Shown here one piece after another: positions 1-64,000 of a stretch of DNA of 64,000 bases (position 1 is its first letter; each line of letters opens with the position of its first letter). The translations under genes were made by a program, and so were the position numbers. The notes under the pieces were generated by a model, which was given only the letters and a program-made list of their open reading frames with translations, did not search any database and was not told the DNA's origin. The stretch is taken from assembly GCA_900540175.1 (NCBI GenBank), contig UQFG01000004.1:49335-113334 (forward strand). Direction: 5' to 3'. Origin of the DNA: an uncultured Mollicutes bacterium (lineage in GTDB: Bacteria; Bacillota_I; Bacilli_A; Acholeplasmatales; Anaeroplasmataceae).

Positions 1-537
1 TGCTATTTATGTGCTAGGATGCGAAGAGGCGTTCTCTATAAAAACGCTTTGGAACTGGGCTGCAATAAAATCGCGCTCGGTCATCATTTTGACGATGTGA
101 TCGAAACAACGCTGATGTCTGTTTTTTACAATGGTCGTTTTCAGTCGATGATGCCGAAAGTCAAAAGTCTGAATTTTGACAATATGGAACTCATTCGCCC
201 CCTTTATTACATTCATGAAAAAGACATTTTAGCTTGGAAAAATTATCACCAGTTGACTTTTTTACAGTGTGCCTGCCGTTTGACGGCCGATTCGGCGGAT
301 TATGAAACAGGAGCGATGGATTCCAAGCGCAAAGAAATGAAAGAACTGGTTAAAAGTTTAAAAAAAATCAATCCGAATGTCGATCAAAATATTTTTATGG
401 CCCATCACAATGTCAATTTAAATACGTGTTGCGCATTTACGTTTGGGGATAAAAAATATTCTTTTTTAGATTATTACGATCAGGAGGAAGAAGATGGAAC
501 AACGTTCGATTCCGTTATTAGGGGAAAAAACAATTGA
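1..537 (+). CDS. TtcA-like tRNA 2-thiolation ATPase, 5'-truncated by the window edge
   Basis: The reading frame is open from base 1, so the true start lies outside the window and 178 residues are visible. It begins with CYLCARMRRG, the Cys-x2-Cys motif found in the middle of TtcA/TilS-type PP-loop ATPases, followed by LGHHFDDVIETTLMS and, later, CAC. These motifs are known from enzymes that adenylate and thiolate a tRNA base (s2C32 in TtcA) using an iron-sulfur cluster; the ATP-binding SGGxDS loop would lie upstream. The stop overlaps the next gene by 44 nt, suggesting translational coupling. The exact tRNA target cannot be told from this fragment. Confidence 0.8.
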   Translation, partial: CYLCARMRRGVLYKNALELGCNKIALGHHFDDVIETTLMSVFYNGRFQSMMPKVKSLNFDNMELIRPLYYIHEKDILAWKNYHQLTFLQCACRLTADSADYETGAMDSKRKEMKELVKSLKKINPNVDQNIFMAHHNVNLNTCCAFTFGDKKYSFLDYYDQEEEDGTTFDSVIRGKNN

Positions 538-2017
538 ACAATTAAAGAAAACGCATGTGGCTGTTTTCGGTTTGGGCGGTGTCGGTAGTTTTGCCGTGGA
601 AGCCTTGGTTCGACAAGGGGTTGGTTGTTTTTCGTTGATCGATTACGACATCATCAACGAAAGCAATCTCAATCGTCAACTGATCGCGTTGACCTCTACG
701 TTATCGAAACTCAAAACGAAAGTTACGGAAAGTCGTATTTTGGATATCAATCCCAATGCGGTTGTAAAAACATATCCCATTCGAATCACCGCGGATAATT
801 TGGATCAAATTGATCTATATTCGGTGGATTACGTATTGGACTGTATGGACGATGTGGCTGCCAAACTGGTGGTCATCGAACGGGCCAAACAATACGATAT
901 TGAAGTCATTTCCTGTATGGGAACGGGAAATAAATTGGATCCGTCTTTATTTGTCATCTCGGATATTTCCAAATCGTCGGTTTGTCCGCTGGCCAAAAAG
1001 ATGCGACTGGCGTTGCGAAAGAAAAACATTCAGCATGTTAAAGTGTTGTATTCTCTAGAACAACCTCATCCGGTCGGTGATTTTATCGCTTCGGTTTCGT
1101 TTGTGCCGTCGGTGGCGGGTCTTTTGCTTGCAAGAGAAATCATATTGTCCGTGCGGCGAAAGACGCTTCAAACAAAAATCAATCTCGTGCTGGAAGGCGG
1201 CGGGATGAAGGGGGTTTATACGGCCGGTGTATTGGATTTTTTCTTAGACGAAGAGATTACGTTTGATGCTGTTTACGGTGTTTCGGCCGGTGCTTGCTGT
1301 GCCTGCAGTTATCTATCCAAACAAAAAGGCAGAAGTTACCATTCCATGACCGATTATATCGGCGATCCGGATTATGCTTCCAAGCGCAGCCTGACCAAAA
1401 CCGGTAATTATTTCAATAAGGATTTTATTTACCGAAGACTTCCGGATGAATTGTTGCCGTTTGATTATAAGACCGCTTTTGAAAATCCATGCAAACTGTA
1501 TGCAACGGTAACCAACGTGGAAACCGGAAAAGCGGAATATCATCTTTGTTTGGATTACCATAAAGATATTGAGTATGTCTGTGCTTCGTCCAGTTTGCCG
1601 TTGTTATCGGAAATTCAGACCATTGACGGAAAAAGTTATTTAGACGGCGGATTAAGCGATGCCATTCCGTTTCAGGAAGCAAAGAAAAATGCGTCTAAAT
1701 GCGTGGTTGTTTTAACCAAACCGGCCCATTATCAAAGTACCAAACAAAATGCCGTTTTGCTGCGGGCGATGAAAATCAAATACCACCGCTATCCCAATTT
1801 GCTGAAAACCATCGAAAACCGTCATGTGGCGTACAATCAGAGTTTAAGTCAAATCGAACATAGTAAGGATGCGTTTGTAATCCGTCCTTCAAAAGATCTG
1901 GTAATCGACCGATTGGAAAGCGATCCGGTCAAATTGAAAGCGTTGTATGACCTGGGTTATCAGGATGCTTCGGATCTAAAAGAAGAATTAATGACTTTTT
2001 TGAAACGATCCGATTGA
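494..2017 (+). CDS. TcdA/ThiF-type E1-like enzyme fused to a patatin-like phospholipase
   Basis: Single uninterrupted 507-residue frame starting at an ATG behind AGGAGG (482-487). Residues 1 to about 228 match the TcdA/HesA/MoeB/ThiF family: the nucleotide-binding VFGLGGVGS, then SNLNRQ, SVCPLAKKMR and LYSLEQPHP, as in the tRNA t6A dehydratase TcdA that makes cyclic t6A. From about residue 230 a patatin domain follows directly: oxyanion loop GGGMKG (235-240), nucleophile GVSAGA (Ser264) and catalytic DGG (Asp384), resembling YjjU/RssA-type bacterial patatins. Both halves look complete and keep key residues. In most genomes these are separate proteins, so the junction is unusual. Joint function is unknown; the patatin half presumably hydrolyses an acyl ester. 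Confidence 0.85.
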   Translation: MEQRSIPLLGEKTIEQLKKTHVAVFGLGGVGSFAVEALVRQGVGCFSLIDYDIINESNLNRQLIALTSTLSKLKTKVTESRILDINPNAVVKTYPIRITADNLDQIDLYSVDYVLDCMDDVAAKLVVIERAKQYDIEVISCMGTGNKLDPSLFVISDISKSSVCPLAKKMRLALRKKNIQHVKVLYSLEQPHPVGDFIASVSFVPSVAGLLLAREIILSVRRKTLQTKINLVLEGGGMKGVYTAGVLDFFLDEEITFDAVYGVSAGACCACSYLSKQKGRSYHSMTDYIGDPDYASKRSLTKTGNYFNKDFIYRRLPDELLPFDYKTAFENPCKLYATVTNVETGKAEYHLCLDYHKDIEYVCASSSLPLLSEIQTIDGKSYLDGGLSDAIPFQEAKKNASKCVVVLTKPAHYQSTKQNAVLLRAMKIKYHRYPNLLKTIENRHVAYNQSLSQIEHSKDAFVIRPSKDLVIDRLESDPVKLKALYDLGYQDASDLKEELMTFLKRSD

Positions 2018-2027
2018 AATTCGGGGG

Positions 2028-2056
2028 TTGCAATTTTTATTTTTTTGTGGTAGGAT
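2028..2056 (+). promoter_or_regulatory. Promoter of the pyr operon
   Basis: TTGCAA at 2028-2033, a 17-nt spacer, then TAGGAT at 2051-2056. It sits just downstream of the stop of the fusion gene and just upstream of the PyrR-type leader. Confidence 0.6.
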
Positions 2057-2066
2057 AAAAAGCGGT

Positions 2067-2174
2067 AAAACTTTAAGATAGTCCAGAGAGGCTAACAAGA
2101 AATCAATTATTTGTCATAGGAATGTTACAAATCTAGTTTTCTAGTCTTTTTGGATTGGAAAACTATTTTTTTTC
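2067..2174 (+). promoter_or_regulatory. PyrR-type attenuator leader of the pyr operon
   Basis: The leader contains AGTCCAGAGAGGCT (about 2080-2093), the conserved loop of the PyrR-binding anti-antiterminator known from Bacillus pyr leaders. Downstream is an intrinsic terminator: TAGTTTTC (2134-2141) pairs with GAAAACTA (2158-2165), followed by eight T (2166-2173), just ahead of the pyrB ribosome site. AAAACT (2067-2072) can pair with AGTTTT (2135-2140) as a candidate antiterminator. By analogy, PyrR with UMP would free the terminator when pyrimidines are plentiful. No pyrR lies in this window, so it must be encoded elsewhere. Confidence 0.85.
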
Positions 2175-2188
2175 GGAGGAAAAAGAAG

Positions 2189-3061
2189 ATGAACGGTTTG
2201 TTGACGTTAACAGATTTGACAACAGAAAAAATGCTGGATCTGATCGATTTGGCTTTAGAAATGAAAAAAGGGTTGAAAATCTCTTATCCCGATAAGAAGA
2301 TGGCAACTCTTTTTTTTGAAAATTCAACCCGAACGCACTATTCGTTTATTTCGGCCATGCATCAACTGGATATTAAAGTGGTCGACGTGAATACGGCATG
2401 TTCGTCCATCCAAAAAGGCGAAACGCTGTATGATACAGTGCGGACGTTAGAAGCATTGGGAATGGATGGTGTTGTAATCCGTCATCCCCAAGATCAGTAT
2501 TTCAAAGCGTTGGAAAAAATCAAGATTCCGATCTTTAACGGCGGGGACGGTAAAAGCCATCATCCGACGCAAAGTTTATTGGATTTGATGACCATTTATG
2601 AAGAATTCGGTCATTTTGAAGGACTTCGGTGTTGTATCATCGGCGATATTGCCCATTCGCGGGTGGCCCATACCAATATTGAAGTGATGAAACGGTTGAA
2701 CATGGAGGTTTTCATTTCCGGTCCGAAAGAATTTGATGACGGATGTGCTCCGTTTATTCCTTTTGAAGAAGCGCTTTTAACCAGTGATGTCGTGATGCTG
2801 CTTCGGATTCAATTCGAACGTCACGAAAAAAAGATGAATCTCAGCAAAGAAGAATACCATCAAGCCTTCGGTTTAACGGAACAAAACGTATCTAAGATGA
2901 AAGAAAATGCCATTATCTTGCATCCGGCACCGGTCAATCGCGGCATTGAGATAGCCGATGCGGTGGTTGAATGTGCTAAAAGTCGAATTTACCGACAAAT
3001 GGAAAACGGCGTCTGGATCCGCATGGCGGTTCTTTCGAGGGGATTGGAAGGAAAATTATGA
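2189..3061 (+). CDS. pyrB: Aspartate carbamoyltransferase catalytic subunit
   Basis: Joins carbamoyl phosphate and aspartate to carbamoyl aspartate, the committed step of UMP synthesis. The 290-residue protein has the carbamoyl-phosphate site FFENSTRTHYSF near its N-terminus, the KGETLYDTV loop, and the C-terminal HPAPVNRGIEI of the family. The start is the ATG at 2189, preceded by CGGAGGA at a good distance; an upstream in-frame start lies inside the attenuator terminator and is unlikely. It is the first gene of the operon and overlaps pyrC by ATGA. No regulatory pyrI is present, as usual in Bacillota. Confidence 0.95.
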   Translation: MNGLLTLTDLTTEKMLDLIDLALEMKKGLKISYPDKKMATLFFENSTRTHYSFISAMHQLDIKVVDVNTACSSIQKGETLYDTVRTLEALGMDGVVIRHPQDQYFKALEKIKIPIFNGGDGKSHHPTQSLLDLMTIYEEFGHFEGLRCCIIGDIAHSRVAHTNIEVMKRLNMEVFISGPKEFDDGCAPFIPFEEALLTSDVVMLLRIQFERHEKKMNLSKEEYHQAFGLTEQNVSKMKENAIILHPAPVNRGIEIADAVVECAKSRIYRQMENGVWIRMAVLSRGLEGKL

Positions 3062-4272
3062 TTACGATTCAAAACGGTTGGATTATAGAAAACAATCAAT
3101 TGGTTCAAAAAGATATATGGATTGATGATGGAATCCTTCTTCGAGTTGGTCGGGATCTGCCACCCAAAGGAGAAGTTTTGGATGCTTCCGGTTGTTTGGT
3201 GATGCCGGGTGGAACCGATGTGCATGTGCATTTGCGGCAACCCGGTTTTGATTGGAAAGAAACCATTCGAAGTGGGACGATGGCTGCGGCCAAAGGTGGA
3301 ATCACCAGTGTTATGGCCATGCCGAATTTGATTCCGTGTCCGGATTGTAAAGAACATCTGCAAAGGGAATTGGACTGGATCCAAAAAGATGCCGTGGTTC
3401 ATGTTTATCCGTATGGTGCGGTAACGGTCCGTCAAGAAGGAACGCATCTTTCGGATATTGCATCTTTAAAAGATTTTGTTTTGGCTTTATCCGATGACGG
3501 AATGGGCATTCAAGACATGGCTTTATTGGAACAAGCGATGATGCTTTGCAAAAAGTACGATTTATTGATTGCTTCGCATGCCGAAGATAAAAAAGGCGGT
3601 CAAAGTAAAGAAGGCGAATATGTTGCCGTTGCAAGAGAAATTGAGTTGGCTAAAAAAATCGGATGTCGTTATCATTTTTGTCATCTTTCGACCAAAGAAG
3701 CATTGGAGATGGTCCGGCAAGCCCACATCGAAGGTTATACCAATATCACGTGCGAGGTTACGCCACATCATTTGTTTTTAAACGAGGAAATGATTGAAGA
3801 CGGCAATTGGAAAATGAATCCGCCGCTACGCTTAGAAGAAGACAGAATGCATACCGTTTCAGCCCTGTTGGATCAAACGGCATGTTGTGTTGCTTCGGAT
3901 CATGCTCCGCATACCGAAGAAGAAAAAAATCGTCCGTATGAAAAATGTTTAAACGGCATTATCGGTCTTGAAACGATGATTCCACTGGTGTATACGGAAC
4001 TGATTCATTCTAAGAAAGCTTCTTTGGACGACTTGATTAGGTGGTTTGTCGATGCGCCGAGAAAGTTATTCGGGTTGGATGAACGCAAAATCGAGGAAGG
4101 TTATCCGGCTGATTTGGCCGTATTGGATATTACGCATGAAAGAGTTTTTCAAAAAGATGAGATTCTGTCGATGGGAAAAAACAGTCCGTTTATCGGGCGA
4201 AAATTATACGGCTTTGCCATCTATACCTTGGTAGACGGAAAAATAGTATATCGGAGGAAAGAAAGATCATGA
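3058..4272 (+). CDS. pyrC: Dihydroorotase, class I
   Basis: Cyclises carbamoyl aspartate to dihydroorotate. The 404-residue protein shows the metal-binding HVHLRQPG (HxH), SDDGMG at the position of the bridging Asp of class I enzymes, SHAEDKK, and ASDHAPHT near the C-terminal third, all typical of the amidohydrolase fold. It overlaps the end of pyrB and the start of carA by 4 nt each, indicating tight translational coupling. Nothing looks degenerate. Confidence 0.95.
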   Translation: MITIQNGWIIENNQLVQKDIWIDDGILLRVGRDLPPKGEVLDASGCLVMPGGTDVHVHLRQPGFDWKETIRSGTMAAAKGGITSVMAMPNLIPCPDCKEHLQRELDWIQKDAVVHVYPYGAVTVRQEGTHLSDIASLKDFVLALSDDGMGIQDMALLEQAMMLCKKYDLLIASHAEDKKGGQSKEGEYVAVAREIELAKKIGCRYHFCHLSTKEALEMVRQAHIEGYTNITCEVTPHHLFLNEEMIEDGNWKMNPPLRLEEDRMHTVSALLDQTACCVASDHAPHTEEEKNRPYEKCLNGIIGLETMIPLVYTELIHSKKASLDDLIRWFVDAPRKLFGLDERKIEEGYPADLAVLDITHERVFQKDEILSMGKNSPFIGRKLYGFAIYTLVDGKIVYRRKERS

Positions 4273-5357
4273 AAAGAAAATTGGTATTGGAAAACGGTCT
4301 TGTTTTTAAAGGCATCGGCTTTGGCAGTATGCAAGAAGCAGTGGCCGTATTGGAATTGAATTATGCAATGGTCGGATATCAGGAAATATTATCCGATCCG
4401 GCCTCTTACAACAAAATGATTTGCATGACGTATCCGCTTATCGGGAATTACGGTGTAACGGACGAAGATTTTGAATCGAAAAAATTAACGGTTCGGGCTT
4501 TGGTTGTTCGGCAGTATCACGATGAACCGTCGAATTTTCGTTCAACCGAAACGTTACAGGAAGCGATGGAAGAAAACGGAGTGGTCGGGATCGCGGAAGT
4601 AGATACTCGAATGATTGCCCGCATCATTCGGCAAGAAGGAAGAATGAAAGCCTTGATTTGCGATGAAGAAGTACCGTTTGAGCAATCTATGGAAAAGTTG
4701 GCGAGTTACCAAGACCAACCTTCTTTTAATCAATCCCTTGCTGCCGGTAAAATGCGTCAGGTAAGAACGGCCAATCCGCTTTATACGGTGGTGGTTGTCG
4801 ATTACGGTGTTCCAAATTCGTTAATTCGACAACTGAATCGACTGGGATGTAATGTTGTGATCGTAGGTGTAAATACCGATATTCAAACTATTTTAGATGT
4901 CAAACCGGACGGCATCATCTTATCGGATGGTCCAACGAAAGCATCTGACGATGTGGAATGGATTCGGCAACTGTGTCGGAAAAAGCAAACCGTTCCGCTT
5001 CTTGGAATCGGCTTGGGTGCTTGCAAGATTGCCTTGGCATTCGGTGCATCGATTCAGCCTTTAACCAGTGGAAAGCATGGCTCGAATCATCCGGTTCTAA
5101 GGTTGGATCAGGATAAAATATGGATCGCCACGCAAAACAGCAATGTCGGAGTTTGCGAGGATGACCTTCAAAAAACATCGTTGACGATAACGCATCGCGA
5201 TTTGACCGACCATTCGGTTTTGGGATTTTCCGAAACGGATCAGATGATTTACGGACTTTTGTTTGATCCGGATTGGTCGAATGAACCGAAAGAAGAATGG
5301 TGGGCTGCAGTAAGCAAAAGAAAGGGTGAACACAATGCCAAAAAGAACCGATATTAA
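4269..5357 (+). CDS. carA: Carbamoyl-phosphate synthase small subunit with a catalytically dead glutaminase site
   Basis: The N-terminal half is a recognisable CarA (MVGYQEILSDP, TYPLIGNYGV, DTRMIARIIR) and the length (362 residues) is normal. The C-terminal class I glutamine amidotransferase domain keeps the fold landmarks GSNHPV and THRDL, but the nucleophile elbow GICLGHQ reads GIGLGACK: Gly248 stands where the catalytic Cys belongs. The catalytic His and Glu of HPEAS are replaced in FDPDWS (Asp333, Asp335), NGPGDP reads DGPTKA, and QNHG reads QNSN. By family knowledge such a subunit could not hydrolyse glutamine. The frame is intact and embedded in the operon, so it is not simple decay. 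I infer a structural role with ammonia as the nitrogen donor. Confidence 0.9.
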   Translation: MKRKLVLENGLVFKGIGFGSMQEAVAVLELNYAMVGYQEILSDPASYNKMICMTYPLIGNYGVTDEDFESKKLTVRALVVRQYHDEPSNFRSTETLQEAMEENGVVGIAEVDTRMIARIIRQEGRMKALICDEEVPFEQSMEKLASYQDQPSFNQSLAAGKMRQVRTANPLYTVVVVDYGVPNSLIRQLNRLGCNVVIVGVNTDIQTILDVKPDGIILSDGPTKASDDVEWIRQLCRKKQTVPLLGIGLGACKIALAFGASIQPLTSGKHGSNHPVLRLDQDKIWIATQNSNVGVCEDDLQKTSLTITHRDLTDHSVLGFSETDQMIYGLLFDPDWSNEPKEEWWAAVSKRKGEHNAKKNRY

Positions 5358-8300
5358 AAAGATCCTAGTGATCGGAAGCGGTCCGATCGTCATCGGGCAG
5401 GCAGCGGAATTCGATTATGCCGGAACGCAAGCTTGTCTGGCTTTAAAAGAAGAAGGCTATGAGGTCGTGTTGGTCAATTCCAATCCGGCGACGATTATGA
5501 CCGATACGAAAATAGCCGATAAAATTTATATGGAACCGTTGGATTTGGAACATGTGGCTAAAATCATACGGTATGAACGTCCCGATGGGTTGATTTGTTC
5601 GATCGGCGGTCAAACTGGACTGAATCTGGGAATGCAACTTTATAAAAAAGGTATCTTGGATGAATGTGGTGTCAAACTGCTCGGGACCGGTTATGAGGCC
5701 ATTTGCCGGGCCGAAGATCGGGAATTGTTTAAAGAACTTTGTCAGGAAATTCATGAACCGGTCATCGAAAGTCAGATAGCAACGACTTTGGAACAGATTC
5801 TTGCCGCTGCCGATTCGATCGGCTATCCGGTTATTTTAAGACCGGCATTCACACTAGGTGGAACTGGCGGTGGCTTTGCCGATTGCCGGGAAGAATTGCT
5901 GCCACTGGCCAAAAATGCCCTTAAGATGTCTCCGGTATCACAGGTTTTGGTTGAAAAATCCATCCGGGGATACAAAGAAATCGAGTTTGAGGTTTTACGG
6001 GATCAAAACGATACGGCGATTTCCGTCTGCTGTATGGAAAATGTCGATCCGGTTGGAATTCATACCGGGGACAGTATTGTGGTTGCTCCATCTCAAACGC
6101 TGACGTATCCTGAATATCAAATGCTTAGAAAGGCGGCCCTTAAAATCATTCGGGCATTGAAATTAGAAGGCGGTTGCAATATTCAGTTTGCTTTGGATCC
6201 GTATTCGTTTCAATATTATGTCATTGAAGTCAATCCGCGGGTATCGCGTTCTTCGGCATTGGCTTCCAAAGCCTCCGGGTATCCGATTGCGCGCGTGTCG
6301 GCTAAAATCGCCTGTGGTTTACGGCTCGATGAAATTCAGTTGTCTATGAAACCGGCTTGTTTCGAACCGACGCTGGATTATGTGGTTGTAAAGGTTCCTC
6401 GTTTTCCGTTTGATAAATTTGCCGATGCCAATCGGAGTTTGTCGACGCAGATGAAAGCAACCGGCGAAGTTATGTCGATCGGAAGAACTTTTGAGGAAGC
6501 TTTGTTAAAAGCGATCCGTTCGTTGGAATGCGGCATCGACCATTTGGAATTGGCTTTTTTGAAAGATAAAAGCCCGGCTTTTTTGATGGATTTGATTCGC
6601 CGGCATACCGATGAACGGTTGTATGCGATTGCCGAGGCACTTCGAAAAGGTGTTCGAGCAGAAGACATCTACGATGAAACCAAAATCGACCGGTTCTTCT
6701 TATCTAAAATCCAGACGATCCTGCAGGTAGAAGAACAACTGAAAAACAATCCCTGGGATAAAGAAATTTTCTTGACGGCCAAACGATGCGGTTTTTCCGA
6801 TTCTTATATTGCCCGTTCTTACGGTGTTTCTTTTCAAGAGATCTACGATTATAGAAGAAAAAATAAGCTTTATCCCGTTTATAAAATGATCGATTCTTGT
6901 GCCAATGAATTTGCAGGGAATATTCCGTACTTTTATTCCACGTATGAATGGGAAAACGAATCCAAACGAAGCTTGAGAAAAAAGATTGTGGTGTTGGGAT
7001 CGGGGCCCATTCGAATCGGGCAGGGAATCGAATTCGATTATACGACCGTTCATGCGATTTGGGCGATTCAGGAGGCCGGATTTGAGGCGATTATCATCAA
7101 TAATAATCCGGAAACCGTTTCAACCGATTATACCGTTTCGGATAAACTTTATTTTGAACCGTTGACTTTTGAAGATGTGATGAATGTGATCGATTTGGAA
7201 CAACCCGAAGGAGTCATCGTGGCTTTAGGTGGTCAAACCGCAATTGGATTGGCTTCGCTTTTAAGTCAGGCCGGTGTCCGAATTTTCGGATCGTCTTCTG
7301 GCAGTATCGAGTTGGCAGAAGATCGGCAATTGTTTGAAAAAGCGATGGAAGAAATTCAAATTCCCATGCCGAAAGGAAAGGGTGTTTTCGATGTGGCATC
7401 GGCGCTTGCGGTTGCCAAAGAAATTACCTATCCGGTTTTGGTAAGGCCGTCGTTTGTTTTGGGTGGACGGATGATGCATCTTGTGTATGATGAAGAATCG
7501 CTGAAACAAAAAGTCGAAGAGGCCCTACATTTGGACAGTCGGTATCCGGTTTTGATCGATAAATATATTTTGGGACAGGAATGTGAAGTCGATGCGATTT
7601 GCGACGGAAGTGATGTTTTCATTCCGGGAATTATGGAACACATCGAACGAACAGGTGTTCATAGCGGGGACAGTATGTCGGTTTATCCGCCTTATTCGTT
7701 GAAAGATGAAGTGATCGCAACCATTGTAGAACAGACAAGGAAGATCGGGTTGAAATTACAGATGATCGGACTTTATAATATTCAATTCATTATCGATGCC
7801 AACAAGCAGGTTTATGTCATTGAAGTCAATCCGAGGTCCAGTCGGACGGTTCCCTTTTTAGCCAAAGCTACCGGTCTTCCGATTGCCAATCTTGCAACCA
7901 AAGTTATGCTTGGCTATTCGCTCAAACAATTGGGATATGTCGGACTTTATCCGAATCGGAAACGGTGGTATGTCAAATCTCCGACGTTCTCTTTCAGTAA
8001 AATTTCGGGAATGGATGTTGTTTTATCACCGGAAATGAAATCGACCGGAGAAGCCATCGGATATGATTATTCGTTGAATCGGGCCCTTTATAAATCGTTG
8101 CGGGCTTCCGGTGTTCGGGTGTCTAATTACGGAACGGTTTTGGCGACCATCGCCGATGCGGATAAGCAAGCGGCCCTACCACTCATCAAACGGTTTTACG
8201 ATTTGGGATTTAATATTGAAGCAACCAAAGGAACGGCGTTGTTTTTGAAAGAAAACGGTATTAAAACCAGAATCAAGAAAAAAATTTCCGAAGGAAGCGA

Positions 8301-8508
8301 CGAAATTTTGGAATCCATTAAAAAAGGCTATGTGACCTATGTGATCAATACGGCAAGTGAACGCGATTCGTTAATGGATGGTAAAATCATCCGTCGGGCC
8401 GCAATTGACAATAATGTGGCTGTATTTACATGCTTGGATACGGTTTTGGTACTTTTAAATGTGTTGGAAGAAATGACCATGCGCATTTCTTTGATCGATG
8501 AGGAGTAA
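5335..8508 (+). CDS. carB: Carbamoyl-phosphate synthase large subunit
   Basis: Makes carbamoyl phosphate from bicarbonate, ammonia and two ATP. At 1057 residues it is full length, with the two homologous ATP-grasp halves: KILVIGSGPIVIGQ near the N-terminus and KIVVLGSGPIRIGQ near residue 555. FEVNPRVSRSSALASKA-type and EVNPRSSRTVPFLAKAT metal/ATP motifs occur in the respective halves, and a C-terminal MGS-like allosteric domain follows (KGTALFLKENGI). The start is taken at ATG 5335 (MPKRTDIKK, standard for the family) rather than GTG 5326. It overlaps carA by 23 nt. No obvious loss of key residues is seen, in contrast to its CarA partner. Confidence 0.96.
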   Translation: MPKRTDIKKILVIGSGPIVIGQAAEFDYAGTQACLALKEEGYEVVLVNSNPATIMTDTKIADKIYMEPLDLEHVAKIIRYERPDGLICSIGGQTGLNLGMQLYKKGILDECGVKLLGTGYEAICRAEDRELFKELCQEIHEPVIESQIATTLEQILAAADSIGYPVILRPAFTLGGTGGGFADCREELLPLAKNALKMSPVSQVLVEKSIRGYKEIEFEVLRDQNDTAISVCCMENVDPVGIHTGDSIVVAPSQTLTYPEYQMLRKAALKIIRALKLEGGCNIQFALDPYSFQYYVIEVNPRVSRSSALASKASGYPIARVSAKIACGLRLDEIQLSMKPACFEPTLDYVVVKVPRFPFDKFADANRSLSTQMKATGEVMSIGRTFEEALLKAIRSLECGIDHLELAFLKDKSPAFLMDLIRRHTDERLYAIAEALRKGVRAEDIYDETKIDRFFLSKIQTILQVEEQLKNNPWDKEIFLTAKRCGFSDSYIARSYGVSFQEIYDYRRKNKLYPVYKMIDSCANEFAGNIPYFYSTYEWENESKRSLRKKIVVLGSGPIRIGQGIEFDYTTVHAIWAIQEAGFEAIIINNNPETVSTDYTVSDKLYFEPLTFEDVMNVIDLEQPEGVIVALGGQTAIGLASLLSQAGVRIFGSSSGSIELAEDRQLFEKAMEEIQIPMPKGKGVFDVASALAVAKEITYPVLVRPSFVLGGRMMHLVYDEESLKQKVEEALHLDSRYPVLIDKYILGQECEVDAICDGSDVFIPGIMEHIERTGVHSGDSMSVYPPYSLKDEVIATIVEQTRKIGLKLQMIGLYNIQFIIDANKQVYVIEVNPRSSRTVPFLAKATGLPIANLATKVMLGYSLKQLGYVGLYPNRKRWYVKSPTFSFSKISGMDVVLSPEMKSTGEAIGYDYSLNRALYKSLRASGVRVSNYGTVLATIADADKQAALPLIKRFYDLGFNIEATKGTALFLKENGIKTRIKKKISEGSDEILESIKKGYVTYVINTASERDSLMDGKIIRRAAIDNNVAVFTCLDTVLVLLNVLEEMTMRISLIDEE

Positions 8509-9240
8509 ATGATGAAACAAGTTCAATTGACTGTTGTAAAACAAGAAGCCGTCACGGATTCGGTGTATCGTTTGGTTTTGGAAGGTCCGGTCGATGGCTT
8601 TTTGCCGGGACAGTTTATCAACATCAAAATAGAAGATACTTATTTAAGACGACCGTTTTCCATTTGTCGCGCCACTTCGTCTGCCATCGAACTGTTGTAT
8701 CAAGTGGTTGGACAGGGAACCAAAAAATTAGCGACGTATCCAAACGGAAAACAATTGGATTGCCTGATCGGACTGGGAAATGGTTTTGATACCGGTAAAA
8801 GTCAAAAGCCGTTACTGATTGCCGGCGGAATCGGAATTGCACCGCTACTTGGACTGGCCGAAACGTTTTTGAAAGAAGGAAAAGAAGTCATTCTTGTTTA
8901 CGGTGCCAAGACCGCTTCTGAATTGATTTTGGAAGATAATCGGATTTTGCCGCAAACATGTTATCTTTGTACCGAAGACGGTAGTATGGGATTTAAAGGA
9001 AATCCGGTTGAATTTTTGAAAACACAGGATCTGGATTTTGACTGGTATTACGCGTGCGGACCGATTCCGATGTTAAAAGCTATCAAAGAGTGGAGCGTTC
9101 AAGGAGATCTTTCTTTAGAGGCCAGAATGGGTTGCGGATTCGGAGCTTGCATGGGTTGTTCGATTCAAACGACTTCCGGTTGGAAAAGAATCTGCAAAGA
9201 AGGACCAGTTCTAACGGCAAGGGAGGTGTTGTTCGAATGA
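8509..9240 (+). CDS. pyrK: Dihydroorotate dehydrogenase B, electron-transfer subunit
   Basis: Transfers electrons from dihydroorotate oxidation to NAD+ through FAD and a [2Fe-2S] cluster. The 243-residue protein has the FAD motif LRRPFSIC, a nucleotide-binding GGIGIAPLLGLAE segment, YYACGPIPML, and a C-terminal Cys cluster (MGCGFGACMGC, then RICKEGPV) for the iron-sulfur centre. Two adjacent ATGs (8509 and 8512) follow GAGGAG; either may be used. It overlaps pyrD by 4 nt, matching the heterotetrameric PyrDB-PyrK enzyme. Confidence 0.94.
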   Translation: MMKQVQLTVVKQEAVTDSVYRLVLEGPVDGFLPGQFINIKIEDTYLRRPFSICRATSSAIELLYQVVGQGTKKLATYPNGKQLDCLIGLGNGFDTGKSQKPLLIAGGIGIAPLLGLAETFLKEGKEVILVYGAKTASELILEDNRILPQTCYLCTEDGSMGFKGNPVEFLKTQDLDFDWYYACGPIPMLKAIKEWSVQGDLSLEARMGCGFGACMGCSIQTTSGWKRICKEGPVLTAREVLFE

Positions 9241-10145
9241 ATACGGAAATCACGTTTTTAGGTAAAACATTTAAAAATCCCGTTATTCCCGCTTCTGGTA
9301 CGTTTGGATTCGGGTATGAGTTTGCCAAGTTTTACGATATCAATATCTTGGGAAGCATCGCCATCAAAGGAACCACTCGTACTGCCCGTTACGGAAATGA
9401 ACTTCCTCGGATTGCTGATTGCCCGGCCGGTCTGCTCAATGCGATCGGTTTGCAAAATCCGGGGGTTGAAGCTGTGATTCATCAGGAATTAAACGAACTG
9501 AATCGGGTTTATGCCGGTCAGGTTATTGCCAATGTCGGCGGTCACAGTCTACAAGAGTATGTGGATACGGTTGTCCAGTTCAATACTTGCGAAAAAGTTT
9601 TTGCGATTGAACTGAATATTTCCTGTCCGAACGTCAAAGAAGGGGGCATGGCGTTTGGAATCGATCCTTTGGTTGCTTATGATTTAGTCAAACAAGTTCG
9701 ATCGGTTTGTCAAAAACCGTTGATCGTCAAACTTTCTCCCAATGTAACGGATATTGTTCAGATGGCCAAAGCGGTTGAACAAGGCGGTGCCGATGCGATC
9801 AGTTTAATCAATACGATGGTCGGCATGCGGATTGATCTTAAAAGCGGACAACCGATTTTATCTACGCGCAAAGGCGGTTACAGCGGTCCCGGCATTTATC
9901 CGATCGCGCTTCGAATGGTTTATGATGTATCGCATGCCGTTCGTATTCCGGTTATTGGGATGGGCGGTATTCAAACGGCGTATGATGTATTGGAGATGAT
10001 GTATGCCGGTGCGTCTTTGGTCATGGTCGGATCGCAGAATTTGATCGATCCTTATGCTTGTAAAAAAATTATCGAGGAGTTACCGAAGGTCATGAACGAA
10101 TTTCATATCGAAAATTTAGAAGATATCATTGGGAGGACAAAATGA
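9237..10145 (+). CDS. pyrD: Dihydroorotate dehydrogenase B, catalytic subunit
   Basis: Oxidises dihydroorotate to orotate with FMN. The start is ATG 9237, overlapping the pyrK stop and preceded by GGGAGGTG, giving 302 residues beginning MNTEITFLGKTFKNP. Family signatures are NPVIPASGTFGFGYE, the active-site loop NISCPNVKEGG with the class 1B catalytic Cys, KLSPNVTDI and the FMN-phosphate site GMGGIQTAYD. Together with PyrK it forms the NAD-dependent class 1B enzyme. Confidence 0.95.
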   Translation: MNTEITFLGKTFKNPVIPASGTFGFGYEFAKFYDINILGSIAIKGTTRTARYGNELPRIADCPAGLLNAIGLQNPGVEAVIHQELNELNRVYAGQVIANVGGHSLQEYVDTVVQFNTCEKVFAIELNISCPNVKEGGMAFGIDPLVAYDLVKQVRSVCQKPLIVKLSPNVTDIVQMAKAVEQGGADAISLINTMVGMRIDLKSGQPILSTRKGGYSGPGIYPIALRMVYDVSHAVRIPVIGMGGIQTAYDVLEMMYAGASLVMVGSQNLIDPYACKKIIEELPKVMNEFHIENLEDIIGRTK

Positions 10146-10837
10146 AAAAAGATGTGATTATTGCCTGTGATTTCAAGCAAAAAGAAGATTTGTTTGCGTT
10201 TTTAAAACCTTTTTCGGCATTAAAACTGTATCCTTTTTTAAAAATCGGAATGGAATTGTTTTATAAAGAAGGACCGCAGTTAATCCGCTTGTTAAAAGAA
10301 GAAGGGTATCGTATTTTTTTGGATTTAAAATTGCATGATATTCCCAATACCGTTGAAAAAGCCATGCGCAATTTAGGTGATTTGGGAGTGGATATGGTCA
10401 ATGTTCATGCCGCAGGCGGTATCGCGATGATGAAGGCCGCCAAAAAAGGATTGAAAGAGGGAAAAAACGGACAACATACCAAACTGATTGCCGTAACGGT
10501 TTTGACCTCTCTTTCCGAAGAAATATTAAAAGAAGAATTATCGATCGAAAAAGAAGTATCGGAAGTGGTTGAAAAATATGCCCAAAATGCCGCTTTAGCC
10601 GGTTTGGATGGTGTTGTTTGCTCCGCTTTGGAAGCCCCGATGGTGGCCCGGATGAATCTTCTTTCGGTAACGCCCGGAATTCGTTTCAAAGAAGACGGCA
10701 ATAATGACCAAAAACGAGTTGCCACACCGGAAGATGCCAAACGGTTCAAGGCGGATTTCATTGTGGTAGGTCGTTCGATTACCGCCCATTCTCATCCGGT
10801 AGAGGCGTATCTTCGTTGTGTAAAGGAGTTTTGTTAA
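10142..10837 (+). CDS. pyrF: Orotidine 5'-phosphate decarboxylase
   Basis: Final step to UMP. The 231-residue TIM-barrel protein carries FLDLKLHDIPNTV, containing the catalytic Asp-x-Lys-x-x-Asp set, and the phosphate-gripping VTPGIRF and VVGRSIT segments. It overlaps pyrD by ATGA and is followed one base later by pyrE. GGGAGGA precedes the ATG. Confidence 0.95.
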   Translation: MKKDVIIACDFKQKEDLFAFLKPFSALKLYPFLKIGMELFYKEGPQLIRLLKEEGYRIFLDLKLHDIPNTVEKAMRNLGDLGVDMVNVHAAGGIAMMKAAKKGLKEGKNGQHTKLIAVTVLTSLSEEILKEELSIEKEVSEVVEKYAQNAALAGLDGVVCSALEAPMVARMNLLSVTPGIRFKEDGNNDQKRVATPEDAKRFKADFIVVGRSITAHSHPVEAYLRCVKEFC

Positions 10838-10838
10838 G

Positions 10839-11477
10839 ATGGATACCAAAAAAAGAATTGCCGAGCATTTATTGAAAATCAAAGCCGTTTTTCTAAGACC
10901 AGAAGAGCCGTTTGTCTGGGCTTCTGGCATTCATTCGCCGATTTACTGCGATAACCGGTTGACTTTGTCGTATGTGGAAACCAGACAAGTGATTGAAGAA
11001 GGATTGGCTCAGTTGATTCGTACGTATTATCCGACGTGCGAAGTGGTGATGGGAACATCAACCGCCGGCATTGCCCATGCGGCTTATGTTTCCGATCGGT
11101 TGAATTTACCGATGGGATATGTTCGATCCAAAGAAAAAGATCATGGTAGAGGAAACCAAATCGAGGGATTGGTCCCGAAAGGTAAAAATGTCGTTGTAAT
11201 CGAAGATTTGATTTCAACTGCCGGTTCGGCGATTGAAGTAGCAGAGGTTTTAAGAAAAGCCGGTGCCAACGTTCTCGGGATTGCTTCCATTTTCACTTAT
11301 CATTTGCAAAAAGGAACGCTTCGTTTAAAAGAAGCCGATTTGATCAATCATTCTTTATGTGATTTTGAAACGTTGGCAGAAGTGGCCAAAGAACAGCATT
11401 ATATATCGGAACGGGAATTGAAAAAGGTACTGAAATTTCAAAAAAATCCGAATGATCCAACTTGGATGGAAGAATAA
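10839..11477 (+). CDS. pyrE: Orotate phosphoribosyltransferase
   Basis: Adds phosphoribose from PRPP to orotate; with pyrF it completes UMP synthesis. The 212-residue protein has the PRPP-binding loop VVVIEDLISTAGSAIEVA (one Ala where Gly is common), YVRSKEKDHGRGNQIEG for the flexible active-site loop, and FVWASGIHSPIYCDNR at the N-terminal hood. It is the last gene of the operon and is followed by a strong intrinsic terminator. Confidence 0.95.
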   Translation: MDTKKRIAEHLLKIKAVFLRPEEPFVWASGIHSPIYCDNRLTLSYVETRQVIEEGLAQLIRTYYPTCEVVMGTSTAGIAHAAYVSDRLNLPMGYVRSKEKDHGRGNQIEGLVPKGKNVVVIEDLISTAGSAIEVAEVLRKAGANVLGIASIFTYHLQKGTLRLKEADLINHSLCDFETLAEVAKEQHYISERELKKVLKFQKNPNDPTWMEE

Positions 11478-11482
11478 GAACT

Positions 11483-11511
11483 AAAAGGTTTTGATTGTCA
11501 AAACCTTTTTT
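11483..11511 (+). terminator. Intrinsic terminator of the pyr operon
   Basis: AAAAGGTTTTGA (11483-11494) pairs with TCAAAACCTTTT (11498-11509), running into a T tract. Confidence 0.85.
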
Positions 11512-11538
11512 GTTACCGGAAATTTTACAAAAGAAAAA

Positions 11539-11568
11539 TTGACTTAGAAAGGATAAATGCAGTATACT
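11539..11568 (+). promoter_or_regulatory. Promoter of flavodoxin/aldo-keto reductase pair
   Basis: TTGACT (11539-11544), an 18-nt spacer, TATACT (11563-11568). Confidence 0.6.
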
Positions 11569-11628
11569 TAAAGTAAGGATTTATGTCTTTTTTAATAAAA
11601 AGATTCGGTTTTAAAAAGGAGTGAAAAA

Positions 11629-12102
11629 ATGAAAAAGACATTGGTGGCTTATTTTTCGGCGACCGGAACGACGGAATTGTTGGCCAAACGTCTGGCAACG
11701 CTCGTAAATGGAGATCTGTTTGCGATTGTACCGGAACAACCGTATACGAAAGCGGATTTAAACTGGATGGATTTAAACAGTCGTTCGAGTGTCGAGATGA
11801 AAAACAAAACTTTTCGGCCAAAGATTGCAAATAAAGTGAAAAATATGGAGGATTACGATCGTATTTTTTTGGGATTTCCGATCTGGTGGTACGTTGCTCC
11901 GACCATCATTCATACGTTTTTACAAACCTACGATTGGAAAGGAAAAACCATTATTCCGTTTGCAACCAGCGGCGGAAGCGGTATGGGAAAAACCAATGAA
12001 GAACTGGCGGTCTTGTGTGAGGGGGCTGTTTTAAAAGAAGGAAAATGTTTTGATCCGAATGTGTCAACCGAAACATTGCAACAATGGGTTTTAGCCGTAT
12101 AA
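11629..12102 (+). CDS. Flavodoxin-like protein
   Basis: The 157-residue protein starts MKKTLVAYFSATGTTELLAKRLA, the FMN phosphate-binding loop of long-chain flavodoxin-fold proteins. It then shows GFPIWWYVAPTIIHTFL and PFATSGGSGMG, typical of the flavodoxin_4 type found beside aldo/keto reductases. It probably binds FMN and moves electrons or reduces a small substrate in the cytoplasm. GGAG precedes the ATG. The next gene begins 16 nt later, so the two are likely co-transcribed and may work together in redox metabolism. Confidence 0.85.
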   Translation: MKKTLVAYFSATGTTELLAKRLATLVNGDLFAIVPEQPYTKADLNWMDLNSRSSVEMKNKTFRPKIANKVKNMEDYDRIFLGFPIWWYVAPTIIHTFLQTYDWKGKTIIPFATSGGSGMGKTNEELAVLCEGAVLKEGKCFDPNVSTETLQQWVLAV

Positions 12103-12118
12103 AAAAGGAGAACAAGAG

Positions 12119-13240
12119 ATGGGATATTTAGGAGAAGAAATTAAAAAACTCGGGTTTGGTTTAATGCGCTTACCGCAAAAAGACGGCGCGATCGATCTAG
12201 AACAAACCAAACAAATGGTAGATTTGTTTATGGAAGCGGGGTTTACGTATTTTGATACGGCTTGGGCCTATGCCGGCAGTGAAGATGCCATCCGGCAGGC
12301 TTTGGTAGAACGCTATCCCAGAGATGCGTTTTATTTGGCAACGAAAAATGCCGCTTGGATCAATTGCAAAACCAAGGAAGATGCCATTGCTCAATTCGAA
12401 ACATCATTGAAGCAGACCGGTGCCGGATACTTTGATTTTTATCTACTCCATAATTTAGGAGAAAGTCGGACGCATTATTTTGATGATTTTGATTTGTGGT
12501 CATGGGTTCAGGAAAAAAAACGGGAAGGGTTGATCAAACATGTCGGCTTTTCTTTTCATTCGACGCCGGAAGAATTAACCGAGATTCTGACGGCTCATCC
12601 GGAAATGGAGTTTGTCCAATTGCAGATCAATTATGCCGATTGGGAAAATCCGGCTATTCAATCGAAAGCGTGTTACGAAGTAGCCAGAAAGTTCAATAAG
12701 CCCGTTATCATCATGGAACCGGTCAAAGGCGGCATGCTTGCCACACCACCCAAAGCGATTCAGGATTTGTTTTTAAATGCCGAACCGACTTCCTCTTTGG
12801 CTTCTTGGGCCATTCGTTTTGCCGCCTCACTGGATGGCGTTATTACGGTTCTTTCCGGTATGAGCAGCGTAGAACAGATGCAAGACAATCTTTCTTATAT
12901 GAAAGATTTTAAAAAACTGACTCAAGAGCAGGAACAAATTTTATCGAAGGCTCAAGAAGAAATAAAAAAAATGCCGTTGATCCCTTGTACTTCCTGCCAT
13001 TATTGTGCCAAAGTTTGTCCGAAAAACATCGGTATTGCGGGAACATTTACGGCATTGAATTATCTTGAACTTTACTCGGATATTCAAATGGCAAAACACC
13101 AAGAACAGTGGTTGGTAAAAAGTCACGGCAAAGCCTGTGCGACTGCATGCATCGAATGCGGAAAATGCGAACAGGCTTGTCCGCAGCATATTGCCATTCG
13201 GAAGGAATTAAAACGCGCATCCAAGATGTTTTATGAATAA
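12119..13240 (+). CDS. Aldo/keto reductase with C-terminal 4Fe-4S ferredoxin domain
   Basis: The 373-residue protein has an N-terminal AKR barrel with the catalytic Asp and Tyr in YFDTAWAYAGSED, the Lys in LATKNAAW and the His in FYLLHNLGE. A C-terminal bacterial ferredoxin segment follows, with PCTSCHYCAKVCPK and CIECGKCEQACPQ, two Cys-x2-Cys-x2-Cys-x3-Cys-type clusters. This architecture is common in anaerobic Bacillota and suggests NAD(P)H- or ferredoxin-linked carbonyl reduction; the substrate is unknown. It follows the flavodoxin gene with its own AAGGAG site. Confidence 0.88.
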   Translation: MGYLGEEIKKLGFGLMRLPQKDGAIDLEQTKQMVDLFMEAGFTYFDTAWAYAGSEDAIRQALVERYPRDAFYLATKNAAWINCKTKEDAIAQFETSLKQTGAGYFDFYLLHNLGESRTHYFDDFDLWSWVQEKKREGLIKHVGFSFHSTPEELTEILTAHPEMEFVQLQINYADWENPAIQSKACYEVARKFNKPVIIMEPVKGGMLATPPKAIQDLFLNAEPTSSLASWAIRFAASLDGVITVLSGMSSVEQMQDNLSYMKDFKKLTQEQEQILSKAQEEIKKMPLIPCTSCHYCAKVCPKNIGIAGTFTALNYLELYSDIQMAKHQEQWLVKSHGKACATACIECGKCEQACPQHIAIRKELKRASKMFYE

Positions 13241-13263
13241 ACGATAACGTTTTTTAAAAAAAC

Positions 13264-13310
13264 AAAAAGATGTTTGTAGACACAAAAAAGTGTATATAAA
13301 CATCTTTTTT
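13264..13310. terminator. Bidirectional terminator between convergent genes
   Basis: AAAAAGATGTTTG... at 13264-13283 pairs with GTGTATATAAACATC and six T (13290-13310). It can serve the aldo/keto reductase on the plus strand and the small Cys-rich gene on the minus strand. Confidence 0.75.
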
Positions 13311-13356
13311 CATTTTTCCATCCTTTTAAATGTTTGATTTCTTTAACATGAAAGAA

Positions 13357-13536
13357 TTATTTTTCACAGGTGTTGCAAACACATAATTCGCATCCACATT
13401 CTTCGGCTAATTTTTTTCCGGCTTCCACACACGCCGTTTTGCTTTCATAGTGTTGATTTAATACATGACCGTTTTGATCTTCGATTTCCCAGTTGTTTTC
13501 TTCTTTACAAGGTCTGCACGTGATTTTCTTTTTCAT
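13357..13536 (-). CDS. Small Cys-rich DUF2188-like protein
   Basis: A 59-residue frame on the minus strand, starting at 13536 with AGAGGTG six bases ahead of its ATG. It begins MKKKITCRPCKEENNWEIED and continues with HVLNQHYESKTACVEAGKKL, then ends with a Cys-rich CGCELCVCNTCEK tail. The central Trp-x-(G-H)-Lys-x-Ala-Cys-x-x-Ala pattern resembles DUF2188-type small proteins. Six Cys in 59 residues suggest metal or cluster binding, but no function is known. It is divergent from the next gene. Confidence 0.7.
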   Translation of the reverse strand: MKKKITCRPCKEENNWEIEDQNGHVLNQHYESKTACVEAGKKLAEECGCELCVCNTCEK

Positions 13537-13653
13537 AGTTTCACCTCTTTTTCCAGTTATAGTGTGGCTTTTTCGATATACTTTAAAATGGTAATTATTA
13601 GAAATATGAAATACGCAGGAATGTATATCCTAAATGAAAGAGGAGATGAAAAG

Positions 13654-13941
13654 ATGCGTAAAGATTTACCTCGGCTGGCTTTTGATGAAATTCCGCAGGA
13701 ATTGCCGGATGCCAAAGAGATTACCAAAATCATCAAACATGGGAATACGGTCATCGGTTATGAAATCGCTTCTGAATTTTCAGTTACCAAAGAAGAGGCA
13801 ATCACGTTGGCCAAAGAAGGCAAGATCAGAAATGTCGGTATTGCTCATCGCAACGGCGAACAATACTTGAAAAGTTTACCCGACGGCGATTGGAATAACA
13901 ATTTAAGTAGTTTGCCGATCGAAAACGAAAAGAAATCCTAA
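13654..13941 (+). CDS. DUF3892-like small protein
   Basis: A 95-residue protein starting at ATG 13654 behind AGAGGAG; an earlier in-frame ATG at 13607 lacks such a site. The pattern TVIGYEIASEFSVTKEEAI, then LAKEGKIRNVGIAHRNGEQ and YLKSLPDGD, is that of DUF3892, small proteins common in Bacillota with no assigned activity. It is divergent from the 59-residue Cys-rich gene; both carry a short DUF-type fold, so a shared context is possible but unproven. Confidence 0.75.
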   Translation: MRKDLPRLAFDEIPQELPDAKEITKIIKHGNTVIGYEIASEFSVTKEEAITLAKEGKIRNVGIAHRNGEQYLKSLPDGDWNNNLSSLPIENEKKS

Positions 13942-13948
13942 GACAAAG

Positions 13949-13977
13949 TTGAGTTTTTGCTGTTTTTGTTATATAAT
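13949..13977 (+). promoter_or_regulatory. Promoter of dxs
   Basis: TTGAGT (13949-13954), 17-nt spacer, TATAAT (13972-13977). Confidence 0.7.
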
Positions 13978-14018
13978 AAACTGATGCTAGATCGACCAAA
14001 AAAGAAAAGGTGAATCGA

Positions 14019-15881
14019 ATGATTGATTTGACAAGTATTCAAGATCCCTCCTTTGTTAAACGGTTATCCAAAAAAGAATTGAAAGAATTGGCGAAAGAAA
14101 TCCGCCAATTCTTAATTGAACACATTTCCAAAACCGGAGGGCATTTGAGCAGTAATTTAGGGATTGTCGAAATTACGTTGGCAATGTACTATGTATTTGA
14201 TTGTGACCAGGATCAGTTTATTTTTGATGTCGGACACCAATCCTATGTCCATAAAATTTTAACCGGTCGGGCCAAAGATTTTGATACGTTAAGACAATAT
14301 CAAGGCCTTTCCGGTTATATTTGTAAAGAAGAATCCAAATACGATGTTTGGGAATCGGGACATTCTTCCACCTCGTTATCGGCCATGGCGGGGATGTTGT
14401 TATCAAAGGAAAACAAGGATCAACGGATTATTTCGTTGATCGGGGATAGTTCGATTATGAATGGGGTTGCGTTTGAGGGGCTGAATTTTTTAGGAAATCA
14501 GAATCAATTGGCTCCGATTATCATTTTAAATGATAATAAAATGGGTATTTCAAAATCAGTTGGGGCGCTAGCAAAAACGTTGTCCCGTTTAAGAGGAACG
14601 CATTTTTGGCGCACGGTCAAACGCGTTTTGAATACGATTTTCCCGACATTTGTCTGCAACTGGTTTCATCAGTTGAAACGGGGAATCAAAGGAATGATTC
14701 AACACGACAATATCTTTGAAGATATGGGTTTTGATTATTACGGTCCGATCAAAGGTAACGATCTTTATGCTTGTATCAAAGCCTTAAAACGGATTGAACA
14801 TACCACTCAACCGGTTATTTTACATATTTTAACCAAAAAAGGAAAAGGATATGCCCCTTCGGAAGCCGATGAGTCTGGAAATTATCACGGAATCGGTCCA
14901 TTTGATATTGCAAGCGGAAAACCACTTCAAACGTTAAAACCACATGAGGCGTCCTTTTCTAAAATCGTTGCGGATTATTTGGTTGAAAAAAGAAAAGAAG
15001 AACCTTTTTTTGTTGTAACACCGGCGATGAAGTCGGGAGCGAAATTAGAAGAATTTGCCACACTTTATCCCACATCGTTTTATGATGTCGGGATTGCCGA
15101 AGAACATGCCGCCATTATGGCCGCCGGTATTGCTTTGAATCATCAAAAGGTCGTGTTGCTCTATTATTCGACTTTTATGCAGCGGGCGTACGACGAAATA
15201 TTAAACGATATTGCCAGACAGAATTTATCGGTTATTATCGGAATCGATCGGGCGGGTGTTGTCGGGGAAGACGGTGCGACCCACCAGGGAATTTACGATA
15301 TTGCCATGTTGTCTTCCATGCCCAATATGCTTATTGCAATGCCCAAAGATTTAGAAGAAACGATCGGTATATTCAATTATGCTTTTTTACATGAAGGACC
15401 GATCGCCATTCGCTATCCGAGAAAAATCATCGATACATCTCGTAGTGTGGACCGAAAAAAAATAATTCCGCCTTCTTGGGACGAACTTTTAGAAGGAGAA
15501 GTTCTTTGTATCTTGGCCTATGGACCGGATGTTGACAAAATCAAGGAAATCCTTACGGCTAATTCTTTATCAGTCGGTTTGGTCAATGCCCGGTATATTC
15601 AACCGCTTGATTCAAAAATATTGGAAAAGATTTGTAAACGATACCAACACCTTTTGATTATCGAGCAGGTGGTACACGAAGGTTCGTTATACAGTTTGGT
15701 ATTGGCACATTTGAATGAACGACGTCGGTATTTGCCGATTGATTTTGTCGCTTTTGATAAAAACAGAAGCATTACCCATGGTTCAATAGAAGAGGTGTTG
15801 GATCATTACGGAATGTCTAAAGAAGACATCTTAAAAAAAATAAACGGGATTTTATCCATGTATTCAACCGAAAAAGATTAA
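14019..15881 (+). CDS. dxs: 1-deoxy-D-xylulose-5-phosphate synthase
   Basis: Condenses pyruvate and glyceraldehyde 3-phosphate, the first step of the MEP isoprenoid pathway, using thiamine diphosphate. The 620-residue protein starts at ATG 14019 behind AAAAGGTG. It shows KTGGHLSSNLGIVEIT, FDVGHQSYVHKILTGR, the ThDP/Mg site from LIGDSSIMNG to LNDNKMGIS, and the transketolase Pyr domain with VGIAEEHAAIMAAG and GEDGATHQG. GDGA of the ThDP motif reads GDSS, a mild variant. It stands alone between its own promoter and terminator, while ispH, uppS and ispG are elsewhere in the window. Confidence 0.94.
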   Translation: MIDLTSIQDPSFVKRLSKKELKELAKEIRQFLIEHISKTGGHLSSNLGIVEITLAMYYVFDCDQDQFIFDVGHQSYVHKILTGRAKDFDTLRQYQGLSGYICKEESKYDVWESGHSSTSLSAMAGMLLSKENKDQRIISLIGDSSIMNGVAFEGLNFLGNQNQLAPIIILNDNKMGISKSVGALAKTLSRLRGTHFWRTVKRVLNTIFPTFVCNWFHQLKRGIKGMIQHDNIFEDMGFDYYGPIKGNDLYACIKALKRIEHTTQPVILHILTKKGKGYAPSEADESGNYHGIGPFDIASGKPLQTLKPHEASFSKIVADYLVEKRKEEPFFVVTPAMKSGAKLEEFATLYPTSFYDVGIAEEHAAIMAAGIALNHQKVVLLYYSTFMQRAYDEILNDIARQNLSVIIGIDRAGVVGEDGATHQGIYDIAMLSSMPNMLIAMPKDLEETIGIFNYAFLHEGPIAIRYPRKIIDTSRSVDRKKIIPPSWDELLEGEVLCILAYGPDVDKIKEILTANSLSVGLVNARYIQPLDSKILEKICKRYQHLLIIEQVVHEGSLYSLVLAHLNERRRYLPIDFVAFDKNRSITHGSIEEVLDHYGMSKEDILKKINGILSMYSTEKD

Positions 15882-15922
15882 AAGAATACCAAGGGAATCT
15901 TCAATAGAACAATCGGTTTTTG

Positions 15923-15954
15923 AAAGATATGATCTAAAAGTCATATCTTTTTTT
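15923..15954 (+). terminator. Intrinsic terminator of dxs
   Basis: AAAGATATGA (15923-15932) pairs with TCATATCTTT (15941-15950) followed by further T. Confidence 0.85.
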
Positions 15955-15967
15955 CATTATTTACAAA

Positions 15968-15994
15968 ACAAAAACCGCACGCTTTAAACGTGCG
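15968..15994 (-). terminator. Intrinsic terminator of uppS-ispH
   Basis: Read on the minus strand, CGCACG (15989-15994) pairs with CGTGCG (15976-15981) and is followed by a T-rich tail. Confidence 0.8.
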
Positions 15995-15996
15995 AA

Positions 15997-16857
15997 TTAT
16001 TTTATGTTTTGTAAATGGTTGATCACTTGATCGACTAAGACAGACGGCGTAGAAGCACCGGATGTGATATTGATCTGTTGAACAGCGGTAAAATCAATTG
16101 CCGCAAGATCTTCAATTTGTTCGATCAATACACTGCGAATACCCTTTTGCTGGGCCAGTTGCCATAGTTTTTTGGTGTTGGAAGACATTTTATCGCCGAC
16201 TACGAGGCATAAATCGGCTTTTTTTTGATCTAGAACGGCTTGTTGCCGTTGGGTTGTGGCCAAACAGATTTTATTGTCGATGATGGCTTGCGGAAACTTT
16301 TCTTTAAAAGTCCGATAGATTATTTCGGTATCTAGTAACGACAACGTGGTTTGATTGGTGATATAGATCGCTTCTTCGGTAAAAGGCAAGTTTTCGACAT
16401 CTTCTTTGGTTTCAATCAATCGAATCAAAGAACTGCTTTCCAAAATCCCTTCGCATTCCGGATGATTTTTGGTTCCGATATAGTAACATCGATACCCCGC
16501 TTCCAAATGTTGTTTTATTCTACGGTGAACAATCAATACATTCCCACAAGTGGTATCTAAGATGGTCAAACCTTTTTGTTTGGCTTTTTCGTAAACATTC
16601 GGTGCCACTCCATGTGCCGAAAAGACAACGGTACCGGTTGAAATACGGTCCAACATGGAAAGACGGGTACGGTTTTCCTCGATTAAGATGGCTCCCATTT
16701 GAACCAAGTGATTGGTCACCGTTTTATTGTGAATGATCGATCCGAGCAGATAAATCGGTTTGGGATAGGCCGGATCCATCAGGGCTTGTTCGACTTTTTG
16801 AATGGCTTGACGGACACCCCAACAAAAGCCTTGCGGAGAAAGTTTATGAATGATCAT
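15997..16857 (-). CDS. ispH: 4-hydroxy-3-methylbut-2-enyl diphosphate reductase
   Basis: Last MEP-pathway step, giving IPP and DMAPP through a 4Fe-4S cluster. The 286-residue protein has all three cluster Cys contexts: GFCWGVRQAI near residue 12, LDTTCGNV in the middle and NKICLATTQRQQAV towards the end, plus the substrate-binding AHGV and NHPECEG His/Glu residues. GGAGGATTGC precedes the ATG. It overlaps the upstream uppS by 14 nt, so the two are co-translated, linking isoprenoid precursor supply to lipid-carrier synthesis. Confidence 0.95.
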   Translation of the reverse strand: MIIHKLSPQGFCWGVRQAIQKVEQALMDPAYPKPIYLLGSIIHNKTVTNHLVQMGAILIEENRTRLSMLDRISTGTVVFSAHGVAPNVYEKAKQKGLTILDTTCGNVLIVHRRIKQHLEAGYRCYYIGTKNHPECEGILESSSLIRLIETKEDVENLPFTEEAIYITNQTTLSLLDTEIIYRTFKEKFPQAIIDNKICLATTQRQQAVLDQKKADLCLVVGDKMSSNTKKLWQLAQQKGIRSVLIEQIEDLAAIDFTAVQQINITSGASTPSVLVDQVINHLQNIK

Positions 16858-17563
16858 GCAATCCTCCGAATCGTCTTTTGCGCATTTGATACGAATTTAA
16901 GGCTTTCTCCAGTTCGTTTTGATCGAAATCGGGCCATAAAACATCGGTGAAATAGAGTTCGGCATAGGCCAGTTGCCATAATAAAAAATTACTGATTCTG
17001 ATTTCGCCGCTGGTACGGATCAAAAAATCCAAAGGCGGATAATCTTTGGTAAACAGGTGCTGTTCAATGGTGTTCGGTGTAATATCGTCGATGTTCAGTT
17101 GGTTTTGTTTGACTTCTTCGGCTATTTTTTTACAAGCAGAAGTAAGCTCGTCATAGGACCCATAATCAATACAGATCGAAATCGTAAGGCCGGTGTGCGT
17201 CTTTGTTTTTTCTTCCAATTCCGTCATGATTTCAAGCAATTTTTCCGATAGTCGATCCCGTCTTCCTAAGAAACGGAACCGATAGTCGGAATTCCATAGT
17301 TTGGTTTTATAGCGTTGATAATAGCGAATGGGTGTTGTCATCAAATAACGGACTTCCTCTTTAGGGCGCGTCCAATTTTCGGTTGAAAAACAAAAAAGCG
17401 TTAAATAGCGAATTCCTTTTTCTTGACATAGTTTGGCAATCGTTTTGATGTTTTCGGCTCCTTTGCGATGACCGATTGTTCTCGGGAGTTTCCGTTTGGC
17501 TGCCCACCGACCGTTTCCGTCTAGAATAATTGCCATATGGCCAGGTATTTTATTGGTTTCCAT
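16844..17563 (-). CDS. uppS: Undecaprenyl diphosphate synthase
   Basis: Elongates farnesyl diphosphate in cis to the C55 carrier lipid for cell-wall synthesis. The 239-residue protein starts METNKIPGHMAIILDGNGRW, with the catalytic Asp in the family's DGNGRWA loop. It then has GHRKGAENI, TLFCFSTENWTRP and the C-terminal DFLIRTSGEIRISNFLLWQ signature. AAAGGGGAAG precedes the ATG. It leads the uppS-ispH pair. Its presence agrees with the PBP gene in arguing for a walled cell. Confidence 0.95.
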   Translation of the reverse strand: METNKIPGHMAIILDGNGRWAAKRKLPRTIGHRKGAENIKTIAKLCQEKGIRYLTLFCFSTENWTRPKEEVRYLMTTPIRYYQRYKTKLWNSDYRFRFLGRRDRLSEKLLEIMTELEEKTKTHTGLTISICIDYGSYDELTSACKKIAEEVKQNQLNIDDITPNTIEQHLFTKDYPPLDFLIRTSGEIRISNFLLWQLAYAELYFTDVLWPDFDQNELEKALNSYQMRKRRFGGLHDHS

Positions 17564-17588
17564 ATGAACTTCCCCTTTCTTTATATTT

Positions 17589-17616
17589 AGTATAGCATAA
17601 AGCCTTTTAATTGCAA
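17589..17616 (-). promoter_or_regulatory. Promoter of uppS-ispH
   Basis: On the minus strand: TTGCAA (17611-17616), 16-nt spacer, TATACT (17589-17594). Confidence 0.6.
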
Positions 17617-17681
17617 TGTTTTTAAAAGAAGAGTGACTGAAAAACAGACTATGACATATGCTAAACTAGGTGAAGATACCG

Positions 17682-18386
17682 ATGAAATGTTTGGTATGTA
17701 TTCATGGATTGTTATCTGACAAAAAAGATTTCTCGTATTTGGCCAATGCTTTAAAATCGTATTACGATGCGATTGAATTAAGGGATATGCCCGGTCATGG
17801 CGATAATAAGGCTCCCTTTAAAACAGAAGCGATCGAACGGTTTTATTTGGAATTGTTGGAACATCTTGCCATCAAGTACGATGTGATTGATCTGATGGGA
17901 TATTCATTAGGCGGTGTGGTTGCCTGTTATTTGCAACAGCGCCGAAAAATACGGAAGTTGATTCTTTTGGCCCCGGCTTACCGCTACTTGAATTTAAAAA
18001 ATTATCCTTTTTTAGTACCGAAAGAAAAAAGGACAAAAAAAGAAACCCTTCCTTTAAAAAAACAAATGGCCTATTTATGGCGATTTCAAAGTGTTGTTCG
18101 GTCTTTATCGCATGGTTTTTCCATGATTGGCTGCGAAACCTTGATTCTTTGGGGAGATGAAGATTATTTGGTTAAAGAAAGTTCGGGAATGTTGCTGTAT
18201 CGTTTGGTTAAACATCCGAATCGTCGTTATTTGATTTTAAAAGGAATCAATCATTTTAATTTGCTTTTTTCCGCTCATACGTTGTTTGAAATTCAAAATT
18301 TTTTAAATGACGGAATAAATCCATCCCTTTTGGGGCATCGTAAAGAAGGAGGGGATAAGGATGATAGAAAAAATAGATGGATATAA
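17682..18386 (+). CDS. Alpha/beta-fold hydrolase
   Basis: The 234-residue protein has CLVCIHGLLSDKKDF (oxyanion region), MPGHGDN, the nucleophile elbow LMGYSLGGV (Ser75), an Asp in LILWGDEDYLV and a His in GINHFN, completing a Ser-Asp-His triad. It is probably a cytoplasmic serine esterase or lysophospholipase-like enzyme; the substrate is unknown. The start is set at ATG 17682, eight bases after TAGGTGA, rather than GTG 17670, which lies within that site. It overlaps the next gene by 26 nt. Confidence 0.8.
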   Translation: MKCLVCIHGLLSDKKDFSYLANALKSYYDAIELRDMPGHGDNKAPFKTEAIERFYLELLEHLAIKYDVIDLMGYSLGGVVACYLQQRRKIRKLILLAPAYRYLNLKNYPFLVPKEKRTKKETLPLKKQMAYLWRFQSVVRSLSHGFSMIGCETLILWGDEDYLVKESSGMLLYRLVKHPNRRYLILKGINHFNLLFSAHTLFEIQNFLNDGINPSLLGHRKEGGDKDDRKNRWI

Positions 18387-18792
18387 GCAATCCATTTGGG
18401 AAAAACAAAATCCATTACGGCACTTGAACCGGGATGGAATGGAACAGAATTTTAAATTTTTAAAAGGTAGTCAGGGACATAGTCCGGCTTATTTAGAGTG
18501 TTGTGCGTATGATTTGGAAGAAGAAGGTTATATTCTTTTTTCGGAAGAATTAAAAAAACTTGCCGCTAAAAAACGTCGGCTTTTAAAATGGAATCAATAT
18601 CCTTTTTACAGACTTCAAAATCCCATTCGTATGGTTTTATTACAGGCGGACGAGGACAAACGACTATCGGAAAAAATTCATGCTTTAATGAAAAGTAAAA
18701 AGAAATCAAAGCGAATGGGATTAATCAAACGTTTGATTCGAAAAGAAACGGCTTATTGCAACCGACTGGAAAAAGGATGCATCCATACTTAA
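18361..18792 (+). CDS. Uncharacterised basic protein
   Basis: The 143-residue product is not one I recognise. It has no signal peptide or membrane segment, is rich in Lys/Arg with a strongly basic stretch near residues 108-125 (MKSKKKSKRMGLIKRLIRK), and has a Tyr/Cys-containing centre (YLECCAYDLEEEGYILF). A strong AAGGAGGGG site precedes the ATG inside the end of the hydrolase gene, so it is very likely expressed and coupled to it. Nucleic-acid or membrane-surface binding would suit the charge but is only a guess. Confidence 0.65.
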   Translation: MIEKIDGYKQSIWEKQNPLRHLNRDGMEQNFKFLKGSQGHSPAYLECCAYDLEEEGYILFSEELKKLAAKKRRLLKWNQYPFYRLQNPIRMVLLQADEDKRLSEKIHALMKSKKKSKRMGLIKRLIRKETAYCNRLEKGCIHT

Positions 18793-18827
18793 AAAGACCA
18801 GAATGCTTTTGACATTCTGGTCTTTTT
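18791..18827. terminator. Bidirectional terminator between convergent operons
   Basis: AAAAAGACCAGAATG (18791-18805) pairs perfectly with CATTCTGGTCTTTTT (18813-18827), serving the hydrolase operon and, on the minus strand, clpB. Confidence 0.9.
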
Positions 18828-18828
18828 G

Positions 18829-20940
18829 TTAACGATTTAAAAGTCGTATTTCATGGTTGATGGCATCCAGTACATAAGGAATTTCCGGTTTGATATCGCC
18901 TTTGATGATTTTCGTGGCGATAAATGTTTCGATATATTTTTGTATGTATCGTTTGACTGGTCTGGCCCCATATTCTTCATTGTAACTTTGATCTAAAATA
19001 TACTGTTTCAAAGTATCGGTAAAAGTAATGTTGATGCCTTGCGATAAAAGCCGCATATCCAAATCTTTTAATAATTTTCCGACAATTTTGATTTGTACAT
19101 CTTTATGAAGCGGATGGAAAGTAATGATTTCGTCAATACGGTTTAAAAATTCCGGTTTGAAATTTTGTTTCAATAGGTCCTGTACCTGACGGTAACGATC
19201 TGTTTGATCGGAAAGAAGAAGAGAACTGCCTAAATTGGAAGTCATGATGATAATCGTATTTTTAAAATCGACGGTTCTTCCTTGCGAATCCGAAAGTCTT
19301 CCGTCATCTAAGATTTGTAACAGAATGTTGAAAACATCTCGATGCGCTTTTTCGATTTCGTCAAATAAGATGATCGAATAAGGATTTCTTCTGACTTTTT
19401 CGGTTAATTGCCCTCCTTCATCGTAGCCGATATAACCGGGAGGCGCACCAATCAATTTGGCGACGCTGTGCGGTTCCATGAATTCGGACATATCCAATCG
19501 GATGATATGGGATTCACTGCAGAATAGGGCATCGGCCAACGCTTTGGCCAGTTCGGTTTTACCGACACCGGTCGGTCCTAAAAACAGGAACGAACCAATG
19601 GGTCGGTTTTCGTCTTTGATCCCCGCTCTTTGCCGAATAATGGCATCGCTGATCAGTTCGACTGCTTCATCCTGACCGATTACGCGTTGTTTTAAGGTAT
19701 CGGCTAAATGAAGTATTTTTTCTTTTTCTCCTTGCATCAATTTTGAAATCGGAATATTGGTCCATTTGGCAACGACTTCGGTGATGGCTTCTTCATCGAC
19801 GGATTCGGACAGCAAATGATTTTCTTTGGAACGATTTTGATAATCGCTGATTTTTTGTTCTAAAGAAGGAATAACGGAATATTGTAATTCCGAAGCATAT
19901 TTATAATCTCCCTCATTAAATGCTTTTTCCAATTCAAATCGTTTTTGATCCAACTGCTTTTTCATCTCTTTGAACGCAGTCAATTCCTTTTTTTCCTGCT
20001 GCCATTTTTCCGTTAACGTTTTTTCTTCTTGTTCTAAGTCCCGTAACTCGGTTTCGATTGTTTCCAACCGTTTCTTAGAAGTCGGATCGGATTCTTTTTT
20101 TAAGGCCATTTGTTCGATTTTCAATTGAGTTATTTTTCGATCGCAATCATCTAGGACCGTCGGTTTGGAATCCAGTTCCATTCGGCAAGATGCGCAGGCT
20201 TCATCCACTAAATCAATGGCTTTATCCGGTAAAAACCGATCGGTAATGTAACGATTCGATAAGGTCGCGGCCGCTACAATGGCATTATCGGTAATCGCAA
20301 CACCGTGGTGCAATTCGAATCGTTCTTTGATTCCTCTTAAAATCGAAATGGTATCTTCAACCGTCGGTTCACTGACCAATACCTTTTGAAAACGACGTTC
20401 CAAAGCACTGTCTTTTTCAATGTATTCGCGATACTCTTTTAATGTGGTTGCTCCGATACAGTGGAGTTCTCCTCTGGCAAGCATCGGTTTAAGCATATTG
20501 GAAGCATCCAGTGCACCATCGGATTTTCCGGCTCCGACGATCAAATGGATTTCATCGATAAACATGATGATATTTCCATCGGAGTCTTTGATTTTATTTA
20601 AAACTGCTTTCAGCCTTTCTTCGAATTCGCCTCTGTATTTGGCTCCTGCAACTAAGGCACCCATATCCAGTTCGAATATTTCTTTGTCTTTTAAGGAGGA
20701 AGGAACATCATTGGCTACGATTCGTCTGGCCAATCCTTCGATAATGGCTGTTTTACCGACACCCGGTTCACCGATTAGAACAGGATTATTTTTGGTTTTA
20801 CGGGAAAGAATTTTAATAATCCGTCTGATTTCTTCATCTCTTCCGATAACCGGATCGATTTTCCCTTGTTTGGCTAGGGCTACGATATTTCGACCGTATT
20901 TTTCCAACACATTTTCTTCTTGATAATTTTGTTGTTCCAT
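18829..20940 (-). CDS. clpB: ClpB disaggregase lacking the N-terminal domain
   Basis: Hexameric AAA+ machine that, with DnaK, pulls apart aggregated protein. The 703-residue protein starts close to the equivalent of the internal start of the short E. coli isoform: [20 protein letters not shown] opens NBD1. Walker A GEPGVGKT, Walker B MFIDEIH, a full coiled-coil middle domain (about 250-385), then NBD2 with [10 protein letters not shown] and [18 protein letters not shown] follow. The usual N-domain of about 140 residues is absent; the upstream sequence is promoter and CIRCE, not a lost exon. It is transcribed alone under HrcA-type control. Confidence 0.94.
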
Positions 20941-20987
20941 ACTAAAACCGCCTTTCTTGATTATTCGTCTTTCTTGAAGACAATTTT

Positions 20988-21015
20988 ATTATACTCCTTT
21001 TTTTGGCACTGTCAA
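20988..21015 (-). promoter_or_regulatory. Promoter of clpB
   Basis: On the minus strand: TTGACA (21010-21015), 16-nt spacer, TATAAT (20988-20993). The -35 box lies inside the CIRCE-like element. Confidence 0.75.
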
Positions 21016-21029
21016 TAATAGAGTGCCAA
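21003..21029 (-). promoter_or_regulatory. CIRCE-like HrcA operator of clpB
   Basis: Inverted repeat TTGGCACTC (minus-strand sense, 21021-21029) with a 9-nt spacer and CAGTGCCAA (21003-21011), close to the CIRCE consensus TTAGCACTC-N9-GAGTGCTAA. It covers the -35 box, so a bound HrcA would block polymerase. A sister site stands ahead of hrcA at 56531. Confidence 0.8.
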
Positions 21030-21053
21030 AAAAGTAAAAAAACTTTTTTAGGT

Positions 21054-21082
21054 TTGACAACCCATAGACTCTTTGCTATAAT
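21054..21082 (+). promoter_or_regulatory. Promoter of tRNA-Cys
   Basis: Consensus TTGACA (21054-21059), 17-nt spacer, consensus TATAAT (21077-21082), fourteen bases before the tRNA. Confidence 0.85.
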
Positions 21083-21095
21083 ATAAAAGCGTTAT

Positions 21096-21169
21096 GGCCC
21101 TGTAGCCAAGTGGTAAGGCACGGCACTGCAACTGCCCGACCATCAGTTCGAATCTGTTCGGGGCCTCCA
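21096..21169 (+). tRNA. tRNA-Cys (GCA)
   Basis: 74-nt cloverleaf: acceptor GGCCCTG pairs with CGGGGCC, D-arm AGCCAAGTGGTAAGGC, anticodon loop CTGCAAC with anticodon GCA, T-arm containing GTTCGAATC, and an encoded CCA end (21167-21169). Confidence 0.93.
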
Positions 21170-21210
21170 GTTGGAATTTGAAATTTTCTTAAAAGAAAAT
21201 TCTTAATAGG

Positions 21211-21279
21211 AAAAAAGAAAAAAGGTTGATTTATCAAGGCATTTTGGAGATACGATGAGTCAATCTTTTTTCTTTTTTT
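21211..21279 (+). terminator. Long A/T-rich hairpin, probable tRNA-Cys terminator
   Basis: A run of A with one G ending GGTTGA (21211-21229) pairs over 19 bp, with one wobble, to TCAATC plus a T-rich run (21260-21278); the loop is 30 nt. A second palindrome, AATTTTCTT/AAGAAAATT (21182-21201), lies just upstream. The rest of 21170-21480 shows only a TATAAT-like box at 21375-21380 ahead of the next gene. Confidence 0.6.
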
Positions 21280-21480
21280 CTTAAAGTGCCCATTTTCGAA
21301 TACGCACAGCCTCCTGAACAGTTTCTAAATTGCTATAAATCCAATCGAATATGGAAATTCCGATAAAAATACTTTATAATTAAAGTGGTAAAACGAAAAA
21401 GGGCGAGTTTATTAATAGATCGATCCTTTCGTTTGTAATGAAAAACCGATCGGAACAATGAGGGATGGAGGAATAGAAGA

Positions 21481-21909
21481 ATGGTAAAAAAATATTTGAT
21501 TACGGCAATTGTTTTTTTGGGAATCGGATTGGCTTTAGGTGTATTTTTCAGAGAATTTACAAAATATTTCGAGTATGATTTGATAAACAATCATACTTCT
21601 TTAAGTGCGATGCATGTTCATGCGTTGGTATTGGGATTTATCTTTTCTTTGGTTATGATGATGCTAGTGAAAGTATTTTGTATAGAGCGGTCGAAAATCG
21701 AACGAGTTGCCTATATTGCTTATGTCATCGGTTTGAGCATCGCATTGATCATGATGCTGATACGAGGAATTTTGCAGGTGGTTGATGTTGACTTTATGGC
21801 AAAAATCGATTCTGCGCTTGCGGGTATTGCGGGATTAGGACACATCTTACTCGGTCTTTCGCTCGTTTTGTATGTAATTTATTTATTCAAAGGAATAAAA
21901 GAACAATAG
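21481..21909 (+). CDS. DUF2871 family membrane protein
   Basis: The 142-residue protein has four predicted membrane segments (about 5-25, 45-68, 78-98, 115-136). The N-terminal GVFFREFTKYF and AMHVHALVLGFIFSL, with two His inside a membrane helix, are characteristic of the DUF2871 family, a small haem/copper-oxidase-like architecture of unknown function in Bacillota. GGATGGAGGAA lies upstream of the ATG. It stands alone between tRNA-Cys and the pectin-degradation block. Confidence 0.75.
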   Translation: MVKKYLITAIVFLGIGLALGVFFREFTKYFEYDLINNHTSLSAMHVHALVLGFIFSLVMMMLVKVFCIERSKIERVAYIAYVIGLSIALIMMLIRGILQVVDVDFMAKIDSALAGIAGLGHILLGLSLVLYVIYLFKGIKEQ

Positions 21910-21935
21910 AAGTAGTCGAAAGAAAAAAACAGTTT

Positions 21936-21984
21936 GGAAAAACGATATTCATTTGGAGTGATTTAAAAAGAATTTCGTTTTTCC
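21936..21984 (+). terminator. Putative terminator/inverted repeat after DUF2871 gene
   Basis: GGAAAAACGATATTC (21936-21950) pairs with GAATTTCGTTTTTCC (21970-21984), 14 of 15 bp. The rest of the gap to 22171 shows only a TATAAT box at 22130-22135. Confidence 0.5.
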
Positions 21985-22171
21985 GATTCAAACAAAAAAC
22001 AAACAAACTTAAAAGACGAAATAAATTTTAATTTTATGAGCGACATTTGTAACCTTTCGTCGGTTGATTTTAACGAACGAACGGATTATTTTGATAAGAT
22101 TGTCGCTTTTTTATTTTTGTAAAATAAGCTATAATGATAAATAAGAAATGAAAGGAAGGGAAACGATCGAT

Positions 22172-23488
22172 ATGAAATACAATGTACTGGATTTTGGCGC
22201 AGTTGGTGATGGAAAAACCAATGACGGCCGTGCCATTCAACAAGCGATTGATGCTTGCTGTAAGAGTGGCGGTGTGGTTGTTTTGCCGCAGAATCATACC
22301 TTTATCAGCGGAAGTATCGTATTGAAAAGCAATGTGGAACTTCATCTTGAAAAAAACGCTTGTTTGAAAGCCAGTGACCGGTTAAGTGATTTTGATTTAC
22401 TGAAGAAAAAGTCCATTCGGCGAGTCGAAAAACCGACTTGGGAAAATTGTGATTACAGCGGTAAACCGACCAAATATTTTTTGTATGCTTATCAAGCCGA
22501 AAACATCCAAATAACAGGAGAAGGCGTGGTTGACGGAAACGAAGAAATTTTTTACGGAACTGTCAGTCCTTATCATATCGACGGGTATTTTTATCCGCGA
22601 GTACCGCTCGTTTATTTTGAAGACTGCAAAAAAATAGCGATTTTAAATGTTACATTTCAAAAAAGTGCGTTTTGGACGACTCATTTGGTGGGATGTGAGG
22701 ATGTCTTGATCGATGGGTTGAAGATTTATAATAATCTTCGATTGGCAAATTGTGACGGAATTGATCCGGATCATTGTAAAAATGTTTTGATCCGCAACTG
22801 CACCATCGAGTCGGCCGATGATTGCATTGTATTTAAAACCACGAAAGACAACCATCAATATGGTCGGTGTTCCCATATTACAGTTGAAAACTGCCGGTTG
22901 ATTTCCACTAGTGCGGCCATTAAGTTCGGAACGGAAAGTGTGGATGATTTTACCGACATTACGGTTCGAAATTGTACGATTTTAAAAAGCAATCGGGGAA
23001 TTTCGTTTCAATTGCGGGATGAAGGTTCGATAAAGAATATCCGTTTTGAACATTTGAGGATCGAAACCAGACGGTTTTCGCCGGTTGAATGGTGGGGAAA
23101 AGGCGAAGGAATTTCGATTACCGCCAATCCCAGAAAGAAGAATCAACCGGTAGGAACTATTTCCGATGTACGCTTTTTTGATATTCAAATGGATTGTGAA
23201 AACGGAATTTTCATTTACGGCGATCCGACACAAAACATTTTTGATATAACGTTTGAAAATATCGAACTTCGTTTGAATCGGAAAACCAAATGGCCCCTAG
23301 ATACACACGATATTCGTCCATGTGAGGGAAACGGAACGATTGAAGGGCGCATGAATTTTATTAAGTGTGTTCATGCAAAGAACATCACTTTTCAAAAAAT
23401 GACCTATCAAGCGGATTCGGAAATGCAAAAAGAAATGAACGAGGCCTTTTGTTTGGAACACACCACCGGTATTCAGATGATCAAATAG
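22172..23488 (+). CDS. Glycoside hydrolase family 28 (polygalacturonase-like)
   Basis: The 438-residue right-handed beta-helix protein starts MKYNVLDFGAVGDGKTNDG, the standard GH28 opening. Catalytic-type acids appear in NCDGIDPD (Asp195) and SADDCIVFKT (Asp216, Asp217). The usual GHG histidine motif is replaced by TSAAIKFGTES, a variant I associate with GH28 side branches, so the glycan may not be plain polygalacturonate. There is no signal peptide, implying cytoplasmic work on imported oligosaccharides. ATG 22172 is chosen behind GGAAGGG. The next gene follows after 9 nt. Confidence 0.85.
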   Translation: MKYNVLDFGAVGDGKTNDGRAIQQAIDACCKSGGVVVLPQNHTFISGSIVLKSNVELHLEKNACLKASDRLSDFDLLKKKSIRRVEKPTWENCDYSGKPTKYFLYAYQAENIQITGEGVVDGNEEIFYGTVSPYHIDGYFYPRVPLVYFEDCKKIAILNVTFQKSAFWTTHLVGCEDVLIDGLKIYNNLRLANCDGIDPDHCKNVLIRNCTIESADDCIVFKTTKDNHQYGRCSHITVENCRLISTSAAIKFGTESVDDFTDITVRNCTILKSNRGISFQLRDEGSIKNIRFEHLRIETRRFSPVEWWGKGEGISITANPRKKNQPVGTISDVRFFDIQMDCENGIFIYGDPTQNIFDITFENIELRLNRKTKWPLDTHDIRPCEGNGTIEGRMNFIKCVHAKNITFQKMTYQADSEMQKEMNEAFCLEHTTGIQMIK

Positions 23489-23497
23489 GAGGAAAAA

Positions 23498-25357
23498 ATG
23501 AAAAAAGAAGAAATAACTCCTTTTAATGTGGTACTGGATCAACCGGATCGGGATAATCCGCTGAGTGTCGGAAACGGTAATTTGGCAGCGACAGTGGATG
23601 TTCTTGGAACTCAGACTTTTTATGAAACAGATGCCGCCATTCCGTTAACCGTTATGAGCAGTCTGTGTTTTGTGACGGATCCTGAGTTTTTTTTCGTTAA
23701 GCCTACCATTTATCAAGCACAGGATCATAAGGTTGGATACTGTACCGACGAACAAGGTCAAGAAGAGGCTTTTTACCATTTGCGCAGTTATCCGTATCGG
23801 TTTTCGTTTTTTATGTATGCGTTTTACCGCAACAAAGAAAAAGTAAGTCCGGCGGATATTGAACAAGTGCATCAGGAATTGGATTTATATCACGGAATCA
23901 TCGAGTCGGTATTTATCCTAAATGGCGAAAAAGTGAAAACCAAAGTCATGGTTGATGAACAAGATGATGTTTTACGGTTTGAAGTGGAAACAAATTGTAA
24001 GGGGTTGGATATCCGTATCGTGTTTCCCAAAACAAGTTCAAACAAAAGAGGAAGTTTGTATCCGAAAACGGATCCTTATCACTATGAGAACGGTAAAATC
24101 ATTCGGCAGACCGAACACGAACGATTTACAGCCTATTTAACAACCGATATGCCTGTTCAAGATCAAAAAGAATATCTTACGCTTTCGGTTGAAGGTCGGG
24201 GCTATTTTGAAATGGCGATTTTAAAACCAAATCGTTATTGTCATGATTTATCTGCTTATTTTAAACGAATCAAAGCGCATTTATTGCTTGCAAAAGATTC
24301 GGTTGATGCGCTTTTAGTAAAAGAATTCAACCGTCGGTTGGTTTTATCGCTTTATTTAGTAAAAGTGAATTCCGCCGGCCTTTTTCCGCCGCAAGAAACG
24401 GGACTGACTTTGAACAGTTGGTATTCCAAATTTCATTTGGAAATGCATCCGTGGCACAGTCTTTGGATGGTGGAATACGGTTTGGAAGATGTGTTTTTAA
24501 CTCAGTTGAACTATTATTTTTCTATTTTGGAACGAGCTGAAAAAAGAGCGGAAGAACAAGGCTACCAAGGTGCCAGACTTCCTAAAATGACGTCGTTTTC
24601 AGGAGAGGATTCACCCAGTTCAATCGGCTGTCTTTTATTATGGCAACAACCGCATTTGTTTTTGATGCTGGATACTTATTACCGAAAAACAAAGAACCAA
24701 GCCGTCCTTCAACGGTTTATGCCGCTTTTAAATGAGCTGATTTGTTTTTTGCAAAGTTTTGTATATTGTCAAAACGATGTCTATCATTTGGATTATCCGA
24801 TTATTCCCGCACAGGAATGTTTTGATCCTTTGAAAACAAGAGATCCGATTTTTGAAGTGGAATACGTCCGTTACGCTTTTGAAAAAATGATTTTCTTCTG
24901 TAAAGAACTGAAAAAACCGTATTCTAAGACATGGGAAGATATTGTCTTGAAAATGGTATGGCCGAAGATGCGAAACGGTTGTTATTTGGCAACGGCAGAC
25001 GAACAAGGAAAAAAGACTTATACGAAATTCGCCAAAGATCATCCACTCGTCTTGATGCCGTACAGTTTGTTTGAAAGCGATCGAATCGAACCGAAGGCGA
25101 TGAGTAAGACACTGGATCGTGTTTTAAAAACGTACGATTTGGAAGAAATGTGGGGATGGGATTTTCCGATGATGGCGATGTGTGCTTACCATTTGAATCG
25201 AAAAAAAGAAGCCTTATCGTTATTGCTTTACCCAACGGGTAAAAACATTTATATGAAAAACGGTCATAACCGTCAATCCGACCGGGATGATTTACCGCTT
25301 TATTTACCGGGGAACGGGGCTTTTTTATTGGCTGCTTCTTTGTTTTTGAATCATTGA
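23498..25357 (+). CDS. Six-hairpin glycosidase-like protein
   Basis: The 619-residue cytoplasmic protein begins with PFNVVLDQPDRDNPLSVGNG and has, in its C-terminal half, GARLPKMTSFSGEDSPSSIG, LLWQQPHLFLML, IPAQECFDP and WGWDFPMMAMCAYHLNRK. It ends NGHNRQ and LPLYLPGNGAFLLAA. This layout (N-terminal beta-sandwich, then an alpha/alpha six-barrel) matches uncharacterised proteins found in plant-polysaccharide loci and related to GH95/GH63-type folds. The exact bond cut is unknown. It is co-transcribed with the GH28 gene (AGGAGG in the 9-nt gap), so I infer joint processing of pectin-derived oligosaccharides. Confidence 0.7.
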   Translation: MKKEEITPFNVVLDQPDRDNPLSVGNGNLAATVDVLGTQTFYETDAAIPLTVMSSLCFVTDPEFFFVKPTIYQAQDHKVGYCTDEQGQEEAFYHLRSYPYRFSFFMYAFYRNKEKVSPADIEQVHQELDLYHGIIESVFILNGEKVKTKVMVDEQDDVLRFEVETNCKGLDIRIVFPKTSSNKRGSLYPKTDPYHYENGKIIRQTEHERFTAYLTTDMPVQDQKEYLTLSVEGRGYFEMAILKPNRYCHDLSAYFKRIKAHLLLAKDSVDALLVKEFNRRLVLSLYLVKVNSAGLFPPQETGLTLNSWYSKFHLEMHPWHSLWMVEYGLEDVFLTQLNYYFSILERAEKRAEEQGYQGARLPKMTSFSGEDSPSSIGCLLLWQQPHLFLMLDTYYRKTKNQAVLQRFMPLLNELICFLQSFVYCQNDVYHLDYPIIPAQECFDPLKTRDPIFEVEYVRYAFEKMIFFCKELKKPYSKTWEDIVLKMVWPKMRNGCYLATADEQGKKTYTKFAKDHPLVLMPYSLFESDRIEPKAMSKTLDRVLKTYDLEEMWGWDFPMMAMCAYHLNRKKEALSLLLYPTGKNIYMKNGHNRQSDRDDLPLYLPGNGAFLLAASLFLNH

Positions 25358-25452
25358 TTTTTCGGACTATTTTAATAGATATAAAAACGATTTTGATAGT
25401 TGTTTGTTCTTTCTTTGTTTACAATCAAGATAGAAGTCGTCGTTAGGAAAAA

Positions 25453-25473
25453 GTGCCGTTTGTAAGACGGCAC
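25453..25473. other. Perfect 7-bp hairpin
   Basis: GTGCCGT, a 7-nt loop, ACGGCAC. No plus-strand T run follows, but five A precede it, so it would be a better terminator on the minus strand. It may mark the end of the GH28 operon or protect its mRNA. The rest of 25358-25587 holds a cre-like site and no gene. Confidence 0.5.
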
Positions 25474-25490
25474 AAAATTAATTTTAAATT

Positions 25491-25504
25491 TGTAAGCGTT
25501 TTCT
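25491..25504 (+). promoter_or_regulatory. cre-like catabolite control site
   Basis: TGTAAGCGTTTTCT matches the CcpA operator consensus TGWAANCGNTNWCA at 13 of 14 positions. It lies 84 nt before the PL9 lipoprotein start, suggesting carbon catabolite control. Confidence 0.6.
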
Positions 25505-25587
25505 AAAATAACTGTTTTTCCGACGATGGAAGTCAATTTGCACACTTGACTGATACTTGATTGAAAAGGAGGAAAACATAATTTATT

Positions 25588-28500
25588 GTGCAGAATTATG
25601 GCAAATGTATGTTTAAAAAATTTGTTTTGGTTTGTTCTTTGTTTTTGCTTTGTGCCGGATTGTTGACGGTTGCATCTTGTAAAGACGAAACAAAAGGCAA
25701 TGACGAAGTAATCTTGACTTTTGTTACAAACGGCGGGCAAGAATTAGAAGCAATGAAAGGCAAACCGGGAGAGGCTTTACAGTTGCCGATCCCAGTTTTT
25801 GATGGGTATTCTTTTGCTTACTGGGCAAAAGATGAGTTACTTGAAAATAAGTTTGAAAGTTCGGTCTTTCCCGAAGAAAATATGACACTTTATGCAAAGT
25901 GGCTCGCCAATTATCGCGAACTTACGGTTGTTTATCATAACGGACTTCCGTCATTAAAGAAAAAGGTTATTGAAACAACCGCTGTTTCTTTGGAAAATCC
26001 GACTCTGGAAGGGTGCCGTTTTGCAGGGTGGTATACCGATGAACCTTTAACGCTTGCTTTTAACGGTACCATGCCCAAATCCGATTTAACGGTTTATGCG
26101 AAATGGGAAAAAGAAGAAGATACGGCTTTCGTTTCTCCGAAAGGAAACCCGCAGGCAAGCGGAAGTTGGTTTGATCCGCTTGATTTCGATACGGCCTTGG
26201 CTAGAATGAAACGCGGTGCTCAAAATCAACTTCATCAATTGTATTTACAAAGCGGTACGTATGAATTTTCAACCAGAAAGATCGTGGATACGGATATGAG
26301 CGGTACGGTTGACTCGTATCAAATCATTGCCGGTGTGGATGGAGATTCGTTACCGATTTTCGATTACAGCCAACAAGAATACGGCCAAAGAGGATTCGAT
26401 ATCCGGGCGGATTACGTTCATTTATCGAATTTGATCGTGGAACGGGCCGGTGCCTATGGAATTTATGTCGGCGGTTCTCACAATATTGTTGAAAATTGCG
26501 TTACGAGATACAACCGAAATACGGGACTTGGAATTGCCAGATGGGATGATAGTCAAAACACGTTGGATAAATATCCTTCCGATAACTTGATCTTAAAATG
26601 TACTTCCCACGACAATTTCGATTATAACAATGGCGGCGAAGATGCCGATGGATTTTCCGCCAAACTGACGGTCGGTCATAACAATATTTTCGATTCGTGT
26701 ATTGCTTTTGCAAACAGCGACGACGGATGGGATTTGTATTCGAAATCTTCCAGCGGAAATACGGGTGTGACCAAAATCATCAACTGCATCGCTTTCAGAA
26801 ACGGCTTTTTGTCCGATATCGGCGATGAGAACAATACTTCGTCGTACAATAACGGTCGAACCAGAGACGGCGACGGAAACGGATTTAAATTAGGTGGCGA
26901 GGTTATGTACACCAATGCTTATTTGGAAAACTGTATCTCGTTTGAAAACGGCGCACACGGTTATACCGATAATTCCAATCCGGGAATTTTGAATTTGAAA
27001 AACTGTACGGCTTACAATAACGGTTTGTTTGAAGCCGGAAGATATCAAAATTTCAATTTGGCCCGGACGACCGACAGTTTAAATGTTTATGACGGTTTAC
27101 TGTCGATCGCAACAAGCAATTACAGCCAGAGTTGTGCCGATGAATTCAGAGGACCGATTTCCAATTCATTGGTATTGCACACGGCAGATCAAAAATTGCA
27201 ATATTATGCAATTTTGGATGTTATAAACGGAAATTCTAGAATCGAAGAATTATCGGGAATGCCGGTTACCGTGAATGCCGCCGATGTTTTTGAAAAAACA
27301 GACGTCCGTGCTTTTTATGTTCAAACGGTTGCATCAGCCGACGAAGTACACAAAGTACTCCGCAATCAAGACGGGTCTATCAATTTGGGCAGTTATTTAA
27401 AAATCAACGATGGTGCGTTGCAAAATCTCCAGTTGGATTTTATCGGCGGTCGTTTGGCAATGGATTCTTGGGAAGAATATCGTCATCATGAAAGTCTTGC
27501 CATTCCGCAAGGGGCTACGGCCGATACCGTTGTTGCTTATCAAATCTACAATCAGTTGTTTGTTATGTGTAATGAAGAAGCGGTTTATGAAGATCTGGAT
27601 TTGTATAAAACCATTTTAGGGCATCCGATTCATTGGACATCCAGTCATCCGGATATAGTCACCGTTGATTTGGAAAACCCAAATCCGAAAGACGCTTCTA
27701 AAGGAACCGATACGTACTATTGGGGAATTGTCAAAAATCCGTCTTCGGATCAGCAGGTAACTTTAACGGCAACCATATCTATCGGCGATGTTGAATTGCA
27801 AAAAGAGTTCAAACTGCTGATCAAGGCATTAAAGCCGATGATCGGGGATATTGAGATTACCTATCCGGATGTGATTTTACAAGGGGAACCGTTTGATCCG
27901 GTTATGACGGTGTACGATTTAAACGGCCGGTCGGATGATCAGGTGATTTCTTCGGAAAACTTGGTGGTTACAACGCGTATTTTCTATGAGATTTACGGTC
28001 AGCAAATCGAAATAGAAGAATTGAATACTGAAATTCCGGGTACGTACAAAATCGAATACTCTGTTGCGTTAAAAGATTCGGATCAAATGAAGACCGAAAC
28101 CATTGTTTTGGATGTCGTGAATATTGCTTCTCCGGTTGAGATCGAAGAAGTTACGGCATTGGCTTCAGGAGGAGCAAGCGTGCGTGTTAAAGTAAATTGG
28201 GCAACGGGTAAAATCTTTGCGATTGCGGTTGCAAAAGGAAGTCCCGCTCCTACGGCGCTTGATGTGATCACGGCAAACGATTACCAAGTCGGCGATATTT
28301 CAGTCGAAGTAAAAGATTTTACTTCTTCGGATATTTCTTCTTTGGAATTTACAATCGGATTTGCCAATGCGGCTTACGGAGATTATACTTACTATCTTGT
28401 TGTTCAAAATGAAAACGGTCTTTCGGAAGTGGCCAGTGTGGATGCCGTTGCACCTACTTACATCTCGACGGCTCAAGAATTATACGATGTTTTGCATCGA

Positions 28501-29466
28501 GATGTTTTGAATACCGAATATATCGTATTATCCAATGATATTGATTTAAAAGATGTAACGTGGGATATGGCCGAGGTAACTTTTGCCGGTATCTTTGACG
28601 GTGCGGGATATACCATTTCCAATCTGACGATTCAGTATGACGGCGTTACTTATGCCGGTTTGTTCTATGAAACAAACGGTGCTTTGATTCAAAACGTAAC
28701 GTTAAAAGAAGTTCAAATTCAAGCAGACAACTCAACCGGTGCGGCTGCGTTGATCGGTAAAGCCAGCGCAACCAATGTTTCCAATGTCAAAATAAGAAAT
28801 GTCCGTGTTTCCGGCGTTGAAAGCATCGGCGGATTGATCGGTCAAACTTCCAGCGGAAATGTGACATTGAAACAAGTCAGCGTAATCAACGAATCTTCTT
28901 ATTTGATTTCCGCCTCCAAACGTTATGCCGGCGGTCTGGTCGGATGCTTTATGGGTGGACCGTCCGATGATTCATACAATGAAATCATCATCGAAAATGC
29001 CGAAGTCGTTGCCAATGTCGAGTGCGGTAAGAGCGGTTATGTCGGCGGTTTCGTCGGTCGTGTCAAAGGAAACGAAGCAAGATATTTGAAAATCGAAAAA
29101 GCCGTTTACGAAGGCACCTTAACAGGAAAATATGCCGGAACGACGACCGGCGGTTCGGACAAGAACGTGCTGGGTTGCCGAATGGAATTCAATCATATCG
29201 TATCGTTTGCTAAGATTGCCACCGATAATAAAGACAATGGCGTTATGAACGGAAGATTGCAATCCAATACGATTCAAGGGGTTACCACTACCAATACTTC
29301 TTGGGTTGAACTTTCTTCGGGCGCTAACGCAAAACCGAAAAACGTAAAAGCGGATGCCAATCAAGTGGTTCAGGAAGAAACCTTGGATCGCGCTTTCTAT
29401 CAGGCATTTGATTTGACGGATTGTTGGTCGTTTAATGAAGAAACGGCTCGTATTACGTTAAAGTAA
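25588..29466 (+). CDS. Multidomain pectate lyase (PL9-like) surface lipoprotein
   Basis: The 1292-residue protein has a lipoprotein signal (LLCAGLLTVASC, lipobox Cys at residue 31). Two Listeria-Bacteroides repeat (Flg_new) domains follow (about 40-105 and 110-175, each ending LYAKW or VYAKW). Next is a PL9-type beta-helix lyase with the calcium Asps in DADGFSAKL (Asp354) and SDDGWD (Asp378, 379, 382) and the catalytic Lys in GNGFKLGG (Lys434). After that come an atrophied bacterial Ig-like domain, further Ig-like modules, and a C-terminal GLUG-like beta-helix (about 960-1200). The GTG at 25588 is the first start after an in-frame TAA, 14 nt from AAGGAGG; ATG 25609 is alternative. Confidence 0.88.
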   Translation: MQNYGKCMFKKFVLVCSLFLLCAGLLTVASCKDETKGNDEVILTFVTNGGQELEAMKGKPGEALQLPIPVFDGYSFAYWAKDELLENKFESSVFPEENMTLYAKWLANYRELTVVYHNGLPSLKKKVIETTAVSLENPTLEGCRFAGWYTDEPLTLAFNGTMPKSDLTVYAKWEKEEDTAFVSPKGNPQASGSWFDPLDFDTALARMKRGAQNQLHQLYLQSGTYEFSTRKIVDTDMSGTVDSYQIIAGVDGDSLPIFDYSQQEYGQRGFDIRADYVHLSNLIVERAGAYGIYVGGSHNIVENCVTRYNRNTGLGIARWDDSQNTLDKYPSDNLILKCTSHDNFDYNNGGEDADGFSAKLTVGHNNIFDSCIAFANSDDGWDLYSKSSSGNTGVTKIINCIAFRNGFLSDIGDENNTSSYNNGRTRDGDGNGFKLGGEVMYTNAYLENCISFENGAHGYTDNSNPGILNLKNCTAYNNGLFEAGRYQNFNLARTTDSLNVYDGLLSIATSNYSQSCADEFRGPISNSLVLHTADQKLQYYAILDVINGNSRIEELSGMPVTVNAADVFEKTDVRAFYVQTVASADEVHKVLRNQDGSINLGSYLKINDGALQNLQLDFIGGRLAMDSWEEYRHHESLAIPQGATADTVVAYQIYNQLFVMCNEEAVYEDLDLYKTILGHPIHWTSSHPDIVTVDLENPNPKDASKGTDTYYWGIVKNPSSDQQVTLTATISIGDVELQKEFKLLIKALKPMIGDIEITYPDVILQGEPFDPVMTVYDLNGRSDDQVISSENLVVTTRIFYEIYGQQIEIEELNTEIPGTYKIEYSVALKDSDQMKTETIVLDVVNIASPVEIEEVTALASGGASVRVKVNWATGKIFAIAVAKGSPAPTALDVITANDYQVGDISVEVKDFTSSDISSLEFTIGFANAAYGDYTYYLVVQNENGLSEVASVDAVAPTYISTAQELYDVLHRDVLNTEYIVLSNDIDLKDVTWDMAEVTFAGIFDGAGYTISNLTIQYDGVTYAGLFYETNGALIQNVTLKEVQIQADNSTGAAALIGKASATNVSNVKIRNVRVSGVESIGGLIGQTSSGNVTLKQVSVINESSYLISASKRYAGGLVGCFMGGPSDDSYNEIIIENAEVVANVECGKSGYVGGFVGRVKGNEARYLKIEKAVYEGTLTGKYAGTTTGGSDKNVLGCRMEFNHIVSFAKIATDNKDNGVMNGRLQSNTIQGVTTTNTSWVELSSGANAKPKNVKADANQVVQEETLDRAFYQAFDLTDCWSFNEETARITLK

Positions 29467-29473
29467 ACAGAGG

Positions 29474-29508
29474 AAGGATAAAATCGTCGATTTTATCCTT
29501 TTTCTTTT
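29474..29508 (+). terminator. Intrinsic terminator of the PL9 gene
   Basis: AAGGATAAAATC (29474-29485) pairs perfectly with GATTTTATCCTT (29489-29500), followed by a T-rich tail. Confidence 0.85.
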
Positions 29509-29597
29509 GAATATAAATTGATTCTGTTTGGTTGAAAACAACTTTGCGTCTAATGAGAAAACTTCCAGCGGAAAGACGCTTTCTTGAACTTAAATTA

Positions 29598-29626
29598 TTT
29601 GAAAAAAAGAAAATTATAAGTATAAT
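29598..29626 (+). promoter_or_regulatory. Promoter of the AraC-family regulator
   Basis: TTTGAA (29598-29603), 17-nt spacer, TATAAT (29621-29626). Confidence 0.6.
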
Positions 29627-29655
29627 ATAATTATCTTAAAACGATGGGAGGTATG

Positions 29656-30504
29656 ATGGCAATTGATGGATTATCCAAAAATTTGATGGAAGTAAAGCCC
29701 CATGGTACTCGTCAATTTCCTTTTGCCGCCTATGAAGAAATTTTTTTAGATGGAAGTCGGAATTTTTTCAAAGCGCACTGGCACACCGAATACGAAATCG
29801 ATTACGTTGTCGAGGGCAAAATTTGCGTTTGTGTGGACCATCAAACGTTTGTCCTTCATAAAGGAGAAGCGATTTTTATTAATTCCAATCAAATTCATTC
29901 TTTGAAAACAGATGAGAAACAAGCAAAAATTTACGCATTTGTTTTTTCGCCCAAATTGTTTTTCAGTTCGGAAGAATCCGTTTTTTCCAAATATTTGGAA
30001 CGATTGGTTTTGCCTACTTACCGTTTGACCGGTCCTTTGGATTTTGATTTACTGTATCACACCTTTAAAAATGCCAAAGCGAATTACGAATGGCAGATTT
30101 TGGCCTGTCTGGTTCCGCTTTTTTTAGAGATTTTCGAAGGGCATCCTTACATACCTGTCAATCAGGAACCGAATAAAGATATCGTCTTGGTTAAAAAAAT
30201 CATGATTTATTTAGAGGAGCATTTTCAGGATAAAATCACACTTTCAAAGGTTTCAAAAGAAGTCGGTGTCTGTAAAACCGAAATCTGCCGGATTTTTAAA
30301 GAACAAACCACTTTTACCATTATGGATTTTTTAAATGAAGTCCGCATTGAAAAAAGTCTGTATTTATTGAAACAGGGAGAAATGACGATTACGGAAATCG
30401 CACAGAGTGTCGGATTTAATGCATCTAGTTATTATGCGCAAGTTTTTAAAAAAATGATCGGCGTTTCTCCTAAGACATATCTTTTTAAACAGAAAAACAT
30501 CTAA
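29656..30504 (+). CDS. AraC-family transcriptional regulator
   Basis: The 282-residue protein has an N-terminal cupin sensor (HWHTEYEIDYVVEGKI, then HKGEAIFINSNQIHSL) and a C-terminal double helix-turn-helix of about 100 residues (LSKVSKEVGVCKTEICRIFK and EIAQSVGFNASSYYAQVFKK, with SPKTYLF). Cupin-AraC regulators of this type usually respond to sugars and activate adjacent carbohydrate genes, so control of the GH28/PL9 block is a reasonable inference. Several ATGs cluster at the start; 29656 has the best distance to GGGAGG (29646-29651). Confidence 0.85.
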   Translation: MAIDGLSKNLMEVKPHGTRQFPFAAYEEIFLDGSRNFFKAHWHTEYEIDYVVEGKICVCVDHQTFVLHKGEAIFINSNQIHSLKTDEKQAKIYAFVFSPKLFFSSEESVFSKYLERLVLPTYRLTGPLDFDLLYHTFKNAKANYEWQILACLVPLFLEIFEGHPYIPVNQEPNKDIVLVKKIMIYLEEHFQDKITLSKVSKEVGVCKTEICRIFKEQTTFTIMDFLNEVRIEKSLYLLKQGEMTITEIAQSVGFNASSYYAQVFKKMIGVSPKTYLFKQKNI

Positions 30505-30571
30505 AAAACAGTAAAAACAGCCTATTTTTCTTCTTTTTTGCTATAATAGAAATAGAGTAGGAGGAACAAAT

Positions 30572-31495
30572 ATGAGTAGTTTTAAAGATATGAGAATCGT
30601 AGATAATTTTTATCAGACATCTAGTTTTTTTCCGATGCCCACAACCTTGATCGGAACTTTGTCGGAAGATGGTAAAACCACCAGTTTCGGAGCTTATTCG
30701 TTGGTTCAGCCGTACTATATTGCCGGTAAAGATTATTATGCTATGCTGTTGTGCTGCCGAAATTCTTCGAATACGTGCAAAGGAATTTTAAGGCACGGGA
30801 AATGTACGATCAATTTCATTCCCGATCGAAAAAAATACTTTAAAGAAGCTGTTCGACTGGGATTTCCGGGCGATACGCCGGAAGAAAAGATGAAAGATTG
30901 CCTTTTTACGTTAGAAGAAGGTTTGATGAAAGAAAGCCATCCCGATCAAATGTTTCCCAAAGTGATTCGGGAAAGTTTTCAAGTTTTCGAATGCAGTTGG
31001 GTTAAAGAACTGGACAATGCGATGCATGATGTCGTACAGGAAGAATATGCTCCGCCGTATCATCAATTCAATGGAATCACTTCGCAGTATGGGGCTCATT
31101 TTATTTTGAAAATCGATAAGATTTTAATGAAACCGGCATATTATGATGCCATTATCAACGGGGTCAAAGCTTCGTCTTTTCCGAAAATCCCGGTCGATTA
31201 CGGGTATAGAGACAGTAAATATTTTTGGTATGTCGGACATACAAGACCGAAAAAAGAACCGATCCCCGATAAAGAAGTCGATATGGAATCCGTTCGATAT
31301 GCGGCCAATCGAGCAGATGATGTTGTTAAATTCAGCGACGAAGCCTGCCAGATGCTTGTCAAAGTACCGCGCGTTTTCTTATCGATGGTTTTAAAAGGTT
31401 GTGTCAAATGGGCTAAAGAAAATAATGTGACGTTGATCGAAAAGGAACATATGGCGATTATCAACGACAAACGGGCAAAGGAAAAGAAAAAATAA
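30572..31495 (+). CDS. Flavin reductase-like FMN-binding protein with PCP_red-like tail
   Basis: The 307-residue protein opens with a flavin-reductase (FMN-binding split-barrel) domain: FFPMPTTLIGTLSEDGKTTS, then LLCCRNSSNTCKGI and FIPDRK. The C-terminal 70 residues (VVKFSDEACQMLVKVPRVFL, KWAKENNVTLIEKEHMAIIN) resemble the small PCP_red domain first noted in protochlorophyllide reductase subunits. Such fusions are found in anaerobes without known substrates. AGGAGGAAC precedes the ATG and TATAAT lies at 30542-30547. It probably uses FMN in the cytoplasm. Confidence 0.75.
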   Translation: MSSFKDMRIVDNFYQTSSFFPMPTTLIGTLSEDGKTTSFGAYSLVQPYYIAGKDYYAMLLCCRNSSNTCKGILRHGKCTINFIPDRKKYFKEAVRLGFPGDTPEEKMKDCLFTLEEGLMKESHPDQMFPKVIRESFQVFECSWVKELDNAMHDVVQEEYAPPYHQFNGITSQYGAHFILKIDKILMKPAYYDAIINGVKASSFPKIPVDYGYRDSKYFWYVGHTRPKKEPIPDKEVDMESVRYAANRADDVVKFSDEACQMLVKVPRVFLSMVLKGCVKWAKENNVTLIEKEHMAIINDKRAKEKKK

Positions 31496-31498
31496 AAG

Positions 31499-31539
31499 AA
31501 AAAACGGCCGATTCTTATGCGGAAAGAAGGCCGTTTTTT
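31499..31539. terminator. Bidirectional terminator
   Basis: AAAAAACGGCC (31499-31509) pairs with GGCCGTTTTTT (31529-31539), between two convergent genes. Confidence 0.85.
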
Positions 31540-31541
31540 CT

Positions 31542-32633
31542 TTATCGGAAACGGAATTCCAAAAAGGCTGGGTTGTGATCGGAATAAGCGAAATCCGTTT
31601 GAATGTTTTTCGATTCAATGACTTCAATATTGTCGGATACGATGAATCCGTCCACCACGACGGTATAGGTTTTATCTTTTTCATATACGACATCGGCGCC
31701 CCGACAGGTCGGAACTTCTTTGGTTGTTGCAAACTGATAGCCGTTGGGTAAGTCGCTGTTGCTTAAAAACGAAAGCCAGTCCGGTTGTTGTTGATTGGTT
31801 TTAAATGCAGAAGCACTGTCGGCAATATCGTGATTGAAATCCCCGCCGACGATAACGTAATTTCCTTTTTCCTGTTCGTCTTCTAAGATCGTGTTCAATA
31901 GGTTTATTTGTTGTTTTCGATAAACGCCGCCTTTGTCATAGGCCGATAAATGAACATTGATCAAAACCAGTTCTTTTTCCTCTATTTTCAAGCGGAGAAT
32001 ATGGATGCAACGATCCAAATCGAACAATTTATTGAGCCAATGCGTGGAAATCGGAAGGCTCCTTCTAAGAGAAGAAGAAACTTGATAACGTGATAAACTC
32101 ATCATTCCGCTATCGACACGGCCGTGAGGATCGTTTAAAGGATACATTAAAAATTCGGAATGAAAATTGCTGATGAAACTGAATCCGTATGAATCAAAAG
32201 CGCTTGTTATGAGGTTTTTTTGGTTGGCGTGATGGGAACGGGTGGAATTGCGATCGACTTCCTGTAAGAAGATAAAATCGGGATTGACTTGTTTTAAAAC
32301 GTCGATGCTGCCGGTTGTGTTGGTTTCAACTTCCGATTTGCTTCGCGCTTTTCCGTACTTTCCTTTTGTTTTTTCACCTGAAAGCATTTTTCCTTCATCC
32401 ATGAAAAAAGTAAAATCGGGACTGTAGGCACCGAATCCGAGGTTGTAAGTGATGATCGAATACGTTTGATCCTTTTGCAGTTGATCGGTGGGATTTTGTT
32501 CGACTTCCAGTGGAAGAAAATCACTGATTCGATCGTAAGTGGCTTCCAAATAAATGGCATATCCCCCTACTGTTAAAACGACGATTCCGATCAAAATCAA
32601 GACGACGAGTAAAATTTTTTTGACTATTTTCAT
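31542..32633 (-). CDS. Membrane-anchored endonuclease/exonuclease/phosphatase-family hydrolase
   Basis: The 363-residue protein has an N-terminal membrane anchor (about 5-26, IVKKILLVVLILIGIVVLTV) followed by an EEP domain. Motifs are ITYNLGFGAY, FIFLQEVDRNSTRSHHANQ with the metal-binding Glu, IVGGDFNHDI and YSDHNPAFLEFRF at the end, giving the catalytic Asp/His set. It is probably exported and acts on a phosphoester such as a phospholipid, sphingolipid head group or nucleotide; the family does not tell which. The start at 32633 follows AGAGGT. The 370 nt upstream (32652-33020) hold no gene, only an A/T-rich palindrome near 32703 and a TATAAT at 32972-32977 for xylA. Confidence 0.82.
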   Translation of the reverse strand: MKIVKKILLVVLILIGIVVLTVGGYAIYLEATYDRISDFLPLEVEQNPTDQLQKDQTYSIITYNLGFGAYSPDFTFFMDEGKMLSGEKTKGKYGKARSKSEVETNTTGSIDVLKQVNPDFIFLQEVDRNSTRSHHANQKNLITSAFDSYGFSFISNFHSEFLMYPLNDPHGRVDSGMMSLSRYQVSSSLRRSLPISTHWLNKLFDLDRCIHILRLKIEEKELVLINVHLSAYDKGGVYRKQQINLLNTILEDEQEKGNYVIVGGDFNHDIADSASAFKTNQQQPDWLSFLSNSDLPNGYQFATTKEVPTCRGADVVYEKDKTYTVVVDGFIVSDNIEVIESKNIQTDFAYSDHNPAFLEFRFR

Positions 32634-33020
32634 AAAACGACCTCTTTCCATTATACCGTATCTCTTTTTTTAGTATAACACAATTTCAGGCAGTTAAAGA
32701 TAACTTTTTATAAAAAGAATTTGATGGTTTGATCTAAAAAGCGTGTGTTGTAATACTTTTTCGATTGGCTATATGATAGATCTGCCTTTTCGCCCCCATA
32801 TGTCTTTTGGAACCGTACTGGTTGGCCTTATGCGATCATGAAAAACTAAAGATGTAAAACGAAAATGGAAGATACGCGAAATTTTTTGACTTTCGGTCCG
32901 TTTAAGCATTTTTAAATTTTTGAAACGGCTTCTTAAGCGATTTTCGTCTATGAAATTAATAAATAATGGTGTATAATAAGAATTGAAGAAAACAAAAGAA
33001 AAAAGAATAAGGAGAAGAAG

Positions 33021-34334
33021 ATGAGCGAGTTATTTAAAGATATTCCTGTAGTTACCTACGAAGGCAAAGAAAGTAAGAATCCCTTGGCTTTTAAATTCTA
33101 CAATAAAGACCAAGTGGTGTTGGGAAAGAAGATGAGCGAACATCTTCCGTTTGCGCTTTCTTGGTGGCATACGCTGAATGCCAGCGGAGTAGATATGTTC
33201 GGAAGCGCAACGATCGATAAAACTTTCGGTATCCAAGATCCGCTTGAACGGGCCAAGAAAAAAGTGGATGCCGGAATCGAATTGATGCAAAAATTAGGAA
33301 TTCAGTACTACTGTTTCCATGATGTGGATTTGGTTGAAGAAGCCGATGATATCAATGAAATGAACCGTCGGTTGGATGAGATTTCCGATTATATTTTGGC
33401 TAAGACCAAAGGAACGCAGATTCGCTGTTTATGGGGAACTGCCAATATGTTTTCCAATCCGCGTTTTATGAATGGGGCCGGTTCGACCAACGATGCGAAT
33501 GTTTACTGTTTTGCGGCTGCTCAGATCAAAAAAGCATTGGATATAACGGTGAAACTAGGTGGCAAAGGTTACGTTTTTTGGGGTGGCCGAGAAGGTTATG
33601 AAACGCTACTGAATACCGATATGGAATTGGAACTCAACAATATTGCCCGCTTGATGCATATGGCTGTTGATTATGGTCGAAAAATCGGTTTTAAAGGCGA
33701 TTTTTACATTGAACCGAAACCGAAAGAACCGATGAAACATCAATACGATTTCGATGCGGCAACGGCGATCGGTTTTTTGAAAAAGTACGGATTGGATCAA
33801 GATTTCAAACTCAACATTGAAGCCAATCATGCCACGTTGGCCGGTCATACGTTCCAACATGATTTAAGAGTGTCCAGAATCAATCATATGTTGGGATCGA
33901 TTGATGCCAATCAAGGTGATATGCTTTTGGGATGGGATACGGATGAGTTTCCGTTTGATGTTTATACGGCTACGATGTGCATGTATGAAGTTCTTCAAAA
34001 CGGCGGCTTGACGGGCGGATTTAATTTCGATGCGAAAACCAGACGGCCGAGCAATACGTTTGAAGATGTGGTTGAAGCCTACATTTTGGGCATGGATACC
34101 TTTGCACTCGGTCTTTTGAAAGCGGCGGCATTGATAGAAGACGGACGGCTTGAGGAATTTGTTCAATCAAGATATGCGTCTTTTAAGGAAGGAATCGGCG
34201 CGAAAATTGTAAGCGGAACGACGACGCTTGAAGAACTTGCGGATGTTGCTTGTCAAATGAAGCGGATTGCCACACCATCTAGCGGCAAACAAGAACGTTT
34301 GGAATCGATTGTCAATCAAATTCTATTTCAATAA
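33021..34334 (+). CDS. xylA: Xylose isomerase
   Basis: Interconverts xylose and xylulose (and glucose/fructose weakly). The 437-residue class II protein contains [27 protein letters not shown] with the catalytic His and Asp, VFWGGREGY with the metal-site Glu region, [32 protein letters not shown] and GSIDANQGD with the remaining metal ligands. AAGGAG precedes the ATG. No xylB, xylose transporter or XylR is present nearby, so it may serve pentoses released by the neighbouring polysaccharide block. It ends at a bidirectional terminator shared with pfp. Confidence 0.96.
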
Positions 34335-34336
34335 AT

Positions 34337-34373
34337 AAAAAAAGGTCGGTTGAATTGAACCGATCTTTTTTTA
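34337..34373. terminator. Bidirectional terminator of xylA and the PPi-type PFK
   Basis: AAAAAGGTCGGTT pairs with AACCGATCTTTTT (one wobble), flanked by A and T tracts. Confidence 0.8.
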
Positions 34374-34381
34374 TGGCTGAA

Positions 34382-35635
34382 TTATTTTTTTTCAACGAAG
34401 ACTTTCTTTAATCTCGCAAAACGCGGAAGGCCGTCTTCCAAAGGCGCTTTGGCATCACCTTGAATCAACGGAAGTGCATAAGAAACGTATTCTTCCGATA
34501 ATCCCGTACCGTTGTTGATGATCCATTCCGACGGTACTTTCTTTTCTTGGTTGGCCACTTCATGGAGCGGAATTTTGATGTATTCGCATTCGTATTTTCC
34601 GTTTTCCATATGCCGTTTGAATCCGATCATATAATCGGTAATTCCGCTGACGGCTGCTTTAACGGCTTCTTTTCCGGCTGTATAGGCTTCTTCCACATCG
34701 ACAGCAGAAGCTAAATGTTGTGCACAGCGTTGAAGTAGCGAAAATTCAATCGGACGTACTTTGACACCCAATTCCTGTTTCAATAAATTGGCAAGAACAT
34801 TGGCGGTTCCACCCAGTTGAGAATGACCGAACGAATCTTTTGCCAAATTCTGACTGCCCATTTCGGCAACATAAGTGCCGTCTTTGGTTTTCAGTCCTTC
34901 GGATACGGCAATCAAAACTTTTCCGTGATTCTTTTCATAGACTTCTTTGGCATCTTGAATGAATTTATTAACATCAAACGGAACTTCCGGCAAGTAAATT
35001 AAATCCGGACCGGCGCCTTTGTATTTGGCCAGTGCCGAAGCGGCTGTCAACCAACCGGCATTGCGTCCCATTACTTCCACAACGGCAACCATCGGGGTAT
35101 CATAGACCGTCGCGTCATAGTATAATTCCATGAAAGATGTGGCAACATATTTAGCGGCAGAAGCATATCCCGGACAATGGTCCGTTACCCATAAATCGTT
35201 GTCGATGGTTTTGGGAACACCCATGCAGTAACATTCATAACCGGAATCTTTGAAGAATTTGGATACTTTATTGCAAGTGTCCATTGAGTCGTTGCCTCCG
35301 TTATAAAAGAAATAACGAATGTTGTATTTTTTAAAGACTTCTAACAACCGCTTATATTCCGAGTCGTCGATTTCCAATGGTTTGAGTTTGTAACGAACGG
35401 ATCCGATCATCGAAGAAGGGGTCGTTTTAAGCAATTCCAATTCTTTTGGATCTTCTTGATTGATATCGTAGAATTCTTCATTTAAAATTCCCCGAATTCC
35501 GTGAGCGGCCGCATAAACGCGCGTAATATTGGGTTGTTGCAAGGCTTCTAAAAAAACACCTGCGGCGGATGCATTAATAACTGAAGTAGGCCCTCCCGAT
35601 TGACCTAAAATAGCAGCTCCCTTTAATTGATTCAT
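34382..35635 (-). CDS. Phosphofructokinase, probably pyrophosphate-dependent type
   Basis: Phosphorylates fructose 6-phosphate. The 417-residue protein has GGPTSVINAS, GGNDSMDT (113-120) and PKTIDNDL (141-148). In the family, ATP enzymes carry GGDGT and PGTID, while a Lys in PKTID and an Asp after GG mark PPi users. Hence PPi as donor is inferred, making the step reversible. FSLLQRCAQHLAS contains another substrate-site segment. It is divergent from a second, clearly ATP-type PFK; both promoters sit in the 193-nt gap. AAGGAG precedes its ATG. Confidence 0.85.
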   Translation of the reverse strand: MNQLKGAAILGQSGGPTSVINASAAGVFLEALQQPNITRVYAAAHGIRGILNEEFYDINQEDPKELELLKTTPSSMIGSVRYKLKPLEIDDSEYKRLLEVFKKYNIRYFFYNGGNDSMDTCNKVSKFFKDSGYECYCMGVPKTIDNDLWVTDHCPGYASAAKYVATSFMELYYDATVYDTPMVAVVEVMGRNAGWLTAASALAKYKGAGPDLIYLPEVPFDVNKFIQDAKEVYEKNHGKVLIAVSEGLKTKDGTYVAEMGSQNLAKDSFGHSQLGGTANVLANLLKQELGVKVRPIEFSLLQRCAQHLASAVDVEEAYTAGKEAVKAAVSGITDYMIGFKRHMENGKYECEYIKIPLHEVANQEKKVPSEWIINNGTGLSEEYVSYALPLIQGDAKAPLEDGLPRFARLKKVFVEKK

Positions 35636-35675
35636 TTTTCTTATCTCCTTATGTTTCGTTAAGTTTGTTACTTCA

Positions 35676-35705
35676 ATTCTACTTGAAAAAAAGGGGCCTT
35701 GTCAA
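35676..35705 (-). promoter_or_regulatory. Promoter of the PPi-type PFK
   Basis: On the minus strand: TTGACA (35700-35705), 18-nt spacer, TAGAAT (35676-35681). Confidence 0.65.
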
Positions 35706-35781
35706 GATGATTTCCCATAAATTCGTAAAAATATGAAATCGTTTTACATTCGGTATTAAAACTTTATCGAAAGATAAAATA

Positions 35782-35809
35782 TTGAAGATGTCAAAAAATA
35801 TGATATAAT
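35782..35809 (+). promoter_or_regulatory. Promoter of pfkA-pyk
   Basis: TTGAAG (35782-35787), 16-nt spacer, TATAAT (35804-35809). The -10 box overlaps an apparent ATG at 35808, which therefore cannot be the pfkA start. Confidence 0.75.
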
Positions 35810-35828
35810 GGTACTTGGAGTGATTAAA

Positions 35829-36782
35829 TTGAGGATTGGAGTTTTAACATCCGGCGGAGATGCCCCCGGTATGAATGCCACCATTCGTGCTGTTGTTCGT
35901 GCGGCGATCGCATCCGGTGATCAGGTTTTTGCGATTTACGACGGATACAAAGGATTGATCGAAGGTCATCTTGAAGAATTTTCCAGAAAAGATGTATCGG
36001 AAATCTTAAATAAAGGCGGTACGATTTTAGGTACGGCACGATTGCCGGAATTCAAATACGAACAAGTCAGACAATTGGCCATCAATCAATTGAAAAAGCA
36101 CGATATCGACGCTTTGATCGCCATCGGCGGAGACGGAACGTATACCGGCGCCTTGCGGCTTTGGGAAAGCGGTATTAAAACCATCGGTATTCCGGGGACG
36201 ATTGATAACGATATTGCCTCTACCGATTTTACGATCGGTTTTTCAACGGCTTTGAATACGGCGTGTGAGGCGATCGATAAATTACGGGATACTTGTTCAT
36301 CGCATCAGCGCTGTTCCATTATTGAAGTAATGGGTCGGTATTGCGGAGATTTGGCTTTATACTCCGGTATTTGCTGCGGAGCGGAATATATTATTACGAA
36401 AGATACCGGTTTGGATAAAGAAAAGTTATTGGCGGATTTAAAAGCCAATCGTTTGGCCGGAAGGCGGCATGCCATCGTCGTGATTTCCGAAAATCTGACA
36501 GATGTTTACCAACTGGCCAAAGAAGTGGAAACATATAGTGGATACGAATGTCGGGCAACGATTTTAGGATACATCCAGCGGGGTGGTTGTCCTACTCCGG
36601 AAGATCGGTTGTTGGCGGCACGACTCGGCAAATATGCGGTGGATTTATTGCATGAAAATATTTTCGGTGTCGCGGTCGGTGTGATCCATGACAAACTCCA
36701 TTATACACCTCTTGCCGAAGCACTGAAGATGCAAAGCAAATCAAACGAAGAACTTGAAAATTTGGTACAAAAAATTTCATAA
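35829..36782 (+). CDS. pfkA: ATP-dependent 6-phosphofructokinase
   Basis: Glycolytic control enzyme. The 317-residue protein matches group A ATP-PFK: RIGVLTSGGDAPGMN, GGDGT (100-104), PGTIDNDI (122-129) and EVMGRYCGDLALYSG. The start is a TTG at 35829, eight bases after GGAG: the upstream in-frame ATG lies in the -10 box, and TTG gives the usual N-terminus. The leader is then only about 13 nt. It is followed 20 nt later by pyk, as in many Bacillota. Confidence 0.93.
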   Translation: MRIGVLTSGGDAPGMNATIRAVVRAAIASGDQVFAIYDGYKGLIEGHLEEFSRKDVSEILNKGGTILGTARLPEFKYEQVRQLAINQLKKHDIDALIAIGGDGTYTGALRLWESGIKTIGIPGTIDNDIASTDFTIGFSTALNTACEAIDKLRDTCSSHQRCSIIEVMGRYCGDLALYSGICCGAEYIITKDTGLDKEKLLADLKANRLAGRRHAIVVISENLTDVYQLAKEVETYSGYECRATILGYIQRGGCPTPEDRLLAARLGKYAVDLLHENIFGVAVGVIHDKLHYTPLAEALKMQSKSNEELENLVQKIS

Positions 36783-36802
36783 TAAAGAAGGAGAAAGTGA
36801 AA

Positions 36803-38185
36803 ATGAAAAAAACAAAAGTAGTTTGTACAATCGGTCCTGCAAGTGAACAAAAAGAAACATTGGAAAAATTAATCGGTACGGCAGGCATGAACGTCATGCG
36901 GATGAATTTTTCGCATGGTGATTATGAAGAACAAGGATTCCGGATTCAAAATGTTAAGGCACTGAATGCCGAACACGGTTGGAATACCGGTATGATGCTT
37001 GATACAAAGGGTCCGGAAATCAGAACGGGTTATCTTGAAAACGATGAGCCGGTCTTGCTTCATACGGGAGATATTCTTCGGATTACAATGGATTATTCGT
37101 ATCTGGGAAATGCTAAAAAAGTAGCGATTTCCTATCCGGGATTATACGATGATATTTCGGTTGGCGGAAGAATTTTAGTTGAAGATGGAAACTTGACGTT
37201 AAAAGTAATCGAAAAAGACGCTTCTTGCAAAGAATTGGTTTGCGAAGTTCAAAATGACCGTAAGTTGAAAAACAAAAGAAACTGTAATGTTCCGGGCGTT
37301 ATTTTGAATATGCCTTACATTTCCCCGAAAGATAAAGCGGATATTGAATTTGCCTGTGATCAAGGACTTGATTTCATTGCGGCATCGTTTGTTCGTCGTC
37401 CGGATGATATCAAACAGATCCGTGATATTTTAGCCGCCAAAGGCAACGATCATATTAAGATCATTTCTAAAATCGAAAACCAAGAAGGCGTCAGCAATAT
37501 GGCTAAAATCATCGAACTTTCCGATGGTGTCATGGTAGCCCGCGGTGATTTAGGGGTTGATGTGGACGCATGGGATTTACCGGCCATCCAAAAAGAAATG
37601 ATTTACTTAGCACAATCAACCGGTAAGATCGTTGTTACCGCAACCCAAATGCTTGATTCCATGCAGCAAAATCCGCGTCCGACTCGTGCGGAAGTTTCGG
37701 ATTGCCACAATGCCGTATTGGATGGTACATCGGCAACAATGCTTTCCGGTGAATCGGCTCAAGGCGATTATCCGTTTGAAGCAGTTACGTATATGTCTAA
37801 AATCGATGAAAAGGCCGAAGATGACATCGATCATCAGTTGATGATTGAAAACGTTGTTTACGGTAAAGAAGAGAAAAACGAAGACGATGCCATCGGTCTT
37901 GCTTGTGCAACTTTGGCTGCTTATTTCGAAATTCCGGCCATTGTTGCGGAAGGAACAGTCGATTTAGCGCTTGCTTTATCTCAATACCGTCCGGCTACGG
38001 ATATCTATTTTGCGGTTGCATCTTGCGATGAAGCGCGTACGCTTTCGGTTGTATGGGGTGTACAAGCCGTTGTCGGTACTTACCAAGATGCCTTGGCTAA
38101 GGCTCAAAAAGAATTGAATATTGCTTCCGGGGACAAGATCATTAAAGTTTCGGATTGCAAATTAGAACTTGTAGAAGCAGAATAA
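36803..38185 (+). CDS. pyk: Pyruvate kinase
   Basis: Makes ATP and pyruvate from phosphoenolpyruvate. The 460-residue protein has the N-terminal KTKVVCTIGPASE, MRMNFSHGDYEEQ, DTKGPEIRTG, the catalytic ISKIENQEGVSNM, MVARGDLGVD and MLSGESAQGDYP. The PEP-utiliser tail found in Bacillus enzymes is absent. ATG 36803 sits nine bases after AAGGAG. It forms a two-gene operon with pfkA and is followed by a terminator. Confidence 0.96.
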   Translation: MKKTKVVCTIGPASEQKETLEKLIGTAGMNVMRMNFSHGDYEEQGFRIQNVKALNAEHGWNTGMMLDTKGPEIRTGYLENDEPVLLHTGDILRITMDYSYLGNAKKVAISYPGLYDDISVGGRILVEDGNLTLKVIEKDASCKELVCEVQNDRKLKNKRNCNVPGVILNMPYISPKDKADIEFACDQGLDFIAASFVRRPDDIKQIRDILAAKGNDHIKIISKIENQEGVSNMAKIIELSDGVMVARGDLGVDVDAWDLPAIQKEMIYLAQSTGKIVVTATQMLDSMQQNPRPTRAEVSDCHNAVLDGTSATMLSGESAQGDYPFEAVTYMSKIDEKAEDDIDHQLMIENVVYGKEEKNEDDAIGLACATLAAYFEIPAIVAEGTVDLALALSQYRPATDIYFAVASCDEARTLSVVWGVQAVVGTYQDALAKAQKELNIASGDKIIKVSDCKLELVEAE

Positions 38186-38188
38186 ACG

Positions 38189-38219
38189 AAAAAAGTGATC
38201 TGGAAACGGATCGCTTTTT
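38189..38219 (+). terminator. Intrinsic terminator of pfkA-pyk
   Basis: AAAAAGTGATC pairs with GATCGCTTTTT (one wobble), then more T. Confidence 0.8.
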
Positions 38220-38255
38220 CTTTTTAAAATACAGGTAACAGAAGGAGAAGCGAAA

Positions 38256-38786
38256 ATGAAAGTTTTAATAGTTTCGGATATTCACGGTTCGCTTGATTCG
38301 GCGCTTGCGATCCAGCGGATTTTCGAAGAAGAGAAATGTGAAAAAATAATTTGTTTGGGTGATGTATTGTACCACGGCCCCAGAAACGATTTGCCGCCTC
38401 AGTATAAGCCCAAAGAAGTCATTGCGATACTCAACCAATATGCCGATCAAATCATTTGCGTACAGGGAAACTGCGATGCGGAAGTCGATCAAATGGTTTT
38501 GGATTTTCCGATCCTTCCGTTTTACGATGCCACCATCAATGATAAAACATGTCATTTTGAGCACGGCCATCATTTGAAAATGGACGGTCATGTTGCTCAA
38601 ATGGTATTTTTCGGACATACGCATATTCCGCAAATGGAAGAAAAAAACGATACGATTTATTGGAATCCAGGTAGTATCACACTTCCCAAAAACGGATCGA
38701 AGAGAAGTTATCTTATTTGGGAGAATCATCTAATTACATTAAAAGATATAGACGGAAACGAACTTTTTTCTTTCCACTACGAATAA
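38256..38786 (+). CDS. YfcE/MJ0936-type metallophosphoesterase
   Basis: The 176-residue protein carries the full calcineurin-like motif series: VSDIHGSLD, CLGDVLYHGPRND, VQGNCD, GHHL and FGHTHIP, which bind a two-metal centre. YfcE-type enzymes cleave phosphodiesters in vitro; the natural substrate is unsettled. It closely follows the pyk terminator with its own AAGGAGAAG site and has its own terminator, so it is an independent unit. Confidence 0.88.
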   Translation: MKVLIVSDIHGSLDSALAIQRIFEEEKCEKIICLGDVLYHGPRNDLPPQYKPKEVIAILNQYADQIICVQGNCDAEVDQMVLDFPILPFYDATINDKTCHFEHGHHLKMDGHVAQMVFFGHTHIPQMEEKNDTIYWNPGSITLPKNGSKRSYLIWENHLITLKDIDGNELFSFHYE

Positions 38787-38813
38787 AAGATAGGAAAATA
38801 CCTATCTTTTTTT
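38785..38813 (+). terminator. Intrinsic terminator of the phosphoesterase gene
   Basis: AAAAGATAGG (38785-38794) pairs with CCTATCTTTT (38801-38810), then T. Confidence 0.85.
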
Positions 38814-38859
38814 CTTAAAACAACCTTTTCGTCCTATTGATTGGAATGGAGGCGGAAAA

Positions 38860-39366
38860 ATGTATGCGAAAAAAGAAAAAATCGCGATCGGTTGTTTGCT
38901 GATTCTTGTTTTCCTGTTTTTTGCAGGAAAAAAACAAACCGTTTTGTCGGAAGAAGAAAGCATAAACAACCGGTCGGTGGAGGTTCGTATAGAAGGTGCG
39001 GTTTTAAAGGAAACAACGCTTTATGTTCAGATGAATACGACCTATGCTTATTTGTTTCACCAATTACAGTATTTATGGAAGAAAGACAGTGATTTGAGTG
39101 GATTTGATCCGGAACAAAAAATTGTTTGTGACGTTACGATTGCGATTCCATCCAAACAACCGGTGATGTCATCTGGAAAAATCGTCATTCATCAAGCCAC
39201 GTTTGACCAATTGTTGCAGTTGTATCAGATCGGGGAAAAACGCGCCGAAAAAATATGGAATTATTTACAAGTCAATCGAACGATCGAATCATGGGAAAAA
39301 TTAAAAGAAATTACGGCTATATCGGATGCGGCTTTGGAAAAAATTAAAGAACAAGCCGTTTTGTAG
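38860..39366 (+). CDS. comEA: ComEA-like DNA receptor
   Basis: Captures double-stranded DNA at the membrane during natural transformation. The 168-residue protein has a single N-terminal membrane helix (about 8-23, IAIGCLLILVFLFFAG), an SLBB-type segment (VEVRIEGAVLKETTLYVQ) and a C-terminal helix-hairpin-helix region (HQATFDQLLQLYQIGEKRAE, then KLKEITAISDAALEKIKE). The HhH is diverged, lacking the usual Gly-Ile-Gly. GGAGGCGGAA precedes the ATG. The 3' end overlaps comEC. Confidence 0.82.
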   Translation: MYAKKEKIAIGCLLILVFLFFAGKKQTVLSEEESINNRSVEVRIEGAVLKETTLYVQMNTTYAYLFHQLQYLWKKDSDLSGFDPEQKIVCDVTIAIPSKQPVMSSGKIVIHQATFDQLLQLYQIGEKRAEKIWNYLQVNRTIESWEKLKEITAISDAALEKIKEQAVL

Positions 39367-41425
39367 TGAAGTCCACTTCTTTTTCTTTGCGCTTGTTTTG
39401 GTGTTGATTGCTTTAAAATATCCGTTTTTTTGGGTGCCTTTAAGTGTGTATGCTTTTTTTATCGGTACAAAAACAAAGTTGTTTTTCCCGATTCTTTTAT
39501 TGATCGTTTTCTTCTTAATTCGTTACCATCATGCAAGTTCGGTTAAACTGCCGAAAGAAGAAACGATGGAAGGAGTCTTTCAAGTTGTCGAGGAAAAAAG
39601 AAATTATTATGTTTTGAAAGGCGACTTTTTATTTTTGGTTTATAAAACCGATGATTCACTAAAACTGGGCGATGTGCTGAAAGCGACTGTTTCTATTACC
39701 ATTTTTGAAGAAAAATCGTATGAGGCGGATTTTGATGCGAAAGCGTATTATCTTTCCGAACACATTGTTGCCAAAGGAATTCTTCACACGTATGAATTGC
39801 TTGGTCAAAGCAATCCGCTTTTGATCTTGAAAAAAAACGTTTTTTCTTATTATCAACAGAAGTTGGAACAAACGGCTTCTGAGTATGTTCTTTCTTTTTT
39901 ATTCGCCCAACCAAAGATGGACGATTCTATACAAGATGCTTATCGACAATTGAATATCATTCATTTGCTTGCTATCAGCGGATTTCATTTTTATTTTCTT
40001 TATCGACTTTTATTGCGATTTTTCCGCTCGATTTTTAAAATAGAAGGACAAAAGGTGAGTTTAATGCTTTTGTTTTTTTATCTTGTTATAATCGGTTTTC
40101 CCGTTTCGGCTTGTCGGGCTTATTTATTTTTGCTTTTGTCGTTTTGGAATCGTCGTCAAAAAGTACAATATTCTTCCCTTGACCTTTACTCGTTTACTTT
40201 TATAATCATTGCTTTCGCAAATCCGCTTTGTTGTTATCAAAACAGTTTTATTTTGAGTTTTACAGTCAGTTTTATTCTGTTGTTTCGGCAAGAATTTGCT
40301 GCGTTTGGTCATCTGAAAAACCAATGTGTCCTGTCTTTTTTAGCTTATTTTTCGATTTTTCCGTTTGTGATTCAACAATCCAATGAGTTGAATTGGGTCG
40401 GTGTTTTGCTTTCGCCTTTATTAAGTTGGATTGCATCTGTCTTTTTGTTTCCGTATTTGATTGTATTACTAGTCGTTCCAATGGTATCGTTTTATCCTTT
40501 TTTAGCCTATTGGAATGATGCGTTGCTCTTTTTGGCGAATTTAGGAAAGAAAATCATATTTCCTTCCTTTTCTTGGTGGCAGACGGTTTTGTATTATGCG
40601 GTCTATGCCTTTGTGTTTTATTGTTGGTGCAATCGTTGTCACCGGAAAAAAGCGGTTGGCTTTTTGCTGCTCTTTTTATCTGTCTTTTTCATCCGAACGA
40701 CGACCAATCAAACCTTTGAAATTACGTTTATCGATGTCGGTCAAGGCGATTCTGCTCTCATCCGTTTAAAAGGCGGTGGGGTTGTTTTGATCGATTCTTA
40801 TTATGGGAACATCGACTATTTAAAAAAAGAAGGCATCCAAACGATTGATTATTTGATTTTGACTCATTTCGATCGGGATCATATGGATACGGCGCAGGAG
40901 GTGATCGAGCGATTTTCGGTCCGTCATTTCATCTATTCGGCTTATGAACCGTTGGAAGAAATACCGTTTGCCCATCAAGTGGTTTGTCTGCCGTTTCAAG
41001 GTGGGATGCAATTCGAATGCAACAAGTATCCTTTTTACTGCTTGGGACCTCAAGAAGAAGGAACATCTTCCAATGCCAATTCGTTGGTTTTTCAAGTTAC
41101 TTTGGAAAATCAAACGTTTCTTTTTACCGGAGATATCGAAGAAAAACAGGAAAAAGGTCTTTTGAATACGTACGGTTCGGCTTTGGCTTCCGATGTATTG
41201 AAGGTAGCCCATCATGGATCGATGACATCCAGCAGCGAAACTTTTTTAGCTTGTGTTCGTCCTAAGATTTCGGTTGTGAGTGTGGGGAAAAATCAATACG
41301 GATTTCCAAGCGCAGTGATTCTTGAGCGTTTAAAACGTTACGGAACGGTTTATACTACGAAAGAAAACGGGAATATTACGTTTCTTTTTCAAAATAATCG
41401 GTGGCAGGTTCAAGTGTATCGGTAG
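39326..41425 (+). CDS. comEC: ComEC competence channel with metallo-beta-lactamase-like domain
   Basis: Forms the inner-membrane channel for incoming single-stranded DNA. The 699-residue protein has an OB-like soluble part (about 70-150), a multi-helix Competence domain including LLAISGFHFYFLYRLL, and a C-terminal MBL-fold domain: FIDVGQGDSALI, LTHFDRDHMDTA, FTGDIEEK and VAHHGSMTS. ATG 39326 lies within the comEA end; no good ribosome site is visible there, so translation probably depends on coupling with comEA. The exact start is uncertain. Confidence 0.88.
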   Translation: MRLWKKLKNKPFCSEVHFFFFALVLVLIALKYPFFWVPLSVYAFFIGTKTKLFFPILLLIVFFLIRYHHASSVKLPKEETMEGVFQVVEEKRNYYVLKGDFLFLVYKTDDSLKLGDVLKATVSITIFEEKSYEADFDAKAYYLSEHIVAKGILHTYELLGQSNPLLILKKNVFSYYQQKLEQTASEYVLSFLFAQPKMDDSIQDAYRQLNIIHLLAISGFHFYFLYRLLLRFFRSIFKIEGQKVSLMLLFFYLVIIGFPVSACRAYLFLLLSFWNRRQKVQYSSLDLYSFTFIIIAFANPLCCYQNSFILSFTVSFILLFRQEFAAFGHLKNQCVLSFLAYFSIFPFVIQQSNELNWVGVLLSPLLSWIASVFLFPYLIVLLVVPMVSFYPFLAYWNDALLFLANLGKKIIFPSFSWWQTVLYYAVYAFVFYCWCNRCHRKKAVGFLLLFLSVFFIRTTTNQTFEITFIDVGQGDSALIRLKGGGVVLIDSYYGNIDYLKKEGIQTIDYLILTHFDRDHMDTAQEVIERFSVRHFIYSAYEPLEEIPFAHQVVCLPFQGGMQFECNKYPFYCLGPQEEGTSSNANSLVFQVTLENQTFLFTGDIEEKQEKGLLNTYGSALASDVLKVAHHGSMTSSSETFLACVRPKISVVSVGKNQYGFPSAVILERLKRYGTVYTTKENGNITFLFQNNRWQVQVYR

Positions 41426-41484
41426 AAAAAACGGCGCGGTTGTGTTACAATAAAACTATAAGCGTGTATCAGGAGGATGAAACG

Positions 41485-42705
41485 ATGAATGACTATAGGT
41501 ACTGGCTTTGTATGAACGAAAAAAAACTAAGGGGATGTTTTTTCTCGGATCCCGATTTCGGCTTTTATTTTTTCACAGAACCAACGTCGCTGGATCTTTC
41601 TTGGAACCGATTCGTGGATTTGACGATTCATCAGCAAAAAGTAACGGTTTGTTCCAATTCCACCAATCATTTTGAAGTTTATAGGTTGGAACAAAACGGA
41701 CAAAAAGTATATGCGTTCGCATTGGTGGAAAAGTGGCTGATGCCCACGCTCCAATATTTGACATTTGATGATCTATCTAGTTCCGGAATCGGACTTAACA
41801 GCGAGGAGTTACTGAAATTGTTTGCCCAAATCTGTATTTTACCGACCGGGAATTTTGTGGTCGGAAATGTTCAAGATTATATTACGGTGGTGGAACGGAT
41901 GATTCGTCCTTATCCGAATCAAGAATTCTTTTTCCGCGGACATTATAGTTATAAATATGCATTGATTCCATCGCTTTACCGCAAAAAACAGTACTATGAA
42001 CATGAAAATTTCATGTACATGGATTTTAAAACACAGTTTTATAACGAATTGTCGGATAAAAAGTATATTGAAATTTTAACGACCATGCAACATTATAAAA
42101 TGCCGACTCGGCTATTGGATACAACATCCAACCCGCTAGTCGCTTTATACATGGCGTGTGATAAACCGGTCGGTGATAAAAAAGGAACGCTTCCCATCGG
42201 GGAGGTAATTGTGATGCATGAGGAACGTAAGAATGTCAAATATTCCGATAGCAACGCGGTTACTTTGTTAGCCAGTCTGGCCGTACTGGAAACCAATTAC
42301 AAACAGGAACTTTACGAAAAAATCCAAGAAGCGATTGTCCGAAACGATCCGACCATTTATCAGAATTGCATTGCCTTTAAACGGTTCGTTGCCGAAGTGA
42401 AATCGGAGTTGCCGGTTTTTGATTTGGATTTTTTCAGCCCGGACGTTCTCTTAAAACCGCGACATGTCAAGGTGGGAATGATCAACGAACGCATCATTGC
42501 CCAATCGGGAAGTTTTATTCTGTTCGGCTTGTGTGATTACAATACCGGTGAATATACAAAATTAAATACGGTTCATCGTCAACGAATCTTTGTCGTTGAT
42601 AAAGAGAAAATTTCGAATCAGTTATCGATGCTCAATATCAATATGAGTACGATGTATCCGGATAAAGACCATACTTCCAGAACCATTACAAAAACATATG
42701 ATTAA
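41485..42705 (+). CDS. FRG-domain protein
   Basis: The 406-residue protein has in its middle FFFRGHYSYKYALIPSLYRK (from about residue 148) and MQHYKMPTRLLDTTSNPLVALYMACD, the two hallmarks of the FRG domain. This is a widespread domain of unknown biochemical activity, often in variable genome regions. No membrane segment or other known domain is evident; the N-terminal 140 residues are unrecognised. The start at ATG 41485 follows AGGAGG by eight bases. It lies between comEC and asnB, with only weak promoter candidates. Confidence 0.8.
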   Translation: MNDYRYWLCMNEKKLRGCFFSDPDFGFYFFTEPTSLDLSWNRFVDLTIHQQKVTVCSNSTNHFEVYRLEQNGQKVYAFALVEKWLMPTLQYLTFDDLSSSGIGLNSEELLKLFAQICILPTGNFVVGNVQDYITVVERMIRPYPNQEFFFRGHYSYKYALIPSLYRKKQYYEHENFMYMDFKTQFYNELSDKKYIEILTTMQHYKMPTRLLDTTSNPLVALYMACDKPVGDKKGTLPIGEVIVMHEERKNVKYSDSNAVTLLASLAVLETNYKQELYEKIQEAIVRNDPTIYQNCIAFKRFVAEVKSELPVFDLDFFSPDVLLKPRHVKVGMINERIIAQSGSFILFGLCDYNTGEYTKLNTVHRQRIFVVDKEKISNQLSMLNINMSTMYPDKDHTSRTITKTYD

Positions 42706-42708
42706 TAA

Positions 42709-42782
42709 AAATACCGCACATTTCACATTTTCGCTTTCTTTTCATACCTTAATAGAGGAAGTGATATGTTTGTGCGGTATTT
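42709..42782 (+). promoter_or_regulatory. 12-bp perfect inverted repeat spanning the asnB start
   Basis: AAATACCGCACA (42709-42720) and TGTGCGGTATTT (42771-42782) are perfectly complementary, separated by 50 nt that include the ribosome site. The right arm covers the TTG start and the first codons (Cys-Gly-Ile) of asnB, so folding would hide the start. There is no T run after it, arguing against a terminator. Confidence 0.6.
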
Positions 42783-44578
42783 GTTATAAAAGCAGTTTTT
42801 TCAATCCGACTGATAAAAATGAATTTATAAAAGCCTGTGATTTGCTCAATCACCGCGGTCCGGATGATGAAGGATACCTCTTTACCAAAAATCATTCGTT
42901 CGGTCACAAACGATTGGCCATTCGGGAAGTTTTAAAAGCCCGGCAACCGATGAGTTTGCTGAATTGTCATTTGGTGTATAATGGGGAACTTTACAATGGG
43001 GAAGAATTGGAAGAAAAATTGCATCAGTTAGGAGAATCGTTGGAATTTGCCAGCGATACGCTGTTGTTATTGAAACTTTTGATGGGTTTTGATACGACGA
43101 TTTTAAAAGAATTAAACGGTATCTTCAGTTTTGTTTATACCAAAGACGATCGTGTTTTGATTGTAAGGGATATGTTTGGTGTCAAACCGCTCTTTTATAC
43201 CATGATCGGGCAGGATATTATGGTGTCATCTGAAATCAAGTCGTTATTGTCGTATCGAAAACAAGCCGTTGTCGATCGGGAAGGGTTATGCGAGTTATTG
43301 GGAATGGGGCCGTCTCATAGTGAAGGAAAAACCATTTACAAAGGTATTTACGAAGTAAAACCCGGACACTATCTGACCTTTGATCAAGAAAACGGATTAA
43401 AGGATCACTGTTATTATCAATTGACGGCGCGTCCTTTTCATTTGAGTTACGATGAAACGGTTCAGGAAGTCAGACGTCTTTTGGATCGGTCGATCAAGCG
43501 CCAAATGATTTCCGATGTCGGTGTTTCCTGCTTCCTTTCCGGGGGATTGGATTCCAGCATTATTTCGACGATTGTTGCCAAAAACAAGGATCATTTGGAT
43601 ACGTACAGCATTGATTATGAAGATAACCGAAAAGATTTCGTTCCCAATCAATTTGAAGTCACATCCGATCGTGATTTTACAAAAAAAGTCAGTGAGGCGA
43701 TCGGTTCGAACCAGCATGATATTTTGATTGACAATCAAACGCTGGTAGATGGATTAAAACAAGCCGTTTTGTTTAAAGACGCTCCGGGAATGACCGATAT
43801 TGATTCTTCCATGTACTATTTGGCTCAGCAGATCGCCAAAACGCACAAGGTCAGTTTATCTGGGGAATGTGCCGATGAAATTTTCGGCGGTTATCCGTGG
43901 TTTTATAAAAAAGAAAAACGGATGACGAGTTTTCCTTGGATTCGCAATTTAGATGACAGAGAGAATTTCTTGCAACCGAAGTGGAAAGAAAAACTGCATT
44001 TGAAAGAATACGTTCAACAAGAATATACCAAAGCTTTGAATGAAACGCCGGTTTTGCCGACGGATACAAAGACGACCGTTCGCCAACGTCAGTTATCGTA
44101 CATCAATATGAGATATTTTATGACCAACTTACTGGATCGCAAAGATCGGATGACGATGGGGGCTTCTTTGGAAGTACGGGTTCCTTTTTGCGATAAAGAT
44201 TTGGTAGACTTCTTGTATAATGTTCCGTTTCAGTATAAGTATCGTTCTAAAGTCGAAAAGAAATTATTAAGGGATGCCTATGAAGGAACGGTCATAAAAG
44301 AAGTGGTTGACCGAAAAAAAAGCCCTTATCCCAAAAGCAATTCCAAAAAGTATCATCAAATGGTTGTCGGTTTATTGGAAGAAGTTTTAAAAAACCAAGA
44401 CAGTATTTTATATCGGCTGTTTGATATCACAAAAATTAGACATTTAATGGATACCGATGAGGAATTGAGCGTTCCTTGGTACGGGCAACTGATGCGGAAA
44501 ACGGCTTTTTTAGCCTATCTTTATCAAATCGATTATTGGTATCGAACCTATCATATCGAAATAGAAGGAGAGTTGTAA
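42770..44578 (+). CDS. asnB: Asparagine synthetase (glutamine-hydrolysing)
   Basis: Converts aspartate to asparagine with glutamine-derived ammonia. The 602-residue protein needs Cys at position 2 after Met removal. A TTG at 42770 gives Met-Cys-Gly-Ile-Cys, whereas earlier starts would bury the catalytic Cys; GAGGAAGTGA lies upstream. The glutaminase domain has NHRGPDDEG and LVYNGELYNGEE, the synthetase domain the PP-loop CFLSGGLDSS, SGECADEIFGGYP and LEVRVPFCD. The next gene overlaps by one base. Unlike CarA, its glutaminase site is intact. Confidence 0.93.
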   Translation: MCGICYKSSFFNPTDKNEFIKACDLLNHRGPDDEGYLFTKNHSFGHKRLAIREVLKARQPMSLLNCHLVYNGELYNGEELEEKLHQLGESLEFASDTLLLLKLLMGFDTTILKELNGIFSFVYTKDDRVLIVRDMFGVKPLFYTMIGQDIMVSSEIKSLLSYRKQAVVDREGLCELLGMGPSHSEGKTIYKGIYEVKPGHYLTFDQENGLKDHCYYQLTARPFHLSYDETVQEVRRLLDRSIKRQMISDVGVSCFLSGGLDSSIISTIVAKNKDHLDTYSIDYEDNRKDFVPNQFEVTSDRDFTKKVSEAIGSNQHDILIDNQTLVDGLKQAVLFKDAPGMTDIDSSMYYLAQQIAKTHKVSLSGECADEIFGGYPWFYKKEKRMTSFPWIRNLDDRENFLQPKWKEKLHLKEYVQQEYTKALNETPVLPTDTKTTVRQRQLSYINMRYFMTNLLDRKDRMTMGASLEVRVPFCDKDLVDFLYNVPFQYKYRSKVEKKLLRDAYEGTVIKEVVDRKKSPYPKSNSKKYHQMVVGLLEEVLKNQDSILYRLFDITKIRHLMDTDEELSVPWYGQLMRKTAFLAYLYQIDYWYRTYHIEIEGEL

Positions 44579-44907
44579 TGGATCATATGGATAGAGTTTC
44601 TAAGTTACTGGAAGGTAGGGTGATCTTGGGACAACGGGAAATAATTACGGAAGATTTATCGATCATTCCGGTTTATCGATTGAAAATTTCTTTCGTCGAT
44701 TTATCGACCGATCTTAAAAATACAGCCGGCGACGGGGCAATCGGATCGGTTCATATTACACCGCTTTGTCTATTGCAGGTAAAAGGAAATAACTTGTCGG
44801 TTCTTCGGTTTGAGGATAAATCCCCAAAAGAAGAATTTGCCGATGTTTTACCCTCGTTGATGGCAAATATCGATTTGGGAAATGTTTTAAAAGGATTGAA
44901 AATATAA
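44578..44907 (+). CDS. GerW/YtfJ-family protein
   Basis: The 109-residue protein shows the GerW/YtfJ pattern ITEDLSIIPVYRLKISFVDL, a Gly-rich stretch GDGAIGS, then HITPLCLLQVKGNNLSVLRF. In Bacillus, YtfJ (GerW) is made in the forespore and affects germination, but homologues occur in non-sporulating bacteria. The ATG shares its first base with the last base of the asnB stop, and AAGGAG precedes it, so it is coupled to asnB. No sporulation context is visible. Confidence 0.78.
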   Translation: MDHMDRVSKLLEGRVILGQREIITEDLSIIPVYRLKISFVDLSTDLKNTAGDGAIGSVHITPLCLLQVKGNNLSVLRFEDKSPKEEFADVLPSLMANIDLGNVLKGLKI

Positions 44908-44930
44908 AAAGAGGATTCTAAAATCCTCTT
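44901..44930 (-). terminator. Terminator of the ygiQ-DUF4430-S component operon
   Basis: Read on the minus strand, AAGAGGATT (44922-44930) pairs with AATCCTCTT (44909-44917), followed by a T-rich tail. It lacks a T run on the plus strand. Confidence 0.7.
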
Positions 44931-44952
44931 CGGACTGTTAACGAAAAAATAG

Positions 44953-45462
44953 TTAACGGTCTTTTCTTTTTATGATGTCCATTAATTTTTCACAAGGTCG
45001 GTAAAACCAGACTGTGGATAAAAAGCCGCTGGCAGCCAAGAGGGCTTCCCATGCAAGATCGGTGATCAAGTAAGCCACCGGATCGATTTGATAAATCAAA
45101 TAATTGGGAATAAGAAAGATCCAAGAATAGCAAAACGCGTAAAGAATGGCCAGAAAGCCAAGAAACAGGGGAGCAGTTACTTTCTTGAAGACGGTAGATA
45201 GGGTAAGCGGAATCAACAGCCATCCTAAAAGCATAAACGGAAAATAAAGGACATGTAGGCCGCCATTAACTAGACAGTCCAAGGTCGTATAAATCAAAAC
45301 AATGAAAGATGTTTGAACAAATCCAAGTTTTTTACTGAATAGAATCAGTAAAAAAATGGTCAACTGAATGTTTGGTAAAAACGCCAAAAGTTGTTCTTGA
45401 ACAAATAAAACGCTGCTTAACGTTGCCGTTAAACACAGATCGTAGATCAAGACTTTTTTCAT
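44953..45462 (-). CDS. ECF-type transporter substrate-binding (S) component
   Basis: The 169-residue protein has five to six membrane helices. It opens LTATLSSVLFVQEQLLAFLP, then NIQLTIFLLILFSKKLGF and YFPFMLLGWLLIPL, a pattern of small ECF S components that bind a vitamin and borrow a shared EcfA/A'/T energising module. No EcfAAT genes are in the window. It overlaps the DUF4430 gene by 4 nt. DUF4430 resembles the transcobalamin C-terminal domain, so cobalamin or a related corrinoid is a plausible substrate, by inference only. Confidence 0.72.
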   Translation of the reverse strand: MKKVLIYDLCLTATLSSVLFVQEQLLAFLPNIQLTIFLLILFSKKLGFVQTSFIVLIYTTLDCLVNGGLHVLYFPFMLLGWLLIPLTLSTVFKKVTAPLFLGFLAILYAFCYSWIFLIPNYLIYQIDPVAYLITDLAWEALLAASGFLSTVWFYRPCEKLMDIIKRKDR

Positions 45463-45848
45463 GAGGGAACATAAGGAGTCAATTTTAAGGTAATGACGGT
45501 ACCGTTTTTAAAAACAATGGACGGTATCCCTAATTCGCTTACTTGATGATCGACGTAAACACAAATAAAGTAAGACCAATCTGTCGGTGTGGTAAAGGAT
45601 TCGATCTGCATCAACATGCCGTTTTCAAACACGACGTTTTTAAAATTTTCTTCAATCAAAGAAGGAAGGGTATCTCCTTTTTCGAAAGGAATTGTTTTTT
45701 GTAGGACGATGGTATCTTCTAAGTCCACAAGTTCGATTTTGATCGTTCCCGTTGTATCGGCTTGAAACGATTTGGTGATTTGCCAAATCCCGATGATCAT
45801 GGCGATAAGGACGAAAAAGGAGATTAAAATGGTAACGATTTTTTTCAT
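45459..45848 (-). CDS. DUF4430 protein, membrane-anchored
   Basis: The 129-residue protein has an N-terminal helix (KIVTILISFFVLIAMIIGIW) without a lipobox, followed by an extracytoplasmic DUF4430 domain: FEKGDTLPSLIEENF, TDWSYFICVYVDHQ and IVFKNGTVITLKL. Known DUF4430 domains share a fold with the transcobalamin/intrinsic-factor C-terminal domain. The start at 45848 overlaps the ygiQ stop as ATGA; a start further upstream lies inside ygiQ. The direct overlap with the S-component gene suggests a receptor-transporter pair. Confidence 0.78.
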   Translation of the reverse strand: MKKIVTILISFFVLIAMIIGIWQITKSFQADTTGTIKIELVDLEDTIVLQKTIPFEKGDTLPSLIEENFKNVVFENGMLMQIESFTTPTDWSYFICVYVDHQVSELGIPSIVFKNGTVITLKLTPYVPS

Positions 45849-47650
45849 TTGGCTTTCCTTTCTTTCGGTTTTATTAAGCACTTTTTGGAATAGCCGATCA
45901 AATCTTTTCGGCCGGCTTTCATCAAGGCTTCATAAACGAGATCGTAATTTTGCGGAAGTTTATATTGCATCAAAGCCCGCTGCATGGCTTTTTCATGCGG
46001 ATCTTTGGGAACGTAGACTTCCTCTTCGGTAAAAGGATCGATTCCCGTATAATACATGCAAGTAGAAGCGGTACCCGGTGTCGGATAAAAATCTTGGACC
46101 TGTTCGGGCATATGGCCGCTGTCGTTTAAATATTCGGCAAGTCGGATGGCGGCATCTAGCGTAGAACCCGGATGACTGCTCATCAAATACGGAACAAGGT
46201 ATTGTTTCATTTGATATTTTTGATTGATCTGTTCGTATGTTTTGACAAAAGAATCGTAAAGTTCTCTGGAAGGTTTTCCCATCCGGATTAAAACCCGATC
46301 GTCGATGTGTTCCGGTGCCACTTTCAGTTGTCCGGAAACGTGGTAGCGAACCAGTTCCTCGAAAAATTCTTTATTCCGATCATACATAATATAATCGTAA
46401 CGCAACCCCGAACGGACGAAAACTTTTTTGATATTCGGTAAATTTCTGGCTTCTTTTAAAATATTCAAATAATCGGTATGATCGACATTCAGCGATTTAC
46501 ATGGTCGAAAACCAATGCATTCCTTGTTGGTACAAACACCGTGGGTGGTTTGTTTCTTGCAGGCCGGATGATAGAAATTGGCCGTAGGACCGCCGATATC
46601 GTGGATATATCCTTTGAAATCGGGTTCCTGTGAAATGGTTTTGATTTCTTCTAAAATGGAATTTTTGCTTCTGGATTGAATGATTCTTCCTTGATGCATG
46701 GTAAGGGCACAAAAATGGCAACCGCCGAAACAACCTCGATTGCTGATGACGGAAAATTTTACCTCGTCAATCGCCGGGACATGACCTTGTTGTTCGATGA
46801 GCGGGTGGCATCGGCGCATGTAGGGAAGTGCATAGGTGGCATCCATTTCTTCGGTAGAAAGCGGAAATTCCGGCGGATTTTGAACGACAAAGCAGTTTCG
46901 GTAGGGTTCCACCAAAGCTTGTCCGGTAAAAGCATCGGTATTCCGATATTGAATTTGAAACGACCGAACATAATTTTTTTTGTCCGCCAAAACCGCATCA
47001 TAACTGGGCAGTAATACGTGATGTGAGGGCAAAAGCGTTTGGTCTTTGGTCTTCCAAACCGTATTGCGTAAATAGATAAGATCTTGGACCGCTAAGCCCG
47101 AATCCAAAGCATCGGCCACTTGAACAATGGTTTTTTCACCCATTCCGTACAGTAAAAGATCAGCTTTCGAATCGAGTAAGATCGATCTTCTGACGGAATT
47201 ATCCCAATAATCGTAATGATTGAGGCGTCTTAGAGAGGCTTCGATTCCGCCGATAATAATCGTTGCATGCGGATAAAGTTCCCGCAACTTGGACGAATAG
47301 CGAATCAAGGCCCGATCCGGTCGTTTTCCCATGACGGCACCCGGCGTATAATAATCTTTTTTCCGTCTTCGTTTGGAAACCGTATAATGATTGACCATCG
47401 AATCAATATTCCCGGATGAAACCAAAAAAGCCAGACGCGGTAAGCCGAACCGTTTGAAATCGGCATTTTTTTGGATATCCGGTTGAGAAATAATGCAGAC
47501 TTTATATCCGAAGTTTTCCAAAACTCTGGAAATAATGGCCGGACCGAAAGAAGGATGGTCGATATAGGCGTCGCCGATCACATACACAAAATCCGGTCTT
47601 TCCCATCCGTACTGATGCATTTCTTCAACCGTTAATGGCAAAAAAGGCAT
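45845..47650 (-). CDS. YgiQ-family radical SAM protein
   Basis: The 601-residue protein has an N-terminal YgiQ domain (VYVIGDAYIDHPSFGPAIIS) and a radical SAM core with the cluster motif NRGCFGGCHFCALTM. IHDIGGPTANFY, SGLRYDYIMYD and LMSSHPGSTL follow. The family is conserved but its reaction is unsettled. The start at 47650 follows GGAGGTC. It heads a minus-strand operon with DUF4430 and the ECF S component, and is divergent from another radical SAM gene. Confidence 0.88.
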   Translation of the reverse strand: MPFLPLTVEEMHQYGWERPDFVYVIGDAYIDHPSFGPAIISRVLENFGYKVCIISQPDIQKNADFKRFGLPRLAFLVSSGNIDSMVNHYTVSKRRRKKDYYTPGAVMGKRPDRALIRYSSKLRELYPHATIIIGGIEASLRRLNHYDYWDNSVRRSILLDSKADLLLYGMGEKTIVQVADALDSGLAVQDLIYLRNTVWKTKDQTLLPSHHVLLPSYDAVLADKKNYVRSFQIQYRNTDAFTGQALVEPYRNCFVVQNPPEFPLSTEEMDATYALPYMRRCHPLIEQQGHVPAIDEVKFSVISNRGCFGGCHFCALTMHQGRIIQSRSKNSILEEIKTISQEPDFKGYIHDIGGPTANFYHPACKKQTTHGVCTNKECIGFRPCKSLNVDHTDYLNILKEARNLPNIKKVFVRSGLRYDYIMYDRNKEFFEELVRYHVSGQLKVAPEHIDDRVLIRMGKPSRELYDSFVKTYEQINQKYQMKQYLVPYLMSSHPGSTLDAAIRLAEYLNDSGHMPEQVQDFYPTPGTASTCMYYTGIDPFTEEEVYVPKDPHEKAMQRALMQYKLPQNYDLVYEALMKAGRKDLIGYSKKCLIKPKERKAK

Positions 47651-47736
47651 TTTAAGACCTCCATTCAACACATTTTAACATAAGAAACACAAAAAATCTA
47701 CATTTTGTGATAGAATGAACTTATAAAGAAAGGAAG

Positions 47737-49362
47737 ATGAATGTGAAAACATTACTGATTGGGATTAATGCCAAATACATTCACCCGAATTTGGCCATCC
47801 GCCTGCTTAAAAAAAACACGACGTATCCTGTTACCATTCGCGAATACACCATCAAGGATTCTGCTTCCAAAATCGTCGAAGATATCCTTCGTTTTGATGG
47901 GGATGTGATTGCTTTTTCCTGTTATATTTGGAACATCGAACGGATCAAAGAAATTTTGATTCAGTTAAAACCACGACATAAAACCATTGTTTTAGGAGGA
48001 CCGGAAGTCAGTTATAATGCGCCCTTTTATTTATCCAATCAGTTGGCTTCCTTTGTAATCAAAAACGAGGGAGAAGAGGCTTTTCATCAGTTGTTGTTGT
48101 ATTTAGATGGGAAAACCGAACTTCAAAATGTTCCGAATTTATATCATCCCATGGGTTTTACATTTGATCAAACGGTGGATTTATCAACCATTCAGCCGGC
48201 TTATGATTTACTGGATGATGTCAGTCATAAAGTGATTTATATTGAAACATCCAGAGGGTGTCCTTATCAGTGCGGATACTGTATGGCGAGTTTGGAACAA
48301 ACGGTTCGTTTTTTTGAATTGGAACCGATCAAAGATCAGTTGCGGATGTTAATCCAAAAGGGGGCCAAAACGTTTAAATTTTTAGATCGGACATTTAATA
48401 TCGGTCGGAAAAGATGGATGGATTTGATCGATTTCATCGGATCAATGGCTCAAGAAGGGTTTTCTTTCCAGTTTGAGATTACCGGCGATCTTTTGGATGA
48501 CGATCAAATCGACTATATCCATCAAGTGGTACCCAAACACCTGATCCGTTTTGAAATCGGGATTCAATCGACCAATCTTAAAAGCAATTTGAGTGTCGGC
48601 CGAATTCAAAACAATGAAAAATTATTTAATAATATTCGCAAGATCGTATCGAAGGATGTGATCGATTTACATTTGGATTTGATTGCGGGACTTCCTTATG
48701 AAGATTATGTTTCCTTTGAAAAAACATTCAATGATGTCATCGTTTTAAAACCGAAAGAGTTGCAACTGGGATTTTTAAAACTGTTGTACGGAACGGCGCT
48801 TTATAACCGTGCTTCCGACTATCATTATCGATTTCAATCCGTTGCTCCCTATGAGATTATCAGCAACGATTTTTTAAACGAACAGGAAATCAAAGAAATT
48901 CATGATGTCGAAGAAGCATTGGAAGTCTACTACAATAGCGGTCGGTTTTTTCGGTCGATTCGATTTATCATCGATCAAGAAGAAAGTCCGTTTGCTTTTT
49001 TCAATTCGTTAGGTAAAAAAATGAAACGGCAATCTCTTGAACAAACTTTTCAGATTTTAGACGAATTGATCCGCATGAAACCGTATTACGAAGAAGTCCA
49101 TACGCTTTTGATAGAAGACTATCTTTATCTTTTCAAAGTCAAACCGAAAGCATGGTGGTCGCATCGTTTGGATCCTAAAAAAAGAAATGCGTATTTGCGA
49201 CTATTGTCCACCCAAAGAAGAATGGATGTTCCGTTACAGGATTTATATAAATACAGTCTTTTGGTAGAATTAAACCGTGTTTTTATCGTAGCGATTTATC
49301 GGCCGGAAAAAAGGCAAATCGAAAAAATTTTAAAACCGGATGAAAATAGTTTTATCCGTTAA
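47737..49362 (+). CDS. B12-binding-domain radical SAM protein (DUF4080 type)
   Basis: The 541-residue protein has an N-terminal B12-binding-like Rossmann domain (LLIGINAKYIHPNLAIRLLK, VIAFSCYIWNIERIKEIL, IVLGGPEVSYN) and a radical SAM domain with ETSRGCPYQCGYCMASL. The C-terminal part matches DUF4080. Radical SAM enzymes of this class often methylate or rearrange inert carbons using cobalamin; the substrate is unknown. The start at ATG 47737 follows AAGGAAG. Its divergence from a possible corrinoid-uptake operon makes a functional link attractive but unproven. Confidence 0.82.
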   Translation: MNVKTLLIGINAKYIHPNLAIRLLKKNTTYPVTIREYTIKDSASKIVEDILRFDGDVIAFSCYIWNIERIKEILIQLKPRHKTIVLGGPEVSYNAPFYLSNQLASFVIKNEGEEAFHQLLLYLDGKTELQNVPNLYHPMGFTFDQTVDLSTIQPAYDLLDDVSHKVIYIETSRGCPYQCGYCMASLEQTVRFFELEPIKDQLRMLIQKGAKTFKFLDRTFNIGRKRWMDLIDFIGSMAQEGFSFQFEITGDLLDDDQIDYIHQVVPKHLIRFEIGIQSTNLKSNLSVGRIQNNEKLFNNIRKIVSKDVIDLHLDLIAGLPYEDYVSFEKTFNDVIVLKPKELQLGFLKLLYGTALYNRASDYHYRFQSVAPYEIISNDFLNEQEIKEIHDVEEALEVYYNSGRFFRSIRFIIDQEESPFAFFNSLGKKMKRQSLEQTFQILDELIRMKPYYEEVHTLLIEDYLYLFKVKPKAWWSHRLDPKKRNAYLRLLSTQRRMDVPLQDLYKYSLLVELNRVFIVAIYRPEKRQIEKILKPDENSFIR

Positions 49363-49424
49363 AAAGACATATAAGACGAAGATTTTATGAAAAGAATGGT
49401 ATAATAAAAGTAGGAGGTGGTTGG

Positions 49425-50324
49425 GTGCATCGTTTTTTTAAAAAAATGGGAATTGCCGTGTTTTTCTTGGTTTTTCTATTATTTGTTTTTCCGGTAGTTG
49501 TTTTTGCCGATATGGGGCCCAAACCATCGATCGATATTATGTTTGAAAATTTAAATCAACGCATTTACGTGACATTGCTTTCCGAAGATAAAAGCACCGG
49601 TCCTTACTCTGTATTTGACGAAGAACACGAGACATTGGATGATGTTTTTGAAACATTCGGTAATGGTCTTGAAAAAGAAGATTATCTTCGGTTTATCGAA
49701 TACGAGGATCAAGACGGTTTTTATTTTTTAAAAATCGTTTGGGTTATAACACCGGAAAACAATGTTTTGCATTGGGGATATTATCCGCCTTCTTGTTTTA
49801 AAATTTTACTATTCGATCCGTTGACAGATACGTTTTTATCCGGAGCGAAAACGCAACGCTATGCGTTTAAAAGCTATTTTAAAGTCGATTTGGAAAATTT
49901 TGAACCGACTGTCGAAGAAATCTTGCCGCCTGCTGTTCGAAATTACGATTATGCCGGAGAAATCGGCAGTTTATTGGTCCGTATTATCCTAACGGTATTT
50001 ATCGAACTGGGCGTTGCCGTTCTTTTCTTTTTCGGGAAGAAAGTATTCCTTAAAATTGTATTCGTCAACGTCGTCACTCAGGTGCTTTTGAATTTGTTTT
50101 TAAATTGGATTTATTATCAAAATGGGTCTTTGGCTTATGGAATGGCCTATCTGCCGCTTGAATTCTTGATTATTTTAATAGAGTCGGTTGTCTACAGTAT
50201 TTTATTTACCAAAACAGCAATCAAACGGCCGGTTTTAAAAGCAATTCTTTATTCCGTTTTTGCCAATGCGGCCTCTTTTGCAGTAGGAATCTTATTATGG
50301 AGATATTTGCCGTTTGCATTTTAA
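49425..50324 (+). CDS. Exported protein with C-terminal membrane domain
   Basis: The 299-residue protein has a signal peptide (about 1-28, AVFFLVFLLFVFPVVVFA) and then DMGPKPSIDIMFENLNQRIY, the start of a family common in Bacillota and unnamed. There is an extracellular domain with TLLSEDKSTGPYS and WGYYPPSCFKILLF, and four membrane helices (about 178-296). I do not know its function. GTG 49425 sits seven bases after AGGAGG, with TATAAT at 49400-49405; an internal ATG at 49446 is less well placed. Confidence 0.72.
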   Translation: MHRFFKKMGIAVFFLVFLLFVFPVVVFADMGPKPSIDIMFENLNQRIYVTLLSEDKSTGPYSVFDEEHETLDDVFETFGNGLEKEDYLRFIEYEDQDGFYFLKIVWVITPENNVLHWGYYPPSCFKILLFDPLTDTFLSGAKTQRYAFKSYFKVDLENFEPTVEEILPPAVRNYDYAGEIGSLLVRIILTVFIELGVAVLFFFGKKVFLKIVFVNVVTQVLLNLFLNWIYYQNGSLAYGMAYLPLEFLIILIESVVYSILFTKTAIKRPVLKAILYSVFANAASFAVGILLWRYLPFAF

Positions 50325-50348
50325 AAACGCCTAGAAAAGGCGTTTTTT
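50323..50348 (+). terminator. Intrinsic terminator
   Basis: AAAAACGCC pairs with GGCGTTTTTT, loop TAGAAAA. Confidence 0.85.
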
Positions 50349-50483
50349 AATAATGCATTTATAAAACCACTAAATTTTCGATCGTATTAAAGGAATTAGT
50401 CTGAAACTTTTCAATTCTTTTAAATTATGGATCTGCCATAAGAAAATGACTTATTTGAATGCGGCGGATAACCGTTTTTTGAT

Positions 50484-52391
50484 TTACCCGAGATAAAGTA
50501 GGACCGTATCGCCTTCTTTTACTTTTTCTCCGGCATCCGGCGATTGATAAATAACGGTATCTCCATCGCCGTAGAAAACAAAATTATAAAACGAGGTATG
50601 TTTGATTTCACTTTTCTTTTTACCTAAATAGTTTTCTATTTTATAAGTCGGTGTATCTAAAAACCATCGTAAATTTTTTTCGATTTGGTTTTCGTAATCC
50701 CGTTCGATTTGTAAGTAATTCAAAGATTGTTCCAATATCTGTCCGACTAGCGGTGCGGCGACTGTTCCACCGTACTGAACCGTATTTTTCGGATTGTCAA
50801 TGGCCAAATAACAAACAATTTCCGGATCGTTCATCGGAGCGATTCCCAAAAAAGACAGAATGTATTCGCCGCTAATATACCCGCCGGAAGAAGAAATTTT
50901 TTGCGCTGTTCCTGTTTTACCGCCCACTCTGAACCCTTCGATAAAAGCGTTTCTTCCGGTCCCTAGTGCGCAAACATTTTCCAAAGCGTATTTCATATAG
51001 TCGGATGTTTGTTTGCTGATGACCCGATGTTTTATTTCTTTTTTCTTCTGATAAACGATTTCATCTGTATAGGTGTGGATTTCTTTTAAGATGTAAGGTT
51101 TTAACAATTCTCCGCCACCGACCGCGGCAATACTTGCCATTACCAGTTGAATGGGGGTATAAGCGCTTGTTTGACCGAAACTTTGTGTGGCCAGTTCGAC
51201 CGGGCCACAATTGGCTTCGTTCATCATGATTCCTTTTTGTTCTCCTTGCAAATCAATGCCGGTTTTTTGGGAAAATCCGTAAAGGTCCAAATAGTCATAA
51301 AAATTTTCAACACCGATTCGTCTGCCTAGTTCCATAAAACCGGGGTTACAAGAATTTTGAATGACCTCTAAGAAAGTTTGACTGCCGTGCCCGCCGGCTT
51401 TCCAACAACGGATTTTTCTATCCCCGACAACGGTGCTGCCGCTGCAATAAAAGGAATCATTCATATCGAACAGTCCTAACTCCAACGCCACGCTGTACGT
51501 AAATATTTTAAACGTCGATCCCAATTCGAAAGCGTAAAAAATAGGTAGGTTTCGGTTGTAAATGGATTCATCGTAATCTTGATAATGAGCAGGATCAAAA
51601 TAGGGGTAAGAAGTCATTGCCAAAATTTCACCGGTTTTGGCAGATACCATCAATCCCATTACTTGATCCGGTTGATATTTTTGGATGGCATTATTGATGA
51701 CGCTATCCATAATCAATTGTAAATTGATATCGATCGTCAGATAAATATCCATTCCCGGTGTGGCAGAAGTGAAGATGGAAGTCATATCGTGCATAAGATT
51801 TCCTTTGGCATCCGTATAGATGGAAAGAGAACCTTTTTGACTTTTTAAATAATCATTGTACTGGTATTCGATGCCGGATAAACCATCCATATCTACCCCG
51901 CAAAAACCGACAACCTGAGCCAGTGTCGATCCGTATGGATAATAGCGTTTTGAATCGCTGGTTAAATAAATTCCGTCTAAATCCGCTTGAACGATTTGCT
52001 TGGCTTGATCGGCTGTGATCCGCCTTCCTTCCGGTTTTATTATTTCAATGCTGTTTTTTTTGTTTAAATGCGTTTCGATTTTTTCAACATCGCAGTTTAA
52101 AATAGAGGCCAGTTGTTGGGCGGTTTTTGCTTTGTCTTTCACCTGTTTGTTAATGGAGGCAACCGTATAGGCCAGTTCATTTCCGACAATGACCTTGCCA
52201 TTGCGGTCATAAATCAATCCTCTTGAACTTTGAATGGGTATTTCCCGTGTCCACAAGTCATTGGCTAACGGATTGATTTTGTTTGATAAATAAAAGGTTA
52301 TATAGCCCATTCTCAGAACGATGCATCCAAACAGAACGAAGAAAAAGACCGTAACAATGGCTATTCTTTTTTTAGTTGTCGACTTTAACAT
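50484..52391 (-). CDS. Class B penicillin-binding protein (FtsI/SpoVD type)
   Basis: Peptidoglycan transpeptidase acting outside the membrane. The 635-residue protein has an N-terminal helix (about 10-32), the dimerisation domain with RGLIYDRNGKV, and the transpeptidase motifs FELGSTFK (Ser292), QNSCNPG and VGGKTGTAQ. A single C-terminal PASTA domain (YQSPDAGEKVKEGDTVLLYL) places it near SpoVD. In non-sporulating lineages such proteins serve division. The start at ATG 52391 follows AAAGGTGA. It is 59 nt downstream of the MATE gene on the same strand and may be co-transcribed. It is the main evidence for a walled cell. Confidence 0.93.
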   Translation of the reverse strand: MLKSTTKKRIAIVTVFFFVLFGCIVLRMGYITFYLSNKINPLANDLWTREIPIQSSRGLIYDRNGKVIVGNELAYTVASINKQVKDKAKTAQQLASILNCDVEKIETHLNKKNSIEIIKPEGRRITADQAKQIVQADLDGIYLTSDSKRYYPYGSTLAQVVGFCGVDMDGLSGIEYQYNDYLKSQKGSLSIYTDAKGNLMHDMTSIFTSATPGMDIYLTIDINLQLIMDSVINNAIQKYQPDQVMGLMVSAKTGEILAMTSYPYFDPAHYQDYDESIYNRNLPIFYAFELGSTFKIFTYSVALELGLFDMNDSFYCSGSTVVGDRKIRCWKAGGHGSQTFLEVIQNSCNPGFMELGRRIGVENFYDYLDLYGFSQKTGIDLQGEQKGIMMNEANCGPVELATQSFGQTSAYTPIQLVMASIAAVGGGELLKPYILKEIHTYTDEIVYQKKKEIKHRVISKQTSDYMKYALENVCALGTGRNAFIEGFRVGGKTGTAQKISSSGGYISGEYILSFLGIAPMNDPEIVCYLAIDNPKNTVQYGGTVAAPLVGQILEQSLNYLQIERDYENQIEKNLRWFLDTPTYKIENYLGKKKSEIKHTSFYNFVFYGDGDTVIYQSPDAGEKVKEGDTVLLYLG

Positions 52392-52450
52392 ATTGATCAC
52401 CTTTAAATCATATGTGGAAAGTCTTTAAAAAAATGTATTAATTCAACATT

Positions 52451-53779
52451 TCAAAGTTTATGGTTATCGCGGTTGACCGTAGTATAAAAGAAGATTGTCA
52501 CAAATAGGAAAGTTGTGATTTCGGCGATACAAACGGCAAGATAAATTCCGTTTTCTTCTAAGAAAAAACTGAAGATGTAAGCAAGCGGGATAAGGAAAAT
52601 CATTTGTCGGAACAAACTGACCAAAAGGGAAGCCATGCCTTTTTGAGTCGATTGAAAATAAGAAGCGAATATATAATTAATACATCCAAAGGAAAAACCA
52701 ATGGAAGCGATGCGAAGATAAGAAGTACAAGAAGCGATCATTACTTGCTCATCGTAAAAAAGCTGTAATAGATAGTTGGGAATGCTTAAAAACAAAACAG
52801 TTGCAAGAAGACCGATGGAACATGAAAACAAGAATGTATCTTTTAAAATATGCCGAAGTCGTTGTCGGTCGTTTGCCCCATAATGATAACTCATCAGCGG
52901 CATGGTTCCTTGGGATAGTCCGCTGACGCCCATATAAACAAAATTCTGTAATTTATAATAAATTCCGAATGTTGTAACAGCTGTTTTTGACACACCGACT
53001 AAGATATAATTCATCAAAGTTACCATCAAGGACGGAATGGCATTCATGAAAAAAGAAGGAATTCCGATCCGGTAAATGGCTACGATCGTATCTTTTTGCA
53101 AGGAAAATGCTTTTATGTGTAGGCGGATTCTATTTTTTCGGCTGATAATAAAATAAATCATGAGAAGGGTAGAAGCAATTTGCCCGATGACGGTGGCAAC
53201 GGCGGCGCCTGTGATACCCAGATTCAATGAAAAGATGAAGATCGGATCTAAAATAACATTTAAAACGGCGCCCGTCAGTAAAGAAATCATCGGCAACATC
53301 ATTTTTCCGTCGGCCTGCAAAATTTTTTCCAAGGCGATTTGAAAGATAGTGGTAAAACTGAAAATGACAATCAGGTGAATATACGTTTTCGCGTAATCAA
53401 TAATGACGGGATCTTGGGTAAAAGAACGAATAAAAGGCGTCGAAAAACACAGGCCTAAAATCAACACCAACAGATAGTGAAGAAATGAAAGAAGGACACC
53501 GTGCATGGCGGCGCTTTCCGCTTCTTTTTGTTTTTGTTGTCCCAGTTTCATAGAAACGTACGTATTGATTCCCACACCGATCCCTACGGCAAGTGCTAGA
53601 ATTAAATTTTGGATGGGAAAAACCAAGGAAATGGCTTCCATTGCTTTGGGATCGTATTTGGTAACAAAAACGGAATCGACGATATTGTATAATGATTGAA
53701 TGATCATGGATAAAGCCGGCGGGATTGACATTGTGATGATAAGCCGGGCGATGTGGTTGTTTTTGATCTTGTTTTCCAT
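52451..53779 (-). CDS. MATE-family multidrug/metabolite exporter
   Basis: The 442-residue protein has twelve predicted membrane helices. The start region IARLIITMSIPPALSMIIQS and NIVDSVFVTKYDPKAMEAIS is typical of the MATE/NorM-DinF superfamily, which exports cationic or other small molecules using Na+ or H+. The start at 53779 follows GGGAGGTCG. Its leader contains a terminator-like hairpin that ends 17 nt before the start, with no room for a promoter after it. This implies attenuation or read-through. Confidence 0.88.
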   Translation of the reverse strand: MENKIKNNHIARLIITMSIPPALSMIIQSLYNIVDSVFVTKYDPKAMEAISLVFPIQNLILALAVGIGVGINTYVSMKLGQQKQKEAESAAMHGVLLSFLHYLLVLILGLCFSTPFIRSFTQDPVIIDYAKTYIHLIVIFSFTTIFQIALEKILQADGKMMLPMISLLTGAVLNVILDPIFIFSLNLGITGAAVATVIGQIASTLLMIYFIISRKNRIRLHIKAFSLQKDTIVAIYRIGIPSFFMNAIPSLMVTLMNYILVGVSKTAVTTFGIYYKLQNFVYMGVSGLSQGTMPLMSYHYGANDRQRLRHILKDTFLFSCSIGLLATVLFLSIPNYLLQLFYDEQVMIASCTSYLRIASIGFSFGCINYIFASYFQSTQKGMASLLVSLFRQMIFLIPLAYIFSFFLEENGIYLAVCIAEITTFLFVTIFFYTTVNRDNHKL

Positions 53780-53796
53780 AGCAATCGACCTCCCAT

Positions 53797-53851
53797 AAAA
53801 AAATACCCTCGCCGATTGTTTTAATGACTCCGAAACAATCAAATACGAGGG
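53797..53851 (-). promoter_or_regulatory. Terminator-like hairpin in the MATE leader
   Basis: On the minus strand, CCCTCG and GATTGTTT (plus 53833-53851) pair with AAACAATC and CGAGGG (plus 53806-53821), followed by seven T (53797-53803) and at once by the MATE ribosome site. It could end ispG read-through, attenuate the MATE gene, or both. Confidence 0.8.
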
Positions 53852-53865
53852 GGTTAACTTGTATC

Positions 53866-53894
53866 ATTTTAGCATAGGTTTTAGAAGAAGTAAA
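53866..53894 (-). promoter_or_regulatory. Candidate promoter of the MATE gene
   Basis: On the minus strand: TTTACT (53889-53894), 17-nt spacer ending TGC, TAAAAT (53866-53871), an extended -10. It lies just after the ispG stop and before the leader hairpin. Confidence 0.5.
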
Positions 53895-53899
53895 GAAGT

Positions 53900-54940
53900 T
53901 TAAAAAGCATCGATTTCTTTTTTTAATACTTCTAAAATATCTTCTTCCTTTATTTTTTTTACGATTTTGCCTTTTTTAAACAACAAAGCTTCGTGATTCC
54001 CGCCGGCAATTCCAAGATCGGCTTCTTTCGCCTCGCCCGGACCGTTTACGGCACATCCCATCACCGCCACATGAATTTCTTTTTGTACCGTATTCAAATA
54101 TTCTTCTACGGCTTGGGCAATCGGAATCATATTCCACTGTGTTCTGCCGCAAGTCGGACAGGAAGTAAGAGAAGGGACGTTGTTAATTAAATGCAATTCT
54201 TTTAAAATTTCTTTGGCCGCCAGCACTTCCTTTTTCGGTTCATCGGTTAAAGAAACCCGAATGGTATTGCCGATTCCGAGATTTAAAATTTCAGCGATTC
54301 CGATGCTGGATTTAATGAGCCCTTTGAAAGAGGTTCCGGCTTCGGTAATGCCTACATGAAGCGGGTAAGGAAACGCTTCGGCTGCCAATCGATAGGCTTC
54401 AACCGTTAAATCGATACGGGAGGCTTTGAGCGATAAACTGATGTCGAAAAAATCGAGATCTTCTAAAATCTTAATGTGACGTCTGGCGGCTTCAATCATG
54501 TTTTTTGCCGTCGGTTTGGAAATATCTTTGGGCAGAGATCCGGCATTGACACCGATTCTGATCGGGATTTTTTTTTCTTTGCAGGCCGTTACGATTTTTT
54601 TGATTTTATCGTAATCGCTGATATTGCCCGGATTTAACCGTATTTTATCGATTCCCTGCTGAATGCAGGTTAAAGCCAGTTCGGCATCAAAGTGAATATC
54701 CGCAACCAAGGGAATATGAATCCGCGATTGGATCGTTTGGACGGCCAGTGCATCATCTTTGTCGTAGATCGCAACGCGGACTATTTCACATCCGTATCGT
54801 TCCAACTCTAAAATTTGCGCAACGGTGGCATCGACGTCTTTGGTTTTAGTGTTACACATACTTTGAATATAAATGTGACGGTTTCCGCCATAAGGGAGGT
54901 TTTTTATCAAAAAGGAACGTGTATTTTCTCTTGTTATCAT
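53900..54940 (-). CDS. ispG: 4-hydroxy-3-methylbut-2-en-1-yl diphosphate synthase
   Basis: Penultimate MEP-pathway step, using a 4Fe-4S cluster. The 346-residue protein starts at ATG 54940 behind GGTGATAAAG; a longer upstream frame has no family similarity. Motifs are IYIQSMCNTKTKDVDATVAQ, PLVADIHFDAELAL, RLNPGNI, TSCPTCGRTQW and VMGCAVNGPGEA, the last two holding the cluster Cys residues. An extended -10 (TGGTATAAT, 54957-54965 region) lies upstream. Confidence 0.94.
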   Translation of the reverse strand: MITRENTRSFLIKNLPYGGNRHIYIQSMCNTKTKDVDATVAQILELERYGCEIVRVAIYDKDDALAVQTIQSRIHIPLVADIHFDAELALTCIQQGIDKIRLNPGNISDYDKIKKIVTACKEKKIPIRIGVNAGSLPKDISKPTAKNMIEAARRHIKILEDLDFFDISLSLKASRIDLTVEAYRLAAEAFPYPLHVGITEAGTSFKGLIKSSIGIAEILNLGIGNTIRVSLTDEPKKEVLAAKEILKELHLINNVPSLTSCPTCGRTQWNMIPIAQAVEEYLNTVQKEIHVAVMGCAVNGPGEAKEADLGIAGGNHEALLFKKGKIVKKIKEEDILEVLKKEIDAF

Positions 54941-55001
54941 CTTTATCACCGTTTTTATTATACCATAATCTGCAAAAATGGTGAAAAGATAAAAAATATT
55001 G

Positions 55002-55030
55002 TTGCAATAAAAAAAAATTTTTGATATAAT
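55002..55030 (+). promoter_or_regulatory. Promoter of rpmG
   Basis: TTGCAA (55002-55007), 17-nt spacer, TATAAT (55025-55030). Confidence 0.7.
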
Positions 55031-55067
55031 CCTATAGGAAATAATCTTTAAGTCTGGAGGGATAAAG

Positions 55068-55217
55068 ATGCGTGATTTAGTGAAATTGGTTTGTTCCGAA
55101 TGCAAAAATGAAAATTACTATACCGATAAGAACAAAAAAACAACTCCTGAAAGAATGGAGATTAACAAGTATTGTCCTCATTGCCGCAAACATACAGCAC
55201 ATAAGGAAAAGAAATAA
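55068..55217 (+). CDS. rpmG: 50S ribosomal protein L33
   Basis: A 49-residue frame, [19 protein letters not shown] onward, with two Cys-x2-Cys pairs (CSEC and CPHC), the zinc-binding form of L33, and the basic HTAHKEKK tail. CTGGAGG precedes the ATG. It is monocistronic with its own promoter and terminator. Confidence 0.92.
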
Positions 55218-55239
55218 GCTTTTTTAAAAGCTTTTTTTC
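55216..55239 (+). terminator. Intrinsic terminator of rpmG
   Basis: AAGCTTTT pairs with AAAAGCTT, followed by T. Confidence 0.75.
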
Positions 55240-55256
55240 TTTTTAAGGAGAAAAAA

Positions 55257-55871
55257 ATGACGATTGAAAAAAAAGTAACGGGAAGTTTTTTGGCCAATAC
55301 ATATATTTTATCGAAGAACGGTCAAGCGGTTTTGATTGATCCGGGCTTGTCGTTTGGTAAAGAGGCCGAACAAATTAAAAAAAAGTATGATGTCGTAGCG
55401 ATCTTATTGACCCACGGCCATTTGGACCATATCGACGGAATCGCATATTTTGATGTTCCGATTTATCTGCATCAGGATGAACAGGCCTTTCTTTTTGACC
55501 CGACGTTATCGCTTTATCGTTTAATGGGCCTCAAACCGTCTTTCGACGAATCCAAACAAACGATCCAAACGGTTCAAGACGGGCAAATCCTTCAATTGTT
55601 GGAAGAAGAATTTTTAGTCATTCATACACCCGGTCATACCAAAGGAAGCGTTTGTTATCTGAATCAAAATAACTTATTTAGCGGCGATACCCTTTTTTGC
55701 GGAAGTATAGGAAGAACCGACTTTCCAACAGGGGATTTGAATGCCATGATGAAAAGTTTAGAGAAAATAATGCGGATTTGTCCCGGCGATACGGTTGTTT
55801 ATCCGGGGCACGACGATAAGACGACGTTGCGTTTTGAGAAAAAAAACAATCCGTTTTTACAAAATATTTAA
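55257..55871 (+). CDS. Glyoxalase II-like metallo-beta-lactamase-fold hydrolase
   Basis: The 204-residue protein has the MBL motifs LLTHGHLDHIDG (HxHxDH), HTPGHTKGS, FSGDTLFCGSIGRTDFPTGD and VYPGHDD, as in the YcbL/GloB-like family. It probably hydrolyses a thioester; the substrate is unknown. AAGGAG precedes the ATG, and a terminator follows directly. Confidence 0.85.
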   Translation: MTIEKKVTGSFLANTYILSKNGQAVLIDPGLSFGKEAEQIKKKYDVVAILLTHGHLDHIDGIAYFDVPIYLHQDEQAFLFDPTLSLYRLMGLKPSFDESKQTIQTVQDGQILQLLEEEFLVIHTPGHTKGSVCYLNQNNLFSGDTLFCGSIGRTDFPTGDLNAMMKSLEKIMRICPGDTVVYPGHDDKTTLRFEKKNNPFLQNI

Positions 55872-55892
55872 CGCTTTTATAGCGTTTTTTTC
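55870..55892 (+). terminator. Intrinsic terminator of the MBL gene
   Basis: AACGCT pairs with AGCGTT around TTTAT, followed by T. Confidence 0.75.
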
Positions 55893-55931
55893 TTATTTTT
55901 GGAAATACTATTGGTTATAAGGAGAAAAGAT

Positions 55932-56513
55932 ATGAAAAAATTACACGTCGATCGTTTTTTACCGTTTTTATTTTTCCTTTTTGTCTGTTTGCTTACCACC
56001 GTGCTTTATGCAACCATTCCTTTAGATGTCTCATGGATTTTGTTGTTGGAACTTTATGGCTGTTTGTTGCTTGTTTTTTTGATGTTGTTTGTTCCCATTC
56101 CCAAAATTTTTTCTTGGTATGTTGTTATTCATTTTGGGATGGCTCTTTGTTTGGGGACGATTTTTAATTTTTACAATCGGATTTTTTTCTGGGATTTATT
56201 GCTGCATGCTTATTTCGGCTGGATGATCAGTCATTTCTTTTATTGGCTTTGCAGGGGTAAAATTTCCGGCTTTTTCCTATTGGCGGTTGTTTTGTTTTTG
56301 ATTTCGCTGGGCGGAGCGGCTTTATGGGAATGTATGGAGTACGGCATGGATACTTTGTTTTCGATGGATACGCAAAAAATTGCCGAATCCATTGCAAACG
56401 GTAAATCGCCGGTAGCCGATACTATGGAAGACATTCTTATTACGATGGTGGGCAGTTTGAGTTTTTTGGGGTACCTGTTTATAAAGGAAAGACGGATTGC
56501 TTTAAAAAAATAA
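55932..56513 (+). CDS. Integral membrane protein, DUF2238/YjdF-like
   Basis: The 193-residue protein has five to six membrane helices. FFWDLLLHAYFGWMISHF, GGAALWECMEYGMDTLF and SPVADTMEDILITMVGS give the conserved His, Glu and Asp pattern (LLH, ALWE, DTxxD) seen in YjdF/DUF2238-type proteins. Function is unknown. ATG 55932 follows AAGGAG by seven bases. It lies just ahead of the hrcA operon but outside its promoter. Confidence 0.65.
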   Translation: MKKLHVDRFLPFLFFLFVCLLTTVLYATIPLDVSWILLLELYGCLLLVFLMLFVPIPKIFSWYVVIHFGMALCLGTIFNFYNRIFFWDLLLHAYFGWMISHFFYWLCRGKISGFFLLAVVLFLISLGGAALWECMEYGMDTLFSMDTQKIAESIANGKSPVADTMEDILITMVGSLSFLGYLFIKERRIALKK

Positions 56514-56530
56514 AAAAACTTTTCCAATTT

Positions 56531-56557
56531 TTAGCACTTTTTAATTGACAGTGCCAA
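56531..56557 (+). promoter_or_regulatory. CIRCE-like operator 1 of the hrcA operon
   Basis: TTAGCACTT-N9-CAGTGCCAA, near the CIRCE consensus. It covers the -35 box, as in clpB. Confidence 0.85.
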
Positions 56558-56573
56558 AAATATGTTTTATAAT
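56545..56573 (+). promoter_or_regulatory. Promoter of hrcA-grpE-dnaK-dnaJ
   Basis: TTGACA (56545-56550), 17-nt spacer, TATAAT (56568-56573); both boxes match consensus. Confidence 0.85.
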
Positions 56574-56576
56574 AGG

Positions 56577-56603
56577 ATTGCACTTGAGAAAGAAGAGTGC
56601 AAA
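56577..56603 (+). promoter_or_regulatory. CIRCE-like operator 2 in the hrcA leader
   Basis: ATTGCACTT-N9-GAGTGCAAA keeps the GCACT/AGTGC cores with the 9-nt spacer but differs in the outer bases. It lies between the -10 box and the ribosome site. Confidence 0.6.
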
Positions 56604-56619
56604 ACGATGAGGTGATAGT

Positions 56620-57636
56620 GTGTTATCCGACCGACAAAAACTGATTTTAAAAGCGATCATTGAAGAATATGTCAACAATAACGAACCGGTCGGTTCGAAA
56701 GCGTTGACGGAAAAACCGTATTTGGATTTTTCTTCGGCAACCATTCGCTATGATATGCAAAGTCTGGAAGAAAACGGTTATTTGGAAAAAACCCATACTT
56801 CTTCCGGAAGAATACCTTCTCAAGCGGGCTATCGGTATTACGTCGATCATTTGATTATCCGCGACAATCAAGTAACGGAATATTTCAAGTATTTGGATGA
56901 AATATTGGATAATCCGCATTTATCCAAAGAAGATGCATTGAAAAAAATCACGGCGTTTTTGAGTGAGTTAACCGGTTATTATTCCATCGTTCTCGGTTCG
57001 AGTACGGATTTTGCCAAAGTGATGAAAATGGAAATTGTTCCGCTTTCGGAAAAAGAAGCCGTTATGCTGATCGTTACCAATTCAGGGGCTGTCCAATCTC
57101 AGAAAATAACGATTCCATCCGGATATCATTTGGATGATCTGCTTCGAATCATTCAGTTGTTTGATAATGCGATGTACGATCATTCGGTGTATGAAATTAA
57201 AGAAGTCCTTTCCAAAGAAGCGGCCAAACCGCGGATCAGGCAGATGGTTGATTTTCGGGATGACATTCTAAATTTCATGATCAAAGGCTTTTCAAGGTTT
57301 TCCAATACGGAAACGTATGAATCCGGTTTGTCGAGATTGTTTAATCAGCCTGAATTTCAGGATTATCAAGTCATGCAAAAGATCTTGAAGGCGATTGACG
57401 AAGAAGCGATGAAGGATGTAGCGGATACATCGGAAGGGGCTTTGAAGATTCACATCGGCAGCGAAAATAAAAACAGCGGGTTAAAAGACTGTTCGATCAT
57501 TTCCATTCCTTATTATATCGACGATAACGAATACGGAACGATCATTTTAGTAGGGCCGACAAGAATGAATTATCGGGGTGTGATCCCACTTTTGGAGTAT
57601 GTGGCAAAAAGTATGCCCAAATTATATAACAGGTAG
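56620..57636 (+). CDS. hrcA: Heat-inducible transcription repressor
   Basis: Binds CIRCE and represses chaperone genes; folding of HrcA itself is known to be assisted by chaperones. The 338-residue protein starts with LSDRQKLILKAIIEEYVNNN and GSKALTEKPYLDFSSATIRYDM, the winged-helix HTH, then KTHTSSGRIPSQAGYRYYVD. The C-terminal half carries a GAF-like domain with IVLGSSTDFAKV and VGPTRMNYRGVI. GTG start at 56620 after GAGGTGATA. It leads the operon and lies downstream of two CIRCE-like sites, implying autoregulation. Confidence 0.94.
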   Translation: MLSDRQKLILKAIIEEYVNNNEPVGSKALTEKPYLDFSSATIRYDMQSLEENGYLEKTHTSSGRIPSQAGYRYYVDHLIIRDNQVTEYFKYLDEILDNPHLSKEDALKKITAFLSELTGYYSIVLGSSTDFAKVMKMEIVPLSEKEAVMLIVTNSGAVQSQKITIPSGYHLDDLLRIIQLFDNAMYDHSVYEIKEVLSKEAAKPRIRQMVDFRDDILNFMIKGFSRFSNTETYESGLSRLFNQPEFQDYQVMQKILKAIDEEAMKDVADTSEGALKIHIGSENKNSGLKDCSIISIPYYIDDNEYGTIILVGPTRMNYRGVIPLLEYVAKSMPKLYNR

Positions 57637-57645
57637 GTGTTGAAA

Positions 57646-60080
<2,435 letters not shown>

Positions 60081-60086
60081 ATAGGT

Positions 60087-60108
60087 AAGGGGACCGTTTG
60101 GCCCCTTT
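60087..60108 (+). other. Intercistronic hairpin between dnaK and dnaJ
   Basis: AAGGGG, a bulge and CC pair with GG and CCCCTTT around a short loop; the following T run is weak. It may be a partial terminator or an mRNA-processing element. Confidence 0.55.
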
Positions 60109-60127
60109 CATTCTGTGAGGTGCTTTT

Positions 60128-61246
60128 ATGGCAAAAAGAGATTATTATGAAGTGTTAGGGTTACAAAAAGGCGCAAGCCAAGATGATATTCGCCGGGCCT
60201 ATCGCCAATTGGCTAAAAAATATCATCCGGATGTGAATAAAGAACCCGGCGCCGAAGAAAAATTCAAAGAAATCAACGAAGCCTACGATACGCTTTCCGA
60301 TGAACAGAAAAAAGCCCGTTATGATCAATTCGGTTTTGATGATCCGACGGCCGGGTTTGGCGGCGGAAGCGGCTTTAGCGGTTTTTCCGGCGGATTCGGT
60401 GGTTTTGAGGATATTTTTTCCTCCTTTTTCGGCGGTGGCAGTACCAGAAGTTCTTCCAATGGGCCGCGTCAGGGAAATGATGTAGAAAAAAACATGACCA
60501 TCACATTCGAAGAAGCGGTATATGGCTGTAAAAAGAAAATTCGTTTAACGGTGGAAGATGAATGTACGGCTTGCGGTGGTACAGGTGCGTATTCGAAAAG
60601 CGATATCAAGACTTGTCCCAAATGCAAGGGGCAAGGTCGGGTATTTATGCGTCAACAGACGATTTTCGGTCAATCGACCGTTCAAACCACTTGTCCTGAT
60701 TGCGGCGGCACGGGAAAAATCATTACGAAAAAATGTGATGTGTGTGGCGGAAAGGGCCGTGTCCGCAGAACCAAAGACGTTGAGGTGACCATTCCGGCAG
60801 GAATCGATACGGGAATGACCTTGCGGATGGCCGGTTGCGGAGAAGCGGGTATCAACGGCGGTCCAAACGGCGATTTATATATCACATTTACGGTAACACC
60901 GCATCAACGATTCGTAAGAGACGGTTCGGATATTATTCTGACCGTTCCGATCAGTTTTTCTCAGGCTGCTTTAGGAGACAGCATTGAAGTTCCGACTATT
61001 GATTCGCCGGTTATGCTCAAAATTCCGGCCGGTACCCAATCGGAAACAAAATTCCGACTTCGGGGAAAAGGTTGTAAGAATCCGAAAAGTTCTTCTTCGG
61101 CTAGAGGAGATCAGTTTGTAATTGTTCATGTGGAAACACCGGTTAATTTAACGGCAGAAGAAAAAGCGTTATTCGAACAGCTCGGAAACGTTCAGAAAAA
61201 AGAGAAAAAATCCCCTTGGGATCGATTCAAAAATTTATTTCAATAA
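60128..61246 (+). CDS. dnaJ: Chaperone DnaJ (Hsp40)
   Basis: Co-chaperone that delivers substrates to DnaK. The 372-residue type I protein has the J domain with YHPDVNKE (HPD motif), a Gly/Phe-rich linker (about 75-115), and four Cys-x2-Cys-x-Gly-x-Gly zinc repeats (CTACGGTG, CPKCKGQG, CPDCGGTG, CDVCGGKG), then the C-terminal domains. TGAGGTGC precedes the ATG. It ends the heat-shock operon at a strong terminator. Confidence 0.96.
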   Translation: MAKRDYYEVLGLQKGASQDDIRRAYRQLAKKYHPDVNKEPGAEEKFKEINEAYDTLSDEQKKARYDQFGFDDPTAGFGGGSGFSGFSGGFGGFEDIFSSFFGGGSTRSSSNGPRQGNDVEKNMTITFEEAVYGCKKKIRLTVEDECTACGGTGAYSKSDIKTCPKCKGQGRVFMRQQTIFGQSTVQTTCPDCGGTGKIITKKCDVCGGKGRVRRTKDVEVTIPAGIDTGMTLRMAGCGEAGINGGPNGDLYITFTVTPHQRFVRDGSDIILTVPISFSQAALGDSIEVPTIDSPVMLKIPAGTQSETKFRLRGKGCKNPKSSSSARGDQFVIVHVETPVNLTAEEKALFEQLGNVQKKEKKSPWDRFKNLFQ

Positions 61247-61275
61247 AAAAAGGGAATCGTGCATTCCCTTTTTTT
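61244..61275 (+). terminator. Intrinsic terminator of the hrcA operon
   Basis: AAAAAAAGGGAAT pairs perfectly with ATTCCCTTTTTTT around CGTGC. Confidence 0.9.
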
Positions 61276-61282
61276 GTTCATC

Positions 61283-61311
61283 TTGAATTTTTCGTTTATA
61301 ATTGTTATAAT
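61283..61311 (+). promoter_or_regulatory. Promoter of the small membrane protein-rsmE-mtaB unit
   Basis: TTGAAT (61283-61288), 17-nt spacer, TATAAT (61306-61311). Confidence 0.75.
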
Positions 61312-61335
61312 AGGAAAGATTATCAGGAGGGCATT

Positions 61336-61893
61336 ATGAAAGAATTTGAAAAACTTTTATTAGAAGATACCAAACGAAAAATAACGGAAAAAGCCAAATT
61401 AGAAGTACGGTTGGGTTTGTTTGAACAAAAAAAAGAAGTAACCTTTGATTTGTCGAACTATACCTTGATGACGTACGATAAAAAATACAAAGGATTGTAC
61501 GATTTATATCAGCACAATGATACCAAAGCGTTGGTTTTCGTTTGTCCGTTGGTGGAAAACAATAAAGGCGATGAAGGAGAACGGCCGGATTTAAAACCTT
61601 ATGCGTACGATGTTTTGTATCTGGAAACGCTGTCTATAGAACAATACGAACAAGTTCAAGCGGCCTCCGCACATGAAAACAGTTCCGTCATTGATCTTTT
61701 TTATAAAATCGCTTTTGTTTTATATTTTGTCAGTCTGGGTGTTACGCTTTGTTTGATCATTGCTGCATCGATTTATTTCCAGGAAATGACCAACGTATTC
61801 TTGGTTTGCGGGACGATGATTTCCATGCAGGTACTTTATACGGCTTTGATGCCTTTGATTATGATTCAGTACCGAAAATTCAAGGCCGAGTAA
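61336..61893 (+). CDS. Uncharacterised protein with two C-terminal membrane helices
   Basis: The 185-residue protein is not one I recognise. The first 115 residues are soluble and charged (KEFEKLLLEDTKRKITEKAK at the start). Two membrane helices follow (about 120-142 and 150-172), with a short loop between them. AGGAGG lies five bases before ATG 61336; a longer frame upstream overlaps the dnaJ terminator and is rejected. rsmE starts 2 nt after its stop, so it is part of the same transcript. Confidence 0.7.
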   Translation: MKEFEKLLLEDTKRKITEKAKLEVRLGLFEQKKEVTFDLSNYTLMTYDKKYKGLYDLYQHNDTKALVFVCPLVENNKGDEGERPDLKPYAYDVLYLETLSIEQYEQVQAASAHENSSVIDLFYKIAFVLYFVSLGVTLCLIIAASIYFQEMTNVFLVCGTMISMQVLYTALMPLIMIQYRKFKAE

Positions 61894-61894
61894 G

Positions 61895-62632
61895 ATGCAA
61901 AAATATTTCATTTCCGCTTCGGAATTCGACCGGCAGTGTATCCGAAACGAAGATGTTTTTCATATTCGGACGGTCATGCGCTATAAAGTCGGGGATTTGA
62001 TTTTGGTTGCCTATAACAGCAGAAGTTATCTTGCTCGTTTGACGATGATCACTGACAAAGAAGTTTCTTTTGAAATTGTGGAAGAGAAAACCGAAAACCG
62101 CGAGTTTCCGTTTTTCATTCACTTGTTTCAAGGATACCCCAAAGGGGATAAACTGGAAAATATCATTAAATACGGAACGCAATTGGGTGTAAGGGCGGTT
62201 TGTCCGGTGTTGATGCAATATTCGGTTGTGAAATTGGAAGAAAAGAAAAAAAAGGCCAAACAAGAACGGTTTTCCAAAATCGCCAAAGAGGCAGCGGAAC
62301 AGTCTTTTCGAAATATTGTTCCGCGTATTGATGAAGTTTGTCGGTTAAAAGAAATCGATTTTTCTTCTTACGATCTTAAAATCGTTTGTTATGAAGAAGC
62401 GGCCAAAAGCGGAGAAAAAAGTGCTTTTAAACAGATGGTCCGACAAATCAAACCGAATATGAACGTGGCGATTATCGTCGGTCCGGAAGGCGGAATCAGT
62501 CCGGGAGAACTTTCTTATTTAGAAGAACAGGGATTTATCAAAGTCGGGTTGGGCCCGCGAATTTTAAGAACGGAAACCGTGGTGTTTTACGTTCTTTCGG
62601 CAATAAGTTATGAATGGGAATTAAAAGAATGA
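61895..62632 (+). CDS. rsmE: 16S rRNA (uracil-1498-N3)-methyltransferase
   Basis: Methylates U1498 of 16S rRNA. The 245-residue SPOUT protein has an N-terminal PUA-like domain and the C-terminal knot signatures IIVGPEGGISPGEL and VGLGPRILRTETV, which bind SAM. The ATG lies 2 nt after the previous stop. It overlaps mtaB by ATGA, and this dnaJ-rsmE-mtaB order is often seen in Bacillota. Confidence 0.94.
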   Translation: MQKYFISASEFDRQCIRNEDVFHIRTVMRYKVGDLILVAYNSRSYLARLTMITDKEVSFEIVEEKTENREFPFFIHLFQGYPKGDKLENIIKYGTQLGVRAVCPVLMQYSVVKLEEKKKKAKQERFSKIAKEAAEQSFRNIVPRIDEVCRLKEIDFSSYDLKIVCYEEAAKSGEKSAFKQMVRQIKPNMNVAIIVGPEGGISPGELSYLEEQGFIKVGLGPRILRTETVVFYVLSAISYEWELKE

Positions 62633-63930
62633 AAAAAATCGGATTTCAAACATTAGGGTGTAAAGTCAATATTTATGAATCGAACGCGCTTAAAAACGAA
62701 TTGGCTGCCAAAGGATACGAAATCGTAGAACCGAGTGCCGATTGTGATGCGTTTATTGTCAATACGTGTTCCGTTACCAATATGGCCGATGCAAAAAGTC
62801 GAAAAATCATCCGCCGGATGCATCATCTCAATCCGGAAGCTGTTTTATGCGTGATGGGATGTTATGCGCAAACCAATCCGGAGGCAATGACCATCGACGG
62901 AATTGACATTTTAGTCGGTACCGGCAATAAAAAAGAAGTTATCGAATTGTTGGAAGAAAAATTTTTGGATAAGTCCATTCAAAAGAAAATTCATCTATTG
63001 GATATCGCCAATCATCATGAATACGAAAAATTGGAAGTGACGACCTACGATCATGCCAGAGCGTTTGTTAAAATCGAAGACGGATGCGAAAATTTCTGTT
63101 CGTATTGCATTATTCCGTATGCCAGAGGCCCGATTCGCTGTAAACCGGCCGATGAAGTTATTGAAGAGTTGAAGCGTATTACGGAAAAAGGGTTTAAAGA
63201 AATTGTTTTAGCCGGAATCCATACGGGAAAATATCGAGATCGTACCACCAACTTATCTTCTTTGATCGCACGGATTTTAAAAGAAGTTCCGTTGTTGGAA
63301 CGGTTGCGTCTTTCATCCATTGAAATCAACGAAATCGACGATGATTTTTTAGCATTGTTGAAAACTTCTTCTAAATTGGCCGATCATTTGCATCTGCCCC
63401 TTCAATCCGGCAGTGATTTGATTTTAAAGAAAATGGAGCGCCGATACGATACGGCATTTTTTAAAGAAAAGATTCGGCAAATCCGTCAGGTTCGACCGGA
63501 TATCTCTCTTTCAACCGATATCATTGTCGGTTTTCCGTACGAAAGCGAAAACGAATTCAATGAAACGGTCCGTTTCGCCGAAGAAATTCGCTTCAGTAAA
63601 ATTCATGTCTTTCCGTATTCCATGAGAGAAAAAACCAAGGCCGTAAGCATGCCGCAAGTCGACAGTGCCGCCAAACGAAAAAGAGCATCCGCACTTTTAG
63701 CCGTTTCCGATCGGTTGGAATGCGCCTATCGACAACAATTTTTGCATAAGACGCTGACGGTACTGGCCGAACAAAGAAAAGGCGAGTACTTGGTCGGTCA
63801 TACCGAAAATTATCTAGAGGTATGGTTCAAAGGAGAAGATCGCTTGCTTAAAAAAATTGTTCCGGTGGTATTGGATGATATAAAGAACAATCACTTGATC
63901 GGCCATTTGCTCGACCATAAACTTGGATAA
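62629..63930 (+). CDS. mtaB: tRNA (t6A37-C2)-methylthiotransferase
   Basis: Radical SAM enzyme making ms2t6A at A37 of ANN-decoding tRNAs. The 433-residue protein has the N-terminal MTTase domain with QTLGCKVNIYES, VNTCSVTN and VMGCYAQT (three cluster Cys), the radical SAM motif DGCENFCSYCIIPYARGP, and a C-terminal TRAM-like domain. The ATG overlaps the rsmE stop. With the TcdA-like domain at 494, it shows that t6A modification is elaborated in this organism. Confidence 0.95.
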   Translation: MKKIGFQTLGCKVNIYESNALKNELAAKGYEIVEPSADCDAFIVNTCSVTNMADAKSRKIIRRMHHLNPEAVLCVMGCYAQTNPEAMTIDGIDILVGTGNKKEVIELLEEKFLDKSIQKKIHLLDIANHHEYEKLEVTTYDHARAFVKIEDGCENFCSYCIIPYARGPIRCKPADEVIEELKRITEKGFKEIVLAGIHTGKYRDRTTNLSSLIARILKEVPLLERLRLSSIEINEIDDDFLALLKTSSKLADHLHLPLQSGSDLILKKMERRYDTAFFKEKIRQIRQVRPDISLSTDIIVGFPYESENEFNETVRFAEEIRFSKIHVFPYSMREKTKAVSMPQVDSAAKRKRASALLAVSDRLECAYRQQFLHKTLTVLAEQRKGEYLVGHTENYLEVWFKGEDRLLKKIVPVVLDDIKNNHLIGHLLDHKLG

Positions 63931-63973
63931 ATTCGTTTATTTTAAGCAAATTGCAATAATAAAGTTTACACTT

Positions 63974-64000
63974 AGGGATTTATTTGTTAGATAAATCCCT
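63974..64000 (+). terminator. Hairpin at the window end, probable terminator
   Basis: AGGGATTTAT (63974-63983) pairs perfectly with ATAAATCCCT (63991-64000). Any T run lies outside the window. Confidence 0.65.

Follow-up and report, generated by a model that had tools for sequence, protein, structure and literature searches.

A CarA-like subunit without glutaminase residues in a bacterial pyrimidine operon, probable partner in an ammonia-dependent carbamoyl-phosphate synthase

According to the textbook rule, bacterial carbamoyl-phosphate synthases of the CarAB kind use glutamine. Within the 64,000-nucleotide stretch of DNA analysed here (the window), a pyrimidine operon carries a carA gene from which the glutaminase residues are missing, raising the questions of which nitrogen donor such an enzyme uses and why its small subunit is kept at all. 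The reading favoured here is that the operon very probably encodes an ammonia-dependent bacterial carbamoyl-phosphate synthase in which CarA is retained as a structural partner, ammonia being the donor that we infer for the living cell.

The first issue is the state of the active site itself. Alignments to E. coli CarA place Gly248 (codon GGC), Asp333 and Asp335 of the window protein opposite Cys269, His353 and Glu355, and the motifs around these positions are altered as well (Table 1), with TQNSNVG reading from residue 288. On the evidence of its residues, the loss of the class-I glutaminase site in window CarA is confirmed, and the replacements and motif changes described in an earlier note on this DNA hold in every detail checked against the sequence and the E. 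coli alignment. That note had also judged Cys252 (codon TGC) an unlikely substitute, which is borne out: among 65 CarA proteins lacking the catalytic cysteine (Cys-less or dead CarA), only the window protein has Cys in this column, and Cys252 is rejected as a new nucleophile on grounds of conservation. The nearness of Cys252 to the elbow would otherwise favour an alternative in which glutamine is still used, through another nucleophile, a stand-alone glutaminase docked on CarB, or an intact CarA supplied from elsewhere; we hold this alternative to be very improbable, and the uniqueness of Cys252 to the window is one of several points against it. The idea that the acidic residues were rebuilt as an ammonium site was set aside, as positions 353 and 355 show no pattern in their variation. 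A sequencing or assembly error is likewise unlikely, as the 90%-identity cluster headed by the window protein has 32 member sequences and Cys-less relatives exist.

Table 1. Coordinates of the pyrimidine operon and of the altered carA in the window
Feature	Position	Strand	Basis
pyrB (aspartate carbamoyltransferase)	2150..3061	+	NCBIfam
pyrC (dihydroorotase)	3058..4272	+	NCBIfam
carA (CarA-like subunit without glutaminase residues, 362 aa)	4269..5357	+	ORF, Pfam, NCBI models, alignment
N-terminal CPSase small-chain domain PF00988, residues 5-130	4281..4658	+	Pfam
GATase class-I domain PF00117, residues 175-341, catalytic residues replaced	4791..5291	+	Pfam and alignment
DGPTKA, replacing the usual NGPGDP/NGPGNP (residue 220 on)	4926..4943	+	homologue comparison
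GIGLGACK, nucleophile elbow, Gly for Cys269 (residue 246 on)	5004..5027	+	alignment
GKHGSNHPV, Ser at tunnel position 293 (E. coli Gly, human CPS1 Gln)	5070..5096	+	
LFDPDWSNEP (residue 331 on), Asp for His353, Asp for Glu355, Glu aligned to 359	5259..5288	+	
carB, 1057 aa from ATG 5335 (ORF listed from GTG 5326), overlaps carA	5335..8508	+	both ATP-grasp halves
pyrK (dihydroorotate dehydrogenase electron transfer subunit)	8509..9240	+	best matches below curated cut-offs
pyrD (dihydroorotate dehydrogenase)	9234..10145	+	start inferred from beginning of family match
pyrF (OMP decarboxylase)	10142..10837	+	NCBIfam
pyrE (orotate phosphoribosyltransferase)	10839..11477	+	NCBIfam

Equally relevant is what has been preserved around the lost site. 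The carA frame is uninterrupted, with no internal stop, beginning within the end of pyrC and ending over the start of carB, and both Pfam domains score above their cut-offs (CPSase_sm_chain 143 bits, followed by GATase 75 bits), so that the kept frame, length and fold motifs of the earlier note are upheld; NCBIfam matches from pyrB to pyrE, in the order pyrBC-carAB-pyrKDFE, likewise corroborate the intact pyrimidine operon that it had reported. Domain order, predicted fold and an adjacent carB with two ATP-grasp halves all place the protein in the CarA family, and the general small-subunit model PRK12838 accepts it (307 bits against a cut-off of 221). As a glutamine-hydrolysing CarA it does not qualify, either by its residues or by the NCBI 'glutamine-hydrolyzing' model TIGR01368, where its 282 bits fall under the cut-off of 307. 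This score was rejected as a detector of dead CarA, since a Ser-type dead copy reaches 431 and many other Cys-less CarA pass, and active sites were therefore typed by reading the sequences. For at least three proteins (P0027, P0084, P0103), the 'glutamine-hydrolyzing' of the database name is unlikely to be correct.

On the structural level, window CarA is predicted to keep the CarA fold: its AlphaFold model is confident (pLDDT 88, pTM 0.86), and among PDB entries it matches E. coli CarA chains best, the C269S mutant first, followed by human CPS1 (TMq 0.81-0.85 to 5dot/5dou). With E. coli CarAB it shares both this fold (TMq 0.88 to 1c30_B) and the subunit architecture. Across the 65 dead CarA, retention of positions conserved in intact CarA is graded, with a mean of 87% for 39 positions of the N-domain, 72% for 40 positions in the rest of the GATase domain and 58% for 16 catalytic, glutamine-binding and tunnel positions. 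Selection was gauged on pairs of relatives, the window lineage being without a close pair. In the 25 closest dead-CarA pairs, many of them overlapping, GATase dN/dS lies between 0.04 and 0.14, and over 169 usable dead pairs the medians are 0.155 for the GATase domain and 0.097 for the N-domain (0.18 and 0.187, respectively, in intact pairs), so the GATase domain is under weaker constraint than the N-domain of the same proteins, yet far from neutral. The dead GATase domain is under purifying selection in these relatives.

These values bear directly on the possibility of decay, namely that carA is becoming a pseudogene, that CarB alone works with ammonia and that the residual CarA has no role. 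Decay would account for the faster evolution of the GATase than of the N-domain in dead pairs, for the very degenerate CarA of Erysipelothrix sp. HDW6C and of genome G021, and for a window GATase domain only 30-37% identical to that of five relatives, against 72-77% for CarB (four compared). Against it stand the open frames overlapping carB, the low GATase dN/dS, the N-domain retention and the confident CarA model, which together leave decay very unlikely; for the relatives, a pseudogene is rejected by GATase dN/dS and open frames. Purifying selection on a catalytically dead domain does ask for a function beyond catalysis, and this would suit a CarA turned into a regulatory or ligand-sensing subunit (of glutamine or another amino acid, for example) with ammonia as the donor. 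However, position 273 is Glu, Gln, Leu, Asn or others in different lineages and position 353 is Asn, His, Asp, Tyr, Glu or others; because the former glutamine-pocket residues differ by lineage in this way, no shared new ligand site is visible, and a sensing role is considered highly improbable.

The large subunit offers a complementary view. Among 81 long CarB sequences, the 51 with dead partners keep 98.6% of the 334 columns that are conserved in the 30 with intact partners, and the gate residues 232 and 314 are invariant in 51 of 51 dead-partnered sequences; judged from these alignments, CarB partners of dead CarA appear unaltered at conserved positions. The nearest CarB outside the window's own cluster is 81% identical. 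Substitutions do occur at positions connected with the ammonia tunnel: Arg265 of CarB, which belongs to a known tunnel-wall mutant, is replaced by Lys or Ala in 13 of the 51 sequences with dead partners and in 0 of the 30 with intact ones. At CarA position 293, Gly or Ala occurs in 54 of 56 intact but only 25 of 65 dead proteins, and in the accessible text of PMC4655335 the Gln found there in human CPS1 is said to block the old tunnel. CarA position 359 is Gly in 26 of the 65 dead sequences and position 360 is Pro in 25, in a gappy part of the alignment. Frequent change at His, Glu, tunnel residue 293 and position 359, in addition to the cysteine, argues further against continued use of glutamine.

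Another key question is whether the window is an isolated case. Among the best 120 protein homologues listed, 36 have Cys, His and Glu, 10 have Cys in an incomplete triad and 74, the window's own cluster included, have no Cys, which goes beyond chance; the substitutions do occur in relatives, a check that the earlier note had proposed. When a second search was seeded with the Erysipelothrix sp. HDW6C CarA, 17 of its best 120 proteins were Cys-less, including some named for Erysipelothrix and Clostridium mediterraneense, and Cys-less CarA was also found in MAGs titled Clostridia, Alistipes and Rikenellaceae (65 of 80 loci read). A scan of genome contigs with the window protein as single query gave no match. 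In a sample of 395 genomes from one class (CarA match threshold E ≤ 1e-40), CarA was present in 65, and all 65 active sites were read: 15 genomes have a Cys-less copy, 13 of them without an intact one, and 50 keep Cys269 and His353, 3 of these with Asp for Glu355. Many of the bacteria with dead CarA come from gut metagenomes, to judge by record titles.

On a tree of 121 non-redundant CarA (56 intact, 65 Cys-less), a quick reconstruction with long branches from which active-site columns were excluded, the Cys state switches no fewer than 11 times, at least 5 of these changes being forced by starred branches; the changes are losses if Cys is ancestral, and window CarA itself sits on a long branch. 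Dead CarA served as bait for much of this set, so that prevalence is to be taken from the 15 of 65 genomes above and not from 65 of 121. In the 65 Cys-less proteins, Cys269 is replaced by Gly (46 proteins), Ser (16), Ala (2) or Asp (1). A preference for Gly may stem from the strained turn that the nucleophile elbow forms. From these comparisons, glutaminase loss appears to be a recurrent trait across mostly uncultured bacteria rather than the oddity of a single organism.

Genomes with more than one carA are of particular value in weighing the continued use of glutamine. Of 50 genomes with dead CarA, 16 also carry an intact-type CarA elsewhere, with the dead copy in the pyr operon, and borrowing of the intact subunit would be possible there. 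In 15 of these both copies were read; in the remaining one, G082, the contig ends before the active site of the second CarA, whose N-domain was the basis for counting it as intact-type. Against borrowing, a separate carB lies next to the intact carA in 14 of the 15 mixed genomes (in G110, the fifteenth, the contig ends), and 34 of the 50 have no intact CarA in a CarA-specific domain search, among them Erysipelothrix sp. HDW6C, a single 2.36 Mb contig with one CarA domain match, a dead one. The occurrence of such two-copy relatives also means that a second carA in the window bacterium would not be fatal to the reading of an ammonia-dependent enzyme.

Placement of the two copies is informative as well. 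In all 15 mixed genomes the dead CarA neighbours pyrB/pyrC, and the intact carAB lies among nitrogen genes in 4 of 15, in the orders GSIII-amt/PII-asnB-pyrG-carA-carB (G465), GSIII-amt-asnB-purF-carA-carB-purA (G023 and G027) and pyrG-gltB-gltD-carA-carB-purA (G018). As G018, G023 and G027 are close kin by dead CarA, these four genomes amount to two lineages on the CarA tree. In one further genome (G294) the intact carAB directly follows the pyr operon, and near the intact carAB of the other 10 of 15, where several stretches are short, no nitrogen-assimilation gene of the reference set was found. In one dead-only genome (G376), a GSIII gene is flanked by a short carA remnant that contains a stop, and three genomes (G471, G476, G478) have two carA each, both Cys-less, one adjoining GSIII.

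Under the favoured reading of an ammonia-dependent CarAB, free NH3 would enter CarB directly or through an altered CarA interface and react with carboxyphosphate, the resulting carbamate then being phosphorylated as usual. CarB would depend on CarA for its assembly, its stability or the closing of the tunnel, which would explain why CarA stays, and the advantage would lie in saving one ATP of glutamine synthesis per carbamoyl phosphate where ammonia is plentiful. The separate glutamine-dependent carAB of some relatives, found in two lineages beside nitrogen-assimilation genes, may serve for nitrogen shortage. The E. coli CarA mutant C269S loses glutamine use and keeps ammonia use. Tunnel-blocked or perforated CarAB mutants of E. 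coli behave alike in the portions of the literature available, and a review, in its available part, names glutamine as the physiological donor of the E. coli enzyme. All of these mutants (C269S, G359F, tunnel-blocked) are engineered and wild-type E. coli needs glutamine, whereas dead CarA is natural. According to the accessible part of a review (PMC6245113), E. coli CPSase uses ammonia at very high concentration only, so a better ammonia affinity must be assumed for the dead-CarA enzyme, and the main gap is kinetic.

The closest known parallel is vertebrate CPS I. In the accessible text of PMC4655335, human CPS1 has likewise lost its glutaminase Cys (Ser294), keeps the GATase-like domain with an altered position 293 and takes ammonia from outside, and frog CPS1 is described as keeping the triad. 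CPS I is, however, a fused single chain, mitochondrial, activated by NAG and feeding the urea cycle; the window system is a two-gene bacterial complex within a pyrimidine operon, its overlapping genes showing no fusion of GATase and synthase. By analogy, CarAB with a dead CarA would work like vertebrate CPS I without being a member of it. Alcolapia CPS III made a convergent move from glutamine to ammonia, although this fish enzyme keeps its catalytic triad and lost a glutamine-binding residue, as far as the text available from PMC7657897 goes. The carbamate-kinase-type route of Pyrococcus, as outlined in the available part of PMC6245113, also yields prokaryotic carbamoyl phosphate without a glutamine-dependent CPSase, but by carbamate kinase and with no CarAB, whereas the window bacterium keeps a full CarAB. 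No literature on bacterial CarA or CarAB of the dead-glutaminase type was found in open-access papers, subscription papers lying mostly outside the search. The interpretation in the earlier note, of carbamoyl phosphate made from free ammonia with CarA as a structural partner, therefore stands in part: the dead site, the fold kept beside an intact CarB, the aptness of the CPS I parallel and the occurrence of the changes in relatives are borne out, and ammonia as donor in vivo is presumed. If correct, dead-CarA bacteria would provide many natural replicates of the glutamine-to-ammonia switch of the vertebrate urea cycle, in separate subunits testable in E. coli, and their nucleotide synthesis would be tied directly to ammonia supply.

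Nitrogen-economy genes were compared in 77 genomes chosen from hits and not at random (16 two-copy, G082 included, 34 dead-only and 27 intact-only). The ammonium transporter Amt occurs in 14 of the 16 two-copy genomes, in 2 of the 34 dead-only and in 9 of the 27 intact-only ones, so that 18 of 27 intact-only genomes are without Amt yet keep intact CarA; CTP synthase (PyrG) occurs in 15 of 16, 9 of 34 and 25 of 27, respectively. Incompleteness of MAGs is an unlikely cause of missing Amt or PyrG, given that all 34 dead-only genomes have the completeness control recA (15/16 two-copy, 26/27 intact-only). Fisher's test for Amt within dead-CarA genomes gives p = 1.4e-8, but these genomes are related, and the phylogeny-aware comparison of Amt with the second copy comprises 5 independent contrasts, of which 3 agree and 0-1 oppose (p 0.25 or more, not significant); PyrG is likewise not significant. 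The two dead-only genomes with Amt (G009, G092) are closely related to two-copy genomes and may just lack the second copy. Arginine synthesis as a simple reason for a second carA is insufficiently supported by argG counts, which are suggestive (15/16 two-copy, 17/34 dead-only, 10/27 intact-only).

A broader and tentative reading, to which we give rather limited credence, is an 'ammonia-first' nucleotide metabolism, in which glutaminase activity would have been shed from the pyr-operon CarA and from a PurF variant (Cys1 to Gly/Ser), glutamine-dependent carAB, purF, pyrG and asnB would have been gathered by GSIII, Amt/PII and glutamate synthase as a nitrogen-shortage set, and lineages never short of ammonia would have dropped that set, often including CTP synthase. 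Within this reading, loss of CTP synthase calls for an unknown ammonia-using CTP route or for cytidine salvage. PurF shows a trend resembling that of CarA: among 40 genomes searched, 24 have the canonical form and 18 a low-scoring variant, with both present in 8 and neither in 6. The variant reads M-G/S-G-F-F-G/A at the canonical Cys1 site in 18 of 18 read, keeps the PRPP loop in 16 of 16 checked and adjoins other purine genes in four genomes (G007, G195, G002, G477). Two findings count against the ammonia-first reading: canonical PurF is the sole form in 16 of the 40 genomes, of which many are dead-CarA-only, and G005, with intact CarA, has the variant. The link of the variant to CarA state is loose.

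A general loss of glutamine use is rejected for two dead-only genomes, G007 and G195, where PurL keeps its catalytic Cys (GuaA likewise in G195), so that glutamine use as such is not lost there. Glutamine synthetase is present in 29 of 34 dead-only genomes, and the window encodes an asparagine synthetase B, in which a TTG start would precede the class-II Cys; with PurL and GuaA, these genes indicate that glutamine is not simply absent.

Among CarB sequences, two positions (E. coli numbering) are altered exclusively in those paired with a CarA that lacks the catalytic Cys269, namely Arg265, replaced by Lys or Ala in 13 of 51 CarB with such a partner and in 0 of 30 with a Cys-bearing one, and Phe536, altered in 23 of 51 and 0 of 30, respectively. 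Furthermore, within the 77-genome set, which was chosen from CarA hits, no CTP synthase (PF06418) was found in 25 of the 34 genomes carrying only Cys269-less CarA, versus 2 of the 27 carrying only the intact form.

A loss comparable to that of CarA Cys269 affects a PurF variant, in which the N-terminal catalytic Cys is replaced by Gly or Ser in all 18 sequences read, while the PRPP loop is retained (16/16 checked). The three variants tested all scored below the NCBIfam purF cut-off, and other purine genes adjoin the variant at four loci. The protein is possibly an ammonia-using PurF.

Additional carA copies occur in several relatives. Genomes G471, G476 and G478 each carry two, both without Cys269 (loci L182, L185, L317, L318, L143 and L144), with the Ser-type copy adjoining pyrC and the Gly-type copy adjoining the GSIII gene; no carB match was present near the latter within the stretch read. 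In G376, a second copy persists as a short N-terminal remnant with an internal stop, likewise adjoining a GSIII gene. Three CarA proteins, P0027, P0084 and P0103, lack the catalytic Cys and bear the database name 'glutamine-hydrolyzing'.

GSIII and asnB genes are present together in nitrogen gene clusters at nine loci, most of which add genes for a glutamine-synthetase-like protein of about 400 aa, pyrG, amt, purF or glutamate synthase. A 200-aa protein is also encoded in these clusters and, judged from its sequence, may be a response regulator.

Features and their positions in the window and in loci of relatives
Feature	Locus	Coordinates
PurF variant	L243	6662-8077
PurF variant	L245	6390-7814
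PurF variant	14 more loci; additionally L221, L223	
carA remnant	L187 (G376)	about 6153-6308
Nitrogen gene clusters	L249, L250, L251, L254, L255, L257, L258, L184, L320	
asnB-like gene	window	42770-44578
TcdA-like frame	window	494-2017

In the window's asnB-like gene, the catalytic Cys occupies position 2 if a TTG start is used; the listed ATG start (42698) would leave it buried internally. Elsewhere in the window, a single frame has a TcdA-like N-terminal part followed by what resembles a patatin-type lipase motif, and looks like either an unusual fusion or a pair joined by a frameshift.
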